The translations under genes were made by a program, and so were the position numbers. Source: Chromatiales bacterium (lineage in GTDB: Bacteria; Pseudomonadota; Gammaproteobacteria; JAGRGH01). Taken from it: DNA of 64,000 nucleotides. The notes below the pieces were generated by a model that saw only the letters and a list, made by a program, of their open reading frames with translations, did not search any database and had not been told where the DNA came from. Positions 1 to 64,000 of this stretch are shown here, in pieces (the first letter of the stretch is position 1; each line of letters begins with the position of its first letter). The DNA is taken from positions 62,001 to 126,000 of the forward strand of contig JAGRGH010000049.1 of the NCBI GenBank assembly GCA_020445605.1, read 5' to 3'.

Positions 1-174
1 CTGCATGTTCGGTTTGCGCTGCGCGATGTGCTGTTTCGTGCTGATGTTGACGACGGCCGGCGCATTGCGGTCCACGAGATCGGCGAACTGCGGCAGGCCG
101 TCATGCGCACGCAGCGCGCCCGCCCAGATCATCACGATGGCAAATACGCTGTAAAACCTTGCTTGTCTGATCAT
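1..174 (-). CDS. Periplasmic serine protease DegP/MucD, N-terminal fragment
   Basis: Only the first 58 codons are inside the window; the gene runs off the left edge. The product starts MIRQARF and has a hydrophobic signal segment (about residues 7-24). It continues with LPQFADLVDRNAPAVVNIST, the conserved entry into the trypsin-like domain of HtrA/DegP/DegQ proteases. It lies downstream of rpoE-rseA-rseB-rseC on the same strand, the place mucD holds in the Pseudomonas algU-mucABCD operon. Periplasmic folding-stress protease/chaperone is therefore the likely role. The catalytic triad and PDZ domains are not visible here. Confidence 0.85.
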   Translation of the reverse strand, partial: MIRQARFYSVFAIVMIWAGALRAHDGLPQFADLVDRNAPAVVNISTKQHIAQRKPNMQ

Positions 175-238
175 CTGGCTACCTCGAATCTGAGCAGCGA
201 AACCTGCGGTATGTATTGCGACACACCGTGCTGCCCAC

Positions 239-718
239 TCAGAGCTTGTTGTCCGGCGCAAAGTTCCGCGCATGGGCTGGCCGGGTGGAAGGTTCGGTTG
301 CCGGAGCGATCCAGCGCTGCGCCCAGACCGGTCGGCGAAGCAATGAATGCGCGATCCACAGCCCCAGTCCGAGGCCCGCGGCGCCGGCAATCAATTCGAT
401 TCCGGTCGCTGCCGGCGCAAGCGCCATGCCCAGACAGAGTCCGGCGACCGGCAGACCATAGGCGATCACCGTCGAGGCGAGCAGTGCGGATTCGTCGATC
501 GCCAGTTCGATCGGCGTGCCTGGCGCGGGTGTTGGTGACGGTGTGGCGACCTCGATCACACGGGCGGGCCGGACCAGCCAGCGCTCGATCAGCGAACCCC
601 CACAGGCACCGGTGCTAGTACAACCGGTGCAGCCCGTTGCGTTTTGCTCCAGCGCCACCTGCATCCGCGCGCCGCAGAGCGCAATCACCTTGCCCCGCAG
701 CCGCAGGTCGTCGCTCAC
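239..718 (-). CDS. rseC: SoxR-reducing system / sigma-E regulator RseC (MucC-like)
   Basis: A 159-residue inner-membrane protein. The N-terminal cytoplasmic part carries four cysteines (C15, C30, C33, C39) in the arrangement typical of RseC/MucC. Two hydrophobic segments follow at about residues 78-98 and 103-118. Its start overlaps the end of rseB by 4 nt, indicating translational coupling. RseC/MucC proteins are accessory to sigma-E control and to SoxR reduction; the mechanism is poorly known, so the role here is inferred from family and operon position. The C-terminal tail is rich in Pro and Arg. Confidence 0.88.
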   Translation of the reverse strand: MSDDLRLRGKVIALCGARMQVALEQNATGCTGCTSTGACGGSLIERWLVRPARVIEVATPSPTPAPGTPIELAIDESALLASTVIAYGLPVAGLCLGMALAPAATGIELIAGAAGLGLGLWIAHSLLRRPVWAQRWIAPATEPSTRPAHARNFAPDNKL

Positions 719-1695
719 TCGCCGCGGACCATGCTGGTCGCCACGGTACGCACGCTCAGCATGGGCACTTCGCCCATTGCGGTGACATGGTGTTCGTCGT
801 CGAGCGGTGCACCGAAGGTGCTGACTGCGCCGAGGCGCGAGCCGCCGCTCAGGGGCTCTCCGGACCTGACCGACTCGATGTAGACCGAGATGGACGCGAG
901 CCCGTCGGAGTAGACCAGCTGCTCAGCACCGCGGCGGTCTTCGTGCCCCGCGAGTCGCGCCATCGTGGTCTGCCGGAACCCGGGCGGAACCTGGCTCGGT
1001 GACCAGCTTGCACGGCCGTTCTGGATCAGGTCCGGGACGGGAGTCTGCACCTGACGGAAAGCGGCATTGGCACTGGACAGCGTCAGTTCCGCGGGGGCGA
1101 TCGGGCTGTCGGTGTTCAGGTTCGTGAACTGGATGCGCTCAACGGGCTGCTTCGATTCGCTGAGCATTTCGACGCGCAGCGGCAGCGCGGTGTCCCGATC
1201 GAGCCAGAGTGAGTAGCCATAGCGGAATTCGTCGCGCGCTTCGATGTCGATGCGCTGCGCATCGCGCCCGGCAACGCGCTCGTCGCCGGCGAGCTGCACC
1301 ACGTAGTTCTCATGCAGGCGTTGAAAATCGGCTGAGCCCAGTACCCCGAGCGTCTGGTTCGGGCGGCGTTGATCGATCACGATCGAAGCCCGGTCGGGCA
1401 GTACGCAGGTGACGCGTTCGTGATCGCGCAGGATCTCGCGCGCCGGACCGTCCAGCGAAATCAGGCGCTCGCGCTCGACCTCGCCTGTTCCGCTGTGCCA
1501 GATTCGCATCGATGCCAGCTTCTGGCCCTGCTGGACGACGAAGGTGCCCTCGTAGTCGAGGTTGTGGACGGCGGCGCGCATGCGCGCCAGCCACGCCAGC
1601 GCGAGGTCATTGCCAGCGGCGGCCGCGGCGGCGTGCAGGGCGGCAATGGCCACGGCCGCGGCGGCGAGGCCGCGACGGCGGCGTGGCTCAATCAT
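715..1695 (-). CDS. rseB: Sigma-E factor regulatory protein RseB (MucB)
   Basis: A 326-residue exported protein. A basic n-region (EPRRRR) and an Ala-rich hydrophobic stretch up to about residue 28 form the signal peptide. The mature part has the MucB/RseB N-terminal lipoprotein-like fold (LDYEGTFVVQQG near residue 47) and a C-terminal domain ending in SVRTVATSMVRGE. RseB binds the periplasmic part of RseA and protects it from proteolysis until envelope stress signals arrive. The gene overlaps rseA by 8 nt upstream and rseC by 4 nt downstream, as expected for a coupled operon. Confidence 0.93.
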   Translation of the reverse strand: MIEPRRRRGLAAAAVAIAALHAAAAAAGNDLALAWLARMRAAVHNLDYEGTFVVQQGQKLASMRIWHSGTGEVERERLISLDGPAREILRDHERVTCVLPDRASIVIDQRRPNQTLGVLGSADFQRLHENYVVQLAGDERVAGRDAQRIDIEARDEFRYGYSLWLDRDTALPLRVEMLSESKQPVERIQFTNLNTDSPIAPAELTLSSANAAFRQVQTPVPDLIQNGRASWSPSQVPPGFRQTTMARLAGHEDRRGAEQLVYSDGLASISVYIESVRSGEPLSGGSRLGAVSTFGAPLDDEHHVTAMGEVPMLSVRTVATSMVRGE

Positions 1696-2242
1696 TGGGC
1701 GTGAAACTCACGACACTCGTGTACGGCAGCAGACCCTTCATGTGCTGGGCGCCGGCCAGTTCGTTGTGTCGCAGCAGCAGGCTGTCCAGGCGGTCGCGTT
1801 CCGCGGCACTCGGCACGCTGGCCCGCGAGGTGACGCTGGCGGCGACCGGGCGGGTGTCCTGGATCGGAACCGAGGCGACCAGCTGGCCCGCAGCCGGCAG
1901 CGGTGCGTCGGCGCCGCGCCACTGCACGAACGCGATGGCGGCGACCGATGCGGCGGCGGCAAGGGAGGCCCAGGTCCAGCGCGGTGTGGAACGTCGGCGT
2001 GGCAAAGCCCGCGGTGCGAGGACCGTTGGTTCTTCGTCGATCGCGGTGGAAACCCGCGTGAGCAGGTCCGCATGCACGACCGGCCACTCGTTGCGCATCG
2101 CCGCGCCTACCGCGGCCAGCCGTCGTTGCTCGTTTGCAAGGCGGGCACGGTCGGGCGTGCCCTCGTACAGGGCCTGCAACTCCGCGACGGAGAGTTCCTC
2201 GTCGAGAAGGGCGGAAACGGTTTCTCGCAGATCATTCGCCAT
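1688..2242 (-). CDS. rseA: Anti-sigma-E factor RseA (MucA)
   Basis: A single-pass inner-membrane anti-sigma factor of 184 residues from the ATG at 2242; a GTG three codons upstream is also possible. The N-terminal cytoplasmic domain (NDLRETVSALLDEELS) matches the RseA N-terminal family that clamps sigma-E. A transmembrane helix follows at about residues 89-108, then a periplasmic tail with RseB-binding potential. Regulated proteolysis of this family releases RpoE. It sits 56 nt downstream of rpoE on the same strand. Confidence 0.9.
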   Translation of the reverse strand: MANDLRETVSALLDEELSVAELQALYEGTPDRARLANEQRRLAAVGAAMRNEWPVVHADLLTRVSTAIDEEPTVLAPRALPRRRSTPRWTWASLAAAASVAAIAFVQWRGADAPLPAAGQLVASVPIQDTRPVAASVTSRASVPSAAERDRLDSLLLRHNELAGAQHMKGLLPYTSVVSFTPND

Positions 2243-2298
2243 GCTGGCCACCCGCAGTCTGGTCTTCGTGATTATCCAAGCTAGTTCCCCGAAACTCG

Positions 2299-2877
2299 TC
2301 AGCCACCGAGCAGCGGATCGAGCAGTTTTGCGATCGCCTCGCGCGCGCGAAAGATTCTCGAGCGCACCGTGCCGATCGGGCAGTCCATGGTTTCGGCGAT
2401 TTCCTCGTAGCTCATGCCGTCGAGTTCCCGCAGCGTGATCGCGGTGCGCAGATCATCCGGCAGGGACTCGATGGCCCGGTTCACGGTCTGGGCGATCTCT
2501 TCGCTCAGGAGCTGCCGCTCCGGCGTCGCGATGTCCTGTAGACCCGTGGCACCGCTGAATTGTTCCGCTTCCTGTGGATCGAGATCGTCACCCGGCGGCC
2601 GGCGGTTACGCGCGACGAGGGCGTTCTTGGCGGTATTGATCGCGATCCGGTAGAGCCAAGTGTAGAACGCGCTGTCGCCGCGAAAGTTCGGCAGTGCGCG
2701 GTAGGCCTTGATGAAGGCCTCTTGGGCGACGTCCTGGGCCTCGGTCGGGTCGCGTACGAAGCGGTAGATCAGATTGACGATCTTTTGCTGATACTTGAGC
2801 ACCAGCAGGTCGAATGCCCGCTTGTCGCCACGCTGAACGCGCCGCACCAGGTCCTCGTCGGTGGTGTTGTCGGTCAA
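2299..2877 (-). CDS. rpoE: RNA polymerase sigma factor RpoE (AlgU/sigma-24)
   Basis: A 192-residue ECF sigma factor, full length for the family. Region 2 (FDLLVLKYQQKIVNLIYRF and DVAQEAFIKAYRALPNF) and region 4 with its helix-turn-helix (MSYEEIAETMDCPIGTVRSRIFRAREAI) are intact. It directs transcription of envelope-stress genes and is held inactive by RseA, encoded directly downstream. First gene of the rpoE-rseA-rseB-rseC-degP operon and divergent from nadB. Family members usually autoregulate, but I could not pick out a convincing sigma-E promoter in the 131-nt intergenic region. Confidence 0.97.
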   Translation of the reverse strand: MTDNTTDEDLVRRVQRGDKRAFDLLVLKYQQKIVNLIYRFVRDPTEAQDVAQEAFIKAYRALPNFRGDSAFYTWLYRIAINTAKNALVARNRRPPGDDLDPQEAEQFSGATGLQDIATPERQLLSEEIAQTVNRAIESLPDDLRTAITLRELDGMSYEEIAETMDCPIGTVRSRIFRAREAIAKLLDPLLGG

Positions 2878-3008
2878 GGTCTTCAGGGTGAGGTTGGCGG
2901 CGTGCAGGGGCGCGACAGGCGCGCCATTGTCGCGTCGGGCGGCGGGATTGTAAATTCCGTCCTACGATTCCAATCTCCGGCCGGGCGCCTCTGGGGGCCG
3001 TTTCGACG

Positions 3009-4628
3009 ATGCAGCCGCATTACGACGTTCTGATTCTGGGCTCCGGCGCGGCCGGTCTCAGTGTTGCCCTGGGTATCGACCCTGCGGCCCGAGTCGGCGT
3101 GATCTCCAAGGGCGACCTGGCCGACGGCAACACGCTGTACGCGCAGGGCGGGATCTCGGCCGTGCTCGACAACGCCGATTCTATCGACGCGCATGTACGC
3201 GACACGCTGATCGCCGGCGCCGGTTTGTGCGACGAGGCCGTGGTTCGTGGCGTGGTCGCGGAGAGCCGTGCAAGCGTGGAATGGCTGCTCGAACAGGGCG
3301 TGGTGTTCACGCCGGACACGAGCGGCGAGTCGAGCTTCGGTTACCACCTGACCCGCGAGGGCGGGCACAGCCATCGGCGGGTCATCCATGCTGCGGACGC
3401 GACCGGGCGGGCGGTCGAGACGACGCTGATCGGCCAGGCCCGGGCCCGCGCAAACATCGATCTCGTCGAGGGCCATATCGCGATTGATCTGATCACAGAC
3501 CGCCGGCTGGGCGGCGATGGACGCCGCTGTCTGGGCGCGTACCTGCTCGAGCGTGCAACACGCACCGTTCACACCGTCTCGGCGCGTCACGTGGTGCTGG
3601 CCACCGGCGGGGCCGGCAAGGTCTATCTATATACCAGCAATCCGGATGTATCCACGGGCGACGGCATTGCGATGGCGTGGCGCGCCGGATGCCGAATCGC
3701 GAACATGGAGTTCGTGCAGTTTCATCCGACCTGCCTGTATCACCCGCGGGCGAAGACCTTCCTGATCACCGAGGCGATGCGGGGTGAGGGTGCCGTGCTG
3801 ACGCTGCCCGGCGGCGAACGCTTCATGCCGCGGTTCGACGCGCGCGAGGAGCTCGCCCCGCGCGACATCGTCGCCCGTGCGATCGACCACGAAATGAAGC
3901 GGCTCGGCCTTGACTGCGTGTACCTCGACATCAGCCATCGCCCGACAGGATTCGTGCGCGAGCACTTCCCGACCATCCATGCGCAGCTGCTCGACTACGG
4001 CATCGACATCACCCGCGAGCCGATCCCGGTCGTGCCCGCAGCGCACTACTGCTGCGGTGGCGTGATGGCCGACGATCGCGGGCGCTGCGATCTCGATCAC
4101 CTGTATGCCGCGGGCGAGACCGCCTACACGGGTCTGCACGGCGCGAATCGCATGGCGTCCAACTCACTGCTGGAATGCCTGGTGTACGGCAAGCGCGTGG
4201 CCGCCGACATCAACGCCGCGCTAGAACCGGGTGCGCCAGCGCCTGCCCTGCCGGCATGGGACGAAACCCTGGTCACGGACTCCGACGAGGAAGTGGTCGT
4301 CTCGCACAACTGGGACGAACTGCGGCGGTTCATGTGGGACTACGTCGGCATCGTCCGCTCGAGCAAGCGACTGGAGCGCGCGAAACGCCGCGTGGACCTG
4401 CTGCGCCACGAGATCGCCGAGTACTACGGGCATTTCCGTGTGACGAACGATCTGCTGGAACTGCGCAATCTCGTGGAGGTGGCCGACCTCATCATCCGAT
4501 CGGCGTTGCGCCGGGAGGAGAGTAGGGGGTTGCACTACACCCGCGATTTCCCGCTGCCCAACGACGCCGAACCGCCGCGCAGCACGGTGCTGCGTCCAAG
4601 CGGATTCGTTGCCGGCGCGCGGAGCTGA
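3009..4628 (+). CDS. nadB: L-aspartate oxidase NadB
   Basis: A 539-residue FAD enzyme that oxidises L-aspartate to iminoaspartate, the first step of de novo NAD synthesis. The dinucleotide-binding motif GSGAAG lies at about residues 11-16, followed by [10 protein letters not shown]. Substrate-side motifs EFVQFHPT and [12 protein letters not shown] and the C-terminal fumarate-reductase/SDH-type helical domain are present. [20 protein letters not shown] is the conserved flavoprotein tail. The start ATG begins right after the divergent rpoE promoter region. nadA and nadC are not nearby. Confidence 0.96.
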
Positions 4629-4633
4629 AGTCA

Positions 4634-4666
4634 GCGGTTTGGAATCAGGCACGGCTGCCAAACCGC
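4634..4666. terminator. Inverted repeat between convergent nadB and NYN genes, possible terminator
   Basis: Perfect 9-bp arms GCGGTTTGG and CCAAACCGC are separated by 15 nt in the 53-nt gap between two convergent genes. The position suits a bidirectional terminator. There is no clear U-tract on either side, so it may need Rho or may only end transcripts by structure. Confidence 0.4.
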
Positions 4667-4681
4667 GTCGATAATCCGCGC

Positions 4682-5560
4682 TCAGTCCTCGATGCGGTTG
4701 CCGTTCGGCGCCTGGTTTGACTGCACGCGTGCCGGACCGTCGACCAGACGCACATTGTTCGCGCTCATGCGTCCGTCGTGCGTCGAGTCGGGCTCGTTCA
4801 GGTAGAACTCGACGATGTTGTCGCGGTTCAGCATGTCGTCGGTGGTCAGTGGCGAGGCAAGTTCATTGGCGTGACAGAACACCGGCTCATACGGCGAGTT
4901 CGGGTCGCGCGCATCGGTGATCCACAGTCCGCTGTCGATTTGGCGGATGAAGCGCAGAAACCCGAATCCCTTGTCCGTGAACCACTTCGTGCACACCCCG
5001 CGAACGCAGCCGCCCGGCGCGCCCCATTCGTTATGCGGCTCATGCACAAACGGCAGCAGGTTCGGCACCAGATAACCGTTGTGGAACGCATCGACCTGGC
5101 GCTTCAGCGCGCTCGAAATGTTCCGGAATGCAAGCAGCTCGACGCGAACACCGCGATTCTGAAGCGCGCCGACCAGACCAAGGAAGTCGCCGTCGCCGGT
5201 GACCAGAAGGACCTGATCCAGGTTCTCGACCTGCTGCATCGCATCGATGGCCAGGTCCAGATCCGAGTTGGCCTTGACGTTGATGTTGCCGTCATCGTCC
5301 ACATAGCGTTTCACATTCTTGACGATGACTTTCCAGCCGAATTCCCGGACAGTCTGCTGGTAGAACTGCGCATTGCGCGCGTATTCCGCATCGTCCTTGG
5401 CGCGCTGCGGGTCGAAGTTCATGTAAGTGTTCATGCGCAGCAGCACACCACCGTCGCGTGCGGCGAATCGCCGCAGGGTGTCGTAGCGCATCTGATAGCC
5501 GCCGTTCAGGCGGATGTTTTCGGCATCGACGAACACGCCGATGCGCACGCTGTTGCTCAT
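4682..5560 (-). CDS. NYN-domain RNase-like protein with C-terminal cold-shock-like domain
   Basis: A 292-residue protein from the ATG at 5560 (MSNSVRIGVFVDAENI). The NYN/LabA-like (DUF88) PIN-fold domain fills the first half: the acidic FVDAEN motif, SDLDLAIDAM, and VLLVTGDGDFLGLVGAL supply conserved metal-binding aspartates. The C-terminal 90 residues read as an OB-fold of the cold-shock type: GVCTKWFTDKGFGFLRF, VFCHANEL, NIVEFYL and a closing NNVRLVD. Putative nucleic-acid binding plus nuclease architecture, cytoplasmic. No signal peptide. The target RNA is unknown. Convergent with nadB. Confidence 0.82.
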   Translation of the reverse strand: MSNSVRIGVFVDAENIRLNGGYQMRYDTLRRFAARDGGVLLRMNTYMNFDPQRAKDDAEYARNAQFYQQTVREFGWKVIVKNVKRYVDDDGNINVKANSDLDLAIDAMQQVENLDQVLLVTGDGDFLGLVGALQNRGVRVELLAFRNISSALKRQVDAFHNGYLVPNLLPFVHEPHNEWGAPGGCVRGVCTKWFTDKGFGFLRFIRQIDSGLWITDARDPNSPYEPVFCHANELASPLTTDDMLNRDNIVEFYLNEPDSTHDGRMSANNVRLVDGPARVQSNQAPNGNRIED

Positions 5561-5790
5561 ATTCCCGGTAAACTCTGGTGAATTAACGAAACGGCACCCG
5601 ACCCTTGCGGGTCCATGCATTGAAACAGCGAAAACCCGCGACAGGTCAGGAACCGCAATTCGCGCTGATGCCATTGCCGGATGGCCACGCTGGTGTCTCG
5701 GCCAGGTGGCGGAATGTTCGACGTGCCTTCGAATGATCGTGCCCGGCGATCCGCCGCGTCGAGACTAGAACATAACCCAACGGACATGTC

Positions 5791-6057
5791 GTGAACAGAC
5801 CTCCAGTGCGATTGCGTGTCTATTACCGTGAGTACTGCGGCCTTTGCGAATCGATGCTGGCCGAGCTCATCCCGAGGGCCAGACGAGGCGCGTTCGAACT
5901 GGAACTCGTCGACATCGACCGTGATCCGACGCTGGTGCGCCGTTACGGCGAGCGCGTGCCCGTGCTGACCGATGCCAGCGACCGCGAGCTGGCGAGTTTC
6001 CGGCTGACGCCGGAACTGCTGCGGGAATTGTCCGGCGATGCCGATGGCACGGTATGA
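5791..6057 (+). CDS. Glutaredoxin-like family protein (DUF836 type)
   Basis: An 88-residue thioredoxin-fold protein beginning at GTG 5791. The redox motif CGLC is at residues 16-19, preceded by a beta strand (LRVYYREY) and followed by ELELVDIDRDP and the cis-Pro strand RVPVLTD. This is the compact glutaredoxin family often found upstream of lepA in gammaproteobacteria. It probably acts in cytoplasmic thiol/disulfide exchange; the physiological partner is unknown. An AT-rich gap of 128 nt separates it from lepA and could hold the lepA promoter. Confidence 0.88.
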   Translation: MNRPPVRLRVYYREYCGLCESMLAELIPRARRGAFELELVDIDRDPTLVRRYGERVPVLTDASDRELASFRLTPELLRELSGDADGTV

Positions 6058-6185
6058 TCGCGCGTTTTGCGAGCGAACCCGGCCTGCGGCTGGGTCGCGA
6101 TTCCGCACGAAAAAATACTCGTAACTTACTGTAATTTAACGACATAAATCATCCATAGCGGCGCCGTCATCGGCGCGCCGACGCC

Positions 6186-7979
<1,794 letters not shown>

Positions 7980-8023
7980 AGCGGTCGTCGGCACGACCAC
8001 TCCAGGCCCACGGAGACGATTGA

Positions 8024-8812
8024 ATGAATTTTGCCCTGATCCTGTTTATTGCGACGGCCGGCACCGGCATCGTCTGGCTCGCCGACAAGCTGTGGCTGCG
8101 CAAGCGGCGTGGTCAGCGCAAGGAAGGCACGCTGGTCGAGTACTCGCGCGCGCTGTTTCCGGTGCTCGCAATCGTGTTTGCGTTGCGGTCGTTTCTGGTC
8201 GAACCGTTCCGGATCCCGTCCGGGTCCATGCTGCCGACGCTGCTGATCGGCGATTTCATCCTCGTCAACAAGTTCACCTACGGCATCCGGTTGCCGGTGA
8301 TCGACAGGAAGATCATCGAGATCGGCGCACCCGAGCGCGGCGATGTCGTGGTGTTCCGTTATCCGCTGGACCCGCGCACCGACTACATCAAACGCATCGT
8401 CGGGGTGCCGGGCGACCGCATTGAATATCGCAACAAGACCCTGTTCATCAACGGTGAGCCGATGCCGCAGAGCATGGTGGACACCTACGTCGGGCAGGGC
8501 AGTGACCGGCGCGACAGCGGAGTGCAGCGTCGCCGCGAAAACCTGCTGGGCGTGGAGCACGACATTCTTGTCCAGCCCCGCGCGGCGGATTTTCCCGGCC
8601 AGTGTCTGGTGCTGTTCAACCGTCCGTTCATCGTCCCGCCGGGTCAGTATTTTGCGATGGGCGACAATCGCGACGGCAGTTCCGACAGCCGTTGCTGGGG
8701 CACCGTGCCGGACGAGAATCTGGTCGGACGTGCATTCATGATCTGGATGAATTTCGACTCGCAGCGTGACAGCTGGGTCGACTGGAGCCGCATCGGCAAC
8801 AGCATCCGCTAG
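8024..8812 (+). CDS. lepB: Signal peptidase I (LepB)
   Basis: A 262-residue inner-membrane peptidase that removes Sec/Tat signal peptides. N-terminal hydrophobic segments at residues 1-20 and about 45-62 anchor it. The catalytic serine is in IPSGSMLPTL and the catalytic lysine in DYIKRIVGVPGDR. Box E is MGDNRDGSSDSRCWG. The insert region (HDILVQPRAADFPG) is of proteobacterial type. It lies 44 nt after lepA, the classical lepAB pairing. Confidence 0.97.
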   Translation: MNFALILFIATAGTGIVWLADKLWLRKRRGQRKEGTLVEYSRALFPVLAIVFALRSFLVEPFRIPSGSMLPTLLIGDFILVNKFTYGIRLPVIDRKIIEIGAPERGDVVVFRYPLDPRTDYIKRIVGVPGDRIEYRNKTLFINGEPMPQSMVDTYVGQGSDRRDSGVQRRRENLLGVEHDILVQPRAADFPGQCLVLFNRPFIVPPGQYFAMGDNRDGSSDSRCWGTVPDENLVGRAFMIWMNFDSQRDSWVDWSRIGNSIR

Positions 8813-8891
8813 CGCTACCGGTCGCATTCGCGCTGCGACGGATTTGCTATTCTCGCGGCTCGGCACACGACGCATCTGGAGGACGATCGAC

Positions 8892-9269
8892 ATGGTTTCC
8901 TTGCATCGGCAACGCGGTGTCACCGCGCTCGGCTGGTTGGTGATTTTGTTCCTGATCGGCTTCTTCGTTCTGCTGGGTCTGAAGATCATCCCGATCTACA
9001 TGGATCACTACCGGATCAAGGAAGTCATGGAGTCGCTGAAGGACGAGCCGCTGCAACTCGACCGCGGTTCGGACGAGATTCGCAAGCTAATGGAAAAGCG
9101 TCTGAAGATCAATTACGTGTGGGACCTCAAGCGGGAGGACGTCAAGATCGTCAAGACCCGCACCGGCTACGACGTCACCGTTGATATCGACTCGCGCGAG
9201 AACATCTTCGGCAATCTGGATGTCGCCGTGCGGCTGAACCACACCGTTTCGGTCGAACCGCGTCGTTGA
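8892..9269 (+). CDS. DUF4845 membrane protein between lepB and rnc
   Basis: A 125-residue protein from the ATG at 8892. The first 15 residues are polar, followed by one transmembrane segment (ALGWLVILFLIGFFVLLGLK) that resembles a type IV pilin-like N-terminus. The rest forms a small extracytoplasmic domain ending in NHTVSVEPRR. The family is conserved between lepB and rnc in gammaproteobacteria, but its function is unknown. The stop overlaps the TTG start of rnc. Confidence 0.85.
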   Translation: MVSLHRQRGVTALGWLVILFLIGFFVLLGLKIIPIYMDHYRIKEVMESLKDEPLQLDRGSDEIRKLMEKRLKINYVWDLKREDVKIVKTRTGYDVTVDIDSRENIFGNLDVAVRLNHTVSVEPRR

Positions 9270-9961
9270 GCGCGGAGCGCGGGTCGTCGGGCGCGCGTAT
9301 CGGCCACAGGTTCGGCACTCCCGAACTGCTGGAGCAGGCGCTCACCCACCGCAGTGCCGGCAGCGCGAACAACGAACGGTTCGAGTTTCTCGGCGATGCG
9401 TTGCTCGGGCTGTTTGTTGCCCAGGCGCTGTTCGAACGCCAGCCCCGCGCCAGCGAAGGGCGCCTGAGCCGTCTGCGAGCGACGCTGGTGCGGCGCGAGA
9501 CCCTCGCGAAGCTGGCGCGTGAACTCGAAATCGGCGGCGATCTGCGGCTCGGTCCGGGCGAACTGAAGAGTGGCGGGTTTCGGCGCGAGTCGATTCTGGC
9601 CGATGCCTTCGAGGCGCTGATCGCGGCGGTCTATCTGGATGCCGGCTTCGAAGCAGCGCGTGATTTCGTGCTGTCGGCCTATGGCGACCTGATCGACGAG
9701 GTTGCAGCCAGCGGCGAACTCAAGGATCCAAAAACGCGCCTGCAGGAACACCTGCAAGCATCCGGTCGCGCGCTGCCGGCGTATGATCTGGTCGAAACCA
9801 GCGGCCCGGATCATCGCATGCGTTTTGTCGTTGAGTGTCGGCTGACGGACGCTGACCTGGTCGAGCGCGCTCCGGGATCAAGCCGGCGCAAGGCCGAGCA
9901 GAGCGCTGCCGCGGCCATGCTCTTGCACCTTGGTGCGGAGGGGGGCGCGGATGGCAACTGA
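9266..9961 (+). CDS. rnc: Ribonuclease III
   Basis: A 231-residue dsRNA endonuclease that processes rRNA precursors and structured mRNAs. The signature is NERFEFLGDALLGLF (usual form ERLEFLGD), with catalytic Glu/Asp residues, and ESILADAFEALIAAVYLD supplies the second acidic pair. The C-terminal dsRNA-binding domain runs from DPKTRLQEHLQ to AEQSAAAAMLLHL. Translation most likely starts at TTG 9266, which overlaps the stop of the preceding gene, so it is probably coupled. era overlaps its 3-prime end. Confidence 0.95.
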   Translation: MSAERGSSGARIGHRFGTPELLEQALTHRSAGSANNERFEFLGDALLGLFVAQALFERQPRASEGRLSRLRATLVRRETLAKLARELEIGGDLRLGPGELKSGGFRRESILADAFEALIAAVYLDAGFEAARDFVLSAYGDLIDEVAASGELKDPKTRLQEHLQASGRALPAYDLVETSGPDHRMRFVVECRLTDADLVERAPGSSRRKAEQSAAAAMLLHLGAEGGADGN

Positions 9962-10850
9962 CCAGACCACACGCAGCGCCTACGTCGCCCTGGTCGGTCG
10001 GCCGAACGTGGGCAAGTCCACACTGCTCAATGCAATGGTCGGCACGAAGGTGTCGATCGCCACGCGCCGACCGCAGACCACCCGCCACCTGATTCATGGC
10101 GTCGTCGAACATGGCGGCGCCCAGCTCGTGTTCGTGGACACCCCGGGCCTGCACGTGCAGGAACCGCGCGCGATCAATCGCGTGCTGAATCGTGCGGCGG
10201 CCGGCGCCATGCAGGATGTCGATGCCATCGTCTGGCTGATCGAGGCGCTGCGCTGGACGGAAGAAGACCGCGCGGTCGCCGAGCGTCTGTCCGGCCAGAC
10301 CGCGCCGGTCATCGTTGCGGTCAACAAGGTCGACCGCGTGGCGGACAAGACGAAGCTCCTGCCATACCTCGGCGATCGCGCCGCCGAATTCAGTGCCGCG
10401 GATTGGATTCCGCTCGCGGCCCGCGACGGAACCAATGTCGATCGGCTGCTCGATCTGCTCGCTGCTCGCGCGCAGCCCGGACCGCTGCTGTTCCCGGACG
10501 GTGAAGTGACCGATCGGCCGGTGCGGTTCCAGATCGCCGAGATTCTGCGCGAAAAGCTCATTACGCAACTCGACCGCGAAATTCCCTACGCGCTGACCGT
10601 GGAACTCGAGCGCTATGACGACAACGGCCGGACCGCCCACATCGACGCAGTCATCTGGGTCGAGCGTGAGAGCCAGAAGGCGATCGTCATCGGTCACCAG
10701 GGCGCCGTGCAGAAGCGCGCTGGTACCCGTGCACGCGCGGAACTCGAGCGGCTGCTCGATCGCAAGGTCGTGCTGCGCACCTGGGTGCGCGTGCGCGAAG
10801 GCTGGTCCGACGACGAGCGGGCACTGGCGCAGTTCGGTTACTCGGAGTAG
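9951..10850 (+). CDS. era: GTPase Era
   Basis: A 299-residue GTPase for 16S rRNA maturation and 30S assembly. G1 GRPNVGKST, G2 TTRH, G3 DTPGLH and G4 NKVD are present. The C-terminal KH domain carries VIWVERESQKAIVIGHQGA. The ATG at 9951 overlaps the last codons of rnc by 11 nt and is preferred over an in-frame upstream ATG because the protein then begins directly before the conserved AYVALVGRPN. Confidence 0.97.
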   Translation: MATDQTTRSAYVALVGRPNVGKSTLLNAMVGTKVSIATRRPQTTRHLIHGVVEHGGAQLVFVDTPGLHVQEPRAINRVLNRAAAGAMQDVDAIVWLIEALRWTEEDRAVAERLSGQTAPVIVAVNKVDRVADKTKLLPYLGDRAAEFSAADWIPLAARDGTNVDRLLDLLAARAQPGPLLFPDGEVTDRPVRFQIAEILREKLITQLDREIPYALTVELERYDDNGRTAHIDAVIWVERESQKAIVIGHQGAVQKRAGTRARAELERLLDRKVVLRTWVRVREGWSDDERALAQFGYSE

Positions 10851-10853
10851 GGC

Positions 10854-11594
10854 TTGTCCAACCCGCCCGGCACGCTTGCAGTCGCCTGGGTTTTGCATGC
10901 GCGCGCCTACCGGGAAACCAGCCTGCTGCTCGACTGTCTGCTGAGGGCGCACGGCCGGGTCAGTGTCGTCGCGCGTGGCGCCCGATCGGCCCGCTCGCGC
11001 CAGCGCGCGCTGTTGCAGCCGTTCGTGCCGCTGCTGATCGATCTGCACGGGCGTGGCGAGGTGCGAACCCTGCGCACCGCGGAGGCCGCTGGCGCGGCGT
11101 ATCTGCTCCAGGGCGAGGCGCTGGCCTGCGGCTTCTATCTGAACGAACTTCTCACCCGGCTGCTTCCGGCCCACGAGGCGCACGAGGCGCTGTTCGATGT
11201 CTATGGTCGGGCGCTGGAAGGCATCGCGGTGGCCGGGAGTTCGGCTGACCTGGCCCGCAGCCTGCGACTGTTCGAGCGCGATATGCTCGGTGAACTCGGT
11301 TACGCGCTGGTGCTGGATCGCGACGCCGTCACGGGCCGTTTGCTCCAGGCCGATGCGCAGTATTGCTACCGAGCGGATTTTGGACCCGTGCCGGACGGGG
11401 CGGGCCAGGTCGGTGCTTCGCACCTGCCGGGCAGGGCATTGCTGGACTTCGCCCGCGGCGAGATCGCCGATGCCGATCTTGCGGCCGTGCGCGCGCTGAC
11501 GCGCGCAGCGATCGATATTCTGCTCGATGGCCGGCCGCTGGCCAGTCGCGCGCTGCTGCGCGGCGCGCACATGGCGCGATCGCCGACCCGCTGA
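10854..11594 (+). CDS. recO: DNA repair protein RecO
   Basis: A 246-residue mediator that loads RecA on SSB-coated single strands with RecR and RecF. The N-terminal OB fold contains AWVLHARAYRETSLLLDCLL, and a helical C-terminal domain follows (YLNELLTRLLPAHEAHEALFD). Gammaproteobacterial RecO proteins lack the zinc finger of other phyla, and none is seen here. The start is TTG at 10854, 3 nt after the era stop. The gene order era-recO-pdxJ is classical. Confidence 0.93.
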   Translation: MSNPPGTLAVAWVLHARAYRETSLLLDCLLRAHGRVSVVARGARSARSRQRALLQPFVPLLIDLHGRGEVRTLRTAEAAGAAYLLQGEALACGFYLNELLTRLLPAHEAHEALFDVYGRALEGIAVAGSSADLARSLRLFERDMLGELGYALVLDRDAVTGRLLQADAQYCYRADFGPVPDGAGQVGASHLPGRALLDFARGEIADADLAAVRALTRAAIDILLDGRPLASRALLRGAHMARSPTR

Positions 11595-11657
11595 GCACGG
11601 GGGTGCATGCATGGCGGTACACTGCGCGGCCCCGGACCAACCTCCCGAACTCCAGCC

Positions 11658-12383
11658 ATGAAACTCGGCGTCAACATCGATCACGTCGCGACCCTGCGTC
11701 AGGCGCGTGGCACGCGCTACCCTGAACCACTGCATGCCGCATTGCTCGCAGAGCAGGCGGGCGCGGATGCAATCACGGTGCATCTGCGCGAGGACCGCCG
11801 CCACATCCAGCTGCGCGATGTCGAAATGCTCGCCGCCAGCGTGCAGACGCGCGTGAACCTGGAGATGGCCGCCACGGCGGAGATGGTCGACGTCGCCTGC
11901 CGGATCCGGCCCGCCGACTGCTGTCTGGTGCCCGAACGCCGCGAAGAACTGACGACCGAGGGCGGACTCGACGTGGCCGGACAGCGCGACGCACTCACCG
12001 CCGTCTGTGCCCGTCTCGCCGAGGCCGGTGTGCGGGTGTCGCTGTTTATCGACGCCGATCGCCATCAGCTCGATGCGGCGAAGGCGGTTGGCGCGCCCGT
12101 GATCGAACTGCACACCGGGCAGTACGCCGACGCGCCGCCCGGTACGGCGCGCGCGCAGGAACTCGCGCGGCTGGCGGACGCCGTCGACTACGGACTGGGT
12201 CTGGGCCTGATCGTGAATGCCGGACACGGGCTCGATTACCACAACGTCACCGACGTCGCGGCGCTGCCCGGAGTGAGCGAGCTGAACATCGGCCACGCGA
12301 TCGTCGCGCGCGCGCTGTTCACCGGGCTGGGTCCGGCCGTCGCCGAGATGAAACGGCTGATGCTGGCGGCGGCAAGGTGCTGA
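11658..12383 (+). CDS. pdxJ: Pyridoxine 5-phosphate synthase PdxJ
   Basis: A 241-residue TIM-barrel enzyme that condenses 1-deoxy-xylulose 5-phosphate with aminoacetone phosphate in vitamin B6 synthesis. Start [19 protein letters not shown] is diagnostic. [13 protein letters not shown] and ELHTGQYA carry active-site residues, and [14 protein letters not shown] binds phosphate. The ATG at 11658 is chosen over an upstream in-frame ATG because the family begins at this motif. Overlaps the next gene by 7 nt. Confidence 0.97.
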
Positions 12384-12940
12384 TCGGCGCGCCCAACGCC
12401 GAACTGGCCGGCGTGCTTGCGCGCGCCGAGCGCCTGTACACGGATGCCGAGATCGGCACGGCAATCAGCACACTCGCCGGGCGGGTGAACGCGCGTCTGG
12501 GCACCGAGGTCTGGACCGCGATGTGCGTACTGCACGGCGGGGTCGTATTCGCCGGGCGACTGCTGGGCCAGCTCACGGCGCCGGTGCGACAGGACTACGT
12601 CCACGCCTCGCGCTATCGCGAGCGGCTGGGCGGCGACCAGCTCAAGTGGCGGGCACACCCGGCGACTGAGATTGGAAGTGCGCGCATTCTGCTGCTCGAC
12701 GACATTCTGGACGAAGGCATCACGCTGGATGTGCTGCGCGCGCAGCTCCTGGAAGCCGGGGCGGCCGAGGTCGTTTCGGCGGTGCTGGTGCGCAAGAATC
12801 GCGCGCAGCCGCCGGCCTGCGAGGCGGATTTTTTCGCCCTGGAGGTGCCGGACCGCTATGTCTTCGGCGCCGGCATGGACTACAAGGGCTGGTTTCGAAA
12901 CGCGCCAGGGATCTTTGCCGCGAGTCTCGCGGACAGCTGA
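12377..12940 (+). CDS. Hypoxanthine-guanine phosphoribosyltransferase
   Basis: A 187-residue type I phosphoribosyltransferase. The PRPP loop reads [15 protein letters not shown], and [13 protein letters not shown] supplies the pyrophosphate-binding region. [20 protein letters not shown] is the purine-site tail typical of the Pseudomonas-type enzyme. It starts at GTG 12377 inside the pdxJ 3-prime end. It likely converts hypoxanthine (and guanine) to the nucleotide. Placement next to a methylthioinosine phosphorylase suggests it recycles the hypoxanthine that enzyme releases. Confidence 0.9.
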
Positions 12941-12946
12941 GTCGGC

Positions 12947-13720
12947 ATGGGATCGCACGGCAAATCAACGCCGCGCCTCGCCCTCATCGGGGGCACGGGG
13001 CTTGACGCGATTACGGGCTTCGAGCCGCTCACCGACGCCGCACCGGTCACGGCGTTCGGTCCGGCCTCGGCGCCACTTGCGAGTGGAAGGCTCGGCGGAC
13101 TGCCCGTCCTGTTTCTGGCCCGGCACGGGACCGCTCACAGCATTCCGCCGCACGCGATCAACTATCGCGCCAACATCGCGGCACTGCGCGAGGCCGGCGC
13201 GACCCATGTGGTGGCCGTGGCCGCAGTCGGTGGAATTGGCCCGAATTGCGGCGCTGGCGCCCTGGTGGTGCCCGACCAGCTGATCGACTACACCTGGGGC
13301 CGGGAGCACGCATTCGCTTCAACCGTGCTTGCACCGGACAGCCACTTCGACTTCACCGAACCGTATTGCGCAGAGCTGCGTGCGGCGCTGCTGGCAGCGG
13401 GTGCGGCCGCGGGTGTGGCCTTGGTCGACGGCGGGGTCTACGGCGCGACGCAGGGTCCGCGACTGGAGACTGCGGCCGAGATTCGCCGGCTGGCGCGCGA
13501 TGGCTGTGACCTGGTCGGGATGACCGGCATGCCCGAGGCCGCATTGGCCCGCGAGGCCGGACTTTGTTACGCGACGCTGGCCGTGGTCTCGAACCGCGCC
13601 GCGGGACTGGGCGGCGAGATCACGATGGACGAAATTCACGGCGTGCTCGCCTCGGCGATGCACACGGCCGGACGGGTGCTGGAGGCCCTGGGGCAGGGGT
13701 GGCGAAGAAAAGGGCTCTGA
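12947..13720 (+). CDS. S-methyl-5-thioinosine phosphorylase (MTAP/PNP family)
   Basis: A 257-residue phosphorylase. IGGTGLD is the N-terminal family motif and FLARHGTAHSIPPHAINYRANI the phosphate/ribose-site segment. VYGATQGPRLETAAEIRRL and GMTGMPEAALAREAGL form the nucleoside site. The pairing with a hypoxanthine phosphoribosyltransferase matches the Pseudomonas route, in which methylthioadenosine is deaminated to methylthioinosine before phosphorolysis. An ordinary MTA phosphorylase cannot be excluded from sequence alone. Six nt separate it from the upstream gene. Confidence 0.85.
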   Translation: MGSHGKSTPRLALIGGTGLDAITGFEPLTDAAPVTAFGPASAPLASGRLGGLPVLFLARHGTAHSIPPHAINYRANIAALREAGATHVVAVAAVGGIGPNCGAGALVVPDQLIDYTWGREHAFASTVLAPDSHFDFTEPYCAELRAALLAAGAAAGVALVDGGVYGATQGPRLETAAEIRRLARDGCDLVGMTGMPEAALAREAGLCYATLAVVSNRAAGLGGEITMDEIHGVLASAMHTAGRVLEALGQGWRRKGL

Positions 13721-13740
13721 TAATCCTCTAGCCGCCGGCG

Positions 13741-14367
13741 CTACGCGTTCTCGCCTTCGCTCACCGGGGTGACCCGCACGATGATGCCGAGCACGGGATG
13801 ATCCAGATAATGGGTCTCGCTGCTGCGCATTCGGCGATGCGCGTTCATTTCAAACCGCTCGGTTCCGGCGTTCGGGTCCAGACTGCTGCCGCTCAGGCTG
13901 AGTTCGGTGTTCACATGCAGGAACCGCTTGCGTTCAACGCGGATCTGGCCGTCCAGTCGATAGGTCTGTAGACCGAAACGCAGCGGCTGGACGTCGATTA
14001 CCGGTACCGGTGAGCTGGTCTGTGCGTCCTGACGCCAGCCAAAATGCCGCAGCAGCCGATAGGCGCCGTTCGCGCTGATCGCGCTGGCGGCAGCCCCGAG
14101 CGTGAGCTGCCCGGGCAGCATCTGGGGGTATTGGGGTGCTGCGATCGTCGTCGGGAGGGGCAGGGGCTCGATGGTCTGCGGCAAGCCCTGAAACCCGGCA
14201 GGCTCGACCATGGTCCGTTCCTCGCCGGCCAACAGCCCGGCGACGTGCGCGAAGATGATGATTTCGACGTCGTATTCGCGTACCTCGGCGGCGCGCGCCG
14301 GAGTAACGGCAACCAGCGCCAGCAGCAGGCTGGCGCCCAGTGAACTGACGCTGGTTGCTTTGGTCAC
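13741..14367 (-). CDS. CsiV-family exported protein (peptidoglycan-binding, cell-separation type)
   Basis: A 208-residue protein with a clear signal peptide (about residues 1-26, ending TPARAAE). The mature protein begins VREYDVEIIIFAH and ends YLDHPVLGIIVRVTPV, both hallmarks of the CsiV family described in Vibrio as a periplasmic peptidoglycan-binding factor needed with the low-molecular-weight penicillin-binding proteins. Its start overlaps the stop of the upstream substrate-binding gene by 4 nt. The function here is inferred from family similarity only. Confidence 0.75.
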   Translation of the reverse strand: MTKATSVSSLGASLLLALVAVTPARAAEVREYDVEIIIFAHVAGLLAGEERTMVEPAGFQGLPQTIEPLPLPTTIAAPQYPQMLPGQLTLGAAASAISANGAYRLLRHFGWRQDAQTSSPVPVIDVQPLRFGLQTYRLDGQIRVERKRFLHVNTELSLSGSSLDPNAGTERFEMNAHRRMRSSETHYLDHPVLGIIVRVTPVSEGENA

Positions 14368-15260
14368 AGGCCGCCGGTGCGCTGCGCGGTCAGACGCTCG
14401 GCGAGCGTGCGCGCGAACAGGTTGGTTGCCTCCAGATAGGGCACGGTACCGTTCTTGCGCATGATCTCCTGGCCTTCGTCGCTGTAGGCGAATTCGATGA
14501 ATTTCTTTACGTCACCGACCCGCGGGTTGTCAGGATTGTACGCGAGATACAGTGGGCGATAGAGCAGGTAGGCGCCACTGCGCACGTTCTCGTAGCTCGG
14601 CTCCTTGCCGTTCAGCGCGAGAATCTTGACGTTGCGCTTGCGCGCGCTGGAAATACCGGTCATCGCGATGGCTTCCGGATCGGCCTCCAGCGCCTTTTCC
14701 AGTGGCCCGGTCGAGGCGAATTCCTGCCCGCCGACGAACTCCTGGTTGACGTTGTCGAAGATCAGCTGGCGGATCGTGTAACCGACACCCGAGACCTTGC
14801 CCTTGCGGAAGTACAGCTTCAGCGGGCGATCCGGGCCGCCGACCTGTTTCCAGTTCGAAACCTTGCCGAGATAGATGTCGCGCAGGTTGTCGATGGTCAG
14901 GCTGTCGACGGGATTGCCCGGATGCACGATCGCCACCAGTGCGTCCCAGCCAACAGGCGCGAGCCGCGTGTTGGCCTCGGCGCCCTCACCGTACAGGGAG
15001 TGCCGGCAGCTGCCGCCGATGTGGGCCTTCTGCGAGGAGACCTCGCGGATGCCGCGTGTCGCCCCGCCGCCGTCGATGATGATTTTCTGGCCGGTACGCG
15101 CCTCGTAACCCTTTGCGAGGGCTTCGACGTACGCCTTCTTCGAGATACCACAGCCCACCCACACGAGCGCTTCGTCGGCGATTGCGGTCTGGCTGGCGGA
15201 GAAGATCAGGCTGGCCGCCACAACGGCCAGCAGGGGATGCTCAACTCGATGCACACTCAT
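14364..15260 (-). CDS. Phosphate-type periplasmic substrate-binding protein (PstS-like), orphan
   Basis: A 298-residue protein from ATG 15260, with a signal peptide up to about residue 28. The PBP-like domain has the oxyanion-site pattern GGGATRGIREVSSQKAHIGG and ends with FIEFAYSDEGQEIMRKNGTVPY. This is the family that includes PstS and PstS-like proteins of unknown ligand. No permease or ATPase genes (pstC/A/B) lie nearby, so the transport partner must be elsewhere or the protein acts alone. Two cysteines in the mature part (WVGCGISKK and IGGSCRH) are unusual and could form a disulfide. Confidence 0.8.
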   Translation of the reverse strand: MSVHRVEHPLLAVVAASLIFSASQTAIADEALVWVGCGISKKAYVEALAKGYEARTGQKIIIDGGGATRGIREVSSQKAHIGGSCRHSLYGEGAEANTRLAPVGWDALVAIVHPGNPVDSLTIDNLRDIYLGKVSNWKQVGGPDRPLKLYFRKGKVSGVGYTIRQLIFDNVNQEFVGGQEFASTGPLEKALEADPEAIAMTGISSARKRNVKILALNGKEPSYENVRSGAYLLYRPLYLAYNPDNPRVGDVKKFIEFAYSDEGQEIMRKNGTVPYLEATNLFARTLAERLTAQRTGGL

Positions 15261-15493
15261 TTCGGCCACCTCGGGCTTTGTAGTAAGTAGGTCGCCCGGC
15301 CAGTATCCGTCCGGACTGTTGCGACCTGTTTCGGTCGTGGCGAGTCCATTCAAGAGCTGCGGTTCGGGCGCGCCCCCAAAACGCGCGCTCTCCGTGCTCA
15401 GAGAGGAAGTCTGGCAAAACGGGCGGGATTCTGTAAGGGTGTAGCGGTGTATGACCGCGATACTTTCGCCGGTTTTGTGAACTGGTTCACAGT

Positions 15494-16411
15494 TTACGGC
15501 GCCAGTTCTGCGGCGATTTGCCAAAAGCTCTCGAGCCGCTGCCGGGTGATCTGGCCTTCCTCGGCGGCCTCTCGTACGGCGCAGCCAGGCTCTTCGAGAT
15601 GTCGGCAGTCCCTGAACCGGCAGCGCCCCAGGAACGGACGAAACTCGCGGAACCCGCGTGCGACCTCGCTGCGTTCGAGGGTTCCGAGCCGAAAGCTCCG
15701 CACGCCGGGCGAATCGATCAGCGCGCCGTCCTGCGGTTCAAGCCGATAGCGGACGGTTTCGGTCGTCGTGTGGCGGCCGATCCCAGTCGCCTGCGAAACG
15801 GCGCCGGTGCGGATGGAATCATCGCCCAGCAGTTCGGCGACGATGGACGACTTGCCGACACCGGATACGCCCACGAATGCGCTGACCTGAGCATGCAGGG
15901 AATCCAGCAGGGTGTTCCATCCCAGGCGCTCTGGAACCGAAACCCGGATCAGCTCGTAGCCGATCTCCGGGTACCCGGCCAGTGTGTCCGCCACCTCACC
16001 GGCCTTGGGCAGATCGCTCTTGTTCAGCACGATGACGGCCCGCAGCCGCTGGTTCTCCGCCGCGACCAGGTAGCGGTCGATCAGAGACAACGGGGTCGCC
16101 GGTTCGACGGCGACGACGATCACGAGCTGGGTGAGATTCGCCGCCAGTGGCCGGGATCGACCGCTGGCGGTGATGCGTTCCAGGAGATTGTTTCGGGGCA
16201 GCAGCCGTTCAATGACCGCCGTGCCGTCGCCGGTGACACGACACTCGACCCGATCTCCGGCGACCAGGTCGTCCGAACTGCGGCGGAGCAGACAGTCGAG
16301 GCGCTCGCCGTTCTCTGTTTCAACGATCGCCTGCGAACCGTGGCGTACGACCACGGTGCCGCGAACGACGGCGTTGTCAGCGTGCGGCGGGGAACTTGTA
16401 GTAGCTGGCAT
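15494..16411 (-). CDS. rsgA: Small ribosomal subunit biogenesis GTPase RsgA
   Basis: A circularly permuted GTPase for late 30S maturation, 305 residues. After an N-terminal OB fold the motifs appear in permuted order: G4 VLNKSDLP, then G1 GVSGVGKSS, then G3 DSPGVRSF. The C-terminal zinc site is CRFRDCRHLEEPGC. The annotated start at 16411 overlaps the cytochrome gene upstream by 35 nt. A GTG at 16354 would give a shorter protein lacking the first strand of the OB fold. Confidence 0.95.
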   Translation of the reverse strand: MPATTSSPPHADNAVVRGTVVVRHGSQAIVETENGERLDCLLRRSSDDLVAGDRVECRVTGDGTAVIERLLPRNNLLERITASGRSRPLAANLTQLVIVVAVEPATPLSLIDRYLVAAENQRLRAVIVLNKSDLPKAGEVADTLAGYPEIGYELIRVSVPERLGWNTLLDSLHAQVSAFVGVSGVGKSSIVAELLGDDSIRTGAVSQATGIGRHTTTETVRYRLEPQDGALIDSPGVRSFRLGTLERSEVARGFREFRPFLGRCRFRDCRHLEEPGCAVREAAEEGQITRQRLESFWQIAAELAP

Positions 16412-16670
16412 TCAGATGGTCGACCACGGCGACGATGTCGTCCTCGAACCATTTCAGTCCCAGTGACTGTTCGCACCGGCCGACCTGCGCGTGCAGCGCA
16501 TCGCGCGTCGTAACCCTGCGGCTGGCGCGGGTGTACGGTGAACTGTCGTGACAGTGCATGCAGTTTTCGTCGTGCAATGTCTTGCCATCGGCCGCAAGCG
16601 CGGTAGGTCCGGCTGCGGTCGCCACGACGAGCGCGGCCGACAGGCCGATGAGATCGCGAAGAGTCGACAT
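16377..16670 (-). CDS. Small exported c-type cytochrome
   Basis: A 97-residue protein from ATG 16670 with a signal peptide (about residues 1-26, ending ALAADG). One haem-binding motif, CMHCH, follows soon after. A second conserved block is VGRCEQSLGLKWFEDDIVAVVDHLN, giving one extra cysteine, and the C-terminus YYKFPAAR resembles green-type/monohaem cytochromes of sulfur or denitrifying bacteria. Electron carrier in the periplasm; partner unknown. It overlaps rsgA and lies 70 nt downstream of the M48 protease gene. Confidence 0.82.
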   Translation of the reverse strand: MSTLRDLIGLSAALVVATAAGPTALAADGKTLHDENCMHCHDSSPYTRASRRVTTRDALHAQVGRCEQSLGLKWFEDDIVAVVDHLNASYYKFPAAR

Positions 16671-16739
16671 ACGAGGGCTCCAGGGGGCGGGTGGGGGCGA
16701 CATTGTTCGGGTAACGCTGGCCGGCGGCGAGTCGGGCTG

Positions 16740-17993
16740 TCAGGCGGATTCAAGTCCGGCAAGCCGATCGATGCGCTGGGATGCCGGCGGATGACTGTGA
16801 TGAAACGCCGAATACAGTGGGTCGACGGTCAACGAGGACGCGTTGTCACGATAGAGCTTGACCAGGGCGTTGATCAGAGAGCGTGCCCTGGCATGTCGGG
16901 CCGCGAACGCGTCCGCGGCAAATTCGTCGCGCCGGCTGAGCCAGGAGAACAGCGGCTGCAACAAGACCATCGCGACGGGCGCAACGAGGATGAACAGGAC
17001 CAGCCCGAGATACTGCGACGGCAGCTCGACGCCGAGGCCGCGCTGGAACGCCGGGCTTTCGATGAGATATGCGGCGAGTGCGAACAGTGCGACCGCGAGT
17101 CCGGCGATGCCGAGCAGACGTCGGGTGACGTGATGCAGCCGGAAATGGCCGAGTTCGTGCGCGAGCACGGCCTCGATCTCGTCGCCTTCGAGGCGCTCGA
17201 GCAGCGTGTCGAACAGCACGATGCGTTTGTTGCGCCCGAAACCCGTGAAGAACGCATTGCCGTGCGCGGAGCGGCGCGAACCGTCCATGACCTTGACGCC
17301 GCGGTCGCGAAATCCACAGCGTTGCAGAAGCTCGCCCAGGCGCGCGGCGAGATCGGCATCGTCGAGGCCGCGAAACCGATTGAACAGCGGTGCGATCACG
17401 GCCGGATACAGCCAGGTCATCAGCAGCGTGAAGGCGATCCACACCAGCGCCCCGGCGATCCACCAACGGTCACCGAGGGCGTCGATCAACCACAGCAGCA
17501 GAGCGACAAGCGGCGTGCCGAGCGCCAGCATCAGCAAGGTTCCAACCACCAGATCGCGAATGAACAGCATCGGGGTCGTGCGGTTGAATCCGAAGCGCTT
17601 TTCAGTCACGAATGTCTGCCATGCATTCATCGGCACGGCGAGAGCACCGTTGATCAGCAGCACGGACAGCAGCACGGCCAGACCGGTTCCAAGTGTGCCG
17701 AACTGGTAGGTCCGCCAGAAGACATCCAGCCAGGCCAGCCCGCCGCCGAGTGTCCAGCCGAGCAGGACCAGAGCGCCGAACACGAGATCGATCATCCCGA
17801 GCCGGGTGTTTTCGATCCCGTAGGCGATGGCGCGCTGGTGATCGGCCAGCGAGATCTCGTCGGAGAAACGTGCGGGCACGCGGTCGCGGTGTCGCGCGAG
17901 ATGTCCGAGCTGTCGCGATGCCAGCCAGATCTGCACGATCGTCGTGGCCGCCAGCGCGACCGCAAACGTCACAGTCACGCCGAATTCACTCAT
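16740..17993 (-). CDS. M48 family membrane metallopeptidase (Ste24/CAAX-protease type)
   Basis: A 417-residue integral-membrane zinc protease from ATG 17993. Several hydrophobic helices precede the catalytic motif AVLAHELGHFRLHH, whose HELGH supplies two zinc ligands; the third lies in FAADAFAARHARARSL. The N-terminal CAAX-protease extension (residues about 1-200, YQFGTLGTGLAVLLSVLLINGA) distinguishes it from HtpX. It likely degrades misfolded membrane proteins or lipoproteins; the bacterial substrate is unknown. Divergent from orn across 77 nt. Confidence 0.9.
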   Translation of the reverse strand: MSEFGVTVTFAVALAATTIVQIWLASRQLGHLARHRDRVPARFSDEISLADHQRAIAYGIENTRLGMIDLVFGALVLLGWTLGGGLAWLDVFWRTYQFGTLGTGLAVLLSVLLINGALAVPMNAWQTFVTEKRFGFNRTTPMLFIRDLVVGTLLMLALGTPLVALLLWLIDALGDRWWIAGALVWIAFTLLMTWLYPAVIAPLFNRFRGLDDADLAARLGELLQRCGFRDRGVKVMDGSRRSAHGNAFFTGFGRNKRIVLFDTLLERLEGDEIEAVLAHELGHFRLHHVTRRLLGIAGLAVALFALAAYLIESPAFQRGLGVELPSQYLGLVLFILVAPVAMVLLQPLFSWLSRRDEFAADAFAARHARARSLINALVKLYRDNASSLTVDPLYSAFHHSHPPASQRIDRLAGLESA

Positions 17994-18070
17994 GATGCGC
18001 AAGCACACTGCTTGGCCAAGCGGCTAGAATCACGGCCCGATTCCAGGCCACCCGCGAATACCCGCCGACG

Positions 18071-18625
18071 ATGATGCAAAGCACGGAAAACCTGATCTGG
18101 ATCGATCTCGAGATGACCGGGCTCGATCCGCTGAACGACCGGATCATCGAAATCGCCACCATCGTGACCGACAGTGAACTGAAACCGATCGCACAGGGCC
18201 CGGTGCTGGCCGTGCATCAACCGGCCGCCACGCTGGCCGCGATGGACGAATGGAACCGCACGCATCACGGTGCGTCCGGCCTCGTCGCACGTGTGCGCGA
18301 GAGCACGATCGACGAGGCGTCCGCCGAAGCGCAGACGATTGCATTTCTCGAGCAGTGGTGTCTGCCCGGCAGCTCGCCGATGTGCGGCAACAGCATCTGC
18401 CAGGACCGGCGCTTTCTGGCGCGCTGGATGCCCAGGCTCGAGGGGTTTTTCCACTATCGCAATCTCGATGTCAGTACGCTCAAGGAACTCGCGCGGCGCT
18501 GGGCGCCGCAGGCGACTGCGGGCTTTCGCAAGTCGGCTCGGCATCAGGCGCTGGACGACATCCTGGAATCCATCGAGGAGCTGCGGTTTTACCGCGAGCG
18601 GCTGTTCGTACAGGGGCTGAGCTGA
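18071..18625 (+). CDS. orn: Oligoribonuclease
   Basis: A 184-residue DEDDh 3-5 exoribonuclease that removes 2-5 nt RNAs and pGpG. Motifs: [13 protein letters not shown] (ExoI, D and E), [16 protein letters not shown] (ExoII) and [14 protein letters not shown] (ExoIII, H and D). Essential in many gammaproteobacteria for finishing mRNA decay and c-di-GMP turnover. It is convergent with the exosortase operon, with only 24 nt between stops. Confidence 0.97.
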
Positions 18626-18649
18626 TCGCAGCGGGCCACCGCGTGATCA

Positions 18650-19246
18650 TCATTTCCCGCGTCGGGTCGCGGCAAGTTGAGGCACCAGATCGCCGACGAA
18701 GTTCCGGTACAGCGCCAGCCAGATGACCAGCGGCGAAACCGCCGGCAGGATCAGGTAACCGAACTGGTAACCCAGCGCGATGAATTCTCGAGCCGTGTCG
18801 GTGATGCCGACGGCCGCGGTCGTGGCGACCGGCAACTTCAGTGCGATGACCTTGAGCACTTCGAAGCTCAGGCCCCAGGCCTGCACGGGCACCAGCAGCA
18901 GCACGCCCCAGAGCAGCTTGCCCCATTTGTCGTTCAGCGATTCCGGAACCGCCAGGATCAGCGCCGCCAGCAGCGGCAGGCTGTAACCGTACATCAGCGG
19001 ATTCAGCGCAAAGCCGATGCGCGAGCCGGCGCCGTCGCCAAGTGCCGTGACCACCCGCAGCCGGTTGCCCTGCTGACCGATCTCCGTGATCACCTGCGGC
19101 ATGAAGGTCGATAGCACCCAGTCGGTGACGAACACCACGGGGCGAATCAGCGCCGGCGCGAACAGGTACCAGGCCGCAAATGCGAGCGGCAGCCAGATCA
19201 CGACACGCAGCAGAAAGCGATGAATGCCGGGCTTGTCGTCGGACAT
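18650..19246 (-). CDS. Exosortase H-associated membrane protein
   Basis: A 198-residue protein with about four to five hydrophobic segments (RVVIWLPLAFAAWYLF near residue 15, MYGYSLPLLAALILAV near 85, LLWGVLLLVPVQAWGL near 110, FGYLILPAVSPLVIWLALY near 170). It begins 4 nt after the xrtH stop on the same strand. Its order and size match the membrane protein that accompanies exosortase H in other proteobacteria. Family function is undetermined; a role in the export or sorting of IPTL-CTERM proteins is inferred from the association. Confidence 0.75.
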   Translation of the reverse strand: MSDDKPGIHRFLLRVVIWLPLAFAAWYLFAPALIRPVVFVTDWVLSTFMPQVITEIGQQGNRLRVVTALGDGAGSRIGFALNPLMYGYSLPLLAALILAVPESLNDKWGKLLWGVLLLVPVQAWGLSFEVLKVIALKLPVATTAAVGITDTAREFIALGYQFGYLILPAVSPLVIWLALYRNFVGDLVPQLAATRRGK

Positions 19247-19250
19247 GGTT

Positions 19251-19787
19251 TCAGGCCTGCGCGGATTCGGGCGTGGAATCGCCCGCGGACGGGGTTTGCG
19301 TTTGTTCCGGCTCCTTCGGCAGCAGCCGCAGCCAGATCAGGAACACGATCAGCGCGTCCAGCATGATCAGGGCCTGCCACAGATACAGGTGCGCCCATTC
19401 AAAGACGTCCATGTTCCACTGGCCGATGTAGAACAGGCTGATCACGCGCACCAGGTTCAGTACATGGATCGCCGCGAAGCCCGCGAGCAATCCGTAAAAC
19501 TTGTGTTTCCACGTGGAAGGAAAGGCGAGAATCGCCGCCAGCAGCACGATGCTCGCCTCGATGCCGTTGCAGCCGGCTTCGATCGAAACGGCGAAATGGT
19601 TCTTCGTGTGCTGCAGGATCTTCCCATAGGAGACCACGTCCGGATCGAACATGGTCACCAGGGTCGCGCTTGCCGCCGCGACCAGCCCGGTCCACGGCTC
19701 CACGACCCAGCGCTGTCCGAACGGCGTGAGTTCGCCGACGAACAATACCGCCTGAATCAACAGAAAAAGCAGGAAAAATCGCAGCAT
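19251..19787 (-). CDS. xrtH: Exosortase H (IPTL-CTERM-type protein sorting)
   Basis: A 178-residue multi-helix inner-membrane transpeptidase from ATG 19787. The exosortase catalytic set is visible: Cys73 in IEAGCNGIEAS, Arg114 in NLVRVISLFY and His133 in FEWAHLYLWQA. Exosortases cleave C-terminal PEP-CTERM-like tripartite sorting tags; the H type pairs with IPTLxxWG-like tags. The region between residues 75 and 160 is almost all membrane. The last 20 residues are Pro/Thr/Glu-rich and cytoplasmic. No tagged substrate gene or exopolysaccharide cluster occurs in this window. It follows queG by 32 nt, so the two could be co-transcribed. Confidence 0.88.
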   Translation of the reverse strand: MLRFFLLFLLIQAVLFVGELTPFGQRWVVEPWTGLVAAASATLVTMFDPDVVSYGKILQHTKNHFAVSIEAGCNGIEASIVLLAAILAFPSTWKHKFYGLLAGFAAIHVLNLVRVISLFYIGQWNMDVFEWAHLYLWQALIMLDALIVFLIWLRLLPKEPEQTQTPSAGDSTPESAQA

Positions 19788-19819
19788 CGGCCCGGTACGC
19801 GGAAAGTTGGCGGGCGATT

Positions 19820-20938
19820 CTACCGGATCGAGCCGCGGCACTGGCGCGCCAGTGCCCAAGCGACGTGTTCGCGCACCAGCGCGGAGGGGTGATTTTCCCG
19901 GCGGCGCAACGCGGCCAGGACTGTGCCAGAGACCGGGGCATTGCCGAGTCCCACGGCGAGATTGCGCAGCCAGCCGACGTAGCCGGTTCGTCGCAGCGCG
20001 CTGCCGGCGGTGCGTTCCAGCCATTCGGCCTCGGACCACGCGAACAGTTCGACCAGCGTCGTGCTGTCCAGACCATGGCGGGGTGCGAAATCCGCCAGCG
20101 TCGCGAGGGCCGATTCACGGTTAAACGGACAGACCAGCTGGCAGTCGTCACAGCCAAACACGCGGTTGCCGATCGCAGCGCGCAGCGGTTCCGGGATCGG
20201 GCCGTCCAGTTCGATCGTCAGGTAGCTGATGCAGCGGCGTGCATCCACGCGCCACGGCGGGCCGATGATCGCCGCGGTCGGACAGGCGTCCACGCAGGCT
20301 TGGCAGGAGCCGCAATGCGCGCTCGCGGGCCGGTCAATCGGAAGTGGCAGGTCAACGAACAGCTCACCGAGCAGGAACCACGACCCGGCGTCCCGATGAA
20401 GCAGGTTCGTGTGCTTGCCGATCCAGCCGAGCCCGGCCTTCTCGGCGAGCGGTTTTTCCATGACCGGCGCGCTATCGGCGAACGCGCGGTAACCGAACGG
20501 ACCGATCGCAGCCTCGATACGGGTGGCCAGCCGTTGCAGGCGACCGCGGATCAGCTTGTGATAATCGCGGCCCAGTGCGTAGCGTGCAACGAATGCCCGT
20601 GCGGGGTCGTCGATGACCTCCGCGCCCGGCCGGGCCTGCGCTGTGCGGTAGTCGACCCGCACGCAGATCACCCGCAGCGTGCCCGCAACGAGTTCCGCCG
20701 GGTCAGTGCGTCGCCTGCCGTGGCGGGCCATGTAGCCCATCTCGCCGTGCAGGCCGGCGGCGAGCCACGTATTCAGGCGATCGCCGGCCGGTCCCAGATC
20801 GGTGTCGGTGATCCCGAGCTCAGCGAAGCCGAGTTGGCGTCCCCAGCGGTGGATGTCTCGCGCCAGCGCGGCCCAGTGGGCGTGTTCGTCGGGCGCGGGA
20901 CGCCGTGCGGTCTGCGCCTGTTTCGGGGCAGGTTCCAT
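19820..20938 (-). CDS. queG: Epoxyqueuosine reductase QueG
   Basis: A 372-residue cobalamin- and Fe-S-dependent enzyme for the last step of queuosine tRNA modification. Two ferredoxin-like clusters are visible, CGSCQACVDACPTAA and CDDCQLVCPFN. The N-terminal cobalamin-binding reductase domain contains MGYMARHGRRRTDP and YALGRDYHKLIRGRL. The C-terminal HEAT-like tail (RNLAVGLGNAP) binds tRNA. Divergent from nnr, the pairing often seen as yjeS/yjeE/yjeF neighbours in gammaproteobacteria. Confidence 0.96.
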   Translation of the reverse strand: MEPAPKQAQTARRPAPDEHAHWAALARDIHRWGRQLGFAELGITDTDLGPAGDRLNTWLAAGLHGEMGYMARHGRRRTDPAELVAGTLRVICVRVDYRTAQARPGAEVIDDPARAFVARYALGRDYHKLIRGRLQRLATRIEAAIGPFGYRAFADSAPVMEKPLAEKAGLGWIGKHTNLLHRDAGSWFLLGELFVDLPLPIDRPASAHCGSCQACVDACPTAAIIGPPWRVDARRCISYLTIELDGPIPEPLRAAIGNRVFGCDDCQLVCPFNRESALATLADFAPRHGLDSTTLVELFAWSEAEWLERTAGSALRRTGYVGWLRNLAVGLGNAPVSGTVLAALRRRENHPSALVREHVAWALARQCRGSIR

Positions 20939-21048
20939 ATCGTGCGGGAGTCTGCTATGAACAGCCTTGGGATTGCATTAGCATTGTCAATAAAGAACAA
21001 TCACTTAAATGCCGTACTTCGAGCAAGCAGGTATCTTTCGACGCAGGT

Positions 21049-22614
21049 ATGACCGTGGCCACCCCCGCTGAGACGATGGCCGCCGACGCTCAGGCCGCGG
21101 CGGCAGAAAGAACCTTGCCGCAGTCGGACAAGCTGCCCTACGCACTGTACCGCAGTGCACAGGTGCGCGAGCTCGACCGCATCGCGATCGAAGAATGCGG
21201 CATCCCGGCACGCGAACTCATGGAGCGGGCCGGTCGCGCGGCGTATTCGCGCCTGCGCCAGAGCTGGCCCTCGGCGGGGCGGATCCTGATCGTGTGCGGG
21301 CCCGGCAACAATGCCGGCGATGGCTTCGTCGTTGCGCGTCTTGCACGCAGGGATGGATTTTCCGTGCGGGTCGTCCAGCTGGGGCAGGTCGGGCGCATGC
21401 CGCCCACGGCATTGGCTGCCGGCACGGCCTATCTGGATGGCGGTGGTGAACTGCTGCATTTCGACGGCAGCCTGCCGCGCGATGTGGATGTCATCGTCGA
21501 TGCTCTGCTAGGCATCGGTCTGGAACGCGAAGTCACCGGCGACTGGGCGCAGTGCATCACGGCGATGAACCAGCACTTCGCGCCGATCCTGGCGCTGGAC
21601 ATCCCGTCGGGTCTGCATGCGGACTCCGGCGTCATCATGGGCACTGCGGTGCAGGCGGCCCAGACCGTGAGCTTCATCGCGCTGAAGCAGGGCATGTTCA
21701 CGGGCGACGGGCCCGATTGCTGCGGTGAAATCCACTTCGCCTCGCTCGAGGTGCCGGCGCGCATCTACGCGCGTGAAATCCTCGCGGCACGCCGCCTGGA
21801 CTGGCCGAAGTTCGAACGGTTTCTCGGGCGTCGGCGGCGTTCCGCGCACAAGGGGCAGTTCGGTCACTGTCTGCTGATCGGCGGCGACCTCGGCTACCAG
21901 GGTGCGATCCGGCTGGCGGGCGAGGCCGCGCTGCGCACGGGCGCCGGCCTGGTCACGCTCGCCACGCGCGATGCCCACGCGGGCCTGATCGCCGCGGCCC
22001 GACCGGAACTCATGTGCGTCGGAGTCGACGACCCCGCGCGCCTGGATCCGCTGCTCGCGCGCGCCAGCGTCGTCGCCATAGGGCCCGGGCTTGGCTTGAC
22101 CCGATGGGCCCAGGCGCTGCTGCGCAAGGCCTTCGATGCCGGCAGGCCGATCGTCGCGGATGCCGATGCGCTGAATCTGCTCGCCGCGCGTCCGGAGCAG
22201 CGGTCGGACTGGGTGCTGACGCCGCATCCCGGCGAGGCTGCCCGGATGCTGCGGTGTGACATTGCCGCCATTCAGCGCAATCGGTTCGCGGCCGCACGCC
22301 GGTTGCAGGAACGCTTCGGCGGTGTCTGCGTGCTCAAGGGTGCAGGGTCGATCGTGCAGGGCGCGCCGGATCGCCCGGTCGGGGTGTGCAGCGATGGCAA
22401 TCCGGGCATGGCCACGGGCGGCGTCGGTGATCTTCTGACGGGCGTTATCGCGGCACTGATCGCGCAGGGGCTCGACCCCGGCGATGCCGCCGAGGCGGGC
22501 GTCGCGCTGCATGCCGCATCCGGCGATCGGGCCGCGGCGATCGGCGGCGAGCGTGGGCTGATCGCCAGTGATCTGCTGCCGTGGCTGCGGCGCCTGACCA
22601 ATCCGCGCGAATGA
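21049..22614 (+). CDS. nnr: Bifunctional NAD(P)H-hydrate epimerase / ADP-dependent dehydratase
   Basis: About 521 residues from ATG 21049; an ATG at 21079 is also usable. The N-terminal YjeF_N domain carries CGPGNNAGDGFVVARLA and the C-terminal carbohydrate-kinase-like domain carries GPGLGLTRWAQ, DADALNLLA, TPHPGEAARML and NPGMATGGVGDLLTG. The enzyme repairs hydrated NAD(P)H. It is followed after 7 nt by tsaE, the yjeF-yjeE order of many proteobacteria. An AT-rich 110-nt gap separates it from divergent queG. Confidence 0.94.
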   Translation: MTVATPAETMAADAQAAAAERTLPQSDKLPYALYRSAQVRELDRIAIEECGIPARELMERAGRAAYSRLRQSWPSAGRILIVCGPGNNAGDGFVVARLARRDGFSVRVVQLGQVGRMPPTALAAGTAYLDGGGELLHFDGSLPRDVDVIVDALLGIGLEREVTGDWAQCITAMNQHFAPILALDIPSGLHADSGVIMGTAVQAAQTVSFIALKQGMFTGDGPDCCGEIHFASLEVPARIYAREILAARRLDWPKFERFLGRRRRSAHKGQFGHCLLIGGDLGYQGAIRLAGEAALRTGAGLVTLATRDAHAGLIAAARPELMCVGVDDPARLDPLLARASVVAIGPGLGLTRWAQALLRKAFDAGRPIVADADALNLLAARPEQRSDWVLTPHPGEAARMLRCDIAAIQRNRFAAARRLQERFGGVCVLKGAGSIVQGAPDRPVGVCSDGNPGMATGGVGDLLTGVIAALIAQGLDPGDAAEAGVALHAASGDRAAAIGGERGLIASDLLPWLRRLTNPRE

Positions 22615-22621
22615 GAATTGC

Positions 22622-23077
22622 TTGAGGCCGAAAACCTTCCGCGCCGCCACCGAGGCCGACACCGAGGCCCTCGCGGTGCGGCTCGCCGAACATTGCCGGG
22701 TCGGGGTGGTCTATCTGCACGGCGCGCTGGGCAGTGGCAAGACCAGTCTGGTGCGTGCGTGGCTTCGCGCGCGCGGGCATACGGGCGCTGTCCGCAGCCC
22801 GACCTACACGTTACTGGAAACCTACGCGATCGAGGGCGTGAGCGCCGCGCACCTCGATCTCTACCGGCTTGCGGACCCGGCCGAGGTCGAATACCTTGGC
22901 GTGCGGGAACTCGGCGGCAATGCAACGGCTCTCGTGTTCATCGAATGGCCCGAACACGGTGCCGGCTTTCTACCGCCGCCGGATCTGCGCATCACGATCG
23001 AAATCGACAGCAGTGCCCGGAAATTTTTCATCGAGCCTGAATCCCCCGCCGCCGGGCGCTGCGTCGCCGCGCTCTAG
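22622..23077 (+). CDS. tsaE: tRNA t6A37 synthesis ATPase TsaE (YjeE)
   Basis: A 151-residue P-loop ATPase, partner of TsaB/TsaD in making N6-threonylcarbamoyladenosine. Walker A reads LHGALGSGKTSLVRAWL; RSPTYTLLETY and HLDLYRLADPAEVEYLGV are the family segments, and FIEWPE is the Walker B-like block. The start is TTG at 22622. The 3-prime end overlaps the presumed start of the amidase gene. Confidence 0.93.
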   Translation: MRPKTFRAATEADTEALAVRLAEHCRVGVVYLHGALGSGKTSLVRAWLRARGHTGAVRSPTYTLLETYAIEGVSAAHLDLYRLADPAEVEYLGVRELGGNATALVFIEWPEHGAGFLPPPDLRITIEIDSSARKFFIEPESPAAGRCVAAL

Positions 23078-24359
23078 CCGGCGTGCCGCGCTGGCGCTTG
23101 GGTTCGGTGCCTGGCTTGCCTGTGGACCGGCAGCGGCCATCACCATCAACGGTCTGCGCCTGTGGCATGCGCCGGATCACACGCGCGTGGTATTCGATAC
23201 CTCGGGGCCGGTCGAGCACACCGTGTTCACGCTCAAGGAACCGGACCGCCTGGTCGTGGACATCGACACTGGGGATCTAGCGGCCGAGCTTCCACAGCCC
23301 AGCGCCGACGACCGCATCCTGACCGCGATTCGCAGCGGCAAACGGGGCGACGAGGGCATCCGGGTCGTGCTCGATCTGAAGCGCCCGGTCGCGCCGCGCA
23401 CCCTTGTGCTGAAACCCAACGAGCGCTACGGACACCGGCTGGTGCTGGATCTCTACGACCCGGAGCAGCGGCCTGCCGAGCCGGTGCTGCGCGCACCGGC
23501 CGACGCCAGTGCCCACCGCGCGCTGGTCATCGCCGTGGACGCCGGACACGGTGGCGACGACCCGGGCGCGATCGGCCGTGCGGGGACACACGAAAAGGAC
23601 GTCGTGCTGGCGATCGCCCGGCGTCTGGCGACACTGATCGACCGCGAACCGTCGATGCGTGCGGTATTGATCCGCGACGGTGACTACTACATCCCGTTGC
23701 GCGAACGCTTCGAAAAGGCCCGGCTGCAACGCGCGGACCTGTTCGTTTCCATCCATGCCGACGCGGTCAATCACGGCGGCGCCCACGGTGCGTCGGTCTA
23801 CACCCTCTCGCGGCGTGGTGCCTCCAGCGAGTTCGCGCGCCGACTGGCCGAGGGCGAGAACGCGGCGGACCTCGTCGGCGGTGTGACCCTCGACGATAAG
23901 GACGACATGCTGCGCTCGGTGCTGCTGGACCTTTCGCAGACCGCCACGACCGAGGCCAGTCAGAAGGCCGCCGATTTCGTCCTCAGCGAGTTGGGCGGGG
24001 TCGGAAGCCTGCACAAGAGTTCCGTCCAGCGCGCCGGGTTTGTCGTGCTGAAATCCCCGGACATCCCGTCGATGCTGGTCGAAACCGCGTTCATCTCGAA
24101 CCGCAGCGACGAGCGGCACCTCAATGACCCGCGTCACCAGGATCGACTGGCCAGCGCCATCTTTGCCGGGGTGCGCCGGTACTTCACTGCCAACCCGGTG
24201 CCCGGAACCCTGGCGATGGGTCGCGAACACCGGGTCGTGGCCGGCGATACGCTTTCGACCATCGCACGGCGCTACCAGGTCAGCGTGGATGCACTGCGCA
24301 GCGCCAACGGGCTCAACGGCGATCGGCTGCTCGCCGGTCAGACGCTCGCGATTCCCTGA
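23037..24359 (+). CDS. N-acetylmuramoyl-L-alanine amidase (AmiC-like: AMIN, Amidase_3, LysM)
   Basis: A periplasmic cell-separation amidase of about 440 residues. An RR-containing hydrophobic leader (SSRRAALALGFGAWLACG) precedes an AMIN domain (INGLRLWHAPDHTRVVFDT). Amidase_3 follows with the zinc motifs VDAGHGGDDPGAIG, FVSIHADAVNHGG and MLVETAFISN. A LysM domain (HRVVAGDTLSTIARRYQVS) closes the protein. No ATG precedes the leader in a sensible place. The nearest candidate is CTG 23037 inside tsaE, so the start is uncertain. The RR leader could be Tat type, as in E. coli AmiA/AmiC. Confidence 0.88.
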   Translation: MNPPPPGAASPRSSRRAALALGFGAWLACGPAAAITINGLRLWHAPDHTRVVFDTSGPVEHTVFTLKEPDRLVVDIDTGDLAAELPQPSADDRILTAIRSGKRGDEGIRVVLDLKRPVAPRTLVLKPNERYGHRLVLDLYDPEQRPAEPVLRAPADASAHRALVIAVDAGHGGDDPGAIGRAGTHEKDVVLAIARRLATLIDREPSMRAVLIRDGDYYIPLRERFEKARLQRADLFVSIHADAVNHGGAHGASVYTLSRRGASSEFARRLAEGENAADLVGGVTLDDKDDMLRSVLLDLSQTATTEASQKAADFVLSELGGVGSLHKSSVQRAGFVVLKSPDIPSMLVETAFISNRSDERHLNDPRHQDRLASAIFAGVRRYFTANPVPGTLAMGREHRVVAGDTLSTIARRYQVSVDALRSANGLNGDRLLAGQTLAIP

Positions 24360-24375
24360 GCCGACGCGCGGACCC

Positions 24376-26163
24376 ATGCCGATCGCGCGCCTTGCGCCGC
24401 AGCTCATCGACCAGATCGCGGCGGGCGAGGTCGTCGAGCGACCGGCGTCCGTGGTCAAGGAACTCGTCGAAAACAGCCTGGATGCCGGCGCCACGCGCAT
24501 CGAGGTCGAGATCGAGGACGGCGGCCAGCGGCGCATCCGCGTGCGCGACGACGGCCGGGGCATCGAGCCCGCCGAGCTGCCGCTGGCGCTCGAGCGCCAC
24601 GCGACCAGCAAGATCGCCAGTCTCGCGGATCTGGAACACGTCGCCACGCTCGGGTTTCGCGGCGAGGCGCTGCCGGCCATTGCATCGGTCTCGCATCTTG
24701 AACTCGTCTCGCGTACCGCCGCGGACCGCCACGGGCTGCGTCTGGCGGACGGGCATTCGGCGCCGGCCGCGCATCCGGTGGGCACCAGCGTCGAGGTCCG
24801 CGACCTGTTTTTCAATACGCCGGCGCGGCGCAAGTTTCTGCGCAGCGAGCGCACCGAATCGGGCCATGTCGAGACGCTGATTCGGCGACTCGCGCTCGCG
24901 CGGCCCGAGGTGGCCTGGCGATTCGTCCGTGACGGACGCGCCGTGCTGGATCTTCCCGCCGCAATGGATGCGACCGCGCGGCGGCGGCGGCTGGAGCAGT
25001 TGCTGGGTGCGGCCTTCGCCGAGCACGCCTTCGAGTTCGAACGGGTGCAGGCGGGACTGGCGCTGTATGGCTGGCTCGCCCGGCCCAGCTACTCGCGCGC
25101 CCAGGCGGACTCGCTGCACACCTACGTCAACGGCCGCATGGTGCGCGACAAGGTCTTCTCGCATGCCCTGCGACAGGGCTATGCCGACGTACTCGAACAC
25201 GGTCGCCAGCCGGCCGCCGTGCTGTTTCTGGAAATGGACCCTGCCGCCGTGGATGTGAACGCGCATCCGACCAAGCACGAGGTGCGGTTCCGCGATTCCG
25301 GCGCGATTCACAGCTTCATCGCCAGTTCGGTCGGCGCGGCACTGGCCGATCCCGCGGCCGCCGCCGGCGCCGGGGTGCCCGGACACTCGGCGCTCGCAAC
25401 CGCCGCCCGGCGTGCGGGTGGCGTGACCTACGGGCGTGGCGCCCCGCTGCAGGGCGGATTCGAACTCGGCATCCGCGAATGGGCGGCGGCCTATGCGCGT
25501 GAACCGGACTCCGGCGAACCGGAAGCACTGCGCCAACCCGGGGCGATGCCGCCGTTGCCGTCTGCGCCCGATGCCGACACGCCGCCGCTGGGCTTCGCCA
25601 TCGCGCAGCTGCACGGCATCTACATCCTCGCGCAGAACGCCGACGGGCTGGTGATCGTCGACATGCATGCGGCGCACGAGCGCATTACCTACGAGCGCAT
25701 GAAGACGGCCTTCGCGACCGGCGCCCTGCGGGCCGAGCCGCTGCTGCTGCCGCAGACCATCGCCGTGGCGCCGGCCGAGGCCGAATTCGTCGAACGCAAC
25801 GAGGCCGCTTTGCGGTCCCTGGGTCTCGATCTGGATCGGGCCGGCCCGGAACGGGTCGTGTTGCGCAGCATCCCGGCCCTGCTGCACGCGGCCGATGCCG
25901 AGGCGCTGGTGCGCGATGTGCTGGGCGATCTGCTCGAACACGGCGCCTCGTCGCGTATCGAACATGCCGCAAACGAGATCCTCGCGACCATGGCCTGTCA
26001 CGGCTCGGTTCGAGCGAACCGGCGGCTGGCGGTCGAGGAGATGAATGCGCTGCTGCGCGATATCGAGGCGACCGAACGCAGTGGCCAGTGCAACCACGGC
26101 CGGCCGACCTGGCTGGCGATGCCGCTCGGCGATCTCGACAAGCTGTTCCGTCGCGGGCGATGA
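24376..26163 (+). CDS. mutL: DNA mismatch repair protein MutL
   Basis: 595 residues. The GHKL ATPase part shows [38 protein letters not shown] and [22 protein letters not shown] variable linker (about residues 340-400) leads to the C-terminal dimerisation domain. That domain contains [12 protein letters not shown] at about residues 429-440, matching the metal-binding endonuclease pattern DQHAxxExxxxE except for Met in place of Gln. This suggests a nicking MutL as in Pseudomonas rather than the MutH-dependent E. coli type. miaA overlaps its stop by 4 nt. Confidence 0.97.
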
Positions 26164-27101
26164 ACCCGGGCGAAGCGCGACCGCCGGTCGTCTGCCTGAT
26201 GGGGCCAACCGCCGCGGGCAAGACCGATCTTGCGCTCGCACTGCATGCGCGGTTGTCCGTCGACCTGATCAGCGTGGACTCCGCCCAGGTCTTTCGCGGC
26301 ATGGACATCGGGACGGCCAAGCCTTCCGTCGAACTGCGCGCGCGAGTGCCGCATGCGCTCATCGACATCTGCGACCCGGCCGAGGCGTATTCGGCCGGCC
26401 GGTTCCGCGCCGACGCAACGGCACTGATCGAGGCCAGCCACGCGGCCGGGCGGTTGCCACTGCTGGTCGGTGGCACGATGCTCTACTTCCGCGCCCTGGA
26501 ACGCGGCCTCGCGGACCTGCCCGAGGCCGATCCCGGGCTGCGGGCGCAACTGGACCGCGAGGCCGCAGAGCAGGGCTGGGCGGCGCTGCATGCGCGGCTT
26601 GCCACGGTAGACCCGGCCAGCGCCGAACGCATTCACCCAAACGACCCGCAGCGCATCCAGCGCGCGCTGGAAGTCTGGCAGCTCACCGGGGAACCGCTCT
26701 CCGCGCTGCATGCGCGCGCCGGGGAGAACGCGCCGTTCCGGCTGATCAAACTCGTCGTCCCGCCGGCCGATCGTGAGCAGCTGTCCGCGCGGATCGCCGA
26801 ACGCTTTGATGCGATGCTCGCCGCGGGGCTGGTCGACGAAGTGGCCGCCCTGCGCTCACGCCCGGATCTGAATCTCCAACGGCCGTCCATGCGCGCGGTC
26901 GGCTACCGGCAGGTCTGGCGCCACCTCGACGGTGAGTTCGATTGGGCCACGATGCGGGATGCGGCCATCATCGCCACCCGCCAGTACGCCAAGCGCCAGC
27001 TCACCTGGCTGCGCTCCGAGCCTGGCGTACAGCCGTTGAACCCGGCCGGCGATCGGCTGTCCGAGGCCTTGAAATTGCTCGCGGCGACCGGATGTAGCTG
27101 A
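26160..27101 (+). CDS. miaA: tRNA dimethylallyltransferase MiaA
   Basis: A 313-residue enzyme that adds dimethylallyl to A37 of UNN-reading tRNAs. P-loop [48 protein letters not shown] and the C-terminal [14 protein letters not shown] are present. The ATG at 26160 overlaps the mutL stop. The gene precedes hfq as in E. coli. Confidence 0.97.
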
Positions 27102-27124
27102 GGTCCGGGCCGGTCGCTGTGCAC

Positions 27125-27153
27125 TGCACAATTCTGGAATATGCGCGTATACT
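27125..27153 (+). promoter_or_regulatory. Candidate sigma-70 promoter for hfq-hflX
   Basis: A TATACT -10 hexamer at 27148-27153 lies 17 nt downstream of TGCACA (4 of 6 matches to TTGACA) in the 275-nt miaA-hfq gap. The leader to hfq would be about 220 nt long, enough for regulation by RNA structure or Hfq itself. Found by eye only. Confidence 0.35.
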
Positions 27154-27376
27154 TATGAAGGCTCTGCCTGCGCATCACGGTGCGGGGCGGGCGGGCCAGC
27201 CGCGGACCGGAGCGGCTGATTAGGGCAGTTTCCCGGGTCTGAGTGCCCCGGACCGGGCAACGACCGTGCGCCAGGGCGATGCGGTCTGGACGACAACACA
27301 AGGTGTTCGACCCCTTACTGGCAAGTCGCCACGGTCGACACCATTACAACGATATTGCACAACAGGAGATAACACC

Positions 27377-27649
27377 ATGTCCAAAGGCCAGTCTCTGCAG
27401 GATCCCTTTCTGAACGTGCTGCGCAAGGAGCGCGTTCCGGTCTCCATCTTCCTGGTCAATGGCATCAAGCTACAGGGTCAGATCGAATCGTTCGATCAGT
27501 TCGTGGTGCTTTTGAAGAACGCCGTCAGCCAGATGATCTACAAGCACGCGATCTCGACGGTCGTGCCTTCGCGCAATGTCCGCATCCCGTTCGCCGGTGA
27601 CGGCGGGCGTGACGACGACGGCGACGTCGAGGGCGTCGTCGAGGACTGA
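27377..27649 (+). CDS. hfq: RNA chaperone Hfq
   Basis: A 90-residue Sm-like hexameric RNA chaperone. Sm1 ([26 protein letters not shown]) and Sm2 ([16 protein letters not shown]) are canonical, including the proximal-face Gln and YKH. The acidic C-terminal tail ([16 protein letters not shown]) is short and Asp/Glu-rich. A GGAG ribosome-binding site precedes ATG 27377. It mediates small-RNA pairing with mRNAs. Confidence 0.98.
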
Positions 27650-27659
27650 GTCGAACCGC

Positions 27660-28973
27660 TTGTTCGAACGACCGGGCAGCGGAGAGCGCGCCTATCTCGT
27701 CCACGTCCGTTTCGGGCGTGATGCGGACGACGACGAAGGCGCCGAACTGGCGGAACTCGCGCGTTCGGCCGGCGCCGAGCTGGTCGGCGCGCGCAGTTTT
27801 TCACGGCCACAGCCCGATCCGAAAACGCTGATCGGGCGCGGTCAGGTCGAGATCATTGCGGCGGAGAAGGCCGCGACCGATGCGGAGCTCGTGATCGTCG
27901 ATCACGAGCTGAGTCCCAGTCAGGAACGCAATCTGGAGCGCGAATTGCAGTGCCGCGTGCTTTCGCGCACCGGTCTGATTCTGGACATCTTCGCGCAGCG
28001 TGCGCGCACCGCCGAGGGTCGTCTGCAGGTCGAACTGGCCCAGTTGAAGCATCTTTCGACGCGACTGGTTCGGGGCTGGACCCACCTGGAACGTCAGAAG
28101 GGCGGTATCGGTCTGCGCGGGCCGGGTGAGACCCAGCTCGAGACCGACCGTCGACTGATAGCCAAACGCATCGAGGTGCTCGAGTCGCGCCTCGATCGCA
28201 TCGGCACGCGTCGCGATCTGAGCCGACGCAACCGCCGCCGCGCCGAGGTTCCGACCGTTGCGCTCGTGGGCTACACGAACGCCGGCAAATCGGCGCTGTT
28301 CAACCGCCTCGTCGCTGACCACGTCTATAGCGCCGACCAGCTGTTTGCGACGCTTGATCCGACGTTGCGGCGGCTTCGAATCGAGACCGTCGGCGATGTG
28401 GTGCTGGCCGATACCGTGGGTTTCGTGCGCAAGCTGCCGCACGATCTGGTCGCGGCATTTCGCGCGACGCTCTCGGAGGTCGTCGAAGCCGATCTGCTGC
28501 TGCATGTCGTGGACGCATCGCGCATGGACGAACGCGAGCACCTGATCGAGCAGGTCGATGTCGTCGTGGAATCCATCGGCGCCGGGGACAAGCCCCAAAT
28601 TCGCGTATTCAACAAGATCGACCTGCTGGCCGACGACAACGCACATCGCGGCCCCGGCGTCGATGAGCATGGAAATGTCTGGCTGTCGGCACTGACCGGC
28701 GAAGGCGTCAGTGCGCTGCTGCGCCGTATTCGCGACCGTCTGGGTGCCGGTTTCAGCGAACGCGAGGTGACGCTCGGCGTGACCGAAGGCGGGCTGCGCG
28801 CCCGGCTGATCGAACTCGGTGCGATCCGCAGCGAGACCCCCTTGCCCGAAGGCGGCTGGAGACTTCGCGTGTGCATGTCCGACGCCCGCTGGCAGCGGCT
28901 GTTCGGCGCATCCGCACACGGCGGCGCGCCATCCGCCGCGGGCGAACCAGTCGCCGGCGTGGCGGGTGGATAG
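27660..28973 (+). CDS. hflX: Ribosome-associated GTPase HflX
   Basis: About 437 residues. The best start is TTG 27660, giving MFERPGSGERAYLVHV, which matches the family N-terminus; it lies 10 nt after the hfq stop. The HflX N-terminal domain contains DPKTLIGRGQVEII and the glycine-rich GGIGLRGPGETQLETDRR. The GTPase domain has VGYTNAGKSALFNRL, DTVGFVRKLPHDL and VFNKIDLL. HflX splits stalled ribosomes under heat and antibiotic stress. Confidence 0.96.
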   Translation: MFERPGSGERAYLVHVRFGRDADDDEGAELAELARSAGAELVGARSFSRPQPDPKTLIGRGQVEIIAAEKAATDAELVIVDHELSPSQERNLERELQCRVLSRTGLILDIFAQRARTAEGRLQVELAQLKHLSTRLVRGWTHLERQKGGIGLRGPGETQLETDRRLIAKRIEVLESRLDRIGTRRDLSRRNRRRAEVPTVALVGYTNAGKSALFNRLVADHVYSADQLFATLDPTLRRLRIETVGDVVLADTVGFVRKLPHDLVAAFRATLSEVVEADLLLHVVDASRMDEREHLIEQVDVVVESIGAGDKPQIRVFNKIDLLADDNAHRGPGVDEHGNVWLSALTGEGVSALLRRIRDRLGAGFSEREVTLGVTEGGLRARLIELGAIRSETPLPEGGWRLRVCMSDARWQRLFGASAHGGAPSAAGEPVAGVAGG

Positions 28974-29012
28974 GGCCCGTCGTTACTTGCTACCATTCGC
29001 GCCTTTCGCGCA

Positions 29013-29033
29013 GCAAAACCGCAGTGGTTTTGC
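29013..29033 (+). terminator. Hairpin between hflX and hflK
   Basis: Perfect 8-bp arms GCAAAACC and GGTTTTGC with a 5-nt loop lie in the 78-nt gap before hflK. No U-run follows, so it may be an attenuating or processing hairpin rather than a full terminator. Confidence 0.35.
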
Positions 29034-29051
29034 ATCCGTTCGGAGTACCTG

Positions 29052-30230
29052 ATGGCCTGGAATGAACCGGGTGGCGGCGACAAGAAAGACCCTTGGACCG
29101 GAAACGGCGACAAGGGGCCGCCCGATCTCGACGAAGTCGTACGCAAGATGCAGGATCGCCTCGGCGGCCTGTTCGGTGGCCGTCGTCGTGGCGGGCGCAG
29201 TGGCGGCAACGGCAGCGGTGCGCCGCCGGCGCCCGGGCGCAATCGTGCCGCCATCGTCATCATCGCGCTGGTGTTGCTGGTCGCCTGGCTATGGACCGGC
29301 GTGTACACCGTGCAGCCGGCGGAACGCGGTGTGGTCTATCGCTTCGGCGCGTTCAACCGCATTACCAGCCCGGGTTTGAACTTCCATGCGCCCGTTCCGA
29401 TTGAGTCGCACGACCGGGTTGACGTCGACCAGGTCCAGACCTTCACGCACAAGGGCCTGATGCTCACCCAGGACGAGAACATCGTCGATTTGGAACTGGC
29501 CGTGCAGTTTGTCGTACGCGATCCGGCGGAGTTCCTCTTCAATGTGCGCGATCCCGTCAGCACGCTGCGTGACGTGACCGAAGCGGCCGTGCGTGCCGCG
29601 ATCGGCAAGAACAAGCTCGACTACATCCTGACCGAGGGTCGCGGACCGCTGAAAGTCGAGATCCAGGAGCGTATCCAGACCCTTTCGGATCGGTATCGCG
29701 CCGGCATCCAGGTCACCAGCGTCAACACCCAGCCGGCCAAACCGCCGGAAGAGGTCAAGAGCGCGTTCGACGACGCGATCAAGGCGCGTGAAGACAAAGA
29801 GCGGCTCGAGAACGAAGCCCATGCGTATGCCAATGAGGTCGTGCCGCGTGCCCGTGGTAACGCTGCGCGCATCAGTCAGGACGCCCAGGCCTACAGGGAA
29901 CGCGTGGTCGCGCTAGCTGAAGGTGAGGCCGACCGCTTCAACAAGCTGCGCGAGGAGTACGAAAAGGCGCCGGAAGTCACGCGCCAGCGCATGTACATCG
30001 ACGCAATGGAATACGTGCTGCGCAATACGAACAAGGTCGTGGTTGACGTGAACAAGGGCAATAACCTGCTGTATCTGCCGCTGGATCAGATCTCCGGCGG
30101 CTCGGGCGGGCAGACCGCCGACAGTGATTCGCGGCGTGGATTGCCGCCGCTACCACCGTCGCTTGCGGCGCCATCGAACTCGATGTCGAATTCGCCGGAC
30201 TCGACTGATCGTGTGCGGAGGCCGCGTTGA
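29052..30230 (+). CDS. hflK: FtsH protease modulator HflK
   Basis: A 392-residue membrane protein. The Gly/Arg-rich N-terminal cytoplasmic segment (MAWNEPGGGDKKDPW onward) precedes a transmembrane helix (IVIIALVLLVAWLWTGVYTV, about residues 64-83). The SPFH/Band-7 domain follows, with RFGAFNRITSPGLNFHAP and IQVTSVNTQPAKPPEEVKSAFDDA. HflK-HflC form a large cage around FtsH in the inner membrane. The stop codon overlaps the hflC start. Confidence 0.97.
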   Translation: MAWNEPGGGDKKDPWTGNGDKGPPDLDEVVRKMQDRLGGLFGGRRRGGRSGGNGSGAPPAPGRNRAAIVIIALVLLVAWLWTGVYTVQPAERGVVYRFGAFNRITSPGLNFHAPVPIESHDRVDVDQVQTFTHKGLMLTQDENIVDLELAVQFVVRDPAEFLFNVRDPVSTLRDVTEAAVRAAIGKNKLDYILTEGRGPLKVEIQERIQTLSDRYRAGIQVTSVNTQPAKPPEEVKSAFDDAIKAREDKERLENEAHAYANEVVPRARGNAARISQDAQAYRERVVALAEGEADRFNKLREEYEKAPEVTRQRMYIDAMEYVLRNTNKVVVDVNKGNNLLYLPLDQISGGSGGQTADSDSRRGLPPLPPSLAAPSNSMSNSPDSTDRVRRPR

Positions 30231-31111
30231 TGGAACCGAAAAAGCTGTTTGGTCTCGTGCTGCTCGGCGTCGCGTTGATCGTCGTGGCAAGTTCGGTGTT
30301 CATCGTCAAGGAAACCGAGCTCGCGTTGCGGCTGCGCTTTGGCCGCATCGTGCAGTCCGACTATCAACCTGGCCTGCATTGGAAATGGCCGCTGATCGAC
30401 AACGTCGCGTATTTCGACAAGCGCATCCTGACGCTGGATGCGCCGCCTGCGCGCATTCTGTCGGCTGAGAAGAAAGACCTCATCGTCGATTCGTACGTGA
30501 AGTTCCGCATTGCCGATGCGGCGACCTTCTTCCGCGCCACCGGCGGCGGTGACGAGGGTCGTGTCGCACGGCTGGTTTTCGAAATCGTCAACTCCGGTCT
30601 GCGTGACGAGTTCGGTCAACGCACGGTGCAGGAGGCGGTTTCCGGCGAACGTCTGGAGATCATGGGCGAACTCACGCGCAAGGCCGACGAACTCTCGGAC
30701 GGTCTCGGCGTGGAGATCGTCGATGTACGCGTCAAGCGCATCGATCTGCCCGGTGAAGTCAGCGACTCCGTGCACAGACGCATGCGCGCGGAACGCGAAC
30801 GCGTCGCACGTGAGCTGCGCTCCAAGGGTGGCGAAGAGGCCGAGAAGATTCGTGCCGACGCCGATCGTCGCAGCACGGTCATTCTCGCCGAGGCCTCCCG
30901 CGAGGCCGAACGTCTGCGTGGTGATGGCGATGCCACGGCCACCCAGACCTACGCAGCCGCGCACCAGAAAAACGCTGAGTTCTACTCGTTGTATCGATCA
31001 CTGACCGCCTACCAGCAGATCTTCGGCGGCAGCGGCAACAACATGATGGTGCTGGAACCGGATTCGGACTTCTTCCGCTACTTCGATCAGAAGCGCCCGG
31101 GTCGTGAGTGA
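30230..31111 (+). CDS. hflC: FtsH protease modulator HflC
   Basis: 293 residues. An N-terminal signal-anchor helix (LFGLVLLGVALIVVASSVFIV) precedes the SPFH domain (LRFGRIVQSDYQPGLHWKWP, DVRVKRIDLPGEV). A helical region (RERVARELRSKGGEEAEKIRADADR) is coiled-coil forming. ATG 30230 shares a nucleotide with the hflK stop (TGATG), implying coupled translation. A strong terminator follows. Confidence 0.97.
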   Translation: MEPKKLFGLVLLGVALIVVASSVFIVKETELALRLRFGRIVQSDYQPGLHWKWPLIDNVAYFDKRILTLDAPPARILSAEKKDLIVDSYVKFRIADAATFFRATGGGDEGRVARLVFEIVNSGLRDEFGQRTVQEAVSGERLEIMGELTRKADELSDGLGVEIVDVRVKRIDLPGEVSDSVHRRMRAERERVARELRSKGGEEAEKIRADADRRSTVILAEASREAERLRGDGDATATQTYAAAHQKNAEFYSLYRSLTAYQQIFGGSGNNMMVLEPDSDFFRYFDQKRPGRE

Positions 31112-31134
31112 CCGGGTGAAACGCGATTGCGCAG

Positions 31135-31158
31135 GGCCGGGTTCAGCCCGGCCTTTTT
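31135..31158 (+). terminator. Rho-independent terminator after hflC
   Basis: GGCCGGG and CCCGGCC form a 7-bp GC stem with a 5-nt loop, followed directly by five T residues. It closes the hfq-hflX-hflK-hflC unit. The next gene starts 25 nt downstream, so some readthrough may feed it. Confidence 0.85.
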
Positions 31159-31182
31159 GCGTCGGGACCCCGGAGTAGGGGC

Positions 31183-31368
31183 GTGTGGGATCAACTGCTT
31201 CCGGCGCTGGCCCTGGTGCTCGTGATTGAGGGTATCCTGCCGTTCATCAATCCGGACGGCTATAGCCGCATCATGGCGCAGATGTCGCAACTGGACCCCC
31301 GAACCATTCGCTTCGTCGGCCTGGGCAGCATGCTCGCCGGCTTGGCGATGCTTTATCTGGTGCAGTGA
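31183..31368 (+). CDS. DUF2065 small membrane protein
   Basis: 61 residues from GTG 31183. Two hydrophobic helices (LLPALALVLVIEGILPFI and FVGLGSMLAGLAMLYLV) flank a polar loop with NPDGYSRIMAQMSQL. The family is conserved between hflC and hisZ/purA in gammaproteobacteria; its function is unknown. Its stop overlaps the hisZ start. Confidence 0.9.
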   Translation: MWDQLLPALALVLVIEGILPFINPDGYSRIMAQMSQLDPRTIRFVGLGSMLAGLAMLYLVQ

Positions 31369-32552
31369 TGGGCGGTTCTCCGGTCGAACGCAATCACTGG
31401 CTGCTGCCGGACGGCATCGAAGAACTGTTGCCGCCGCGCGCGCGCGTGCTGGAACTGGTGCGTCGCAGGCTGCTGGACGTGTTCGACAGCTGGGGCTATG
31501 AGCTTGTGATGCCGCCGTTTGTCGAGTTTCGCGACGGGCTGCTCAGTGGTGTGGGCGCGGATCTCGAAGTCGACACCTTCACGCTGACCGACCACGTCAG
31601 CGGACGTCTGCTCGGCGTGCGTGCAGACATCACGCCGCAGGCCGCGCGTATCGACACGCACCAGCTGCGCACGGATCGTCCGCAGCGCCTGTGTTACGCC
31701 GGAACGGTGCTGCGTGCGCGCGTGGAGGCGCCGGGTGCAGCGCGCAACCCGGTACAGATCGGCGCCGAACTGTTCGGTCATTCCGGGCTCGAGGCCGATC
31801 GCGAAATCATCGAGCTCATGCTCGCCGTGTGTCAGGCCGCCGGCGTGAGCGAAGTGTTCCTGGACATCGGCCATGTCGGGGTGTTTCGCGCACTCGCGAC
31901 CGCGGCCGGGCTGTTGCCGTCAGTCGAAGACGCCCTGTTCGATGCCCTGCAGCGCAAGTCCATCGCGGACATCGAATCGCTGCTCGGGCAGGCAGATGTT
32001 TCGCCGGCACTGGCCAGCGCGATGGCCGCGCTTGCGCGGCTCAATGGCGGCGTTGAAGTCATTGCCGAGGCGCGAAACGAACTGGCGGCTGCGCCGGCGA
32101 GCGTCGGCGTGGCGCTGGATGAACTCGAACAGATCGCCTCCGCGCTGGTTGCCGACGGCGTCGCAGTGCACGTCGATCTGGCCGAGCTGCGCGGGTACCG
32201 CTACCAGACCGGGATTGTGTTTGCCGCCTACGTGCCGGGCACCGCGCGGGAGATCGCACGCGGCGGCCGCTATGACCAGATCGGCGCACAATTCGGCGTG
32301 GCTCGTCCGGCGACCGGGTTCAGCGCCGATCTTCGCGACCTCGCCGCCGTCGGTGGTGCATTCAATACGCCGGGCCCGGCAGAAGCAGTGTTTGCGCCCG
32401 CCGATGCCGATCGTGCGGCGGTAGCCGAGCTGCGCAACGCCGGTCGCAGGGTGGTCGTTGCGCTTGGCGCGGATGACTCTCCGGCCACCACCGGATGCAC
32501 ACATCAGCTGGTCGAACGCAATGGGCGCTGGGTCGCCAAACCGACTGAATAA
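31368..32552 (+). CDS. hisZ: ATP phosphoribosyltransferase regulatory subunit HisZ
   Basis: A 394-residue histidyl-tRNA synthetase paralogue that has lost aminoacylation and activates short-form HisG. It starts with WLLPDGIEELLPPRARVLE and keeps class II fold blocks (LRADITPQAARIDTHQL, RLCYAGTVLRAR, ARGGRYDQIGAQFG). Motif 3 is altered to a non-catalytic form as usual for HisZ. ATG 31368 overlaps the upstream stop (GTGATG). hisG is not in the window. Confidence 0.94.
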   Translation: MGGSPVERNHWLLPDGIEELLPPRARVLELVRRRLLDVFDSWGYELVMPPFVEFRDGLLSGVGADLEVDTFTLTDHVSGRLLGVRADITPQAARIDTHQLRTDRPQRLCYAGTVLRARVEAPGAARNPVQIGAELFGHSGLEADREIIELMLAVCQAAGVSEVFLDIGHVGVFRALATAAGLLPSVEDALFDALQRKSIADIESLLGQADVSPALASAMAALARLNGGVEVIAEARNELAAAPASVGVALDELEQIASALVADGVAVHVDLAELRGYRYQTGIVFAAYVPGTAREIARGGRYDQIGAQFGVARPATGFSADLRDLAAVGGAFNTPGPAEAVFAPADADRAAVAELRNAGRRVVVALGADDSPATTGCTHQLVERNGRWVAKPTE

Positions 32553-33905
<1,353 letters not shown>

Positions 33906-33908
33906 GAC

Positions 33909-34319
33909 ATGGCGGCGGGCGAGGGCAACAGGCCCGACGCCGGACCGGGCTTGCGTGCGATCACGCATGTCAGCGTGATCGTCGCGGACACCGAACGCTC
34001 GCTGGCGTTCTATCGTGATGTCCTCGGGCTGAGTGTTGACGCGGCCCGCAATATCACCGCCTATCCCGGCGCCTGGCTGAAGGTCGGCGCGCAGCAGATT
34101 CACCTGCTCGAACTGCCGAACCCGGATCCGGTGGCGGGCCGGCCGACCCATGGCGGTCGGGACCGGCACGTGGCACTGACCGCGGTTGCCATCGATCGGG
34201 TCGTCGCGGCGCTGGAGCGGGCGCGGATTCCCTACACGCTCAGCCAGTCCGGCCGGCGCGCGCTCTTCTGCCGCGATCCGGATGGAAACGCCGTAGAAAT
34301 CATGGAACAAATCAGTTAA
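33909..34319 (+). CDS. VOC-superfamily (glyoxalase/dioxygenase-like) protein
   Basis: A 136-residue single-module vicinal-oxygen-chelate protein. ITHVSVIVADTERSLAFYRDVLGL and the closing FCRDPDGNAVEIMEQ are the paired beta-alpha-beta modules. His in ITHVS, Glu in HLLELPN, His in RHVAL and Glu in AVEIME are candidate metal ligands. The substrate cannot be told. It starts 3 nt after purA and is probably co-transcribed. An AT-rich 140-nt region without a gene follows. Confidence 0.85.
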   Translation: MAAGEGNRPDAGPGLRAITHVSVIVADTERSLAFYRDVLGLSVDAARNITAYPGAWLKVGAQQIHLLELPNPDPVAGRPTHGGRDRHVALTAVAIDRVVAALERARIPYTLSQSGRRALFCRDPDGNAVEIMEQIS

Positions 34320-34460
34320 AACATTTAGTTAAGAAGTATTGTTACAAAAATTGTTAAAGTCGTGGAACGCACACGAGTTCGCATGATCTGAGCTTCGGCC
34401 ACTCGATGGATACAGGGCCTCCCGTGCTGAACGGCGTGTGCACCGAGCCCGGATTACAGG

Positions 34461-35369
34461 CTAGCGGTGGGAAGTCGCGGGTCCCGTGGCGGGATTGCAG
34501 CCGAACCGTTTCCGGATCTCCTTGCGCTCGTCAGCCGAAAGCGTAGCGGCGGTGGCAGTGTCGACATGGCCGGACTCCTCGCGGATCACCCGTGGCGGGT
34601 TGGCCGCATCACGCCACCAGACCAGATAGCCACACTCGAAGGCATCGGCCGCGAAACCCATTTCGTAGCTGGCCACCACATAGATGCCGGGCACGTTGAC
34701 CCCCGGCGGATCGATGTGGGCCGTCAGGGCCCAGAGATCGAAACCCTGTATTCGGCCATGCAAGGCATGACGGCGTCGCTTCTCGGTCACCCCGGGTTCG
34801 TAGCGGGCAGGCTCGATCGGCTCCGCGTTGATGATCCGATACGCCGTGTCGTACTGGGCCTTGCCCAGCGCCTCGAAGTAACGGGCGGTCTGTTGCGCGA
34901 CGTAGGACTCCAGTGAAATCGGCTGCATCGGGTTGGCGGTCTGGGAACCCGACAGAGATTTCGTTCTGGCCGGATCGAGGCAATGGATCGCCTGGACCAG
35001 GGTCAGCCGGGCAGGGTTCTTGTTGGCGCCCGATGCCGGCGCTACAGATCGCTCGAAGCGATACTTTCCAAACTCGGCGGGTTTGCCGTCGCAAAGCAAC
35101 AGCGCGCGCTTGGACAGGATCTCTTGTGCTTCGGTTACCGAAGTCGCGCGATCGGTGGTGAGTGTCGCCGCGTATACATCGGGCTCGATCTGCCGGAGTT
35201 CGAGTCCGTCTGCTGCACTGGCGCTGCCCGCGGCCAGGGCCGCGAGCAAGGGGGCGATCGTCTGCGCAAACGTCCGCCGGATGAACGGTGCCGGCGATCT
35301 GGCCGGGTTGTCGAGTGAGTCCGGCCGCTGGTCCGGTTGTTCAAGCGACTTGGGTCGGCATGTGTTCAT
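34461..35369 (-). CDS. Unrecognised exported protein
   Basis: 302 residues. I do not recognise the family. A long basic n-region leads to RRTFAQTIAPLLAALAAGS with a likely cleavage after ASA-AD (about residue 53), so Sec export is likely and the twin Arg is notable. The mature part has four Cys (LLLCDGKP, AIHCLD, FECGYLVWW, RFGCNP), which could form disulfides. A mid-section (YVAQQTARYFEALGKAQYDTAYRIIN) resembles the helical start of small NTF2/DUF4019-like domains, but this is weak. The real start may be internal. It follows the coiled-coil gene on the same strand after a strong terminator. Confidence 0.6.
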   Translation of the reverse strand: MNTCRPKSLEQPDQRPDSLDNPARSPAPFIRRTFAQTIAPLLAALAAGSASAADGLELRQIEPDVYAATLTTDRATSVTEAQEILSKRALLLCDGKPAEFGKYRFERSVAPASGANKNPARLTLVQAIHCLDPARTKSLSGSQTANPMQPISLESYVAQQTARYFEALGKAQYDTAYRIINAEPIEPARYEPGVTEKRRRHALHGRIQGFDLWALTAHIDPPGVNVPGIYVVASYEMGFAADAFECGYLVWWRDAANPPRVIREESGHVDTATAATLSADERKEIRKRFGCNPATGPATSHR

Positions 35370-35517
35370 CGGTGCTCGGAGTCAGGGCCTGCGCGGGTCT
35401 GACGCAAGCGCCGGCGGTTGCGCAAGGCCCCATAAACCACAGACCGATCAGACTTCTCAAGCGTCTGAAGTTTCCTGCACCAAACGCAGAGCGGCGCCCG
35501 AGACGTTTGCGAGCGGC

Positions 35518-35546
35518 AAAAAAAGCCGCCCCGTGGGGCGGCTTTT
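35518..35546 (-). terminator. Strong Rho-independent terminator of the coiled-coil gene
   Basis: On the minus strand GCCGCCCC and GGGGCGGC form a perfect 8-bp stem with a 2-nt loop at 35525-35542, followed by seven T residues (35524-35518). It lies 22 nt past the coiled-coil gene stop. The A-rich flank also makes it a possible terminator in the other direction. Confidence 0.92.
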
Positions 35547-35567
35547 GCTTTCTTTTGGCAAAGAGCC

Positions 35568-37094
35568 TCAGTTCGCCAGACTCTTGAAGCTCAGCACGCT
35601 CGGTCGCTCGAATCCGACGTAGTAGGGCAGCGAAGCCATGCCGATACGGGCGGCCTGGACGCTGTCGTAGCTGCCGAGCAGCAGCGCATAGCCGTTCTTT
35701 TGCGCAACGTAGGCCAGGTCCTGCTTCAGGTAGTGCGAGTAACGCTCGGCCGTCTTGTACAGATCCTGTTTCGTCGTAACCGTGGCGACGCGCACGGTGT
35801 AGCGCTCGGCCGGCTGTGCCGCGACCCATTCCGGACCATTGATGACGCTGCCGTTGCCGAACGTGCGGTGCGGACGGAGGTTGGTCACCCGGCCGTTGAT
35901 GCTGTCGACGTGGTCGGTGATGGTCACCAGTTTCTGTTGCAGCTGCTCCAGCTCGCCGTGGACAGCGGCATCCATCTCGGTGACCCGCGTGTCGAGCTGC
36001 GACAGTTTCTGACCGGTGGCGGTGAGGTCGTCTGCGACGACGTTCACGGCCGCCTGGGTCGCAACGACCTCGCCCTGCACGCCCTCGATGTTCGTCTGCA
36101 TCGCGGTGTTGGTTTCACCCTCGGTGCTCCAGTTCCGGTTCTGCATGTAGGCGAACACGGTAAGGGCCAGCAGCAGGACCAGGATGGATGCGCCAAGGCC
36201 GATCACGTGGCGCTTTTCCAGCTTGCGGAACGCGAGCAGGCTGCGATCGGTGGCTTCGGTGCGCACCTGCAGGTCGCCGATCTGGAGGTCATGTCCGTCG
36301 ACGCGCGCCTGCAGCGCCTGGACTGCCGTACCAAGCTCGTCGGTACGCTTGGTCAGCATCGTCGTCGAGCGGGTGAGTTCCTTGCTGACCTTGCTCAAGG
36401 ATTCTGCGGTCAGCTCCAGTGCCGACGCGCGCCGTTCCAGCGCCTCGTCGACCGCCTGCATCTTCAGGATGCGCGCCTGCTGGCTCTTCACGTCCTGGTT
36501 GGTCTTGTCCAGCTTGCTTTCCAGGTTGTCGTCGCGCTCGCGGGTCACCTGGGCCAGGCCGTTGATCTCGTCCTTCAGCTGCCGTTCCAGCTCGGCCATC
36601 GCCTGGCTGTTGTCCTTGATGCTCTTGTTCAGCGCCTGGGTGGTTTGCTTGGATTTCGCCGCCAGCTCGTCGGTGCGTGCCAGCAGGTCCTGGACGCCCG
36701 CGCCCAAGGCGACGAGTTCGGTATCGGAGCGCTCCGCCAGCTGTTTGATCTCTGCGGTAACGCTCTTGATGTCCTTGGTGATACGCGCGGAGGTGTCGGT
36801 GAGGGCCTGGTACGAGGTGTCCAGCTCGCCGAGGCGGCGGTAGGTTTCGGAGACCTTCGAGGTCAGATCCGCGTCCTGGTCCGACAGTTGCGCCAGGCTG
36901 GCCTTGACGCCCTTGCTGGTCTTCCTGATGTCGGCCTTCAGCTGGTCCAGGTCGGTATCCAGCGAGCCGAGCTTGCGATTCAGGTCATTGGGCAGTTCGA
37001 TCGAGCGCAGGTTTTCGCGTTCGATCGAGGCCAGTTTGTCTTTCTGGGATGTGGTGCCGTCGGCATCGCGACGAACTTGTGCTTGGTTGGACAT
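35568..37094 (-). CDS. Large coiled-coil membrane protein with SPOR-like C-terminus
   Basis: 508 residues, no named family recognised. Residues about 20-295 are nearly continuous heptad-like helix (EIKQLAERSDTELVALGAGV, ELERQLKDEINGLAQ, repeated Q/K/E/D and small hydrophobics). One transmembrane helix spans 297-316 (VIGLGASILVLLLALTVFAY). A second helical stretch (335-405) leads to a globular end: RYTVRVATVTTKQDLYKTAE, then YALLLGSYDSVQAARIGMASL, which looks like a SPOR-type beta-alpha-beta unit. Topology would put the long coil in the cytoplasm and the SPOR-like end in the periplasm, suggesting a cell-envelope or division scaffold; this is inference. Single-gene unit with its own terminator. 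Confidence 0.7.
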   Translation of the reverse strand: MSNQAQVRRDADGTTSQKDKLASIERENLRSIELPNDLNRKLGSLDTDLDQLKADIRKTSKGVKASLAQLSDQDADLTSKVSETYRRLGELDTSYQALTDTSARITKDIKSVTAEIKQLAERSDTELVALGAGVQDLLARTDELAAKSKQTTQALNKSIKDNSQAMAELERQLKDEINGLAQVTRERDDNLESKLDKTNQDVKSQQARILKMQAVDEALERRASALELTAESLSKVSKELTRSTTMLTKRTDELGTAVQALQARVDGHDLQIGDLQVRTEATDRSLLAFRKLEKRHVIGLGASILVLLLALTVFAYMQNRNWSTEGETNTAMQTNIEGVQGEVVATQAAVNVVADDLTATGQKLSQLDTRVTEMDAAVHGELEQLQQKLVTITDHVDSINGRVTNLRPHRTFGNGSVINGPEWVAAQPAERYTVRVATVTTKQDLYKTAERYSHYLKQDLAYVAQKNGYALLLGSYDSVQAARIGMASLPYYVGFERPSVLSFKSLAN

Positions 37095-37522
37095 GGGGTT
37101 GCCTCACTAAAAGCTGGTCGCGCCGGCGAAATCCGCCGCCACAGGAAATAGGGGTTCAATACTCAGTATATTACCAAATACTTATATAGTGATCAATCCC
37201 CTTTCTGAAGGATCGTCCGATCAGGACACCACGGGTGTTGAGATAGCAGGGCAGCTGGCCCCCATCGAAAAGGATGGTTTCGGTAGGACGCCAGCGATTC
37301 AAGAGATCATCTTCTGCCAGCCCGGCACGGTGCAGGGGTTATGTAGCTGCTATCGAGACCTTCGAACTCGGTGACAGAAACGGGGTAGACGGGGCGAAAA
37401 GTGGGCTTGCCACGGCCGCGCGCTGCCGGGAACCTCGTCAGTCGGCCGTAACCGGGCTCAGAGAACAGAGGCGGGCGCCTGACCGGCACACCAGCGGAAC
37501 GAGGACACTAACAGGCTGTTGA
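37095..37522. other. Intergenic region with no gene; AT-rich promoter-like stretch then noncoding remnant
   Basis: The stretch 37155-37200 is markedly AT-rich and probably holds the promoter of the minus-strand coiled-coil gene (TATACT on the minus strand at about 37161-37166, without a good -35). From 37200 to 37522 the sequence has mixed composition, no convincing reading frame and no recognisable RNA gene. It is the left boundary of the accessory block. An in-frame stop at 37509-37511 precedes the Rhs fragment. Confidence 0.5.
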
Positions 37523-37642
37523 CGGCGGCAACGCGATCGCCGTGCACACGAAGACCGAGGGGGCGGTTGGGCTGATCGCCGCCGAGACCGCGTTCATGCA
37601 CCACGACGCCCTGGGATCGGTCGACACGGTCACCGACCTCAA
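37523..37642 (+). repeat. 120-bp direct repeat, copy 1 (Rhs core)
   Basis: Matches 40144-40263 with only 4 differences by eye (116 of 120). It encodes the same Rhs core segment GNAIAVHTKTEG to GSVDTVTDL. Homology ends abruptly on both sides, marking likely recombination or duplication limits. Confidence 0.9.
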
Positions 37643-38213
37643 CGCGCGGGTCATCGACCGCCAGGGCTTCGATCCATTCGGCGGCCGGCGCACTGGCGAG
37701 TGGGCGCCGGACGGCGCGGGCCCGGCAGCACTGGCGCTCAAACCCACCAACCGCGGCTTCACCGGCCACGAGCAGATCGACGAGATCGGCCTCATCCACA
37801 TGAACGGGCGGGTCTACGACCCGACCCTGGGCCGGTTTCTGTCCGCCGACCCCATCGTCGGCCAACCGCTGAACACCCAGGCCTACAACCGCTACGCCTA
37901 TGCCCTGAACAATCCGCTCAAGTACACCGATCCGAGCGGGCATAGTCCACTCTTGATCGCCCCGGTTTTGGCTGCGCTCGCGAAGGTGGTGAGCGCGGAG
38001 CTTGCGTTGCCGGTCATCGCTCAGGTTGCGGTGGTGGCCACGGTTACCTACATCGGAACCTACATAGCAACGGGCGGAAATTCATCTGCGGCGCTCTCAG
38101 GGGTAGTCGTACTTTTGGCCGAATTTTTGGCGGTTTCTTCTGAAGCCGACCCAGCCTATCCGCCAGAGGCCGCGGAACTACCTGATTCTGTGGGCTTTTT
38201 CATCCATTCCTGA
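37523..38213 (+). pseudogene. Rhs-family C-terminal core fragment with hydrophobic tip (5-prime truncated)
   Basis: Open frame running from a stop at 37509 to 38213. The core part is unmistakable: HHDALGSVDTVTDL, DPFGGRR, NRGFTGHEQIDEIGLIHMNG, VYDPTLGRFLSADPIV and YNRYAYALNNPLKYTDPSGH, the RHS-associated core that ends the shell of Rhs/YD-repeat toxins. After DPSGH comes a strain-specific tip with two hydrophobic segments (LLIAPVLAALAKVV and VIAQVAVVATVTYIGTYIA) and no recognised toxin domain. The N-terminal thousand or so residues of a normal Rhs protein are missing; only GTG 37542 could start it. The last 58 nt run antisense to the next gene, so the tip end may also be artificial. Confidence 0.85.
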
Positions 38214-38473
38214 ATCTTTCCAACCAGCTGGCTCTGGGCCTCATTGGCACCACGGGAGGCCGCCAGTTCGATCTCAAGCTGTTGGATGGTTGCCTGGTCT
38301 GCGCTTCGCCCGGACTCGAGTGTCTTGATCTGGCCCTGAGCATCGGCGATTCTTCGTTCTAGTTCGACCCCTGTTGTCCGAAGCTGGTCTCGCTGCTGAC
38401 TAGCCGACGCCAACTGGTCCTTGATGCCCTCCAAGAGCTTTTTTTCAGACCTGGCATCGCGGAGCGCCCGCAT
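38156..38473 (-). CDS. Small coiled-coil protein, possibly a fragment
   Basis: 105 residues, no family recognised. Almost all is amphipathic helix: SEKKLLEGIKDQLASASQQR, ELERRIADAQGQIKTLESGR, TIQQLEIELAASRGANEAQS, then a Gly/Ser-rich tail. No good ribosome-binding site precedes ATG 38473, and the 3-prime end is antisense to the Rhs tip. It may be the end of a longer protein whose start was lost, or an orphan gene inserted in the block. Confidence 0.4.
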   Translation of the reverse strand: MRALRDARSEKKLLEGIKDQLASASQQRDQLRTTGVELERRIADAQGQIKTLESGRSADQATIQQLEIELAASRGANEAQSQLVGKIQEWMKKPTESGSSAASGG

Positions 38474-38704
38474 ACGCTGAATTGGGCAGCAATCCGTTGC
38501 CTACCCGCCATTCAGTCTCTGACCACGGTATCGGATCGAAGTCCACTTACGCGTAACTCTGCCATTGCCAAGCGGAGTGCCAACGCCTGAGAAGCATAAG
38601 GCCCCAGGGATCAAAGCCGAATAGCCGCACCTAGGTAAGCTGCGCATGGTGCAATCTGTGAATCCGACGGCCGAACGCTGGGACACCATTGGTCCGATTA
38701 GCCC
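38474..38704. other. Noncoding spacer in the accessory block
   Basis: No frame with coding character in either direction and no visible RNA gene. Probably residual DNA from rearrangement between the coiled-coil frame and the JAMM remnant. Confidence 0.4.
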
Positions 38705-39030
38705 CTATTCCACAGGGGTAAGCACCGTACCGCAGCCTGAACTCGGCACCAATTCGATATACAGAGCCTTTCGTCCGACGATGACAGCTAGCGTAGACCT
38801 CTTGTCCCGACGCTTCGCTGATAAGCAATTCCATTCCGATCTATCGAGGCCAGAAGGATGGGGATAGTCTTCCGGATGGGTGTGCCATTCGCCCAGATAG
38901 CGAACTATGCCCTGACTCGCCACCCATTGAGACAAAGCGATGACTTTGTGGCCAAAAGGCATCCGCTCGAACAAGTAGCGAAACCGTTTGTCCCATGCAG
39001 TGGGAACCGTTGCCTGCTCAATGAGCAGTT
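38705..39030 (-). pseudogene. Truncated JAMM/Prok-JAB metalloprotease domain
   Basis: The minus-strand frame reads IEQATVPTAWDKRFRYLFER, then GHKVIALSQWVASQ, then RYLGEWHTHPEDYPHPSGLD, then LAVIVGRKALYIELVP. HTHP followed by seven residues, Ser, two residues and Asp is the exact JAMM zinc pattern HxHx7SxxD. The style matches the prokaryotic JAB deconjugases found in mobile elements and in CBASS type II (Cap3-like). The N-terminal strand with the catalytic Glu is missing and no start codon precedes the homology. The 5-prime end joins parE out of frame at about 39028. Confidence 0.8.
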
Positions 39031-39201
39031 GTCGTCGCCGACCTCCGGGGTCATCCTGCCGACGCGGGGCAGTTCGTTGAGCACGCCGGTCTTGGTGGCG
39101 ATCTCCTGGGTGACCTTCCTGGCGTAGTGCGGGGAGTCTGTAGCGATGTAGTCGAAGATGCGGTGCAGATCACGCTTGGCCTGATGCGACCACCTTACCA
39201 C
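39028..39201 (-). pseudogene. Truncated ParE/RelE-family toxin
   Basis: GTG 39201 begins MVRWSHQAKRDLHRIFDYIA, then SPHYARKVTQEIATKT and LPRVGRMTPEVGD, the N-terminal 58 residues of a ParE toxin. The C-terminal strands that complete the RelE fold are replaced by the JAMM remnant read in a foreign frame, so the encoded toxin is surely inactive. The start overlaps the antitoxin stop by 7 nt, the usual toxin-antitoxin arrangement. Confidence 0.82.
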
Positions 39202-39374
39202 CGCTCGATCTCGCGCAGGAGATCCTCGTGGGGGGTGGTGCGGCCGGCCTCGACGTCCTCGCGGCCCTTGCGGACCTTGTCGAGCACGTAGAGCCGGTAC
39301 ATGATCTCGTCCATATCGGCGTCATCGGGCAGTTTGCCGATGGACTCCAGGGCTTCTTGTTTGGCGGGTTGCAT
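39195..39374 (-). CDS. Small antitoxin partner of ParE
   Basis: 59 residues, beginning MQPAKQEALESIGKLPDDAD and ending EDLLREIERW. Short acidic helical proteins of this shape (MDEIMYRLYVLDKVRKGRED, then GRTTPHEDLL) precede ParE/RelE toxins in many genomes and serve as antitoxins. The gene is intact although its toxin is broken. It lies 21 nt downstream of the XRE regulator and overlaps parE. Confidence 0.8.
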   Translation of the reverse strand: MQPAKQEALESIGKLPDDADMDEIMYRLYVLDKVRKGREDVEAGRTTPHEDLLREIERW

Positions 39375-39395
39375 GGCGGCCTCCTTCAGCCTCTT

Positions 39396-39809
39396 TTACG
39401 CGTTGACGGCCTGGTGGTCCAGGGCCGTGAGCGGCGTTTGCATCTTGTACTTGGCGATCATGCCGTCGATGAGCCGGATGATCGCCTCCTGGTCCTCGGC
39501 CTCGAAGCGCTCGACGGCCTGAAAGCGCCAAAACAGCCGGTTGTTGCCGAGCGGGCTTTCTTCGGCCGGATTGCCGGTGAGCAGGTAGTCCACCGTGGTG
39601 GCCAGCGCGTCGGCCAACTTGATGAGCATCGCCGCCGGCGGCAGGTTGAGTCCGCTCTCGTACTTGTTGAGCTGCTGGAAACGGATATAGACCTTGGCGG
39701 CGAGTTCCTTTTGCGCCCAGCGCTTTTGCTTGCGCAACTCCTTCAGGCGCGCCCCGAAGGCCTTGCGGAAATCGTCGTTCCGCATGGCGAGCAATACATC
39801 CAGGTTCAT
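39396..39809 (-). CDS. XRE-family helix-turn-helix regulator
   Basis: 137 residues. The HTH is FGARLKELRKQKRWAQKELA to KYESGLNLPPAAMLIKLADAL (about residues 18-72), followed by VDYLLTG and a helical C-terminal part. A GGAGGT ribosome-binding site at 39814-39819 sits 4 nt before ATG 39809 and decides this start over the internal ATG at 39785. It probably regulates its own operon with the antitoxin gene downstream. Confidence 0.88.
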   Translation of the reverse strand: MNLDVLLAMRNDDFRKAFGARLKELRKQKRWAQKELAAKVYIRFQQLNKYESGLNLPPAAMLIKLADALATTVDYLLTGNPAEESPLGNNRLFWRFQAVERFEAEDQEAIIRLIDGMIAKYKMQTPLTALDHQAVNA

Positions 39810-39951
39810 GGTGACCTCCGCAGTGTAGGGGCGTGTTCCAGATACAACCTAACGGATGCTCCAGTTAAGCATAAAAATAACTCCCCGAACGAGTCAACTC
39901 AGCCATTGATAGGGTGTAGGGGGTTGGTGTGGGGGGGCAGCCCTTTTAGAC

Positions 39952-40357
39952 GTCCGCCAACAAGCCGATCCGGTTCACCAGGGGCTCGACCGGGGTGCGC
40001 TTTGCCTACGACGCGGCCCGAAACCGCTTCCTCAAGCAAACGGCGGCCGCGACGACCCACTACCTGGACAAGCTCTACGAGCGCAGCTTCGAGACCGACG
40101 ACCAGGGTCAGCCCGTCACCAAGGCACGGCATTTCATCTACGTCGGCGGCAACGCGATCGCCGTGCACACGAAGACCGAGGGCGCGGTCGGGCTGATTGC
40201 CGCCGAGACCGCGTTCATGCACCACGACGCCCTGGGATCGGTCGATACGGTCACCGACCTCAAGGAGAGGGCGCTTGTAGGCGACGTCTGGCCTAGCGAT
40301 CTGCGTCTTGCTGCACAGGCTCCAGCAGCTGCGCTTGGTCATTGGCCGGCCGATTGA
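39952..40357 (+). pseudogene. Rhs-family core fragment, 5-prime part relative to the other copy
   Basis: Open frame after a stop at about 39949. NKPIRFTRGSTGVRFAYDAA, HYLDKLYERSFETDDQGQPV, ARHFIYVGGNAIAVHTKTEG and HHDALGSVDTVTDL are YD-repeat/Rhs shell sequence. Homology stops at 40263, after which the frame runs into sequence next to the SRAP gene and ends at 40357. Joined to the 37523-38213 fragment through their shared 120 bp, it would rebuild one continuous Rhs core end. It has no N-terminus and cannot be a working protein. Confidence 0.85.
40144..40263 (+). repeat. 120-bp direct repeat, copy 2 (Rhs core)
   Basis: Partner of 37523-37642, same orientation, offset 2621 bp. The segment between the copies carries the hydrophobic Rhs tip, the small coiled-coil gene, the JAMM/parE remnants, the antitoxin and the XRE gene. 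Confidence 0.9.
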
Positions 40358-40979
40358 CGGCACGGCTGACCGGAAAGCCTTCCATGGCCTCAGCCGGATA
40401 GGGTGCAAGCATCGCCTGCAGCTCGTCGGGTTTCCTGAACTCGGGATCCAGCCACTTCGCGTAATCCTTTTGCGCCAGGATCACCGGCATCCGGTCATGC
40501 ACCGCAGAGACACATTCATTGGCCGTGGTCGTGATCAGGGTGCAGGATTCCACGACGGGGCCTTCACGGTCCCAGCGCTCCCAAAGCGCGGCGAAAAAGA
40601 ACGGCTCGCCATCGCGCATCCGGAAGTGATGGGGGTGCTTGCCGCCCGCAACGACGGCCCATTCATAGAACCCGTCGGCACACACCAAGGCGCGCCTGTG
40701 GCGAAAAGCAGCCCGGAACGCTGGCTTGGAGGCCACGGTTTCGGCTCTGGCGTTGATCAGTCGATTGCCGATGGAGGGCTCTTTGGCCCAGAACGGCACG
40801 AGCCCCCAACGCAGCATGACCAGTTGCGGACCGGCGTCCGAATCTTCACGCGCCGCCAGCACGTGGCTGCCCGGGGAGATGTTGTAGCGAGGCGGCAGAT
40901 CAGGAACGCCTGATCCCTCGATCCCGAGGATTCTGGAAAACCGGTAGCTTGGAGTGTGATTGGTGTAGCGCCCGCACAT
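40293..40979 (-). CDS. SRAP-domain protein (HMCES/YedK family)
   Basis: 228 residues from ATG 40979. Cys2 in MCGRYT is the catalytic nucleophile that crosslinks abasic sites in single-stranded DNA. NARAET, the Glu in ADGFYEW and the His in VHDRMPVIL complete the active site; all are present. RWGLVPFWAKEP and HHFRMRDGEPFFFAALWERW are further family blocks. It should shield abasic sites in ssDNA. Its 3-prime end lies 30 nt from the broken Rhs homology, on the opposite strand. Confidence 0.94.
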   Translation of the reverse strand: MCGRYTNHTPSYRFSRILGIEGSGVPDLPPRYNISPGSHVLAAREDSDAGPQLVMLRWGLVPFWAKEPSIGNRLINARAETVASKPAFRAAFRHRRALVCADGFYEWAVVAGGKHPHHFRMRDGEPFFFAALWERWDREGPVVESCTLITTTANECVSAVHDRMPVILAQKDYAKWLDPEFRKPDELQAMLAPYPAEAMEGFPVSRAVNRPANDQAQLLEPVQQDADR

Positions 40980-41289
40980 GGAGCGCCATTGTGAGGCCTG
41001 GGCCAATCGAGCGCCGGGACACGGTGCACTGGACTCCCGATCCAGGGGTTTTCGCGAAACTTTCGTAGTTTGCGCGTACGACCAACCACCACCAACGTCG
41101 ATTCGACGAGGTTCTAGATTATACTTTACATAATAAACATTATGCGCAATCTTGAAACGGGGGCAGACCGTTCGCGGAGGGATCGAAATCTCTAGCCCGC
41201 GCACCGCTCAATCAGGCGATACTAAAACTTTTAATACAATTGCTTACGCCACACATCGCATGCCAATTATTGGATCAATTCCTTTGCAC
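40980..41289. other. Gene-free, partly AT-rich region upstream of the SRAP gene
   Basis: No coding frame of quality. The stretch 41110-41150 is strongly AT-rich (TTATACTTTACATAATAAAC) and 41215-41290 is also AT-rich. This contrasts with the GC-rich surroundings and suggests promoters for the minus-strand SRAP gene or foreign DNA. Confidence 0.5.
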
Positions 41290-41463
41290 CTAGTCCTCAG
41301 CGAAGAAGTTCATCACTGCTTCTGCTTCGGACAGGGTTGGCACCTTTTCAACTGGGTTCCCCCAGTCGTCGATCACGTCGAAATACTCATATCCGTCGCC
41401 AGTGTCGACGACGCGTTCGATCGTATAGGCACCGCGGGTCCGCACGATTTCCCGGGTGATCAT
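41290..41463 (-). CDS. Small paralogous protein A (57 residues)
   Basis: Reads MITREIVRTRGAYTIERVVD and so on to the stop at 41290. I recognise no family. It has a beta-rich front (GAYTIERV, YEYFDVIDDWGNPVEKV) and a C-terminal helix (SEAEAVMNFFAE). It shares 29 of 56 aligned residues with the next gene, including IER, DDWGN and EAEAV. Such conservation between copies of a short frame, with mostly conservative changes, argues that both are real. Role unknown. Confidence 0.7.
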   Translation of the reverse strand: MITREIVRTRGAYTIERVVDTGDGYEYFDVIDDWGNPVEKVPTLSEAEAVMNFFAED

Positions 41464-41596
41464 ATTTCGTCCGCCTTTGCGGGCAACACCTGCCCACTGG
41501 TGATCCCGGCTTCATAATCGCGGAGAGGCGGATCGCGTGAATCCCAATCCACGGATGGGATGGCAGGGATTGCGGTATGCGCCGCAACGCCGATAC

Positions 41597-41767
41597 CTAG
41601 CCGGCAAAAGCCTCGAGGACGGCCTCGGCCTCTTCGATGGTTTCTAGCTTGTCGACGCAATTTCCCCAATCGTCAACAACCTCGAAAGACTCAAAGCCGT
41701 CGCTTGGGTCCGTGATGCGCTCGATTCGGTAACCACCGTTGCTCTTGATGAGTTCTCGTGACTGCAT
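41597..41767 (-). CDS. Small paralogous protein B (56 residues)
   Basis: Begins MQSRELIKSNGGYRIERITD and ends with EEAEAVLEAFAG. It is the tandem paralogue of protein A, 133 nt upstream on the same strand. The DDWGN core and the C-terminal EAEAV helix are shared, while the charge pattern differs (more acidic here). A GGAG lies about 11 nt before ATG 41767. Likely a tiny alpha/beta domain; function not known. Confidence 0.7.
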   Translation of the reverse strand: MQSRELIKSNGGYRIERITDPSDGFESFEVVDDWGNCVDKLETIEEAEAVLEAFAG

Positions 41768-41964
41768 GTGGTCGGCAACTCCGGGCTCTGCCAGACCCTA
41801 GCATCGCTCGGGAGCGAGGGCCTTGGCGTGGGTCAATTTTTCGTGTTTGTCACAAGGGACCGATGCGGCAGATCGGGCTGATTGCTAGACGGCGGAGTCG
41901 GCGAGCCGCAGCGGCTTCTCGCTGCGGCAAAGGAGTTCGGGTTTTCGGTTCCGGAATGGCGCGG

Positions 41965-42312
41965 TCAGGTCCAGGCCTCGCCGTAGTCGTGCGTGATTTC
42001 GTCGCCGGGCTTTATTGCCCGCAGTGCGACCACGGTAAAGTCGTCGAGGTAGACGGCGTTGGGTCGTTTCGAATGGTTGATGAATCGCATCGCATTCAGT
42101 ACGCGGTACCCTGCTTCGTTTCCGTCCTCATCCTCGATCCACAGCACGTAGGCCCCGTTTCGCCGCGCGGGCTGGACCTCGCAGGTGCCGATGACGGTGT
42201 CACGCGGAATCTTTTCCCCGGCAAACAGGCCGCGGCCATGAATGCCGCTGCGTGCGACGTAGGTGTTGGGTGGTTTCACAGCCTTCTTCGGTGCGGATTT
42301 TCGGGTCTTCAT
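41965..42312 (-). CDS. Minimal SET-domain protein methyltransferase
   Basis: 115 residues. A lysine-rich N-terminal tail (MKTRKSAPKKAVKPP) precedes the SET core: GIHGRGLFA (residues 24-31), RFINHSKRPNA with N79-H80-S81 and P84-N85 (SAM pseudoknot), and DEITHDYG with Y110 as the catalytic tyrosine. The post-SET zinc site is absent. Such stand-alone bacterial SET proteins methylate lysines, but targets are mostly unknown. It starts 9 nt after the ygfX stop, so it may be transcribed from the sdh operon. Confidence 0.9.
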   Translation of the reverse strand: MKTRKSAPKKAVKPPNTYVARSGIHGRGLFAGEKIPRDTVIGTCEVQPARRNGAYVLWIEDEDGNEAGYRVLNAMRFINHSKRPNAVYLDDFTVVALRAIKPGDEITHDYGEAWT

Positions 42313-42321
42313 GAATCAGCG

Positions 42322-42768
42322 TCAGGTATCGGTGGCGGCGGAATGTGAAAGTCGCGCACGCAGAAGGCGAATCTGGTCAGGGTCTGCGCTGTCCCCGGTG
42401 AGAATGATGGTCCGGCGGCGTTTGTTTGCGACGCGAAATTGAAGCACGATCACAACGGCGGTGACAACGGAAGCATCCAGCAGACGTGCCGAATGTTCGC
42501 GGCCGTTGGCGAGAGTGAGCACCCATGTCCGGTCGTCGAGCAGCCGCATGCGGACGATGGCGCCCGGATGCGTGCGTCGGGCGTGCAACGACAGGTCGCG
42601 CCACAACAGCAATGCCAGCAGGATGGCGGCGATGGCGCGTGCCGCAACGCTTGTCTGCGGCAAGCCGAACGCCAGTGCGGCGAGCGCAAGGGAATACAGC
42701 GTCGCCAGCACGAACCCGGCCTGCTGCGACGGGAGAAGCTTCAGTTCAAACGCTGTTTCGGATTGCAC
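42322..42768 (-). CDS. YgfX/CptA-like membrane protein
   Basis: 148 residues from GTG 42768, inside the sdhE 3-prime end. FELKLLPSQQAGFVLATLYSL and the next hydrophobic stretch form two membrane helices (about residues 15-33 and 37-54). A soluble beta-rich end follows (MRLLDDRTWVLTLANGRE, then RRTIILTGDSADPDQIRLLR). The E. coli homologue was described as a toxin-like inhibitor of FtsZ/MreB paired with SdhE; that role is debated. Confidence 0.8.
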   Translation of the reverse strand: MQSETAFELKLLPSQQAGFVLATLYSLALAALAFGLPQTSVAARAIAAILLALLLWRDLSLHARRTHPGAIVRMRLLDDRTWVLTLANGREHSARLLDASVVTAVVIVLQFRVANKRRRTIILTGDSADPDQIRLLRARLSHSAATDT

Positions 42769-42994
42769 GGACCAGACGCGCCATGTCTTGGTCGGCGGGA
42801 ATCTGCTCGCCCAGCAGCCAGCCGGCGAGCACGTGGTCGTTGAGCCCAAGCAGGGTTTCGAAATGCTGCCGGTCCGATTCAGCAAGCGAATGCAGACCTC
42901 GAGCCAGAAAGGCGTTCAGCAGCAGATCGAGCTCGCGCATGCCACGGCGACACTGCCATTGCAGGCGCCGCAGATCGTGGGCGACATCGTTCAA
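42746..42994 (-). CDS. sdhE: FAD assembly factor SdhE
   Basis: 82 residues. The start is TTG 42994, overlapping the sdhB stop. RRLQWQCRRGMRELDLLLNAF carries the RGxxE motif that touches the SdhA flavin site, and FETLLGLNDHVLAGWLLGEQ completes the five-helix fold. It promotes covalent flavinylation of SdhA. It directly follows sdhB, the usual gammaproteobacterial position, and overlaps ygfX by 23 nt. Confidence 0.93.
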   Translation of the reverse strand: MNDVAHDLRRLQWQCRRGMRELDLLLNAFLARGLHSLAESDRQHFETLLGLNDHVLAGWLLGEQIPADQDMARLVRAIRNSV

Positions 42995-43692
42995 ATCGCC
43001 TTGCGCAGCATCAGGTTCTTGATGTTGCCGATCGCGCGCGTCGGGTTCAGTCCCTTGGGGCATACGTCCACGCAGTTCATGATGGTGTGACAGCGGAAGA
43101 GTTTGTAAGGCCCGTCCAGCGCATCGAGGCGTTCGTCGGTCGCCTGATCGCGGGAATCCGCCAGAAAGCGCCAGGCCTGCAGCAGCGCCGCCGGCCCAAG
43201 AAAGCTCTCGGGATTCCACCAGAATGACGGACAGGACATCGAACAGCAGCCGCACAGGATGCATTCGTAGAGCCCGTCGAGTTCGTCGCGTTGCGCGGGC
43301 GACTGGCGAATCTCGTGTTCGGGATCGGGGTCGTTGCGTACCAGCCAGGGTTTGACGGCGCGGTACTGTTTGTAGAACGGCGCCATGTCGACGATCAGAT
43401 CGCGGATGACAGGCACGCCGGGAAAAGGGCGCAACTCGATGGGCTGTTTCAGGTCGGTCAGTGGCGTAATGCACGCAAGTCCGTTGCGACCGTTGATGTT
43501 CATGCCATCGGACCCACAGATGCCCTCCCCGCACGAGCGCCGGAAACTCAGCGTCTCGTCCTTTTCCTTGAGTTTCAGCAAGGCCTCCAGCAGCATCATG
43601 CCGGGCTCGATATCGGCATCGTCCAGCACGTGCCGCTGCATGTAGGGCGCGGAATCCACGTCCGGGTCGAAGCGATAGATCTGAAATTCCAC
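42991..43692 (-). CDS. sdhB: Succinate dehydrogenase iron-sulfur subunit
   Basis: 233 residues with three Fe-S clusters: [2Fe-2S] at RRSCGEGICGSDGMNING, [4Fe-4S] at CILCGCCSMSCP and [3Fe-4S] at CHTIMNCVDVCPKGLNP. It passes electrons from the SdhA flavin to ubiquinone on the cytoplasmic face of the inner membrane. 20 nt after sdhA. Confidence 0.98.
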   Translation of the reverse strand: MEFQIYRFDPDVDSAPYMQRHVLDDADIEPGMMLLEALLKLKEKDETLSFRRSCGEGICGSDGMNINGRNGLACITPLTDLKQPIELRPFPGVPVIRDLIVDMAPFYKQYRAVKPWLVRNDPDPEHEIRQSPAQRDELDGLYECILCGCCSMSCPSFWWNPESFLGPAALLQAWRFLADSRDQATDERLDALDGPYKLFRCHTIMNCVDVCPKGLNPTRAIGNIKNLMLRKAI

Positions 43693-43712
43693 GGGCTTTG
43701 CTCCAGGGGACG

Positions 43713-45479
43713 TCAGTACACGCGTGGTTTTGGCGGGAAGGTTTCCACCGTCAGCGGTTTGGTTCGAACCGGTTTGTAATCGACCGAGTCGGCATCGAGC
43801 GAATAAAGGCTGTGCCGCATCCAGTTCTGGTCGTCACGTTCGGGATAATCGATGCGTGAATGTGCGCCGCGGCTTTCCTTGCGTGACAGCGCGGCCGACG
43901 CCGTTGCGAGGGCGATGTCGATCAGATTCTCGAGTTCAAGGGCCTCGATACGCGCGGTGTTGAAGACGCGGCTGTGATCGCGCAGGCGCGCATTGGCGAC
44001 TCGCGCGCGAATCTGCCGCACCTTTTCCACGCCTTCCGCCATGACCTCCTCATTGCGGAACACGCCGATGTGATCCTGCATCGCACCCTGAAGGTCGTGA
44101 TACAGGGTGGAAACGTCCTCGCCATCCGGGTTGTTGCGCTCCCAGCGTTCGAGGCGACCGGTGATTCGAGCCAGTGCCGAATCCGGAATCGGTCGCTGGA
44201 AGGGATGCTCGGCCAGATACGCCAGCATTGCGTCCCCGGCGGACTTGCCGAACACGAGAATGTCGAGAACGGAATTGCCGCCGAGCCGGTTTGCGCCGTG
44301 AACCGACACGCAGGCGCACTCCCCTGCTGCGTACAGGCCCGGGACCACTTCTTCCGGTCCGGTGCCGACCGGCGCTACCACCTCGCCGAGGCGATTGGTC
44401 GGAATGCCGCCCATCGTGTAGTGCGCGGTCGGGAACACCGGGATCGGCTTGAAGGCCGGATCGATATGCAGAAAGGTCTGGCAGGTCGCGCGAATGCCCG
44501 GCAGACGCTTTGCGACGATTTCCTCGCCCAGATGATCGACCTTCAGCAGCACATGATCGCCGCGCTTGCCACAGCCGCGCCCCTCGCGCACCTCGGTGGC
44601 GATCGCGCGACTGACCACGTCGCGGCTCGCGAGATCCCGTGCGTTCGGTGCGTAGCGTTCCATAAAGCGCTCGCCATCCTTGTTGACGAGATAGCCGCCC
44701 TCGCCGCGCGCGCCCTCGGTAATCAGCATGCCCTTGCCGGCGATGCCCGTGGGGTGAAACTGGACGAACTCCATGTCCTGCAACGGGATACCGGCGCGCA
44801 GCGCCATGGCCATCCCGTCTCCGGTATTGATCAATGCGTTGGTATTGGTGCGATACATCTGACAGGCGCCACCGGTGGCGAGCAGTGTGGTTTTCGCCTC
44901 GATCAGATAGACGTCACCCGTTTCGATCTCGATCGTAACCGCGCCGACGATCACACCTTCCTCGTCGCGTAGCAGATCGACAGCGAAGAATTCATCGAAG
45001 AAATGCGTCTTCGCACGAATATTCTGCTGATAGAGCGTGTGCAGCACCGCGTGCCCGGTGCGGTCCGCCGCCGCGCAGGTGCGCATCGCCTGGGCGCCGC
45101 CAAAATTCTGGCTTTGTCCGCCGAACGCACGCTGATAGATTCGACCGTTGTCCAGGCGCGAGAACGGCACACCGAAGTGTTCGAGTTCGTAAACCAGCTG
45201 CGGTGCCTCATGGCACATGAACTCGATGGCATCCTGGTCGCCAAGGTAGTCACTGCCCTTGACGGTGTCGTACATGTGCCAGTGCCAGCTGTCCGGCAGC
45301 ACGTTCGCGAGTGCGGCGTTGATTCCGCCCTGCGCGGCAACGGTGTGCGACCGCGTCGGAAACACCTTGGAAACGACGGCCACCCGGGCATTGCCCTGCG
45401 ACAGATGCAGCGCGGCCCTGAGCCCTGCCCCGCCCGCGCCGATGATCAGGGCGTCAAAATGTCTGCGTTGTATATTCAC
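43713..45479 (-). CDS. sdhA: Succinate dehydrogenase flavoprotein subunit
   Basis: 588 residues from GTG 45479 (reading MNIQRRHFDALIIGAG). The FAD motif GAGGAGLRAALHL and the covalent-FAD segment RSHTVAAQGGINAAL are present. EFVQFHPTG and ARGEGGYLVNKDGERFMERY form the dicarboxylate site, and HGANRLGGNSVLDILVFG closes the domain. The upstream in-frame extension inside sdhD is not used. It oxidises succinate to fumarate. Confidence 0.98.
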   Translation of the reverse strand: MNIQRRHFDALIIGAGGAGLRAALHLSQGNARVAVVSKVFPTRSHTVAAQGGINAALANVLPDSWHWHMYDTVKGSDYLGDQDAIEFMCHEAPQLVYELEHFGVPFSRLDNGRIYQRAFGGQSQNFGGAQAMRTCAAADRTGHAVLHTLYQQNIRAKTHFFDEFFAVDLLRDEEGVIVGAVTIEIETGDVYLIEAKTTLLATGGACQMYRTNTNALINTGDGMAMALRAGIPLQDMEFVQFHPTGIAGKGMLITEGARGEGGYLVNKDGERFMERYAPNARDLASRDVVSRAIATEVREGRGCGKRGDHVLLKVDHLGEEIVAKRLPGIRATCQTFLHIDPAFKPIPVFPTAHYTMGGIPTNRLGEVVAPVGTGPEEVVPGLYAAGECACVSVHGANRLGGNSVLDILVFGKSAGDAMLAYLAEHPFQRPIPDSALARITGRLERWERNNPDGEDVSTLYHDLQGAMQDHIGVFRNEEVMAEGVEKVRQIRARVANARLRDHSRVFNTARIEALELENLIDIALATASAALSRKESRGAHSRIDYPERDDQNWMRHSLYSLDADSVDYKPVRTKPLTVETFPPKPRVY

Positions 45480-45493
45480 TGAAGTTTCGGTCG

Positions 45494-45826
45494 CTACAGG
45501 GCTGCGATGCTGCGCAGAATCCAGAGTCCGCTGCCAGCCAGCACCAGGATGACCCCACCAAGCAGCGCCAGGCGGATCGGCAACGGTTTGATGTAATCGA
45601 TCGCAATGTCGCGCATGCCGACCCACGCATGGATCAGCACGGAACCGACGAACAGCAACGTCGCCACCGATACCACCGGGCGTGCGAGCCACTCGCGCAG
45701 ACTCTGGTACTGAACAGGGGCCGCCAACGCAAAGTGCACGACGACATAGATGAGAAACAGTGCGATGTAGATGGCTGTGGCGCGTTGCCACACCCAGGCG
45801 CGCAGCCCACTCGCCTGACGGCTCAC
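45494..45826 (-). CDS. sdhD: Succinate dehydrogenase membrane anchor subunit
   Basis: 110 residues from GTG 45826, overlapping the sdhC stop by 4 nt. Three helices are predicted (AIYIALFLIYVVVHFALA, VSVATLLFVGSVLIHAWVGM, ALLGGVILVLAGSGLWIL). HAWVGMRDIAIDYIKP contains the His that serves haem b and the quinone-site Asp-Tyr pair. Confidence 0.92.
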   Translation of the reverse strand: MSRQASGLRAWVWQRATAIYIALFLIYVVVHFALAAPVQYQSLREWLARPVVSVATLLFVGSVLIHAWVGMRDIAIDYIKPLPIRLALLGGVILVLAGSGLWILRSIAAL

Positions 45827-46212
45827 CAGAGCACCGCCATGATTCCCGCGGAACAGAGCAAGCCGAGGATCATGACGGCCCATGCCGAGCGCCGCGCCGC
45901 AATGCGCTCGATTCCGACGTGTACATCCAGCAGCAGGTAGCGGATGCCGGCGAACAGATGATGCAGCAGGCTCCACAGCACGATGAACAGGGCAATTCGC
46001 CCGGGCCATGAGTGAAACACGGCACGTACGTACTCGAAACCTGCCCGACTATGCAGGGCTCGGTCGAGCAGCCAGGCGGAAATCGGCAGGACAAGAAACA
46101 GCAAGAACCCGCTCGCGCGGTGGCCGATCGACATCACGGCCGCAACCGGCTGGCGGATTTTCAGCAGGTTAATGAAAACCGGCCGCTTGCGTGCGAGGGT
46201 GGCATCATTCAT
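45823..46212 (-). CDS. sdhC: Succinate dehydrogenase cytochrome b556 subunit
   Basis: 129 residues. RPVFINLLKIRQPVAAVMSI and HRASGFLLFLVLPISAWLL form the conserved start and first helix. HHLFAGIRYLLLDVHVGIE carries the haem ligand His. First gene of sdhCDAB-sdhE-ygfX, divergent from ygfZ. Confidence 0.94.
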   Translation of the reverse strand: MNDATLARKRPVFINLLKIRQPVAAVMSIGHRASGFLLFLVLPISAWLLDRALHSRAGFEYVRAVFHSWPGRIALFIVLWSLLHHLFAGIRYLLLDVHVGIERIAARRSAWAVMILGLLCSAGIMAVLW

Positions 46213-46240
46213 TGAAATACGCCGTGCGCCCGCAGCATAG

Positions 46241-46257
46241 TATTGCGCATTGCAATA
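46241..46257. promoter_or_regulatory. Palindrome in the sdhC-ygfZ divergent promoter region
   Basis: TATTGC and GCAATA are perfect 6-bp arms around a 5-nt centre, 29 nt upstream of the sdhC start. A further ATCAA-CAT-TTGAT palindrome lies just beyond it. The area to 46310 is AT-rich, as expected for the divergent promoters. The binding protein is unknown; neither site fits an FNR box well. Confidence 0.4.
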
Positions 46258-46422
46258 ATCAACATTTGATAAATAATCTGTTAAAACAACTACTTATGTT
46301 TTATATCTCGAACCGGGTCACGCGCGCAAGGGGGTTTCAAGGGCACCGCGCACGGATTGTGCAAGTCCGGGTCCGCGGCGCGTCTGTCGCATCGAACGGC
46401 CCAAGAATAACGCTGTGATCCG

Positions 46423-47373
46423 ATGCTGGTAAGCGGTCCCATCACCCACCTCGCGGTAGCCGTCGTGCGCGGCGCGGATCGTGCGCGTTTCCTGCATGCC
46501 CAGCTCACCAATGACGTCCAGTCACTGCAAACTGGCCAGACCCGCCTGACCGGTTACTGTACGGCCCAGGGCCGCGTATTGGCACTGCTGCGTATTGGTG
46601 CGCTCGCCGATGCATGGATTGTTGAGCTTGGACGCGAGCTTGCCGAGCCCACGCTGACGCGCCTGCGACAGTTCGTGCTCCGTGCCGACGTACGTTGTGC
46701 ACTCGGCTATGAGTCCATCGCAGGTTTCGGTGTCGCGGGACCTGCGGCCGCAGGCTGGTTGAACGCGCGAGGGCTTTTACCCCCGCCTGCCGGGCAAGTT
46801 GCCGGGGTGCCGTTCGATACCGGCGGCACAGTGGTCCTCGCAGACGCACGCATGCCCGGCCGCTTTGCGGTGTACGGGCCGACCGAAGAGATCCAGCGGC
46901 TTCAATCCCTGCTGCCCATCAATGCGAAGCAGGTGCCCGCGGAGCGCTGGCGCTGGTTCGACATTGCGGCGGGCCAGCCGAATCTGTTCAAGGCGACCAG
47001 CGGCGAATTCATCCCGCAGATGCTCAATCTGGATGCGATCGATGCAGTCAGTTTTTCCAAGGGCTGTTACCCGGGGCAGGAAATCGTCGCGCGCACTCAA
47101 TACCTCGGCAAGATCAAGCGGCGGATGTATCGGCTGCATGCCGATGCGTTTGAGTCGTTGCCCGAGCCCGGCGCACTGATTGCCGACGAGGCTCAAGCCA
47201 CCGTTGGCAGGATTGTTGACGCTCAGCCGACCGGCGACGGGTCCGGAGCAGACCTGCTGGCGGTGATTGCGACGGAATCCGCCGATACGGGCGCACCGCT
47301 GTTCGCGGCGGGCACGAGCCCACTTCGCGTGTTGCCGCTGCCCTATCCCCTGCCCGCGCCGCGAGCCGAGTAG
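46423..47373 (+). CDS. ygfZ: Folate-binding Fe-S repair protein YgfZ
   Basis: 316 residues, GcvT-like fold. The signature KGCYPGQEIVARTQYLGKIK contains the conserved Cys. ARFLHAQLTNDVQSL and GYCTAQGRVLALLRI are the N-terminal folate-domain blocks. The family supports assembly or repair of iron-sulfur enzymes, which fits divergence from the sdh operon. The stop abuts the next gene start. Confidence 0.93.
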   Translation: MLVSGPITHLAVAVVRGADRARFLHAQLTNDVQSLQTGQTRLTGYCTAQGRVLALLRIGALADAWIVELGRELAEPTLTRLRQFVLRADVRCALGYESIAGFGVAGPAAAGWLNARGLLPPPAGQVAGVPFDTGGTVVLADARMPGRFAVYGPTEEIQRLQSLLPINAKQVPAERWRWFDIAAGQPNLFKATSGEFIPQMLNLDAIDAVSFSKGCYPGQEIVARTQYLGKIKRRMYRLHADAFESLPEPGALIADEAQATVGRIVDAQPTGDGSGADLLAVIATESADTGAPLFAAGTSPLRVLPLPYPLPAPRAE

Positions 47374-48048
47374 ATGCTGGATGCACCTGGTCTGCGGCAA
47401 TTGACGCGGGCCTTCTCCGGTGTGCTTGACGAGGATGAGGATCTGCGCGATCAACTTGCCTCCCGCGCGAGCCTTGTAACCCTTCCAGCCGGCGCCACTA
47501 TCTGCAACGAGGGGGATATCTGCAGCACGCTTGCGCTTGTGCTTGAAGGCGTCGCGCGGGTCTACAAGCTTGGCGAGACCGGTCGGGAACTGTCCCTGTA
47601 CCGGATCTATCCGGGCGAATCTTGCATCCTAACCGCGTCATGCATTCTGAGTCTGTCGCGATTTCCAGCGATCGCGGTCGCCGAGACGCCGCTGGTGGCT
47701 GCGGTAGTCCCGGCCACCGACGTCCGCGAGTGGCTGTCGCATTCGGTCAGCTGGCGCAACTACGTATTCCGGCTGATTGCCCAGCGAGTTGGTGCGATTA
47801 TCGCAGTGGTGGAGGAAGTCGCGTTCAAGCGCGTTGACCGGCGGATTGGCGAGCTTCTGCTTGCTCGCTGCGCCGACCAGGACAGCCTCGCGATTACACA
47901 TCAGGCGATCGCCGATGAACTGGGTACGGCGCGCGAGGTAGTCACCCGCATTCTCCGTGACCTGGAACTGCGCGGTGCGCTGGTGCTGGGACGCGGCATT
48001 GTTTCCGTGATTGACCGGGATCTTCTGGTCAGCGAGGCTGGCGGCTGA
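47374..48048 (+). CDS. Crp/Fnr-family regulator with four N-terminal-domain cysteines
   Basis: 224 residues. A cyclic-nucleotide-type beta roll (about 25-115) leads through a dimer helix to a winged HTH (ITHQAIADELGTAREVVTRI, about 175-200). Cysteines C44, C50, C84 and C90 (ATICNEGDIC and GESCILTASC) lie in the sensor domain. This is not the FNR N-terminal Cys cluster, so a [4Fe-4S] O2 switch of FNR type is unlikely; thiol or sulfur sensing is possible. It starts immediately after ygfZ and is followed by a DUF2892 gene. Confidence 0.85.
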   Translation: MLDAPGLRQLTRAFSGVLDEDEDLRDQLASRASLVTLPAGATICNEGDICSTLALVLEGVARVYKLGETGRELSLYRIYPGESCILTASCILSLSRFPAIAVAETPLVAAVVPATDVREWLSHSVSWRNYVFRLIAQRVGAIIAVVEEVAFKRVDRRIGELLLARCADQDSLAITHQAIADELGTAREVVTRILRDLELRGALVLGRGIVSVIDRDLLVSEAGG

Positions 48049-48140
48049 ACCGGGAACGTCGGTGACAATGTTACAGACAGCACCGATTTCGGCGCCTATC
48101 ATGACTAGGTGAGCTTCCAAACCCAACAGAGGAAATCGAC

Positions 48141-48326
48141 ATGAGTGCAAATGTTGGCGGTATAGATCGGGTGCTGCGCATCGTGGTTGGCCTGGCCATC
48201 ATCGGCTGGGGCATCTACGCGAAGAACTGGTGGGGCGCGGTGGGCGCGATCCCCTTGGTGACCGCCCTGATCGGCTGGTGTCCACTCTACGCGCCGTTCG
48301 GGATCAGCTCGCGCAAGAGCGCCTGA
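48141..48326 (+). CDS. DUF2892 (YgaP-like) small membrane protein
   Basis: 61 residues. NVGGIDRVLRIVVGLAIIGW is the family signature, with two hydrophobic helices (VLRIVVGLAIIGWGIY and AVGAIPLVTALIGWCPLYAP). A GGA ribosome-binding site precedes ATG 48141. In other proteins this domain follows rhodanese modules (YgaP), tying the family to sulfur transfer; the exact role is unknown. Confidence 0.88.
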   Translation: MSANVGGIDRVLRIVVGLAIIGWGIYAKNWWGAVGAIPLVTALIGWCPLYAPFGISSRKSA

Positions 48327-48344
48327 GCCGCATCCACCTGGTGC

Positions 48345-48364
48345 AAAGCCCATGGACGGGCTTT
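48345..48364 (+). terminator. Weak hairpin after the DUF2892 gene
   Basis: AAAGCCC and GGGCTTT form a 7-bp stem with a 6-nt loop 18 nt after the stop. Only the T residues of the stem itself are present downstream, so termination would be inefficient. Confidence 0.45.
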
Positions 48365-48515
48365 CAGGCAGGAACGACCTGATCGTTCCGCCCGGGATGA
48401 GCGTTTCGGCCGCGTCGGACAGTGCGGTCACACTTGAAACGCGGCGCCGTTTGCGCTTGTATTACTCCTTAACGACGAAACTGTTACGGTTTCGTTTCAG
48501 AAGGAGGCGCGTACG

Positions 48516-48962
48516 ATGCGGAATCAACTTTCCATCGGCGTTCTGGCCGCCGGCCCGGTCGCTGCGTTGGTGCTGGTCGCCGGCGTGATCGCGTCCTCCG
48601 CCAGTGCCGTTGCAGTACGCAGCCCAGATCGGCATGCGAACGATGCGTCGGCAGTGCGCGCCCTGGCCGCTCATCGCGCCCGTGCACGGGATCTGACCCA
48701 AAAGGCCAGGGTTCTCGAGCAGCTGACCTTGCGTAGCGCGGATCAAGGCTCGGTTCCTGCCCGTTCCCACGAAATGCTGTTCGACCTGATCGAAATATTC
48801 GCGCAGGATCGCTGGCCGGACCCCGATGAGCGGGTCGCGATTCTGAACCGGCTCTACGAGCGCGAACTGGAACTTGTCGAACTGCGCGTCAAGGGCTTCG
48901 ACCACCGCGCTGACTATCTTGAACGGCGCAGCCGCCTGCTACTAGATCGTCCCGCCCTGTAG
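48516..48962 (+). CDS. Unrecognised exported or membrane-anchored helical protein
   Basis: 148 residues. A strong AAGGAGG at 48501-48507 sets ATG 48516. Residues 5-32 (IGVLAAGPVAALVLVAGVIA) form a signal peptide or anchor. The remainder is helical and charged: ALAAHRARARDLTQKARVLE, RSHEMLFDLIEIFAQDRWPD, ILNRLYERELELVELRVKGF. I know no family with this pattern. It is convergent with lysS, stops 13 nt apart. Confidence 0.7.
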   Translation: MRNQLSIGVLAAGPVAALVLVAGVIASSASAVAVRSPDRHANDASAVRALAAHRARARDLTQKARVLEQLTLRSADQGSVPARSHEMLFDLIEIFAQDRWPDPDERVAILNRLYERELELVELRVKGFDHRADYLERRSRLLLDRPAL

Positions 48963-48975
48963 TGCTTGCTGCCGG

Positions 48976-50475
48976 CTATTCCGGCCGCATGTGGGGAAAC
49001 AGCAGCACGTCGCGGATCGACGGCGCATCGGCAAACAGCATGACCAGCCGATCGATGCCGATGCCCTCACCCGCCGTCGGTGGAAGACCATATTCCAGGG
49101 CGCGGATGTAGTCCGCGTCGTAGTGCATGGCCTCGGCGTCGCCGGCGTCCTTCTCGGCGACCTGGGCGCGAAACCGTTCGGCTTGATCCTCCGGGTCGTT
49201 CAACTCGGAAAATCCGTTCGCGATCTCGCGGCCGCCTACAAAAAACTCAAAACGGTCCGTGACGAACGGATCGGCGTCGCTGCGCCGCGCGAGCGGCGAC
49301 ACTTCGGTCGGATATGCGGTGATGAACGTCGGATCCGTCAGGCGGTGCTCGACTGTCTTTTCGAAGATCTCGATCTGGATCTTGCCGAGTCCGTAGCTGT
49401 CCTTGATCTCGATCCCGAGCCGTTCAGCAACCGCACGCGCGCGGTCCGGATCGGCCAGATCGCCGGAGTCGATGTCCGCGTTGAATTGCAGGATCGAGTC
49501 GAAGACGCTGAGCCGGTTGAACGGTTTGCCGAAATCAAACGTCTCGCCCTGGTAGCGCACCTGGCTGCCGCCCAGCAGATCACGGGCCATGTTGCGCAGC
49601 AGGTCTTCGGTCAGATCCATGAGGTCGTGGTAGTTCGCGTAGGCCTCGTAGAACTCGAGCATCGTGAACTCGGGATTGTGCCGCGTGGACAGGCCCTCGT
49701 TGCGGAAATTCCGGTTGATTTCATAGACGCGCTCGATGCCGCCGACCACGAGCCGCTTTAGATACAGTTCCGGCGCAATGCGCAGATACATCTGCATGTC
49801 GAGCGCGTTGTGGCGCGTGATGAACGGCCGTGCCGTCGCGCCGCCCGGGATGACCTGCATCATCGGGGTTTCGACTTCCTGGAATCCACGCGTGTTCAGG
49901 TAGTCGCGGATGTACTGAATGACCGCGCTGCGCAGGCGGAAGGTCGCCCGGGTCTCGTCGGTCATGATCAGGTCGACGTAGCGCTGACGGTAGCGCAACT
50001 CCTGATCCGCGAGACCGTGAAACTTGTCGGGCAGCGGGCGCAGGCTCTTGGTCAACAGGCGAAGTTCGTCGACCCGGATCGACAGCTCCCCCGTCTTGGT
50101 CTTGAACAGCACGCCGGCCGCGCCGACGATGTCACCGATGTCCCAGCCCTTGAAGGCCTGGTAGGCATCCGCACCGAGCGTATCGCGTTGAACAAACAGC
50201 TGGATGCGGCCTGACATGTCCAGCAGATGGCCGAAACTGGCCTTGCCCATGACGCGGCGGCTCATCAGCCGCCCGGCCACGCTGACGCGGATGGCCTCGG
50301 CTTCCAGTTGGTCGCCGCTCTTCTCGCCGTGGGCCGAGTGCACCAGTGCGGCCATCGAATCGCGGCGGAAATCATTCGGAAACGCGTTGCCGGCCGCACG
50401 CAGTTCGGCAAGCTTCTCGCGTCGTTGCGCGATCAGCTTGTGTTCGTCGACTGCTGGAGTTTCGTTTTCGGACAT
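48976..50475 (-). CDS. lysS: Lysyl-tRNA synthetase (class II)
   Basis: 499 residues. The N-terminal anticodon-binding OB fold ([20 protein letters not shown]) is followed by class II motifs 1 ([19 protein letters not shown]), 2 ([20 protein letters not shown]) and 3 ([16 protein letters not shown]). It charges tRNA-Lys with lysine. The order prfB-lysS is a standard gammaproteobacterial pair; 21 nt separate them. Confidence 0.98.
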
Positions 50476-50496
50476 GGGAATGATGTAAAGTGCTGG

Positions 50497-51595
50497 TTAA
50501 AGGCCGGCCTTGAGGCTGGCCTCGATGAACGGGTCGAGATCGCCGTCGAGCACGGCCTGCGTGTTGCCGGTTTCGTGGCGTGTGCGCAGGTCCTTGATGC
50601 GCGACTGGTCCAGCACGTAGGAACGAATCTGACTGCCCCAGCCGATGTCGGACTTGCTGTCTTCGAGCGCCTGGGCCTGTTCGCGCTTCTTCTGCATTTC
50701 GAGCTCGTAGAGCTTGGCCTTGAGCTGCTTCATCGCCGTGGACTTGTTCTTGTGCTGGGAGCGGTCGCTCTGGCACTGCACGACGATGCCACTCGGATTG
50801 TGCGTGATGCGCACGGCCGATTCGGTCCGGTTGACATGCTGGCCACCCGCGCCGGATGCGCGGTAGACGTCGATGCGCAGGTCCGAAGGGTCGATCTCGA
50901 TCTCCACATCGTCATCGATCTCGGGCGATACGAACACGGCCGCGAACGAGGTATGCCGCCGGTTACCGGAATCGAACGGCGACTTGCGCACGAGGCGATG
51001 CACGCCGGTCTCGGTGCGCAGCCAGCCGTAGGCGTAGTCGCCTTCGAATCGTATCGTGGCGCTCTTGATACCTGCGACCTCGCCCGGTGAGACCTCGATG
51101 AGCTCGGTGGCGAAGCCGCGCTGTTCACCCCAGCGCAGGTACATGCGCAGCAGCATCTCGGCCCAGTCCTGGGCTTCGGTGCCACCCGAACCGGCCTGGA
51201 TGTCGAGGAACGCGTTGGCGATGTCCATCTCGCCGGCAAACATGCGCTGGAACTCCAGCGCGGCAATGGAGGATTCGATGCGGTCCAGGTCCGCCGCGAC
51301 GGATTCGATCGTGTCCAGGTCGCCCTCGGCGGCGGCCATCTCGAGCAGTTCGCCCGCATCGGACACGGCTGCGCCGACATTGCCCAGGGTTTCGACGACC
51401 TGTTCGAGCTGGGCGCGTTCGCGCCCGAGTGCCTGAGCACGCTCGGGGGCCGCCCAGATTGCGGGGTCTTCCAGTTCGCGCAGGACCTCGGTCAGTCGCT
51501 CGCTCTTGGTGTCGAAGTCAAAGATACCCCCTGAGGGACGTGGAGCGCCCTCTGAGGTCGGCGATCTGCGCCTTGAGTTCGTTGATCTCGGCCAC
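50497..51595 (-). CDS. prfB: Peptide chain release factor 2, with programmed +1 frameshift
   Basis: A 365-residue RF2 made by joining two frames. A GTG start at 51595 gives 25 codons ([10 protein letters not shown] to LRGYL), ending at UGA 51518-51520; translation shifts +1 to continue [12 protein letters not shown]. The tripeptide anticodon SPF is in [13 protein letters not shown] and the peptidyl-hydrolysis GGQ in [14 protein letters not shown]. It terminates at UGA and UAA. A GGTGTGC-type start context is weak. Confidence 0.97.
51517..51532 (-). promoter_or_regulatory. RF2 autoregulatory +1 frameshift site
   Basis: Minus-strand sequence AGG GGG TAT CTT TGA C: an internal Shine-Dalgarno (AGGGGG), the slippery CTT and an in-frame UGA. 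Low RF2 causes pausing at UGA and a shift to GAC, so RF2 controls its own level. Identical in design to the E. coli element. Confidence 0.97.
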
Positions 51596-51693
51596 GTTCG
51601 TGGTGCCTTTGCCCGGTGTCAAGAAAGCCGGGCATGTTACTACATGGTTGCCGGGCCGCGCGGAGCGGCACCCGGACTTTGCCTGGAAAGCGC

Positions 51694-52185
51694 CTACACC
51701 GCGCCTTCGAACAGCAGTCGCGCCGGGGAAATCAGCACGCCGAAGTGCTCGCACCACACGACGACGTTTGGATACTGCCGCGGATCCACGCCTGCCGGGA
51801 TGCGGTAGTTCTGGCTGCCCTTGAACGCGCGTAAGCGGCCGAGATCGACGTACATGCTGGCGGCGACATCCGTAGCCGGGGTGACCGTTTCCTCCGGCAC
51901 GAGGTAGAGGTGATAAGCCGGCCCCGGGCCGACCTCGAAGTCGTCTTCCAGACGCACCAGTCCATCGTAGAGACTGATCCGGCCGCGCCCCCAGTGCAGA
52001 CGATCGCCGGGGTCGGCGTGGATGAAGCGGCCCTGCGCGAGCGGTCGTCCCCCCGCACTGCCCGGCAGGGGTTCCTCGGCGACGATGTCGGCCTGGAACA
52101 GAAACGGATAGGCAAAGATGCCGCCGGCAAAGCCCCCTGCGCCGCCTAGCGCGAGTGCGACCAGAAACGTCCAGAAATATCGCAT
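51694..52185 (-). CDS. DM13-domain exported protein
   Basis: 164 residues from ATG 52185 (MRYFWTFLVALALGGAGGF). A signal anchor covers residues 4-28. The rest is a DM13-like domain: GRFIHADPGDRLHWGRGRIS, LEDDFEVGPGPAYHLYLVPE, AFKGSQNYRIPAGVDPRQYP and VVVWCEHFGVLISPARL. The conserved Cys in VVWCEHF fits DM13 proteins, thought to have a redox or cytochrome b561-like partner role; function unproven. Divergent from the next gene. Confidence 0.82.
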   Translation of the reverse strand: MRYFWTFLVALALGGAGGFAGGIFAYPFLFQADIVAEEPLPGSAGGRPLAQGRFIHADPGDRLHWGRGRISLYDGLVRLEDDFEVGPGPAYHLYLVPEETVTPATDVAASMYVDLGRLRAFKGSQNYRIPAGVDPRQYPNVVVWCEHFGVLISPARLLFEGAV

Positions 52186-52293
52186 CACCCACTCCTCATG
52201 CCGCCGTTGCGGCATTGACGGTTATCATTGGCGGCCAGCCGGATCCTCCGGATACTGCTTGCCCCGCTCGCTTCGACTTCGCCCGGATCCAGC

Positions 52294-52626
52294 ATGTTCG
52301 ATTTCCTGAAACGATTTACCGCCCGCGTCGGGATCCTTCGCGTGATGCTCGGCATCCTCGCGCTGGTTCTCGTCGCCCTTGCCCAGCCACGCGGCGCCGA
52401 AATCGCCACGGAGGGCTGGGCGATGGCGTCCACGCTGATTGCGCCATCCCTGGTGCCGTTGCTGATCTTTGGTCTGCTGCTCGACATGCTGGTGTCGCGC
52501 GTGTGGATGTCCGGCGCCAGCGCGGAGAAGCTTGCACGCCAGCGCATGATCATTCGTTTCGATGCCGTTCTGCTGTTGCTGGTGGCCATCGCCTGGGCGC
52601 CGTTTTTCTCTTCGCTCGTTGTATAA
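52294..52626 (+). CDS. Small membrane protein, unrecognised
   Basis: 110 residues from ATG 52294. Three hydrophobic segments (ILRVMLGILALVLVALA, STLIAPSLVPLLIFGLLLDML and FDAVLLLLVAIAWAPFFSSLV). A basic loop (SAEKLARQRMIIR) separates the last two. I recognise no family. The overall layout is a short inner-membrane protein; convergent with the J-domain gene. Confidence 0.65.
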   Translation: MFDFLKRFTARVGILRVMLGILALVLVALAQPRGAEIATEGWAMASTLIAPSLVPLLIFGLLLDMLVSRVWMSGASAEKLARQRMIIRFDAVLLLLVAIAWAPFFSSLVV

Positions 52627-52658
52627 GCGTGACCGGGACGCGACATGGATCCATGCAA

Positions 52659-53405
52659 TCAGCGTTTGCCGACCAGCACGTCCTTGGCCTGATTGATCTT
52701 GGCGGCGAGAAAATCCGATCCGCCGCGATCGGGGTGGACCCGCTGCATTAGCCGGCGATGCGCGGTGACGATCGCATCCCGATCCGCATCTTCCGCCACG
52801 CCGAGGATCGCTCGCGCCTCGGTCGGTGACATCGACCCGTCCCCGCCGGTATCGCGTCGCTCGCCATCGCCGCCGCTGGGCGACCACCCCGAGAAGCGTC
52901 GTTCCAGGTAACTGCGCAGCAGCGCACGCGAGTCCGCGTCGTCGGCAATCTCCGCCCAGAGGCGTTCGAGCGCCGCGCGATCCAGGTCGGCGAGACGCAT
53001 GCCGTACTGTGAGCCGTCGATGACTTCGCCATCGAGTTCGCCGCTCGTGTGATCCAGCTCCATGCGCAGATAGCGTGAGGCCACCGAAGAGATGCCCGGT
53101 CGGGCCCCGGCCGCCGCCGCCCGTGCGCGGCGATTGGACTGAATCCAGTGGTATAGGCCCTTGAACAGCGGCACGTAGCGCAGCAACGGCAGCAGCCGTG
53201 GCAGAAACGCCAGTGCCGAGCCGATCAGCGCAAACAGCCACGACAGCCGCCCGGTGGCCGCCAACGCGATGAGGATCACGCCAGCGGCGACAAGTCCCGC
53301 CCGCTTGAAGGTGCGCAGCGCCTGCTTGGGCGGCGTACGGATGAACCAGTGGATCGCGAGAATCACGCCCAGCGCAAACGCAATCAGCAGCAGGAGTCGA
53401 CCCAT
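52659..53405 (-). CDS. Membrane-anchored J-domain protein
   Basis: 248 residues. N-terminal helices (LLLLIAFALGVILAIHWFI and VAAGVILIALAATG) anchor it. The C-terminal J domain (about 192-248) reads TEARAILGVAEDADRDAIVT, then HRRLMQRVHPDRGGSDFLAA, with the HPD motif that stimulates DnaK. The middle segment (YLRMELDHTSGELDGEVIDG) matches DnaJ-like membrane proteins of gammaproteobacteria. It probably recruits DnaK to the inner membrane. 6 nt after the VWA gene. Confidence 0.88.
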   Translation of the reverse strand: MGRLLLLIAFALGVILAIHWFIRTPPKQALRTFKRAGLVAAGVILIALAATGRLSWLFALIGSALAFLPRLLPLLRYVPLFKGLYHWIQSNRRARAAAAGARPGISSVASRYLRMELDHTSGELDGEVIDGSQYGMRLADLDRAALERLWAEIADDADSRALLRSYLERRFSGWSPSGGDGERRDTGGDGSMSPTEARAILGVAEDADRDAIVTAHRRLMQRVHPDRGGSDFLAAKINQAKDVLVGKR

Positions 53406-53411
53406 GGGCGT

Positions 53412-54122
53412 TCAGCGATCGAGTTGCTGGGTGAGGCGGCGCACGTCCGCACTGGCCGATTCGCTGAACTGTTTGAGCGCCAGGCGTCCGCCTGCGCAAT
53501 ACACCGCCACCGCCTGTAACAGGGCCTTGAGCTGCGCGGCGCTGGCGTGGTCGAACGGACAGTACGCACCGCCGCTCAGGTGCGCGATCTGCCGCAGGGT
53601 GTGCGCCGAACCCGGCTCATGGCCGTCCTGAAACACGAATGCCGGCAGGCCACGTACGCCGAGCTGGCCGGCGAGCCGGGTGAGTGCGTCCGGTGATTCC
53701 TCGACGACATCGCCGACGAAAACTAGCGCCTGCAACGGGCGGCGCTTGTGTTCGTCGATCGCATGGTTGAGCACGCGCGCAATCTGCGTGAGCCCGGCCG
53801 CGCAGCGCACGTGCGTCATCCCGGCGATGATCGAGTCCGCGCGCCGCTCCCAGACGCCGGTATGAAACTCACCATGGCCGCGGTAGTAGCACAGCTGCAC
53901 CTCGATGCCGCCCAGCGAAGCGGCTGCCTCGAACATCTCGGCCTGCAACCCGACGGCGCGATCCCAGGTCGGCTCGCGACTGGCCGTCGCGTCCATCGCA
54001 AACAGCAGCCGGCCGCGCGGATCGGCTGTGCGCACGGCGGGTTTGGCCCGCACCTCGCGCAGAAACGCGTCGACGGCCGCATGCCCGCCCGTACGCAGCG
54101 ATTTGGAACGATCATCGGCCAT
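53412..54122 (-). CDS. VWA-like domain protein
   Basis: 236 residues from ATG 54122. The MIDAS start is degenerate (LLFAMDATASREPTWDRAVG in place of DxSxS), followed by QLCYYRGHGEFHTGVW, VFVGDVVEESPDALTRLAGQ and FVFQDGHEPGSAHTLRQIAH. Cytoplasmic, no signal peptide. VWA domains mediate protein contacts; the partner is probably encoded next door. It overlaps the hydrolase gene by 11 nt. Confidence 0.78.
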   Translation of the reverse strand: MADDRSKSLRTGGHAAVDAFLREVRAKPAVRTADPRGRLLFAMDATASREPTWDRAVGLQAEMFEAAASLGGIEVQLCYYRGHGEFHTGVWERRADSIIAGMTHVRCAAGLTQIARVLNHAIDEHKRRPLQALVFVGDVVEESPDALTRLAGQLGVRGLPAFVFQDGHEPGSAHTLRQIAHLSGGAYCPFDHASAAQLKALLQAVAVYCAGGRLALKQFSESASADVRRLTQQLDR

Positions 54123-54960
54123 GGTCGAATACGAACTCCCGGAAAAACTCCGCGACGCCGCGGCGATAGGTCGAGCCGCTTTCAAAAAAACCGCTTGCAT
54201 GCAGCCCCTTGATCGGCAGAAATCGCCTGGGCTCGCGTGCCGCGTCATACAGCGCCCGGCCCTGCCCGATCGGCACGAGTTCGTCGTCCGCGCTGTGGAT
54301 GATGAGCACAGGCATGTTCACCTCCCCGAGCCGCTCGCGCGTAGGGTACTGAATCCGGCTGATCCAGCGCACCGGCAACCACCAGTACACCCGTGCGCCA
54401 ACATCCGGCAGCGAGGTGAAGGTCGATTCGAGGACCAGCGCGCGTGCCGGCACGCGGGTGGCCAGCCAGGCGGCGATGCCGCCCCCGAGCGAGCGACCGA
54501 ACAGCACAATTCGCCCTGGGGCAATGCCGCGGATTTCGGTCAGATGGCGCCAGCTGGCGGCGGCGTCTTCGTAGGTGCCGGCCTCGCTGGGGACGCCGCT
54601 GCTGCGGCCGTAGCCTCGATAGTCCACGATCAGCGTGCTGACACCGAGCCCATGCAGGATTTCGAGCGTGTCGAGCCGGCCCGTGATGGCACCGGTATTG
54701 CCGTGCAGGAACAGCACCACCGGTGCGTCGGGATCGTCAGCGGGGACCCACCACGCGGCGAGGGTTTCGCCATCGGCGGTGGCGATCTCGACGTCGTCAA
54801 AGGACAGTCCGCGCAGGCTCGGCGTGACGCCTTCCGCGGCGCGGGTCGGAAAGTAGACCAGGCGCGGTTCAAACAGCCACACCAGCACACAGATGCCGAG
54901 GTAGCCGAGCGCGAGCGCGCCGACACCATATTCGAGGATCTTTGCCAACTCTCCGGACAT
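54112..54960 (-). CDS. Alpha/beta hydrolase, BEM46/ABHD13-like, membrane-anchored
   Basis: 282 residues. An N-terminal anchor (VGALALGYLGICVLVWLF, about 12-30) precedes the hydrolase fold. The oxyanion loop is FLHGNTGAITGR, the nucleophile elbow GRSLGGG, the acid Asp in IHSADDELVP and the His in KGLHASGFFE. Substrate unknown. First gene of the hydrolase-VWA-J-domain run. Confidence 0.9.
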   Translation of the reverse strand: MSGELAKILEYGVGALALGYLGICVLVWLFEPRLVYFPTRAAEGVTPSLRGLSFDDVEIATADGETLAAWWVPADDPDAPVVLFLHGNTGAITGRLDTLEILHGLGVSTLIVDYRGYGRSSGVPSEAGTYEDAAASWRHLTEIRGIAPGRIVLFGRSLGGGIAAWLATRVPARALVLESTFTSLPDVGARVYWWLPVRWISRIQYPTRERLGEVNMPVLIIHSADDELVPIGQGRALYDAAREPRRFLPIKGLHASGFFESGSTYRRGVAEFFREFVFDHGR

Positions 54961-54978
54961 GGGTCGTGCCGGAGCGGT

Positions 54979-55575
54979 TCAACCTGGTCCGTCGATGTTG
55001 CGCCGATATTGATCGAGGACCTTGCGCACGTACTCGCGTGTCTCCCGATAGGGTGGAATCTGCTTGCCATACGATTCGACGGCGTTCTCGCCGGCGTTGT
55101 AGGCCGCGAGGGCAAGTCGCAGATCGCGGTCAAACCGATCGAGCAGTTCGCGCAGATACCGCGTGCCGCCACTCACGTTCTGCTCCGGATCGTGGCGGTC
55201 GGTTACGCCGAAACGCCTTGCGGTCGCCGGCATGAGCTGCATCAGCCCGACCGCGCCCTTTTTCGAGGTCGCGCGCGGATCGTAGGCCGATTCCATGAGG
55301 ATCACCGCGTCGACGAGCTCGGGGCTCAGGCTGGCGGCCTGTGCCGAACGCTGGACCAGATCGCGGAACCGTTTTCGATTGTCGGCGACCGAGGATGCCG
55401 GCTGGTTCGACTCACGGCTGCGCAGAACGAGCTTGTAGCCCTTGTGCGGCGGTCGGTCGGTCAGGAATACGTGACCATCGGGAGCGACGAAACGGTAGAT
55501 GTCGGCGCTGGCGTGCGCCGCGGGAAGGGCCAGCAGGACCGCGGTGATCAGCTTCGCTGCGGATGAACGCAGCAT
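54979..55575 (-). CDS. Lytic transglycosylase (SLT-domain) protein
   Basis: 198 residues from ATG 55575 with a signal peptide to about residue 24 (ALPAAHASA). DUF4124-like DIYRFVAPDGHVFLTDRPPH follows. The SLT domain carries the catalytic Glu in DAVILMESAYDPRATSKKGA, then GLMQLMPATARRFGV and ALAAYNAGENAVESYGK. It cleaves peptidoglycan glycan strands with 1,6-anhydro formation. 18 nt upstream of the hydrolase gene. Confidence 0.92.
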   Translation of the reverse strand: MLRSSAAKLITAVLLALPAAHASADIYRFVAPDGHVFLTDRPPHKGYKLVLRSRESNQPASSVADNRKRFRDLVQRSAQAASLSPELVDAVILMESAYDPRATSKKGAVGLMQLMPATARRFGVTDRHDPEQNVSGGTRYLRELLDRFDRDLRLALAAYNAGENAVESYGKQIPPYRETREYVRKVLDQYRRNIDGPG

Positions 55576-55579
55576 CTGG

Positions 55580-56077
55580 CTAACGTTGAGCCTGCGCCTG
55601 CCCGCAGCACTTCTTGTATTTCTTGCCGCTGCCGCACGGACATGGATCGTTGCGCCCGACCTTGGGCGTCTCGCGGGTGACGGTCGGCGGCGAAACCATG
55701 CGTCCGTCAACAAAGTACCAGCGACCGTCGCTGCGCTTGAATACGGCACGTTCGTGGTATTTGCGCGGGACACCCTTTTCGCGGTAGCGCGCGATGAATT
55801 CGACCATGCCGTCATCGTCACCGCGCAGCTGCGAGCCGATCACCTCCAGGCCAAGCCATTCGGCCTGCTCGGCCCAGCGCCGGGTCGCGTCCGGGTCGTA
55901 GTCGTCGCGGTGTTCCGGGTGCAATGAATCACCCAGGAATGCGAGTTGCATCCGCACATAGGCCGTGTAGCGCGCGCGCATGAGCGCTTCGGGCGTGGCC
56001 GCCTGGCCGCCTGCCAGGATCGGTCCACAACATGCGTCAAACGTCTTTCCAGACCCGCAGGGACAGGTTTCGCTCAT
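55580..56077 (-). CDS. YchJ-family SEC-C protein
   Basis: 165 residues from ATG 56077. Zinc-binding SEC-C motifs stand at both ends: [15 protein letters not shown] and [15 protein letters not shown]. The central NTF2-like YchJ domain has [20 protein letters not shown] and [20 protein letters not shown]. The role is unknown; SEC-C modules in SecA contact SecB and ribosomes. It lies 5 nt after fabF. Confidence 0.93.
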
Positions 56078-56082
56078 GTGCG

Positions 56083-57330
56083 TCAACCCTGAAAACGCCG
56101 CAAAACGATCGTGCCGTTCGTTCCGCCGAAGCCGAAGGAGTTCGACACGACCGTATCAATCTTCATTTCACGCGCGTGATTGGGTACGTAGTCGAGATCG
56201 CATTCGGGATCGGGATTTTCGAGATTGATCGTCGGCGGGGCAACCTGGTCGCGCAGCGCCAGCACCGAGAACACAGCCTCGGCCCCACCGGCTGCGCCGA
56301 GCATGTGGCCGGTCATCGACTTGGTGGAGCTGACTGCCACGCTGTGCGCACGGTGACCGAACACGCCCTTGACGGCCTGCGTCTCGGCGAGGTCGCCGGC
56401 CGGCGTCGAGGTGCCATGCGCATTGATGTAATCGATCTCGCCGACGTCAATTTCGGCGTCGTTCAGCGCGGCGCGCATGCAGCGCGCGGCGCCATCGCCA
56501 TCGGGCGGTGGCGAGGTCATGTGGTAGGCATCGGCACTCATGCCAAAGCCGATCAGCTCGGCGAGAATTTCCGCCCCGCGAGCCTTCGCGTGCTCGAGTT
56601 CTTCAAGCACCAGCACGCCGGCGCCACTGGCGAGCACGAAACCGTCGCGGTCGCGATCCCATGGGCGGCTTGCCCGCGTGGGCTCGTCGTTGCGCGTGGA
56701 AAGCGCCTTCGCCTGTGCGAAACCGCCCAGGCTGGTTGCCGATTCAGCCATCTCCGCGCCGCCGGTAATCATCACATCCGCATCGCCGTAGGCAATCATG
56801 CGTGCGGCGACGCCGATGTTGTGCGTGCCGGTCGTGCAGGCGGTGACGATGGCGATGTTCGGGCCACGGAATCCATAGCGGATCGACACATTGCCCGAGA
56901 TCATGTTGGCGATGTTCGCCGGCACGAAGAACGGCGAAATCTTGCGCGGCCCGCCGTTCAAATAGGTGTGATAGCCGTGCTCGATGCCCATGATGCCGCC
57001 CATGCCGGCACCGATTGCAACGCCGATGCGGCTGTCGGTGTCCTGCACATCGGTCAGTCCGGCGTGCTCCACGGCCTGGTAGCCGGCGGCAACGCCGTAC
57101 TGGATGCTGATGTCCATGCGCCGCAGTTCCTTGCGGTCGAAATACTGTTCCGGATCGTATGCGCGCACCGACCCCGCGATCCGCACGGGAAATGCGGAGA
57201 CATCGAAATGTTCGATCGGACCGATGCCGGATTCACCGGCGAGGATTCGGGCCCAGGACGATTCGACCGTCACGCCCAGCGGGCTCAACAACCCGAGGCC
57301 GGTGACCACAACGCGTCGCGAGGATTTCAT
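56083..57330 (-). CDS. fabF: Beta-ketoacyl-ACP synthase II (FabF)
   Basis: 415 residues. Catalytic Cys is in [19 protein letters not shown], His residues in [14 protein letters not shown] and [35 protein letters not shown] ends the protein. It elongates acyl-ACP, including the cis-vaccenate step. 72 nt downstream of acpP. Confidence 0.98.
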
Positions 57331-57402
57331 GGCGCTCGCAGATGGTGGGAGTACGGTCGACCCGCGGTCCGCGCCGGCCGACCGACTCGCAGCGGCAGTA
57401 CC

Positions 57403-57639
57403 TCAGCCCTTCTGGGCCTTGATGTAGTCGACGGCCTGCTGCACCGTCGTGATGTTCTCGGCCTCTTCATCGGGGATTTCGCACTCGAATTCCTCTTCCA
57501 GGGCCATGACCAGCTCCACCGTATCCAGCGAGTCGGCGCCGAGGTCATCGACGAACGATGCCTCCAGAGTGACCTCCTCCTCTTTGACGTTGAGCTGTTC
57601 GACAACGATCTTCTTGACGCGATCTTCAATGCTGCTCAT
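57403..57639 (-). CDS. acpP: Acyl carrier protein
   Basis: 78 residues. The phosphopantetheine site is Ser37 in [20 protein letters not shown]. Highly acidic four-helix protein. A GGAG-type site precedes ATG 57639. It lies between fabG and fabF. The 241-nt gap to fabG is AT-rich near 57830-57870 and likely holds an own promoter for acpP-fabF. Confidence 0.99.
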
Positions 57640-57880
57640 GTTCGAATCGTTCCTCCGGTAATGGCTGGGAAGATAGTGCGGATGGACGCGACCGGTGCGC
57701 ACGTCATGATCCGGTTCAGTTCGGCTCAGGGCGTTCCTGAAATGCCGGGCGCGATTGTACTGGAAAGCGCCGACCGGTCGGCAAGCGCACGCTGGGATCT
57801 GTGCGTCGCGCAGCCGACAGGCAGCGATTGTCAATTAAATACAGTTAGTTACGGAAACTTTCTGATGTGTATGTTCCGGG

Positions 57881-58621
57881 TTACCCCATGTACATGCCAC
57901 CGTTGACATGCAGGGTTTCGCCAGTCACATAGGCGGCGTTCGGTGCGCACAGGAAGGCCACGCAGGCCGCGACCTCTTCCGGGCGGCCGAGGCGACCCAA
58001 CGGAATCGAGGCCAGCAGGGCATCGCGCTGCTTGTCGCCCAGCGCCTCGGTCATGTCGGTGGCGATGAACCCCGGCGCCACGCAGTTCACCGTGATGCCG
58101 CGCGGACCGACTTCACGCGCCAGCGACTTGCTGAACCCGATCAGGCCCGCCTTGGCCGCGGCATAGTTGGTCTGCCCGGCGTTGCCGCTCGCCGCGACGA
58201 CCGAGGTGATGTTCACGATTCGGCCATGGCGTGCCTTCATCATGGACTTCAAACACAGCCGTGAGAGATGAAAGACCGACGTGAGGTTCGTCTGCACGAT
58301 CGCGTCCCAATCATCGTTCTTCATGCGTACAAGCAGATTGTCACGCGTGATGCCGGCGTTGTTGATCAGCAGACTCGGCGCGCCGAAACGTTCGGCTGTT
58401 GCCGTCAGGGCCGCTTCGATCGATTCCAGATCCGTGACGTTCAGGCGCACACCGCTGCCGGCGACACCGGCGTCCGCGAACATGGCGCTGATACGTTCCG
58501 CGCCCTCGTCGGTGGTCGCCGTGCCGACGACCTTCGCGCCCTGTGCGGCGAGTTCCAGCGCAATCGCGCGGCCGATCCCGCGACTGGCGCCGGTCACCAG
58601 CGCGATTTCGTTCTCAAGCAT
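57881..58621 (-). CDS. fabG: 3-oxoacyl-ACP reductase FabG
   Basis: 246 residues from ATG 58621 (MLENEIALVTGASRGIGRAI), an SDR with the NADPH motif GASRGIG, NNAGITRDN, Ser in IVNITSVVAASGNAGQ and catalytic Tyr-Lys in TNYAAAKAGL. The start overlaps the fabD stop by 8 nt. A TTG two codons upstream is a less likely start. Confidence 0.98.
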   Translation of the reverse strand: MLENEIALVTGASRGIGRAIALELAAQGAKVVGTATTDEGAERISAMFADAGVAGSGVRLNVTDLESIEAALTATAERFGAPSLLINNAGITRDNLLVRMKNDDWDAIVQTNLTSVFHLSRLCLKSMMKARHGRIVNITSVVAASGNAGQTNYAAAKAGLIGFSKSLAREVGPRGITVNCVAPGFIATDMTEALGDKQRDALLASIPLGRLGRPEEVAACVAFLCAPNAAYVTGETLHVNGGMYMG

Positions 58622-59570
58622 TGGCAATCGCCTCGATCGTTTCCTTCACGGAGTCGGGATCGAATATCGCGTGGGCGGCGAGTTCCGGTTCGATGCGCTT
58701 GTTGAGCCCGATCAGGACCTTGCCCGGACCACACTCGACAACGTTGCGCACACCGCTGGCCGCGATCTGGCGAATGATCTCGACCCAGCGCACCGGTTTG
58801 TGCAGCTGTTCGGCCAGACGCTTGCGAATCGCGTCCGCGTCGCCCGCCGCGGAGACATCCGCGTTGTGCAGCACGCGAATCTTCGGCTTCGTGAACTCGG
58901 TTGCGGCGAGGCGGTCAGCCAGACGCTCGGCCGCGGACTCCATCAGCGAACAGTGTGACGGCACGCTGACCGGTAGCCTCAGTGCGCGCTTCGCACCGGC
59001 GTCGCGGGCCGAATCCAGCGCACGCTGCACCGCGGATGCCGTGCCGGCAATCACGATCTGCCCCGGCGCGTTGAAATTCACCGGTTGGCAGACCTCACCC
59101 TGCGCACTGTTGTGGCAAAGCTCGCGTACTCCGTCATCGCTCAGGCCCAGGATTGCGGCCATCGCACCCTGCCCTTCGGGCACGGCCTGCTGCATGAGCC
59201 GACCGCGTTCGGCGACGAGCTTGACCGCAGTGACGAACTCCAGTGCGCCGGCACACACCAGCGCCGTGTACTCGCCGAGACTGTGCCCGGCCATGCTGCC
59301 GGGGACGGCGCCGCCGCGCTCGCGCCATTCGCGCCAAATCGCCACGCCGGCGGTCAGCATGGCCGGCTGGGTATTCTCGGTGCGGTTGAGGTCTTCGGCC
59401 GGCCCATTGCGCACCAGCGCACCGAGGTCGAAACCGAGCGCTTCGGAGGCCTCCGCAAAGGTGTTTTCGACCGTCGGGCTCGCGGAGCGCAGGGCGTCCA
59501 GCATGCCGACGGATTGTGAGCCCTGACCCGGAAAAACGAACGCGAGTTTTGCTTGAGATTCGCTCGTCAT
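58614..59570 (-). CDS. fabD: Malonyl-CoA-ACP transacylase FabD
   Basis: 318 residues. FPGQGSQSVGML begins the enzyme, and the catalytic Ser is in MAGHSLGEYTALVCAGALEF. The second catalytic His lies in LPVSVPSHCSLMESAAERL. It loads malonyl groups on ACP. 22 nt after fabH. Confidence 0.98.
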   Translation of the reverse strand: MTSESQAKLAFVFPGQGSQSVGMLDALRSASPTVENTFAEASEALGFDLGALVRNGPAEDLNRTENTQPAMLTAGVAIWREWRERGGAVPGSMAGHSLGEYTALVCAGALEFVTAVKLVAERGRLMQQAVPEGQGAMAAILGLSDDGVRELCHNSAQGEVCQPVNFNAPGQIVIAGTASAVQRALDSARDAGAKRALRLPVSVPSHCSLMESAAERLADRLAATEFTKPKIRVLHNADVSAAGDADAIRKRLAEQLHKPVRWVEIIRQIAASGVRNVVECGPGKVLIGLNKRIEPELAAHAIFDPDSVKETIEAIANA

Positions 59571-59592
59571 TGTCGCAACGCTCTCCCCGTTT

Positions 59593-60573
59593 TCAGAATT
59601 TGCAAAGCGCCGAACCCCAGGTGAATCCGCCGCCGAACGCCTCCAGCAGCAGGGTCTCGCCGCGTTGAATGCGGCCGTCGCGGACGGCGACATCCAGTGC
59701 CAGCGGGACCGAGGCCGCCGAGGTGTTGCCGTGCTCACCGACGGTCAGCACGACGCGGTCCAGCGCCATGTCCAGCTTGCGCGCGGTCGCCGCGATAATA
59801 CGCTTGTTGGCCTGATGTGGAACCAGCCAGTCGATATCCGCCTTGGTCATCGAATTGGCTTCGAGTGTCTCGTCGACGATGCGTCCGAGAGTGTTGACGG
59901 CCATCTTGAACACCTCGTTGCCGCGCATCTCGACGTAGGCCTCGCCGGCCTTCATGCGCTCGTAACCGAGCGAAATGCCCGCGGGTACGTGCAGAAGCTG
60001 TTCATAGGCACCGTCGGCGTGCAGGTGCGTGGACAGAATGCCGGGTGTGTCCGACGCACCCAAAACCACCGCTCCGGCGCCATCGCCGAACAGGACGCAG
60101 GTCCCGCGGTCGGTCCAGTCGACGATGCGGCTCAGGGTCTCGGCGCCGATGACCAGTGCCGTTCGTGCCGCACCGCCGCGGATGAACTTGTCGGCCACCG
60201 AAAGCGCATAGACGAAGCCCGTGCACACCGCCTGGATGTCGAACGCGGGGCAGCCGTGGATATCCAGCCGCGCCTGTAACAGACATGCAGTGCTCGGGAA
60301 AATCTTGTCCGGCGTCGTGGTCGCCAGCACGATGAGATCGATATCCGCCGGCTTGATTCCGGCCGCCTCGATCGCCCGGCGGCTCGCGTGTTCGGCCAGG
60401 TCGCAGGTCGTCTCGCCGTCGGCGGCAACGTGGCGTTCACGAATTCCGGTGCGTTCCTGGATCCATTCGTCGCTGGTCTCGACCATCTTTTCGAGATCGG
60501 CATTGGTCAGCACACGCTCCGGGAGATAACCACCGGTGCCGAGAATTCGCGAGTAGATCTGCTGGTCGCTCAA
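59593..60573 (-). CDS. fabH: Beta-ketoacyl-ACP synthase III (FabH)
   Basis: 326 residues. The catalytic Cys is in [13 protein letters not shown], His in [13 protein letters not shown] and Asn in [16 protein letters not shown]. It starts acyl chains from acetyl-CoA. The start overlaps the plsX stop by 4 nt. Confidence 0.98.
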
Positions 60574-61592
60574 GCCTCTGCTCCTGCCGTGGCGAGCTGT
60601 GCCGCGACTTCGGCACCAATGCGCTCGGGGACGCGTTCGCGCACTTCCTTCATCGCGATCCGGATGGCGTTGGCGAAAGCGATGCGGTCTGCGCTGCCGT
60701 GACTCTTGATGACGATACCCTTCAGGCCCAGCAGGCTGGCACCGTTGTAGTGGCGCGGATCGATGCGGTCGCGCAAACGTTTCAGGCTCGGCATCGCAGC
60801 CAGAGCGGACAGCCGCGACAGCCAGCTCGCGGTGAAACTCTCGCGCAGGAAATGCGCGATCATTTTCGCCACGCCCTCACTGCTTTTCAATGCAACGTTG
60901 CCGACGAATCCATCACAAACCACGACATCCGCCGCACCCGTGTAGATGCGATCGCCTTCGACAAAACCGACGTAGTTGAGATTCGAGCGGCTCAGCAGTT
61001 CGTGGGCATGCTTGACCTGATCATTGCCCTTGATCTCTTCTTCGCCAATGTTCAGCAGGCCGACTCGCGGTCGCGCGAGCCCGTGTACGGCGGTGACAAG
61101 CTCCGAACCCATCACCGCGAACTGAAACAGGTGCTCGGCCGTCGAGTCGACGTTGGCGCCGAGGTCCAGCATGTGGAAACAGCCCTTCGTGGTCGGCAGG
61201 GCCGTCATGATCGCGGGTCGGTCGATACCGGGCAGGGTCTTGAGCACGAAGCGCGCGGTCGCCATCAGGGCGCCGGTGTTGCCCGCACTCACGCAGGCAT
61301 CCGCCCGCCCGTCCTGGACCAGATTGATCGCGACGCGCATTGATGAGTCCTTCTTCTTGCGCAGTGCATGCGATGGCAGGTCGTCCATGCTGACGACCTC
61401 GCTGGCATGCACGATCGACACGCGCGGGCGGTCGCCGGGCCCGAGCTGTTCGCGGATGACATCCTCGCGCCCGACCAGCAGCAGTTCCAGATCGGCGTGC
61501 CTGGCAAGCACGTCCAGCGCGGCCGGAACGGTCGCGGGCGGACCGCAGTCGCCACCCATGGCGTCCACGGCGACACGGATGACTGCGGGCAT
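60570..61592 (-). CDS. plsX: Phosphate acyltransferase PlsX
   Basis: 340 residues. [20 protein letters not shown] and [20 protein letters not shown] are family blocks, and [20 protein letters not shown] is the phosphate-loop region. It makes acyl-phosphate from acyl-ACP for phospholipid synthesis. It follows rpmF by 68 nt. Confidence 0.97.
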
Positions 61593-61660
61593 CGCCGAGT
61601 CCTGGTGCGGCCTGTCGGCGCGCCGGGTCTGGTTGGCGCCGGCGCGCGTGGTGGGCCGTG

Positions 61661-61840
61661 TCAGTCGTCGATGCCCGGAACGGCCTTGCGACCGCGATAG
61701 AAGCCGTCACGCGTGACGTGGTGACGCAGATGCGTCTCGCCGCTGGTCTTGTCGATCGACACGGTCGGTGCGCCCAGTGAGTCATGGGCGCGCCGCATGC
61801 CGCGCTTGGAGCGGGTCTTGCGATTCTGTTGAACGGCCAT
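61661..61840 (-). CDS. rpmF: 50S ribosomal protein L32
   Basis: 59 residues: [20 protein letters not shown] and ends [23 protein letters not shown] is the L32 signature. The zinc-binding cysteines found in other L32 proteins are absent, as in many gammaproteobacteria. A GGAGAT ribosome-binding site precedes ATG 61840. It lies between yceD and plsX in the conserved order. Confidence 0.97.
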
Positions 61841-61962
61841 CGGCTCGTATCTCCTGCAAAATTAAGACGTTATACGGTTTCGTCCTGCCACGGAGCCTGG
61901 TCGGCCTCCCGGCAGGTTCTGCCCTGCGCCGACGCGCCGCGGTGCGGTCGCCGGAGCTGCAA

Positions 61963-62490
61963 TCAGTCCTCGCCCTGTCCGTCGAGCAGATCGCGCAGGC
62001 CGGCAAACGGCCTGCGAACCTCCTGCGCCTGCCGGAGGTCGGCGCCGTCGGCATTGCGCGCCACCGGCGGGCTGCACTGCCCCTCTGCGTGGCGTGCGAC
62101 GATCGGCAGGAGCAGCAGAAGTTCGTCCTCGACCAACTCGTGCACGGCCAGGTAGTCGTCGTCCAGCAGAACCGGCTCCAGATCCTGCGGAAGCTCGGCC
62201 ACCGGGTCCGCCGAGCCCACCAGCACCGCCGAGACCTCGCCGGCCAGCGGCCAGTCGACGACCTCAAGGCAGCGCTCGCAACGAAGCTGTACCTGCGCGC
62301 TCACCGCGCCGTGTACCTCGATCCGGCCGTCACGGCGCACGAGTTCAAGCTCCGCGCGCGCCTCACCGGTCATGCCTAGCGATGCGGCGCGCAGTCGCTC
62401 GAGGGCCTCTCCCGGCACGACACCGGCCAAACGCACGGGGTCGGCCGCGAGTTTTCGCACGTTGACCCGTTGCGCAAGCTGCGCGGACAT
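61963..62490 (-). CDS. yceD: YceD/DUF177 protein, 23S rRNA accumulation factor
   Basis: 175 residues. QVQLRCERCLEVVDWPLAGE carries the CxxC of the family, and YLAVHELVEDELLLLLPIVA is its acidic conserved block. The C-terminal RRPFAGLRDLL is typical. YceD is needed for normal 23S rRNA levels in E. coli and chloroplasts. It precedes rpmF. Confidence 0.92.
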   Translation of the reverse strand: MSAQLAQRVNVRKLAADPVRLAGVVPGEALERLRAASLGMTGEARAELELVRRDGRIEVHGAVSAQVQLRCERCLEVVDWPLAGEVSAVLVGSADPVAELPQDLEPVLLDDDYLAVHELVEDELLLLLPIVARHAEGQCSPPVARNADGADLRQAQEVRRPFAGLRDLLDGQGED

Positions 62491-62576
62491 AAGCCGGCTA
62501 TTGTAAATTTTTCAAGCGAGCCCAGTCAAAAGACTGTAACGGTGCGGCGCGGCGCCCGGACGTGAGTCCGTCGCGG

Positions 62577-64000
62577 TCACCGCGGTACGGCACCCGCGGC
62601 GTCCAGCGGCCGGCCGGCCTGGCCCTCGCCAGTGGCGACGGGCATTTGGGGGGGCGGAGCCGCCCCATGGGCACGCAGCCGCAGCGAATTGCCGACCACG
62701 ATCAGCGAACTTGCCGACATTCCAAGCGCGGCGCCCCAGGGCGGCACCCAACCGGCGATCGCCAGCGGGATGGCGACCAGATTGTAGGCAATCGCCCAGG
62801 CCAGATTGCCGCGGATGGTTCGGGCCGTTGCGACCGCCAGCGCACGCGCGCGCGCGAGCCCGGCCAGGGAATCGCCAAGCAGCACGAAATGGCTGTGCGA
62901 GCGGGCCAGTTCGGTGGCCTCCTGAAACGAAACTGCGACATCGGCTGCCGCGAGCGTGGGCGCATCGTTGATGCCGTCGCCAACCATCCAGACGCGTCGC
63001 CCGGCCGCCTGAAGCTGTCGAACCCGGCGCAACTTGTCGTCGGGCGTCTGTTCGGCGCGCCACTCGATGATGCCGGCGTTTGCCGCCACCCGTTCCACGG
63101 CGGATGCGCGGTCGCCGCTGAGCAGTTCGATGTGCGTGATCCCCTGTGCGCGCAATGCCGCAAGGGTTGCAACGGTGTCGTCACGCAACGGGTCGTTGAG
63201 CGCATACAGTGCGACGGGATCAGAGCCACGACGCAGCACGACCACGCTGTGGCCCAGCCGTTCCCAGCCGCCGACCCGCTCGGTTGCGGCAGAGCTGAAG
63301 TCACGTTCAGCGGCGTCCAGCCGCCCGATTGACCAGCGTTGACCGGCAATATCCGCCTCGACCCCTTGCCCCGGTATGACGCGCTGGTTCACCGCGGCCA
63401 GCCGCGAGGCACCGGCGGCTGCGGCGAAGGCACGCGCGAACGGGTGTGCGGCGCCGGCCTCGAGTGCCGCGGCGACGCTCAGCGCCCGGTCCCGGTCACC
63501 GTCCAGAGCGAGTTCGTCGACGATGCGCGGTACCCCGCGGGTCAGTGTGCCGGTCTTGTCGATCAGGAGCGTGTCGGCTTTGGCCAGCGCCTCGGTTCGA
63601 TCGACATCGAGCGGCAGCAGGCCGGCTTCGGCGGCGCGACCGATACCCATCGCCAGCGCCAGTGGGGTGGCAAGGGCCAGTGCGCATGGGCAGGTCACGA
63701 TCAGAACGGCAATCGTGTTTGGCACGGCCTGCACCGGGTCTGTCGCGCCCCAGAACGCGGCGGTTGCGAGGGCGATGGCGATGATCGCGAGCACGAAAAA
63801 CCCGGCGACCCGGTCCGCAAGCTGTGCGGCGCGCGGTCTCCAGCGATTCGCCGAATCAATCAGCAACTGCATGCGCGCGGTGGCTGAATCCCGTTCGGCA
63901 TGCACGACCTCTACCTCCAGCGGGGCCGCGGTGTTCAGGACGCCCGCCGCCACCACGCTGCCGGCTGCACGAAACACCGGATTGGCCTCCCCGGTCAGCG
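62577..64000 (-). CDS. Copper-type P1B ATPase (CopA/CcoI-like), C-terminal part
   Basis: At least 474 residues; the N-terminus lies beyond the right edge. Actuator motif LTGEANPV at the edge, membrane CPC in VTCPCALALATPLALAMGIG, phosphorylation DKTGTLTRG and hinge VGDGINDAPTLAAADVAVSF are visible. The last membrane helices carry AYNLVAIPLA and MSASSLIVVGNSLRLR, the Cu(I)-specific pattern. It exports copper or feeds cbb3 oxidase assembly (CcoI); the missing N-terminus would tell which. A Pro/Ala-rich tail follows. Confidence 0.93.
   Translation of the reverse strand, partial: LTGEANPVFRAAGSVVAAGVLNTAAPLEVEVVHAERDSATARMQLLIDSANRWRPRAAQLADRVAGFFVLAIIAIALATAAFWGATDPVQAVPNTIAVLIVTCPCALALATPLALAMGIGRAAEAGLLPLDVDRTEALAKADTLLIDKTGTLTRGVPRIVDELALDGDRDRALSVAAALEAGAAHPFARAFAAAAGASRLAAVNQRVIPGQGVEADIAGQRWSIGRLDAAERDFSSAATERVGGWERLGHSVVVLRRGSDPVALYALNDPLRDDTVATLAALRAQGITHIELLSGDRASAVERVAANAGIIEWRAEQTPDDKLRRVRQLQAAGRRVWMVGDGINDAPTLAAADVAVSFQEATELARSHSHFVLLGDSLAGLARARALAVATARTIRGNLAWAIAYNLVAIPLAIAGWVPPWGAALGMSASSLIVVGNSLRLRAHGAAPPPQMPVATGEGQAGRPLDAAGAVPR

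Follow-up and report, generated by a model that had tools for sequence, protein, structure and literature searches.

Gene pair between the SET and SRAP genes

Two short genes on the minus strand, here called A and B, were found between a SET-domain gene and a SRAP gene in the window, i.e. the whole stretch of 64,000 nucleotides that was analyzed. Gene A (41290-41463) encodes 57 amino acids with a pI of 4.15, and gene B (41597-41767) encodes 56 with a pI of 4.07. Both begin with ATG, and the two start codons fall in the same column when the genes are aligned. Each is identified by its open reading frame, its paralogy with the other and an AlphaFold2 model, to which codon-position bias is added for A. 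The upstream neighbor is a 115-residue SET-domain protein (41965-42312, minus strand; PF00856, E 1.1e-14), while the downstream one is a SRAP protein of the HMCES/YedK type starting at MCGRY (40293-40979, minus strand; PF02586, E 5.1e-72). Both the presence of two short same-strand frames and their placement between SRAP and SET genes, as described in the initial annotation, were thus confirmed.

The spacer from the SET stop to the start of B measures 197 nt (41768-41964), that from the stop of B to the start of A 133 nt (41464-41596), and that from A to the SRAP gene about 310 nt. No convincing promoter or terminator was seen in the spacers between SET, B and A, and neither an RNA family nor a tRNA was found in the area around the pair. 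The 133-nt spacer is unrelated to the region upstream of B, as indicated by an alignment score of 10.0 against 10.4 for shuffled sequences. Between A and the SRAP gene, the AT-rich positions 41000-41290 (GC about 0.53) are possibly the control region of the latter. The A-B segment itself has a GC content of 0.57, compared with a window mean of 0.65, placing it at the 2nd percentile. At third codon positions, GC is 0.71 in A and 0.67 in B, with the nearby genes that were measured ranging from 0.74 to 0.88 except for a JAB remnant at 0.58.

Genomic surroundings

Upstream of the pair, on the same strand, the gene order is sdhA, sdhB, sdhE, ygfX (PF07254) and SET. The ygfX/cptA gene (42322-42885, minus strand), whose family is labelled a toxin component, is the toxin-like gene nearest to A and B, but it lies beyond the SET gene and adjoins sdhE, its known partner. 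No toxin gene adjoins the pair, the immediate neighbors being SET and SRAP. As an observation on this region in its own right, sdhE and ygfX/cptA (42322-43022, minus strand) directly follow sdhAB and are in turn followed by the small SET gene, relatives of which were found in 61 other genomes among the 369 of the class that were searched.

On the other side, a 128-nt segment occurs twice on the plus strand at 95% identity (37523-37650 and 40144-40271). It was named Rhs-core-like from its sequence and has no Pfam match. The two copies flank a 2.5-kb stretch holding XRE, ParE and JAB genes. The truncated JAB/MPN gene (38705-38974, minus strand) best matches the PADLOC JAB models of CBASS-type systems (E 7.5e-31), with the match starting only at about model position 71, so that the N-terminal part is missing; it is likely a remnant of a defence locus. 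Overlapping it is a ParE-type toxin frame (within 38905-39374, minus strand; PF05016, E 4e-9), which seems to lack its own end, and directly upstream of this a 59-residue frame without Pfam match looks like its antitoxin. The XRE regulator is likewise located within 37.5-40.3 kb. Together with the region of A and B, this looks like an accessory stretch, none of whose genes has been tied to the pair.

Coding status and selection

A and B align over their full length without internal gaps and share 29 invariant positions, among them D32, D33, W34, G35 and N36 as well as E46, A47, E48, A49 and V50. The BLOSUM62 local score of this alignment is 170, as compared with 22 ± 4 and a maximum of 49 in 5,000 shuffles. 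The shared positions, the DDWGN core and the EAEAV motif reported earlier from the letters of the sequence were confirmed. Over 55 codons the genes differ at 66 nucleotides, distributed as 20, 13 and 33 over the first, second and third codon positions, respectively (Fisher p = 0.00035). When 66 differences were instead placed at random, 17.6 residues stayed identical on average and never more than 26, so that 29 was not reached in any of 20,000 trials. By the Nei-Gojobori method pN is 0.30 and pS 0.73; after Jukes-Cantor correction dN is 0.38 and dS about 2.7, giving a dN/dS of roughly 0.15, an inexact value since dS is near saturation. Given this concentration of differences at third codon positions, A and B are real coding sequences, both under purifying selection, in agreement with the earlier claim that the frames are coding; their alignment shows them to be paralogues.

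The near-saturated synonymous divergence implies that the duplication is old and, furthermore, that other members of the family exist or have existed. In the 3.36-Mb genome, A and B are the only two copies, the next match being a 24-residue chance match. Recent rearrangement, which the initial annotation had claimed for the region, applies to the surroundings, as seen from the 128-nt duplicate, but not to the pair, since the duplicate is more than 1 kb away and the duplication giving rise to A and B is old.

Search for relatives

No family match for A or B was found in Pfam or NCBIfam, nor in the PADLOC models up to E 10, a set that covers defence proteins but not most phage inhibitors; the earlier statement that no family could be recognized therefore stands. 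Among about 1,150 proteobacterial genomes, in partly overlapping sets of 55 relatives, 369 same-class genomes, 398 from the phylum and 385 from a different class, no relative was detected. The same was true for 84,980 species genomes (two pattern scans), for viral contigs (five scans), for phage and plasmid records (tblastn) and for the vicinity, within about 1.5 kb, of the SET genes of 29 other genomes. The scans of the large collections require an exact match to peptide patterns of about 7-10 residues and thereby easily miss distant relatives. An A/B alignment widened with synthetic filler rows served to loosen these patterns and is not evidence in itself.

Several weak matches were inspected and rejected. 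Low-scoring matches in genomes (E 0.0018-0.5) were mostly fragments of long unrelated frames and are read as chance; among them, a group of three reads like a tRNA-synthetase-type frame, and many have a '.f.VvD.WGN.V' strand in common with gamma-glutamyltranspeptidase-like frames. The single match in another class covers 24 residues within a frame of 395. Viral contigs with the pattern DDWGN.V[DE] encode unrelated proteins, a match in Aeromonas phage Ah1 (E 3) is situated at the end of a 186-residue protein, and sequence matches to neuraminidase in the PDB span 20 residues and are attributed to chance. Residues 23-54 of B match PHROG 30106, a phage family without assigned function, at E 0.037, while A does not match it. 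This is too weak to make it the family of A and B, and the profile matched nothing in 229 genomes or controls.

The host order is represented in the searched genome set by this genome alone, which together with the pattern-based nature of the large scans makes the orphan status of the pair partly a sampling effect. This matters for the combination that the initial annotation had named as counting against the pair, i.e. absence of homologues, a dN/dS near 1 and no expression. The tblastn check, along with the genome searches, indeed returned no homologue, yet the dN/dS between the copies is far below 1, so that the combination does not hold, and the absence of homologues is a weak criterion here because missing relatives are to be expected when only one genome of the order is available.

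Predicted fold

With only the sequences of A and B as input, AlphaFold2 gave models with a mean pLDDT of 93.3 and a pTM of 0.76 for A, and 90.4 and 0.71 for B. Both are predicted, confidently, to adopt one common compact fold of the order beta-beta-beta-beta-alpha, with strands at about 2-10, 13-20, 26-32 and 37-41 and a helix at 44-56. In the models, DDWGN starts where strand 3 ends and makes the turn into strand 4, while EAEAV falls inside the C-terminal helix. Judging from sequence periodicity, the spacing of A47, V50 and F54 in this helix is that of a side used for packing, with E46 and E48 expected to face outward. The net charges of the two proteins are about -8.5 and -9.5, with 13-14 acidic (D/E) against 5 basic (K/R) residues, and neither is hydrophobic overall, which argues against binding to nucleic acids or membranes.

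Foldseek returned no match at E 0.001 or better for either model in any set, including viral predicted structures, and among solved structures none below E 0.5. Re-alignment ranked chain D of 6d7k, i.e. MmoD, first for both (Z 6.6 for A and 6.2 for B; rmsd 2.0 over 51-52 residues), although Z values below 8 are common among small folds and the likeness may reflect a mere common arrangement. The AP2 domain 6sy0_A came second for both, with Z 6.3 and 6.0 and an rmsd of 3.2-3.4.

Possible functions

The reading that we tentatively lean towards is that A and B are small acidic modulators or inhibitors that bind a partner protein, and represent two members, derived from an old tandem duplication, of an undescribed, lineage-restricted family. 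That duplication yielded two acidic, presumably soluble mini-proteins, both kept by purifying selection, each with a predicted four-stranded antiparallel sheet and a single C-terminal helix packed on one of its faces. The acidic charge and the compact sheet-helix fold favor protein binding over nucleic-acid binding. Contact with a partner might be made by the DDWGN turn together with the sheet, either at its edge or on the face left free by the helix, and the partner would then be modulated or inhibited, by analogy with MmoD. Also in favor of this reading are the position of the pair in a low-GC stretch close to Rhs, JAB and ParE remnants and the small phage proteins with a similar layout. Two copies may have been kept because their partners diverged or because they form a dimer.

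The latter leads to the rather improbable alternative that A and B act as one unit, either as an obligate heterodimer or as homodimers able to mix. It is consistent with two conserved tandem genes on one strand with the same predicted fold. Judging from strand alternation, the less conserved face of the strands would also keep a hydrophobic stripe (positions 6, 18, 31 and 41) that could constitute the interface. The 133-nt gap, however, bears no sign of coupling, and the upstream regions of the two genes are unrelated.

It is similarly unlikely that the genes are antitoxin, immunity or anti-defence cargo left behind by mobile elements, e.g. orphan Rhs immunity genes or phage-derived inhibitors. 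The duplicated Rhs-like core (37523 and 40144), the truncated JAB gene best matched by CBASS-type models and the ParE toxin at 38.7-39.2 kb, and the low GC content of the A-B segment agree with such an origin, as do the small phage proteins predicted to have the same layout (see below). Against it are the lack of a toxin next to the pair and the lack of homologues in the phage, plasmid and viral-contig searches. A and B are moreover situated on the strand opposite to the Rhs fragments, for which reason an immunity role toward these was set aside.

Equally doubtful is that A and B are ordinary mini-proteins specific to this lineage that serve in housekeeping rather than in conflict, their relatives having escaped sampling. 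The searched set contains no second genome of the host order, and the saturated synonymous divergence speaks of an old family that must have had other members. The low-GC accessory setting, as well as the absence of relatives near the SET genes of the 29 other genomes, nevertheless fits poorly with this. The partner-binding, heterodimer, mobile-cargo and housekeeping readings overlap in part.

Finally, AP2-like DNA-binding proteins, built of three strands and a helix, are suggested by the second-ranked fold match but are very improbable, as the rmsd is above the 2.0 of MmoD and the surplus of acidic residues, at a pI of 4.1, does not provide the basic nucleic-acid binding surface of that type.

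Whichever of these holds, A and B are of interest as a clean orphan small-protein pair rather than as a demonstrated system, their function being inferred. They constitute a clear case of a small-protein family missed by the family libraries and confirmed through selection between paralogues in one genome, and are at present one of many lineage-restricted small families without assigned partners.

Comparison with known systems

Several small proteins share the predicted layout. Uncharacterized phage proteins of 58-78 residues in BFVD have it at Foldseek E values of 0.017-0.09, which are not significant. The closest in superposition, A0A4Y6ELL8, reaches TM 0.86-0.88 at 0.8 Å over 54 columns (E 0.017-0.025). 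Another, A0A6J5T9X3 (60 residues), shares 33% identity with B across 57 columns. The uncharacterized YaiA of E. coli (2kvt) has the same layout as A, on which 47 of its residues superpose with an rmsd of 1.8 (Z 5.9), but identity is 13% and the alignment does not start before residue 11 of A, leaving the first strand unmatched; it has no entry among the matches listed for B.

The partner-binding reading that we favor draws on a comparison with MmoD, the subunit that inhibits soluble methane monooxygenase by binding to its hydroxylase (PMC9001735; PMC13045389). MmoD resembles A and B in size, and their models in strand-helix order and superposition, with structural-alignment identities of 28% (B) and 15% (A). 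No sequence similarity was detected, 6d7k being returned neither by the profile nor by the single-sequence search against PDB chains with a cut-off of E 10. A and B furthermore differ in being tandem paired genes outside any monooxygenase cluster. Neither the hydroxylase (PF02332) nor MmoB (PF02406) was matched in this genome, a weak negative given that the control genomes gave none either, and on this weak ground the role of MmoD proper seems unlikely for A and B. The closest structural homologue of the N-terminal domain of the anti-CRISPR protein AcrIF24 is also MMOD (PMC9001735). This domain, likened to A and B by description only, is a small sheet with a helix, but has five strands and forms part of a bigger protein that also carries an HTH domain (PMC9001735). 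Inhibition through binding by MmoD, together with an MmoD-like domain in AcrIF24, suggests that this fold lends itself to inhibition. The most specific version of this, in which A and B are diverged copies, possibly a heterodimer, of a new MmoD-like inhibitor family that switches off a partner enzyme, defence or phage protein in an isolated proteobacterial lineage, is quite unlikely as it stands. Should an MmoD-like mode of action be true, the pair would be a further instance in which so small a fold serves to inhibit proteins.
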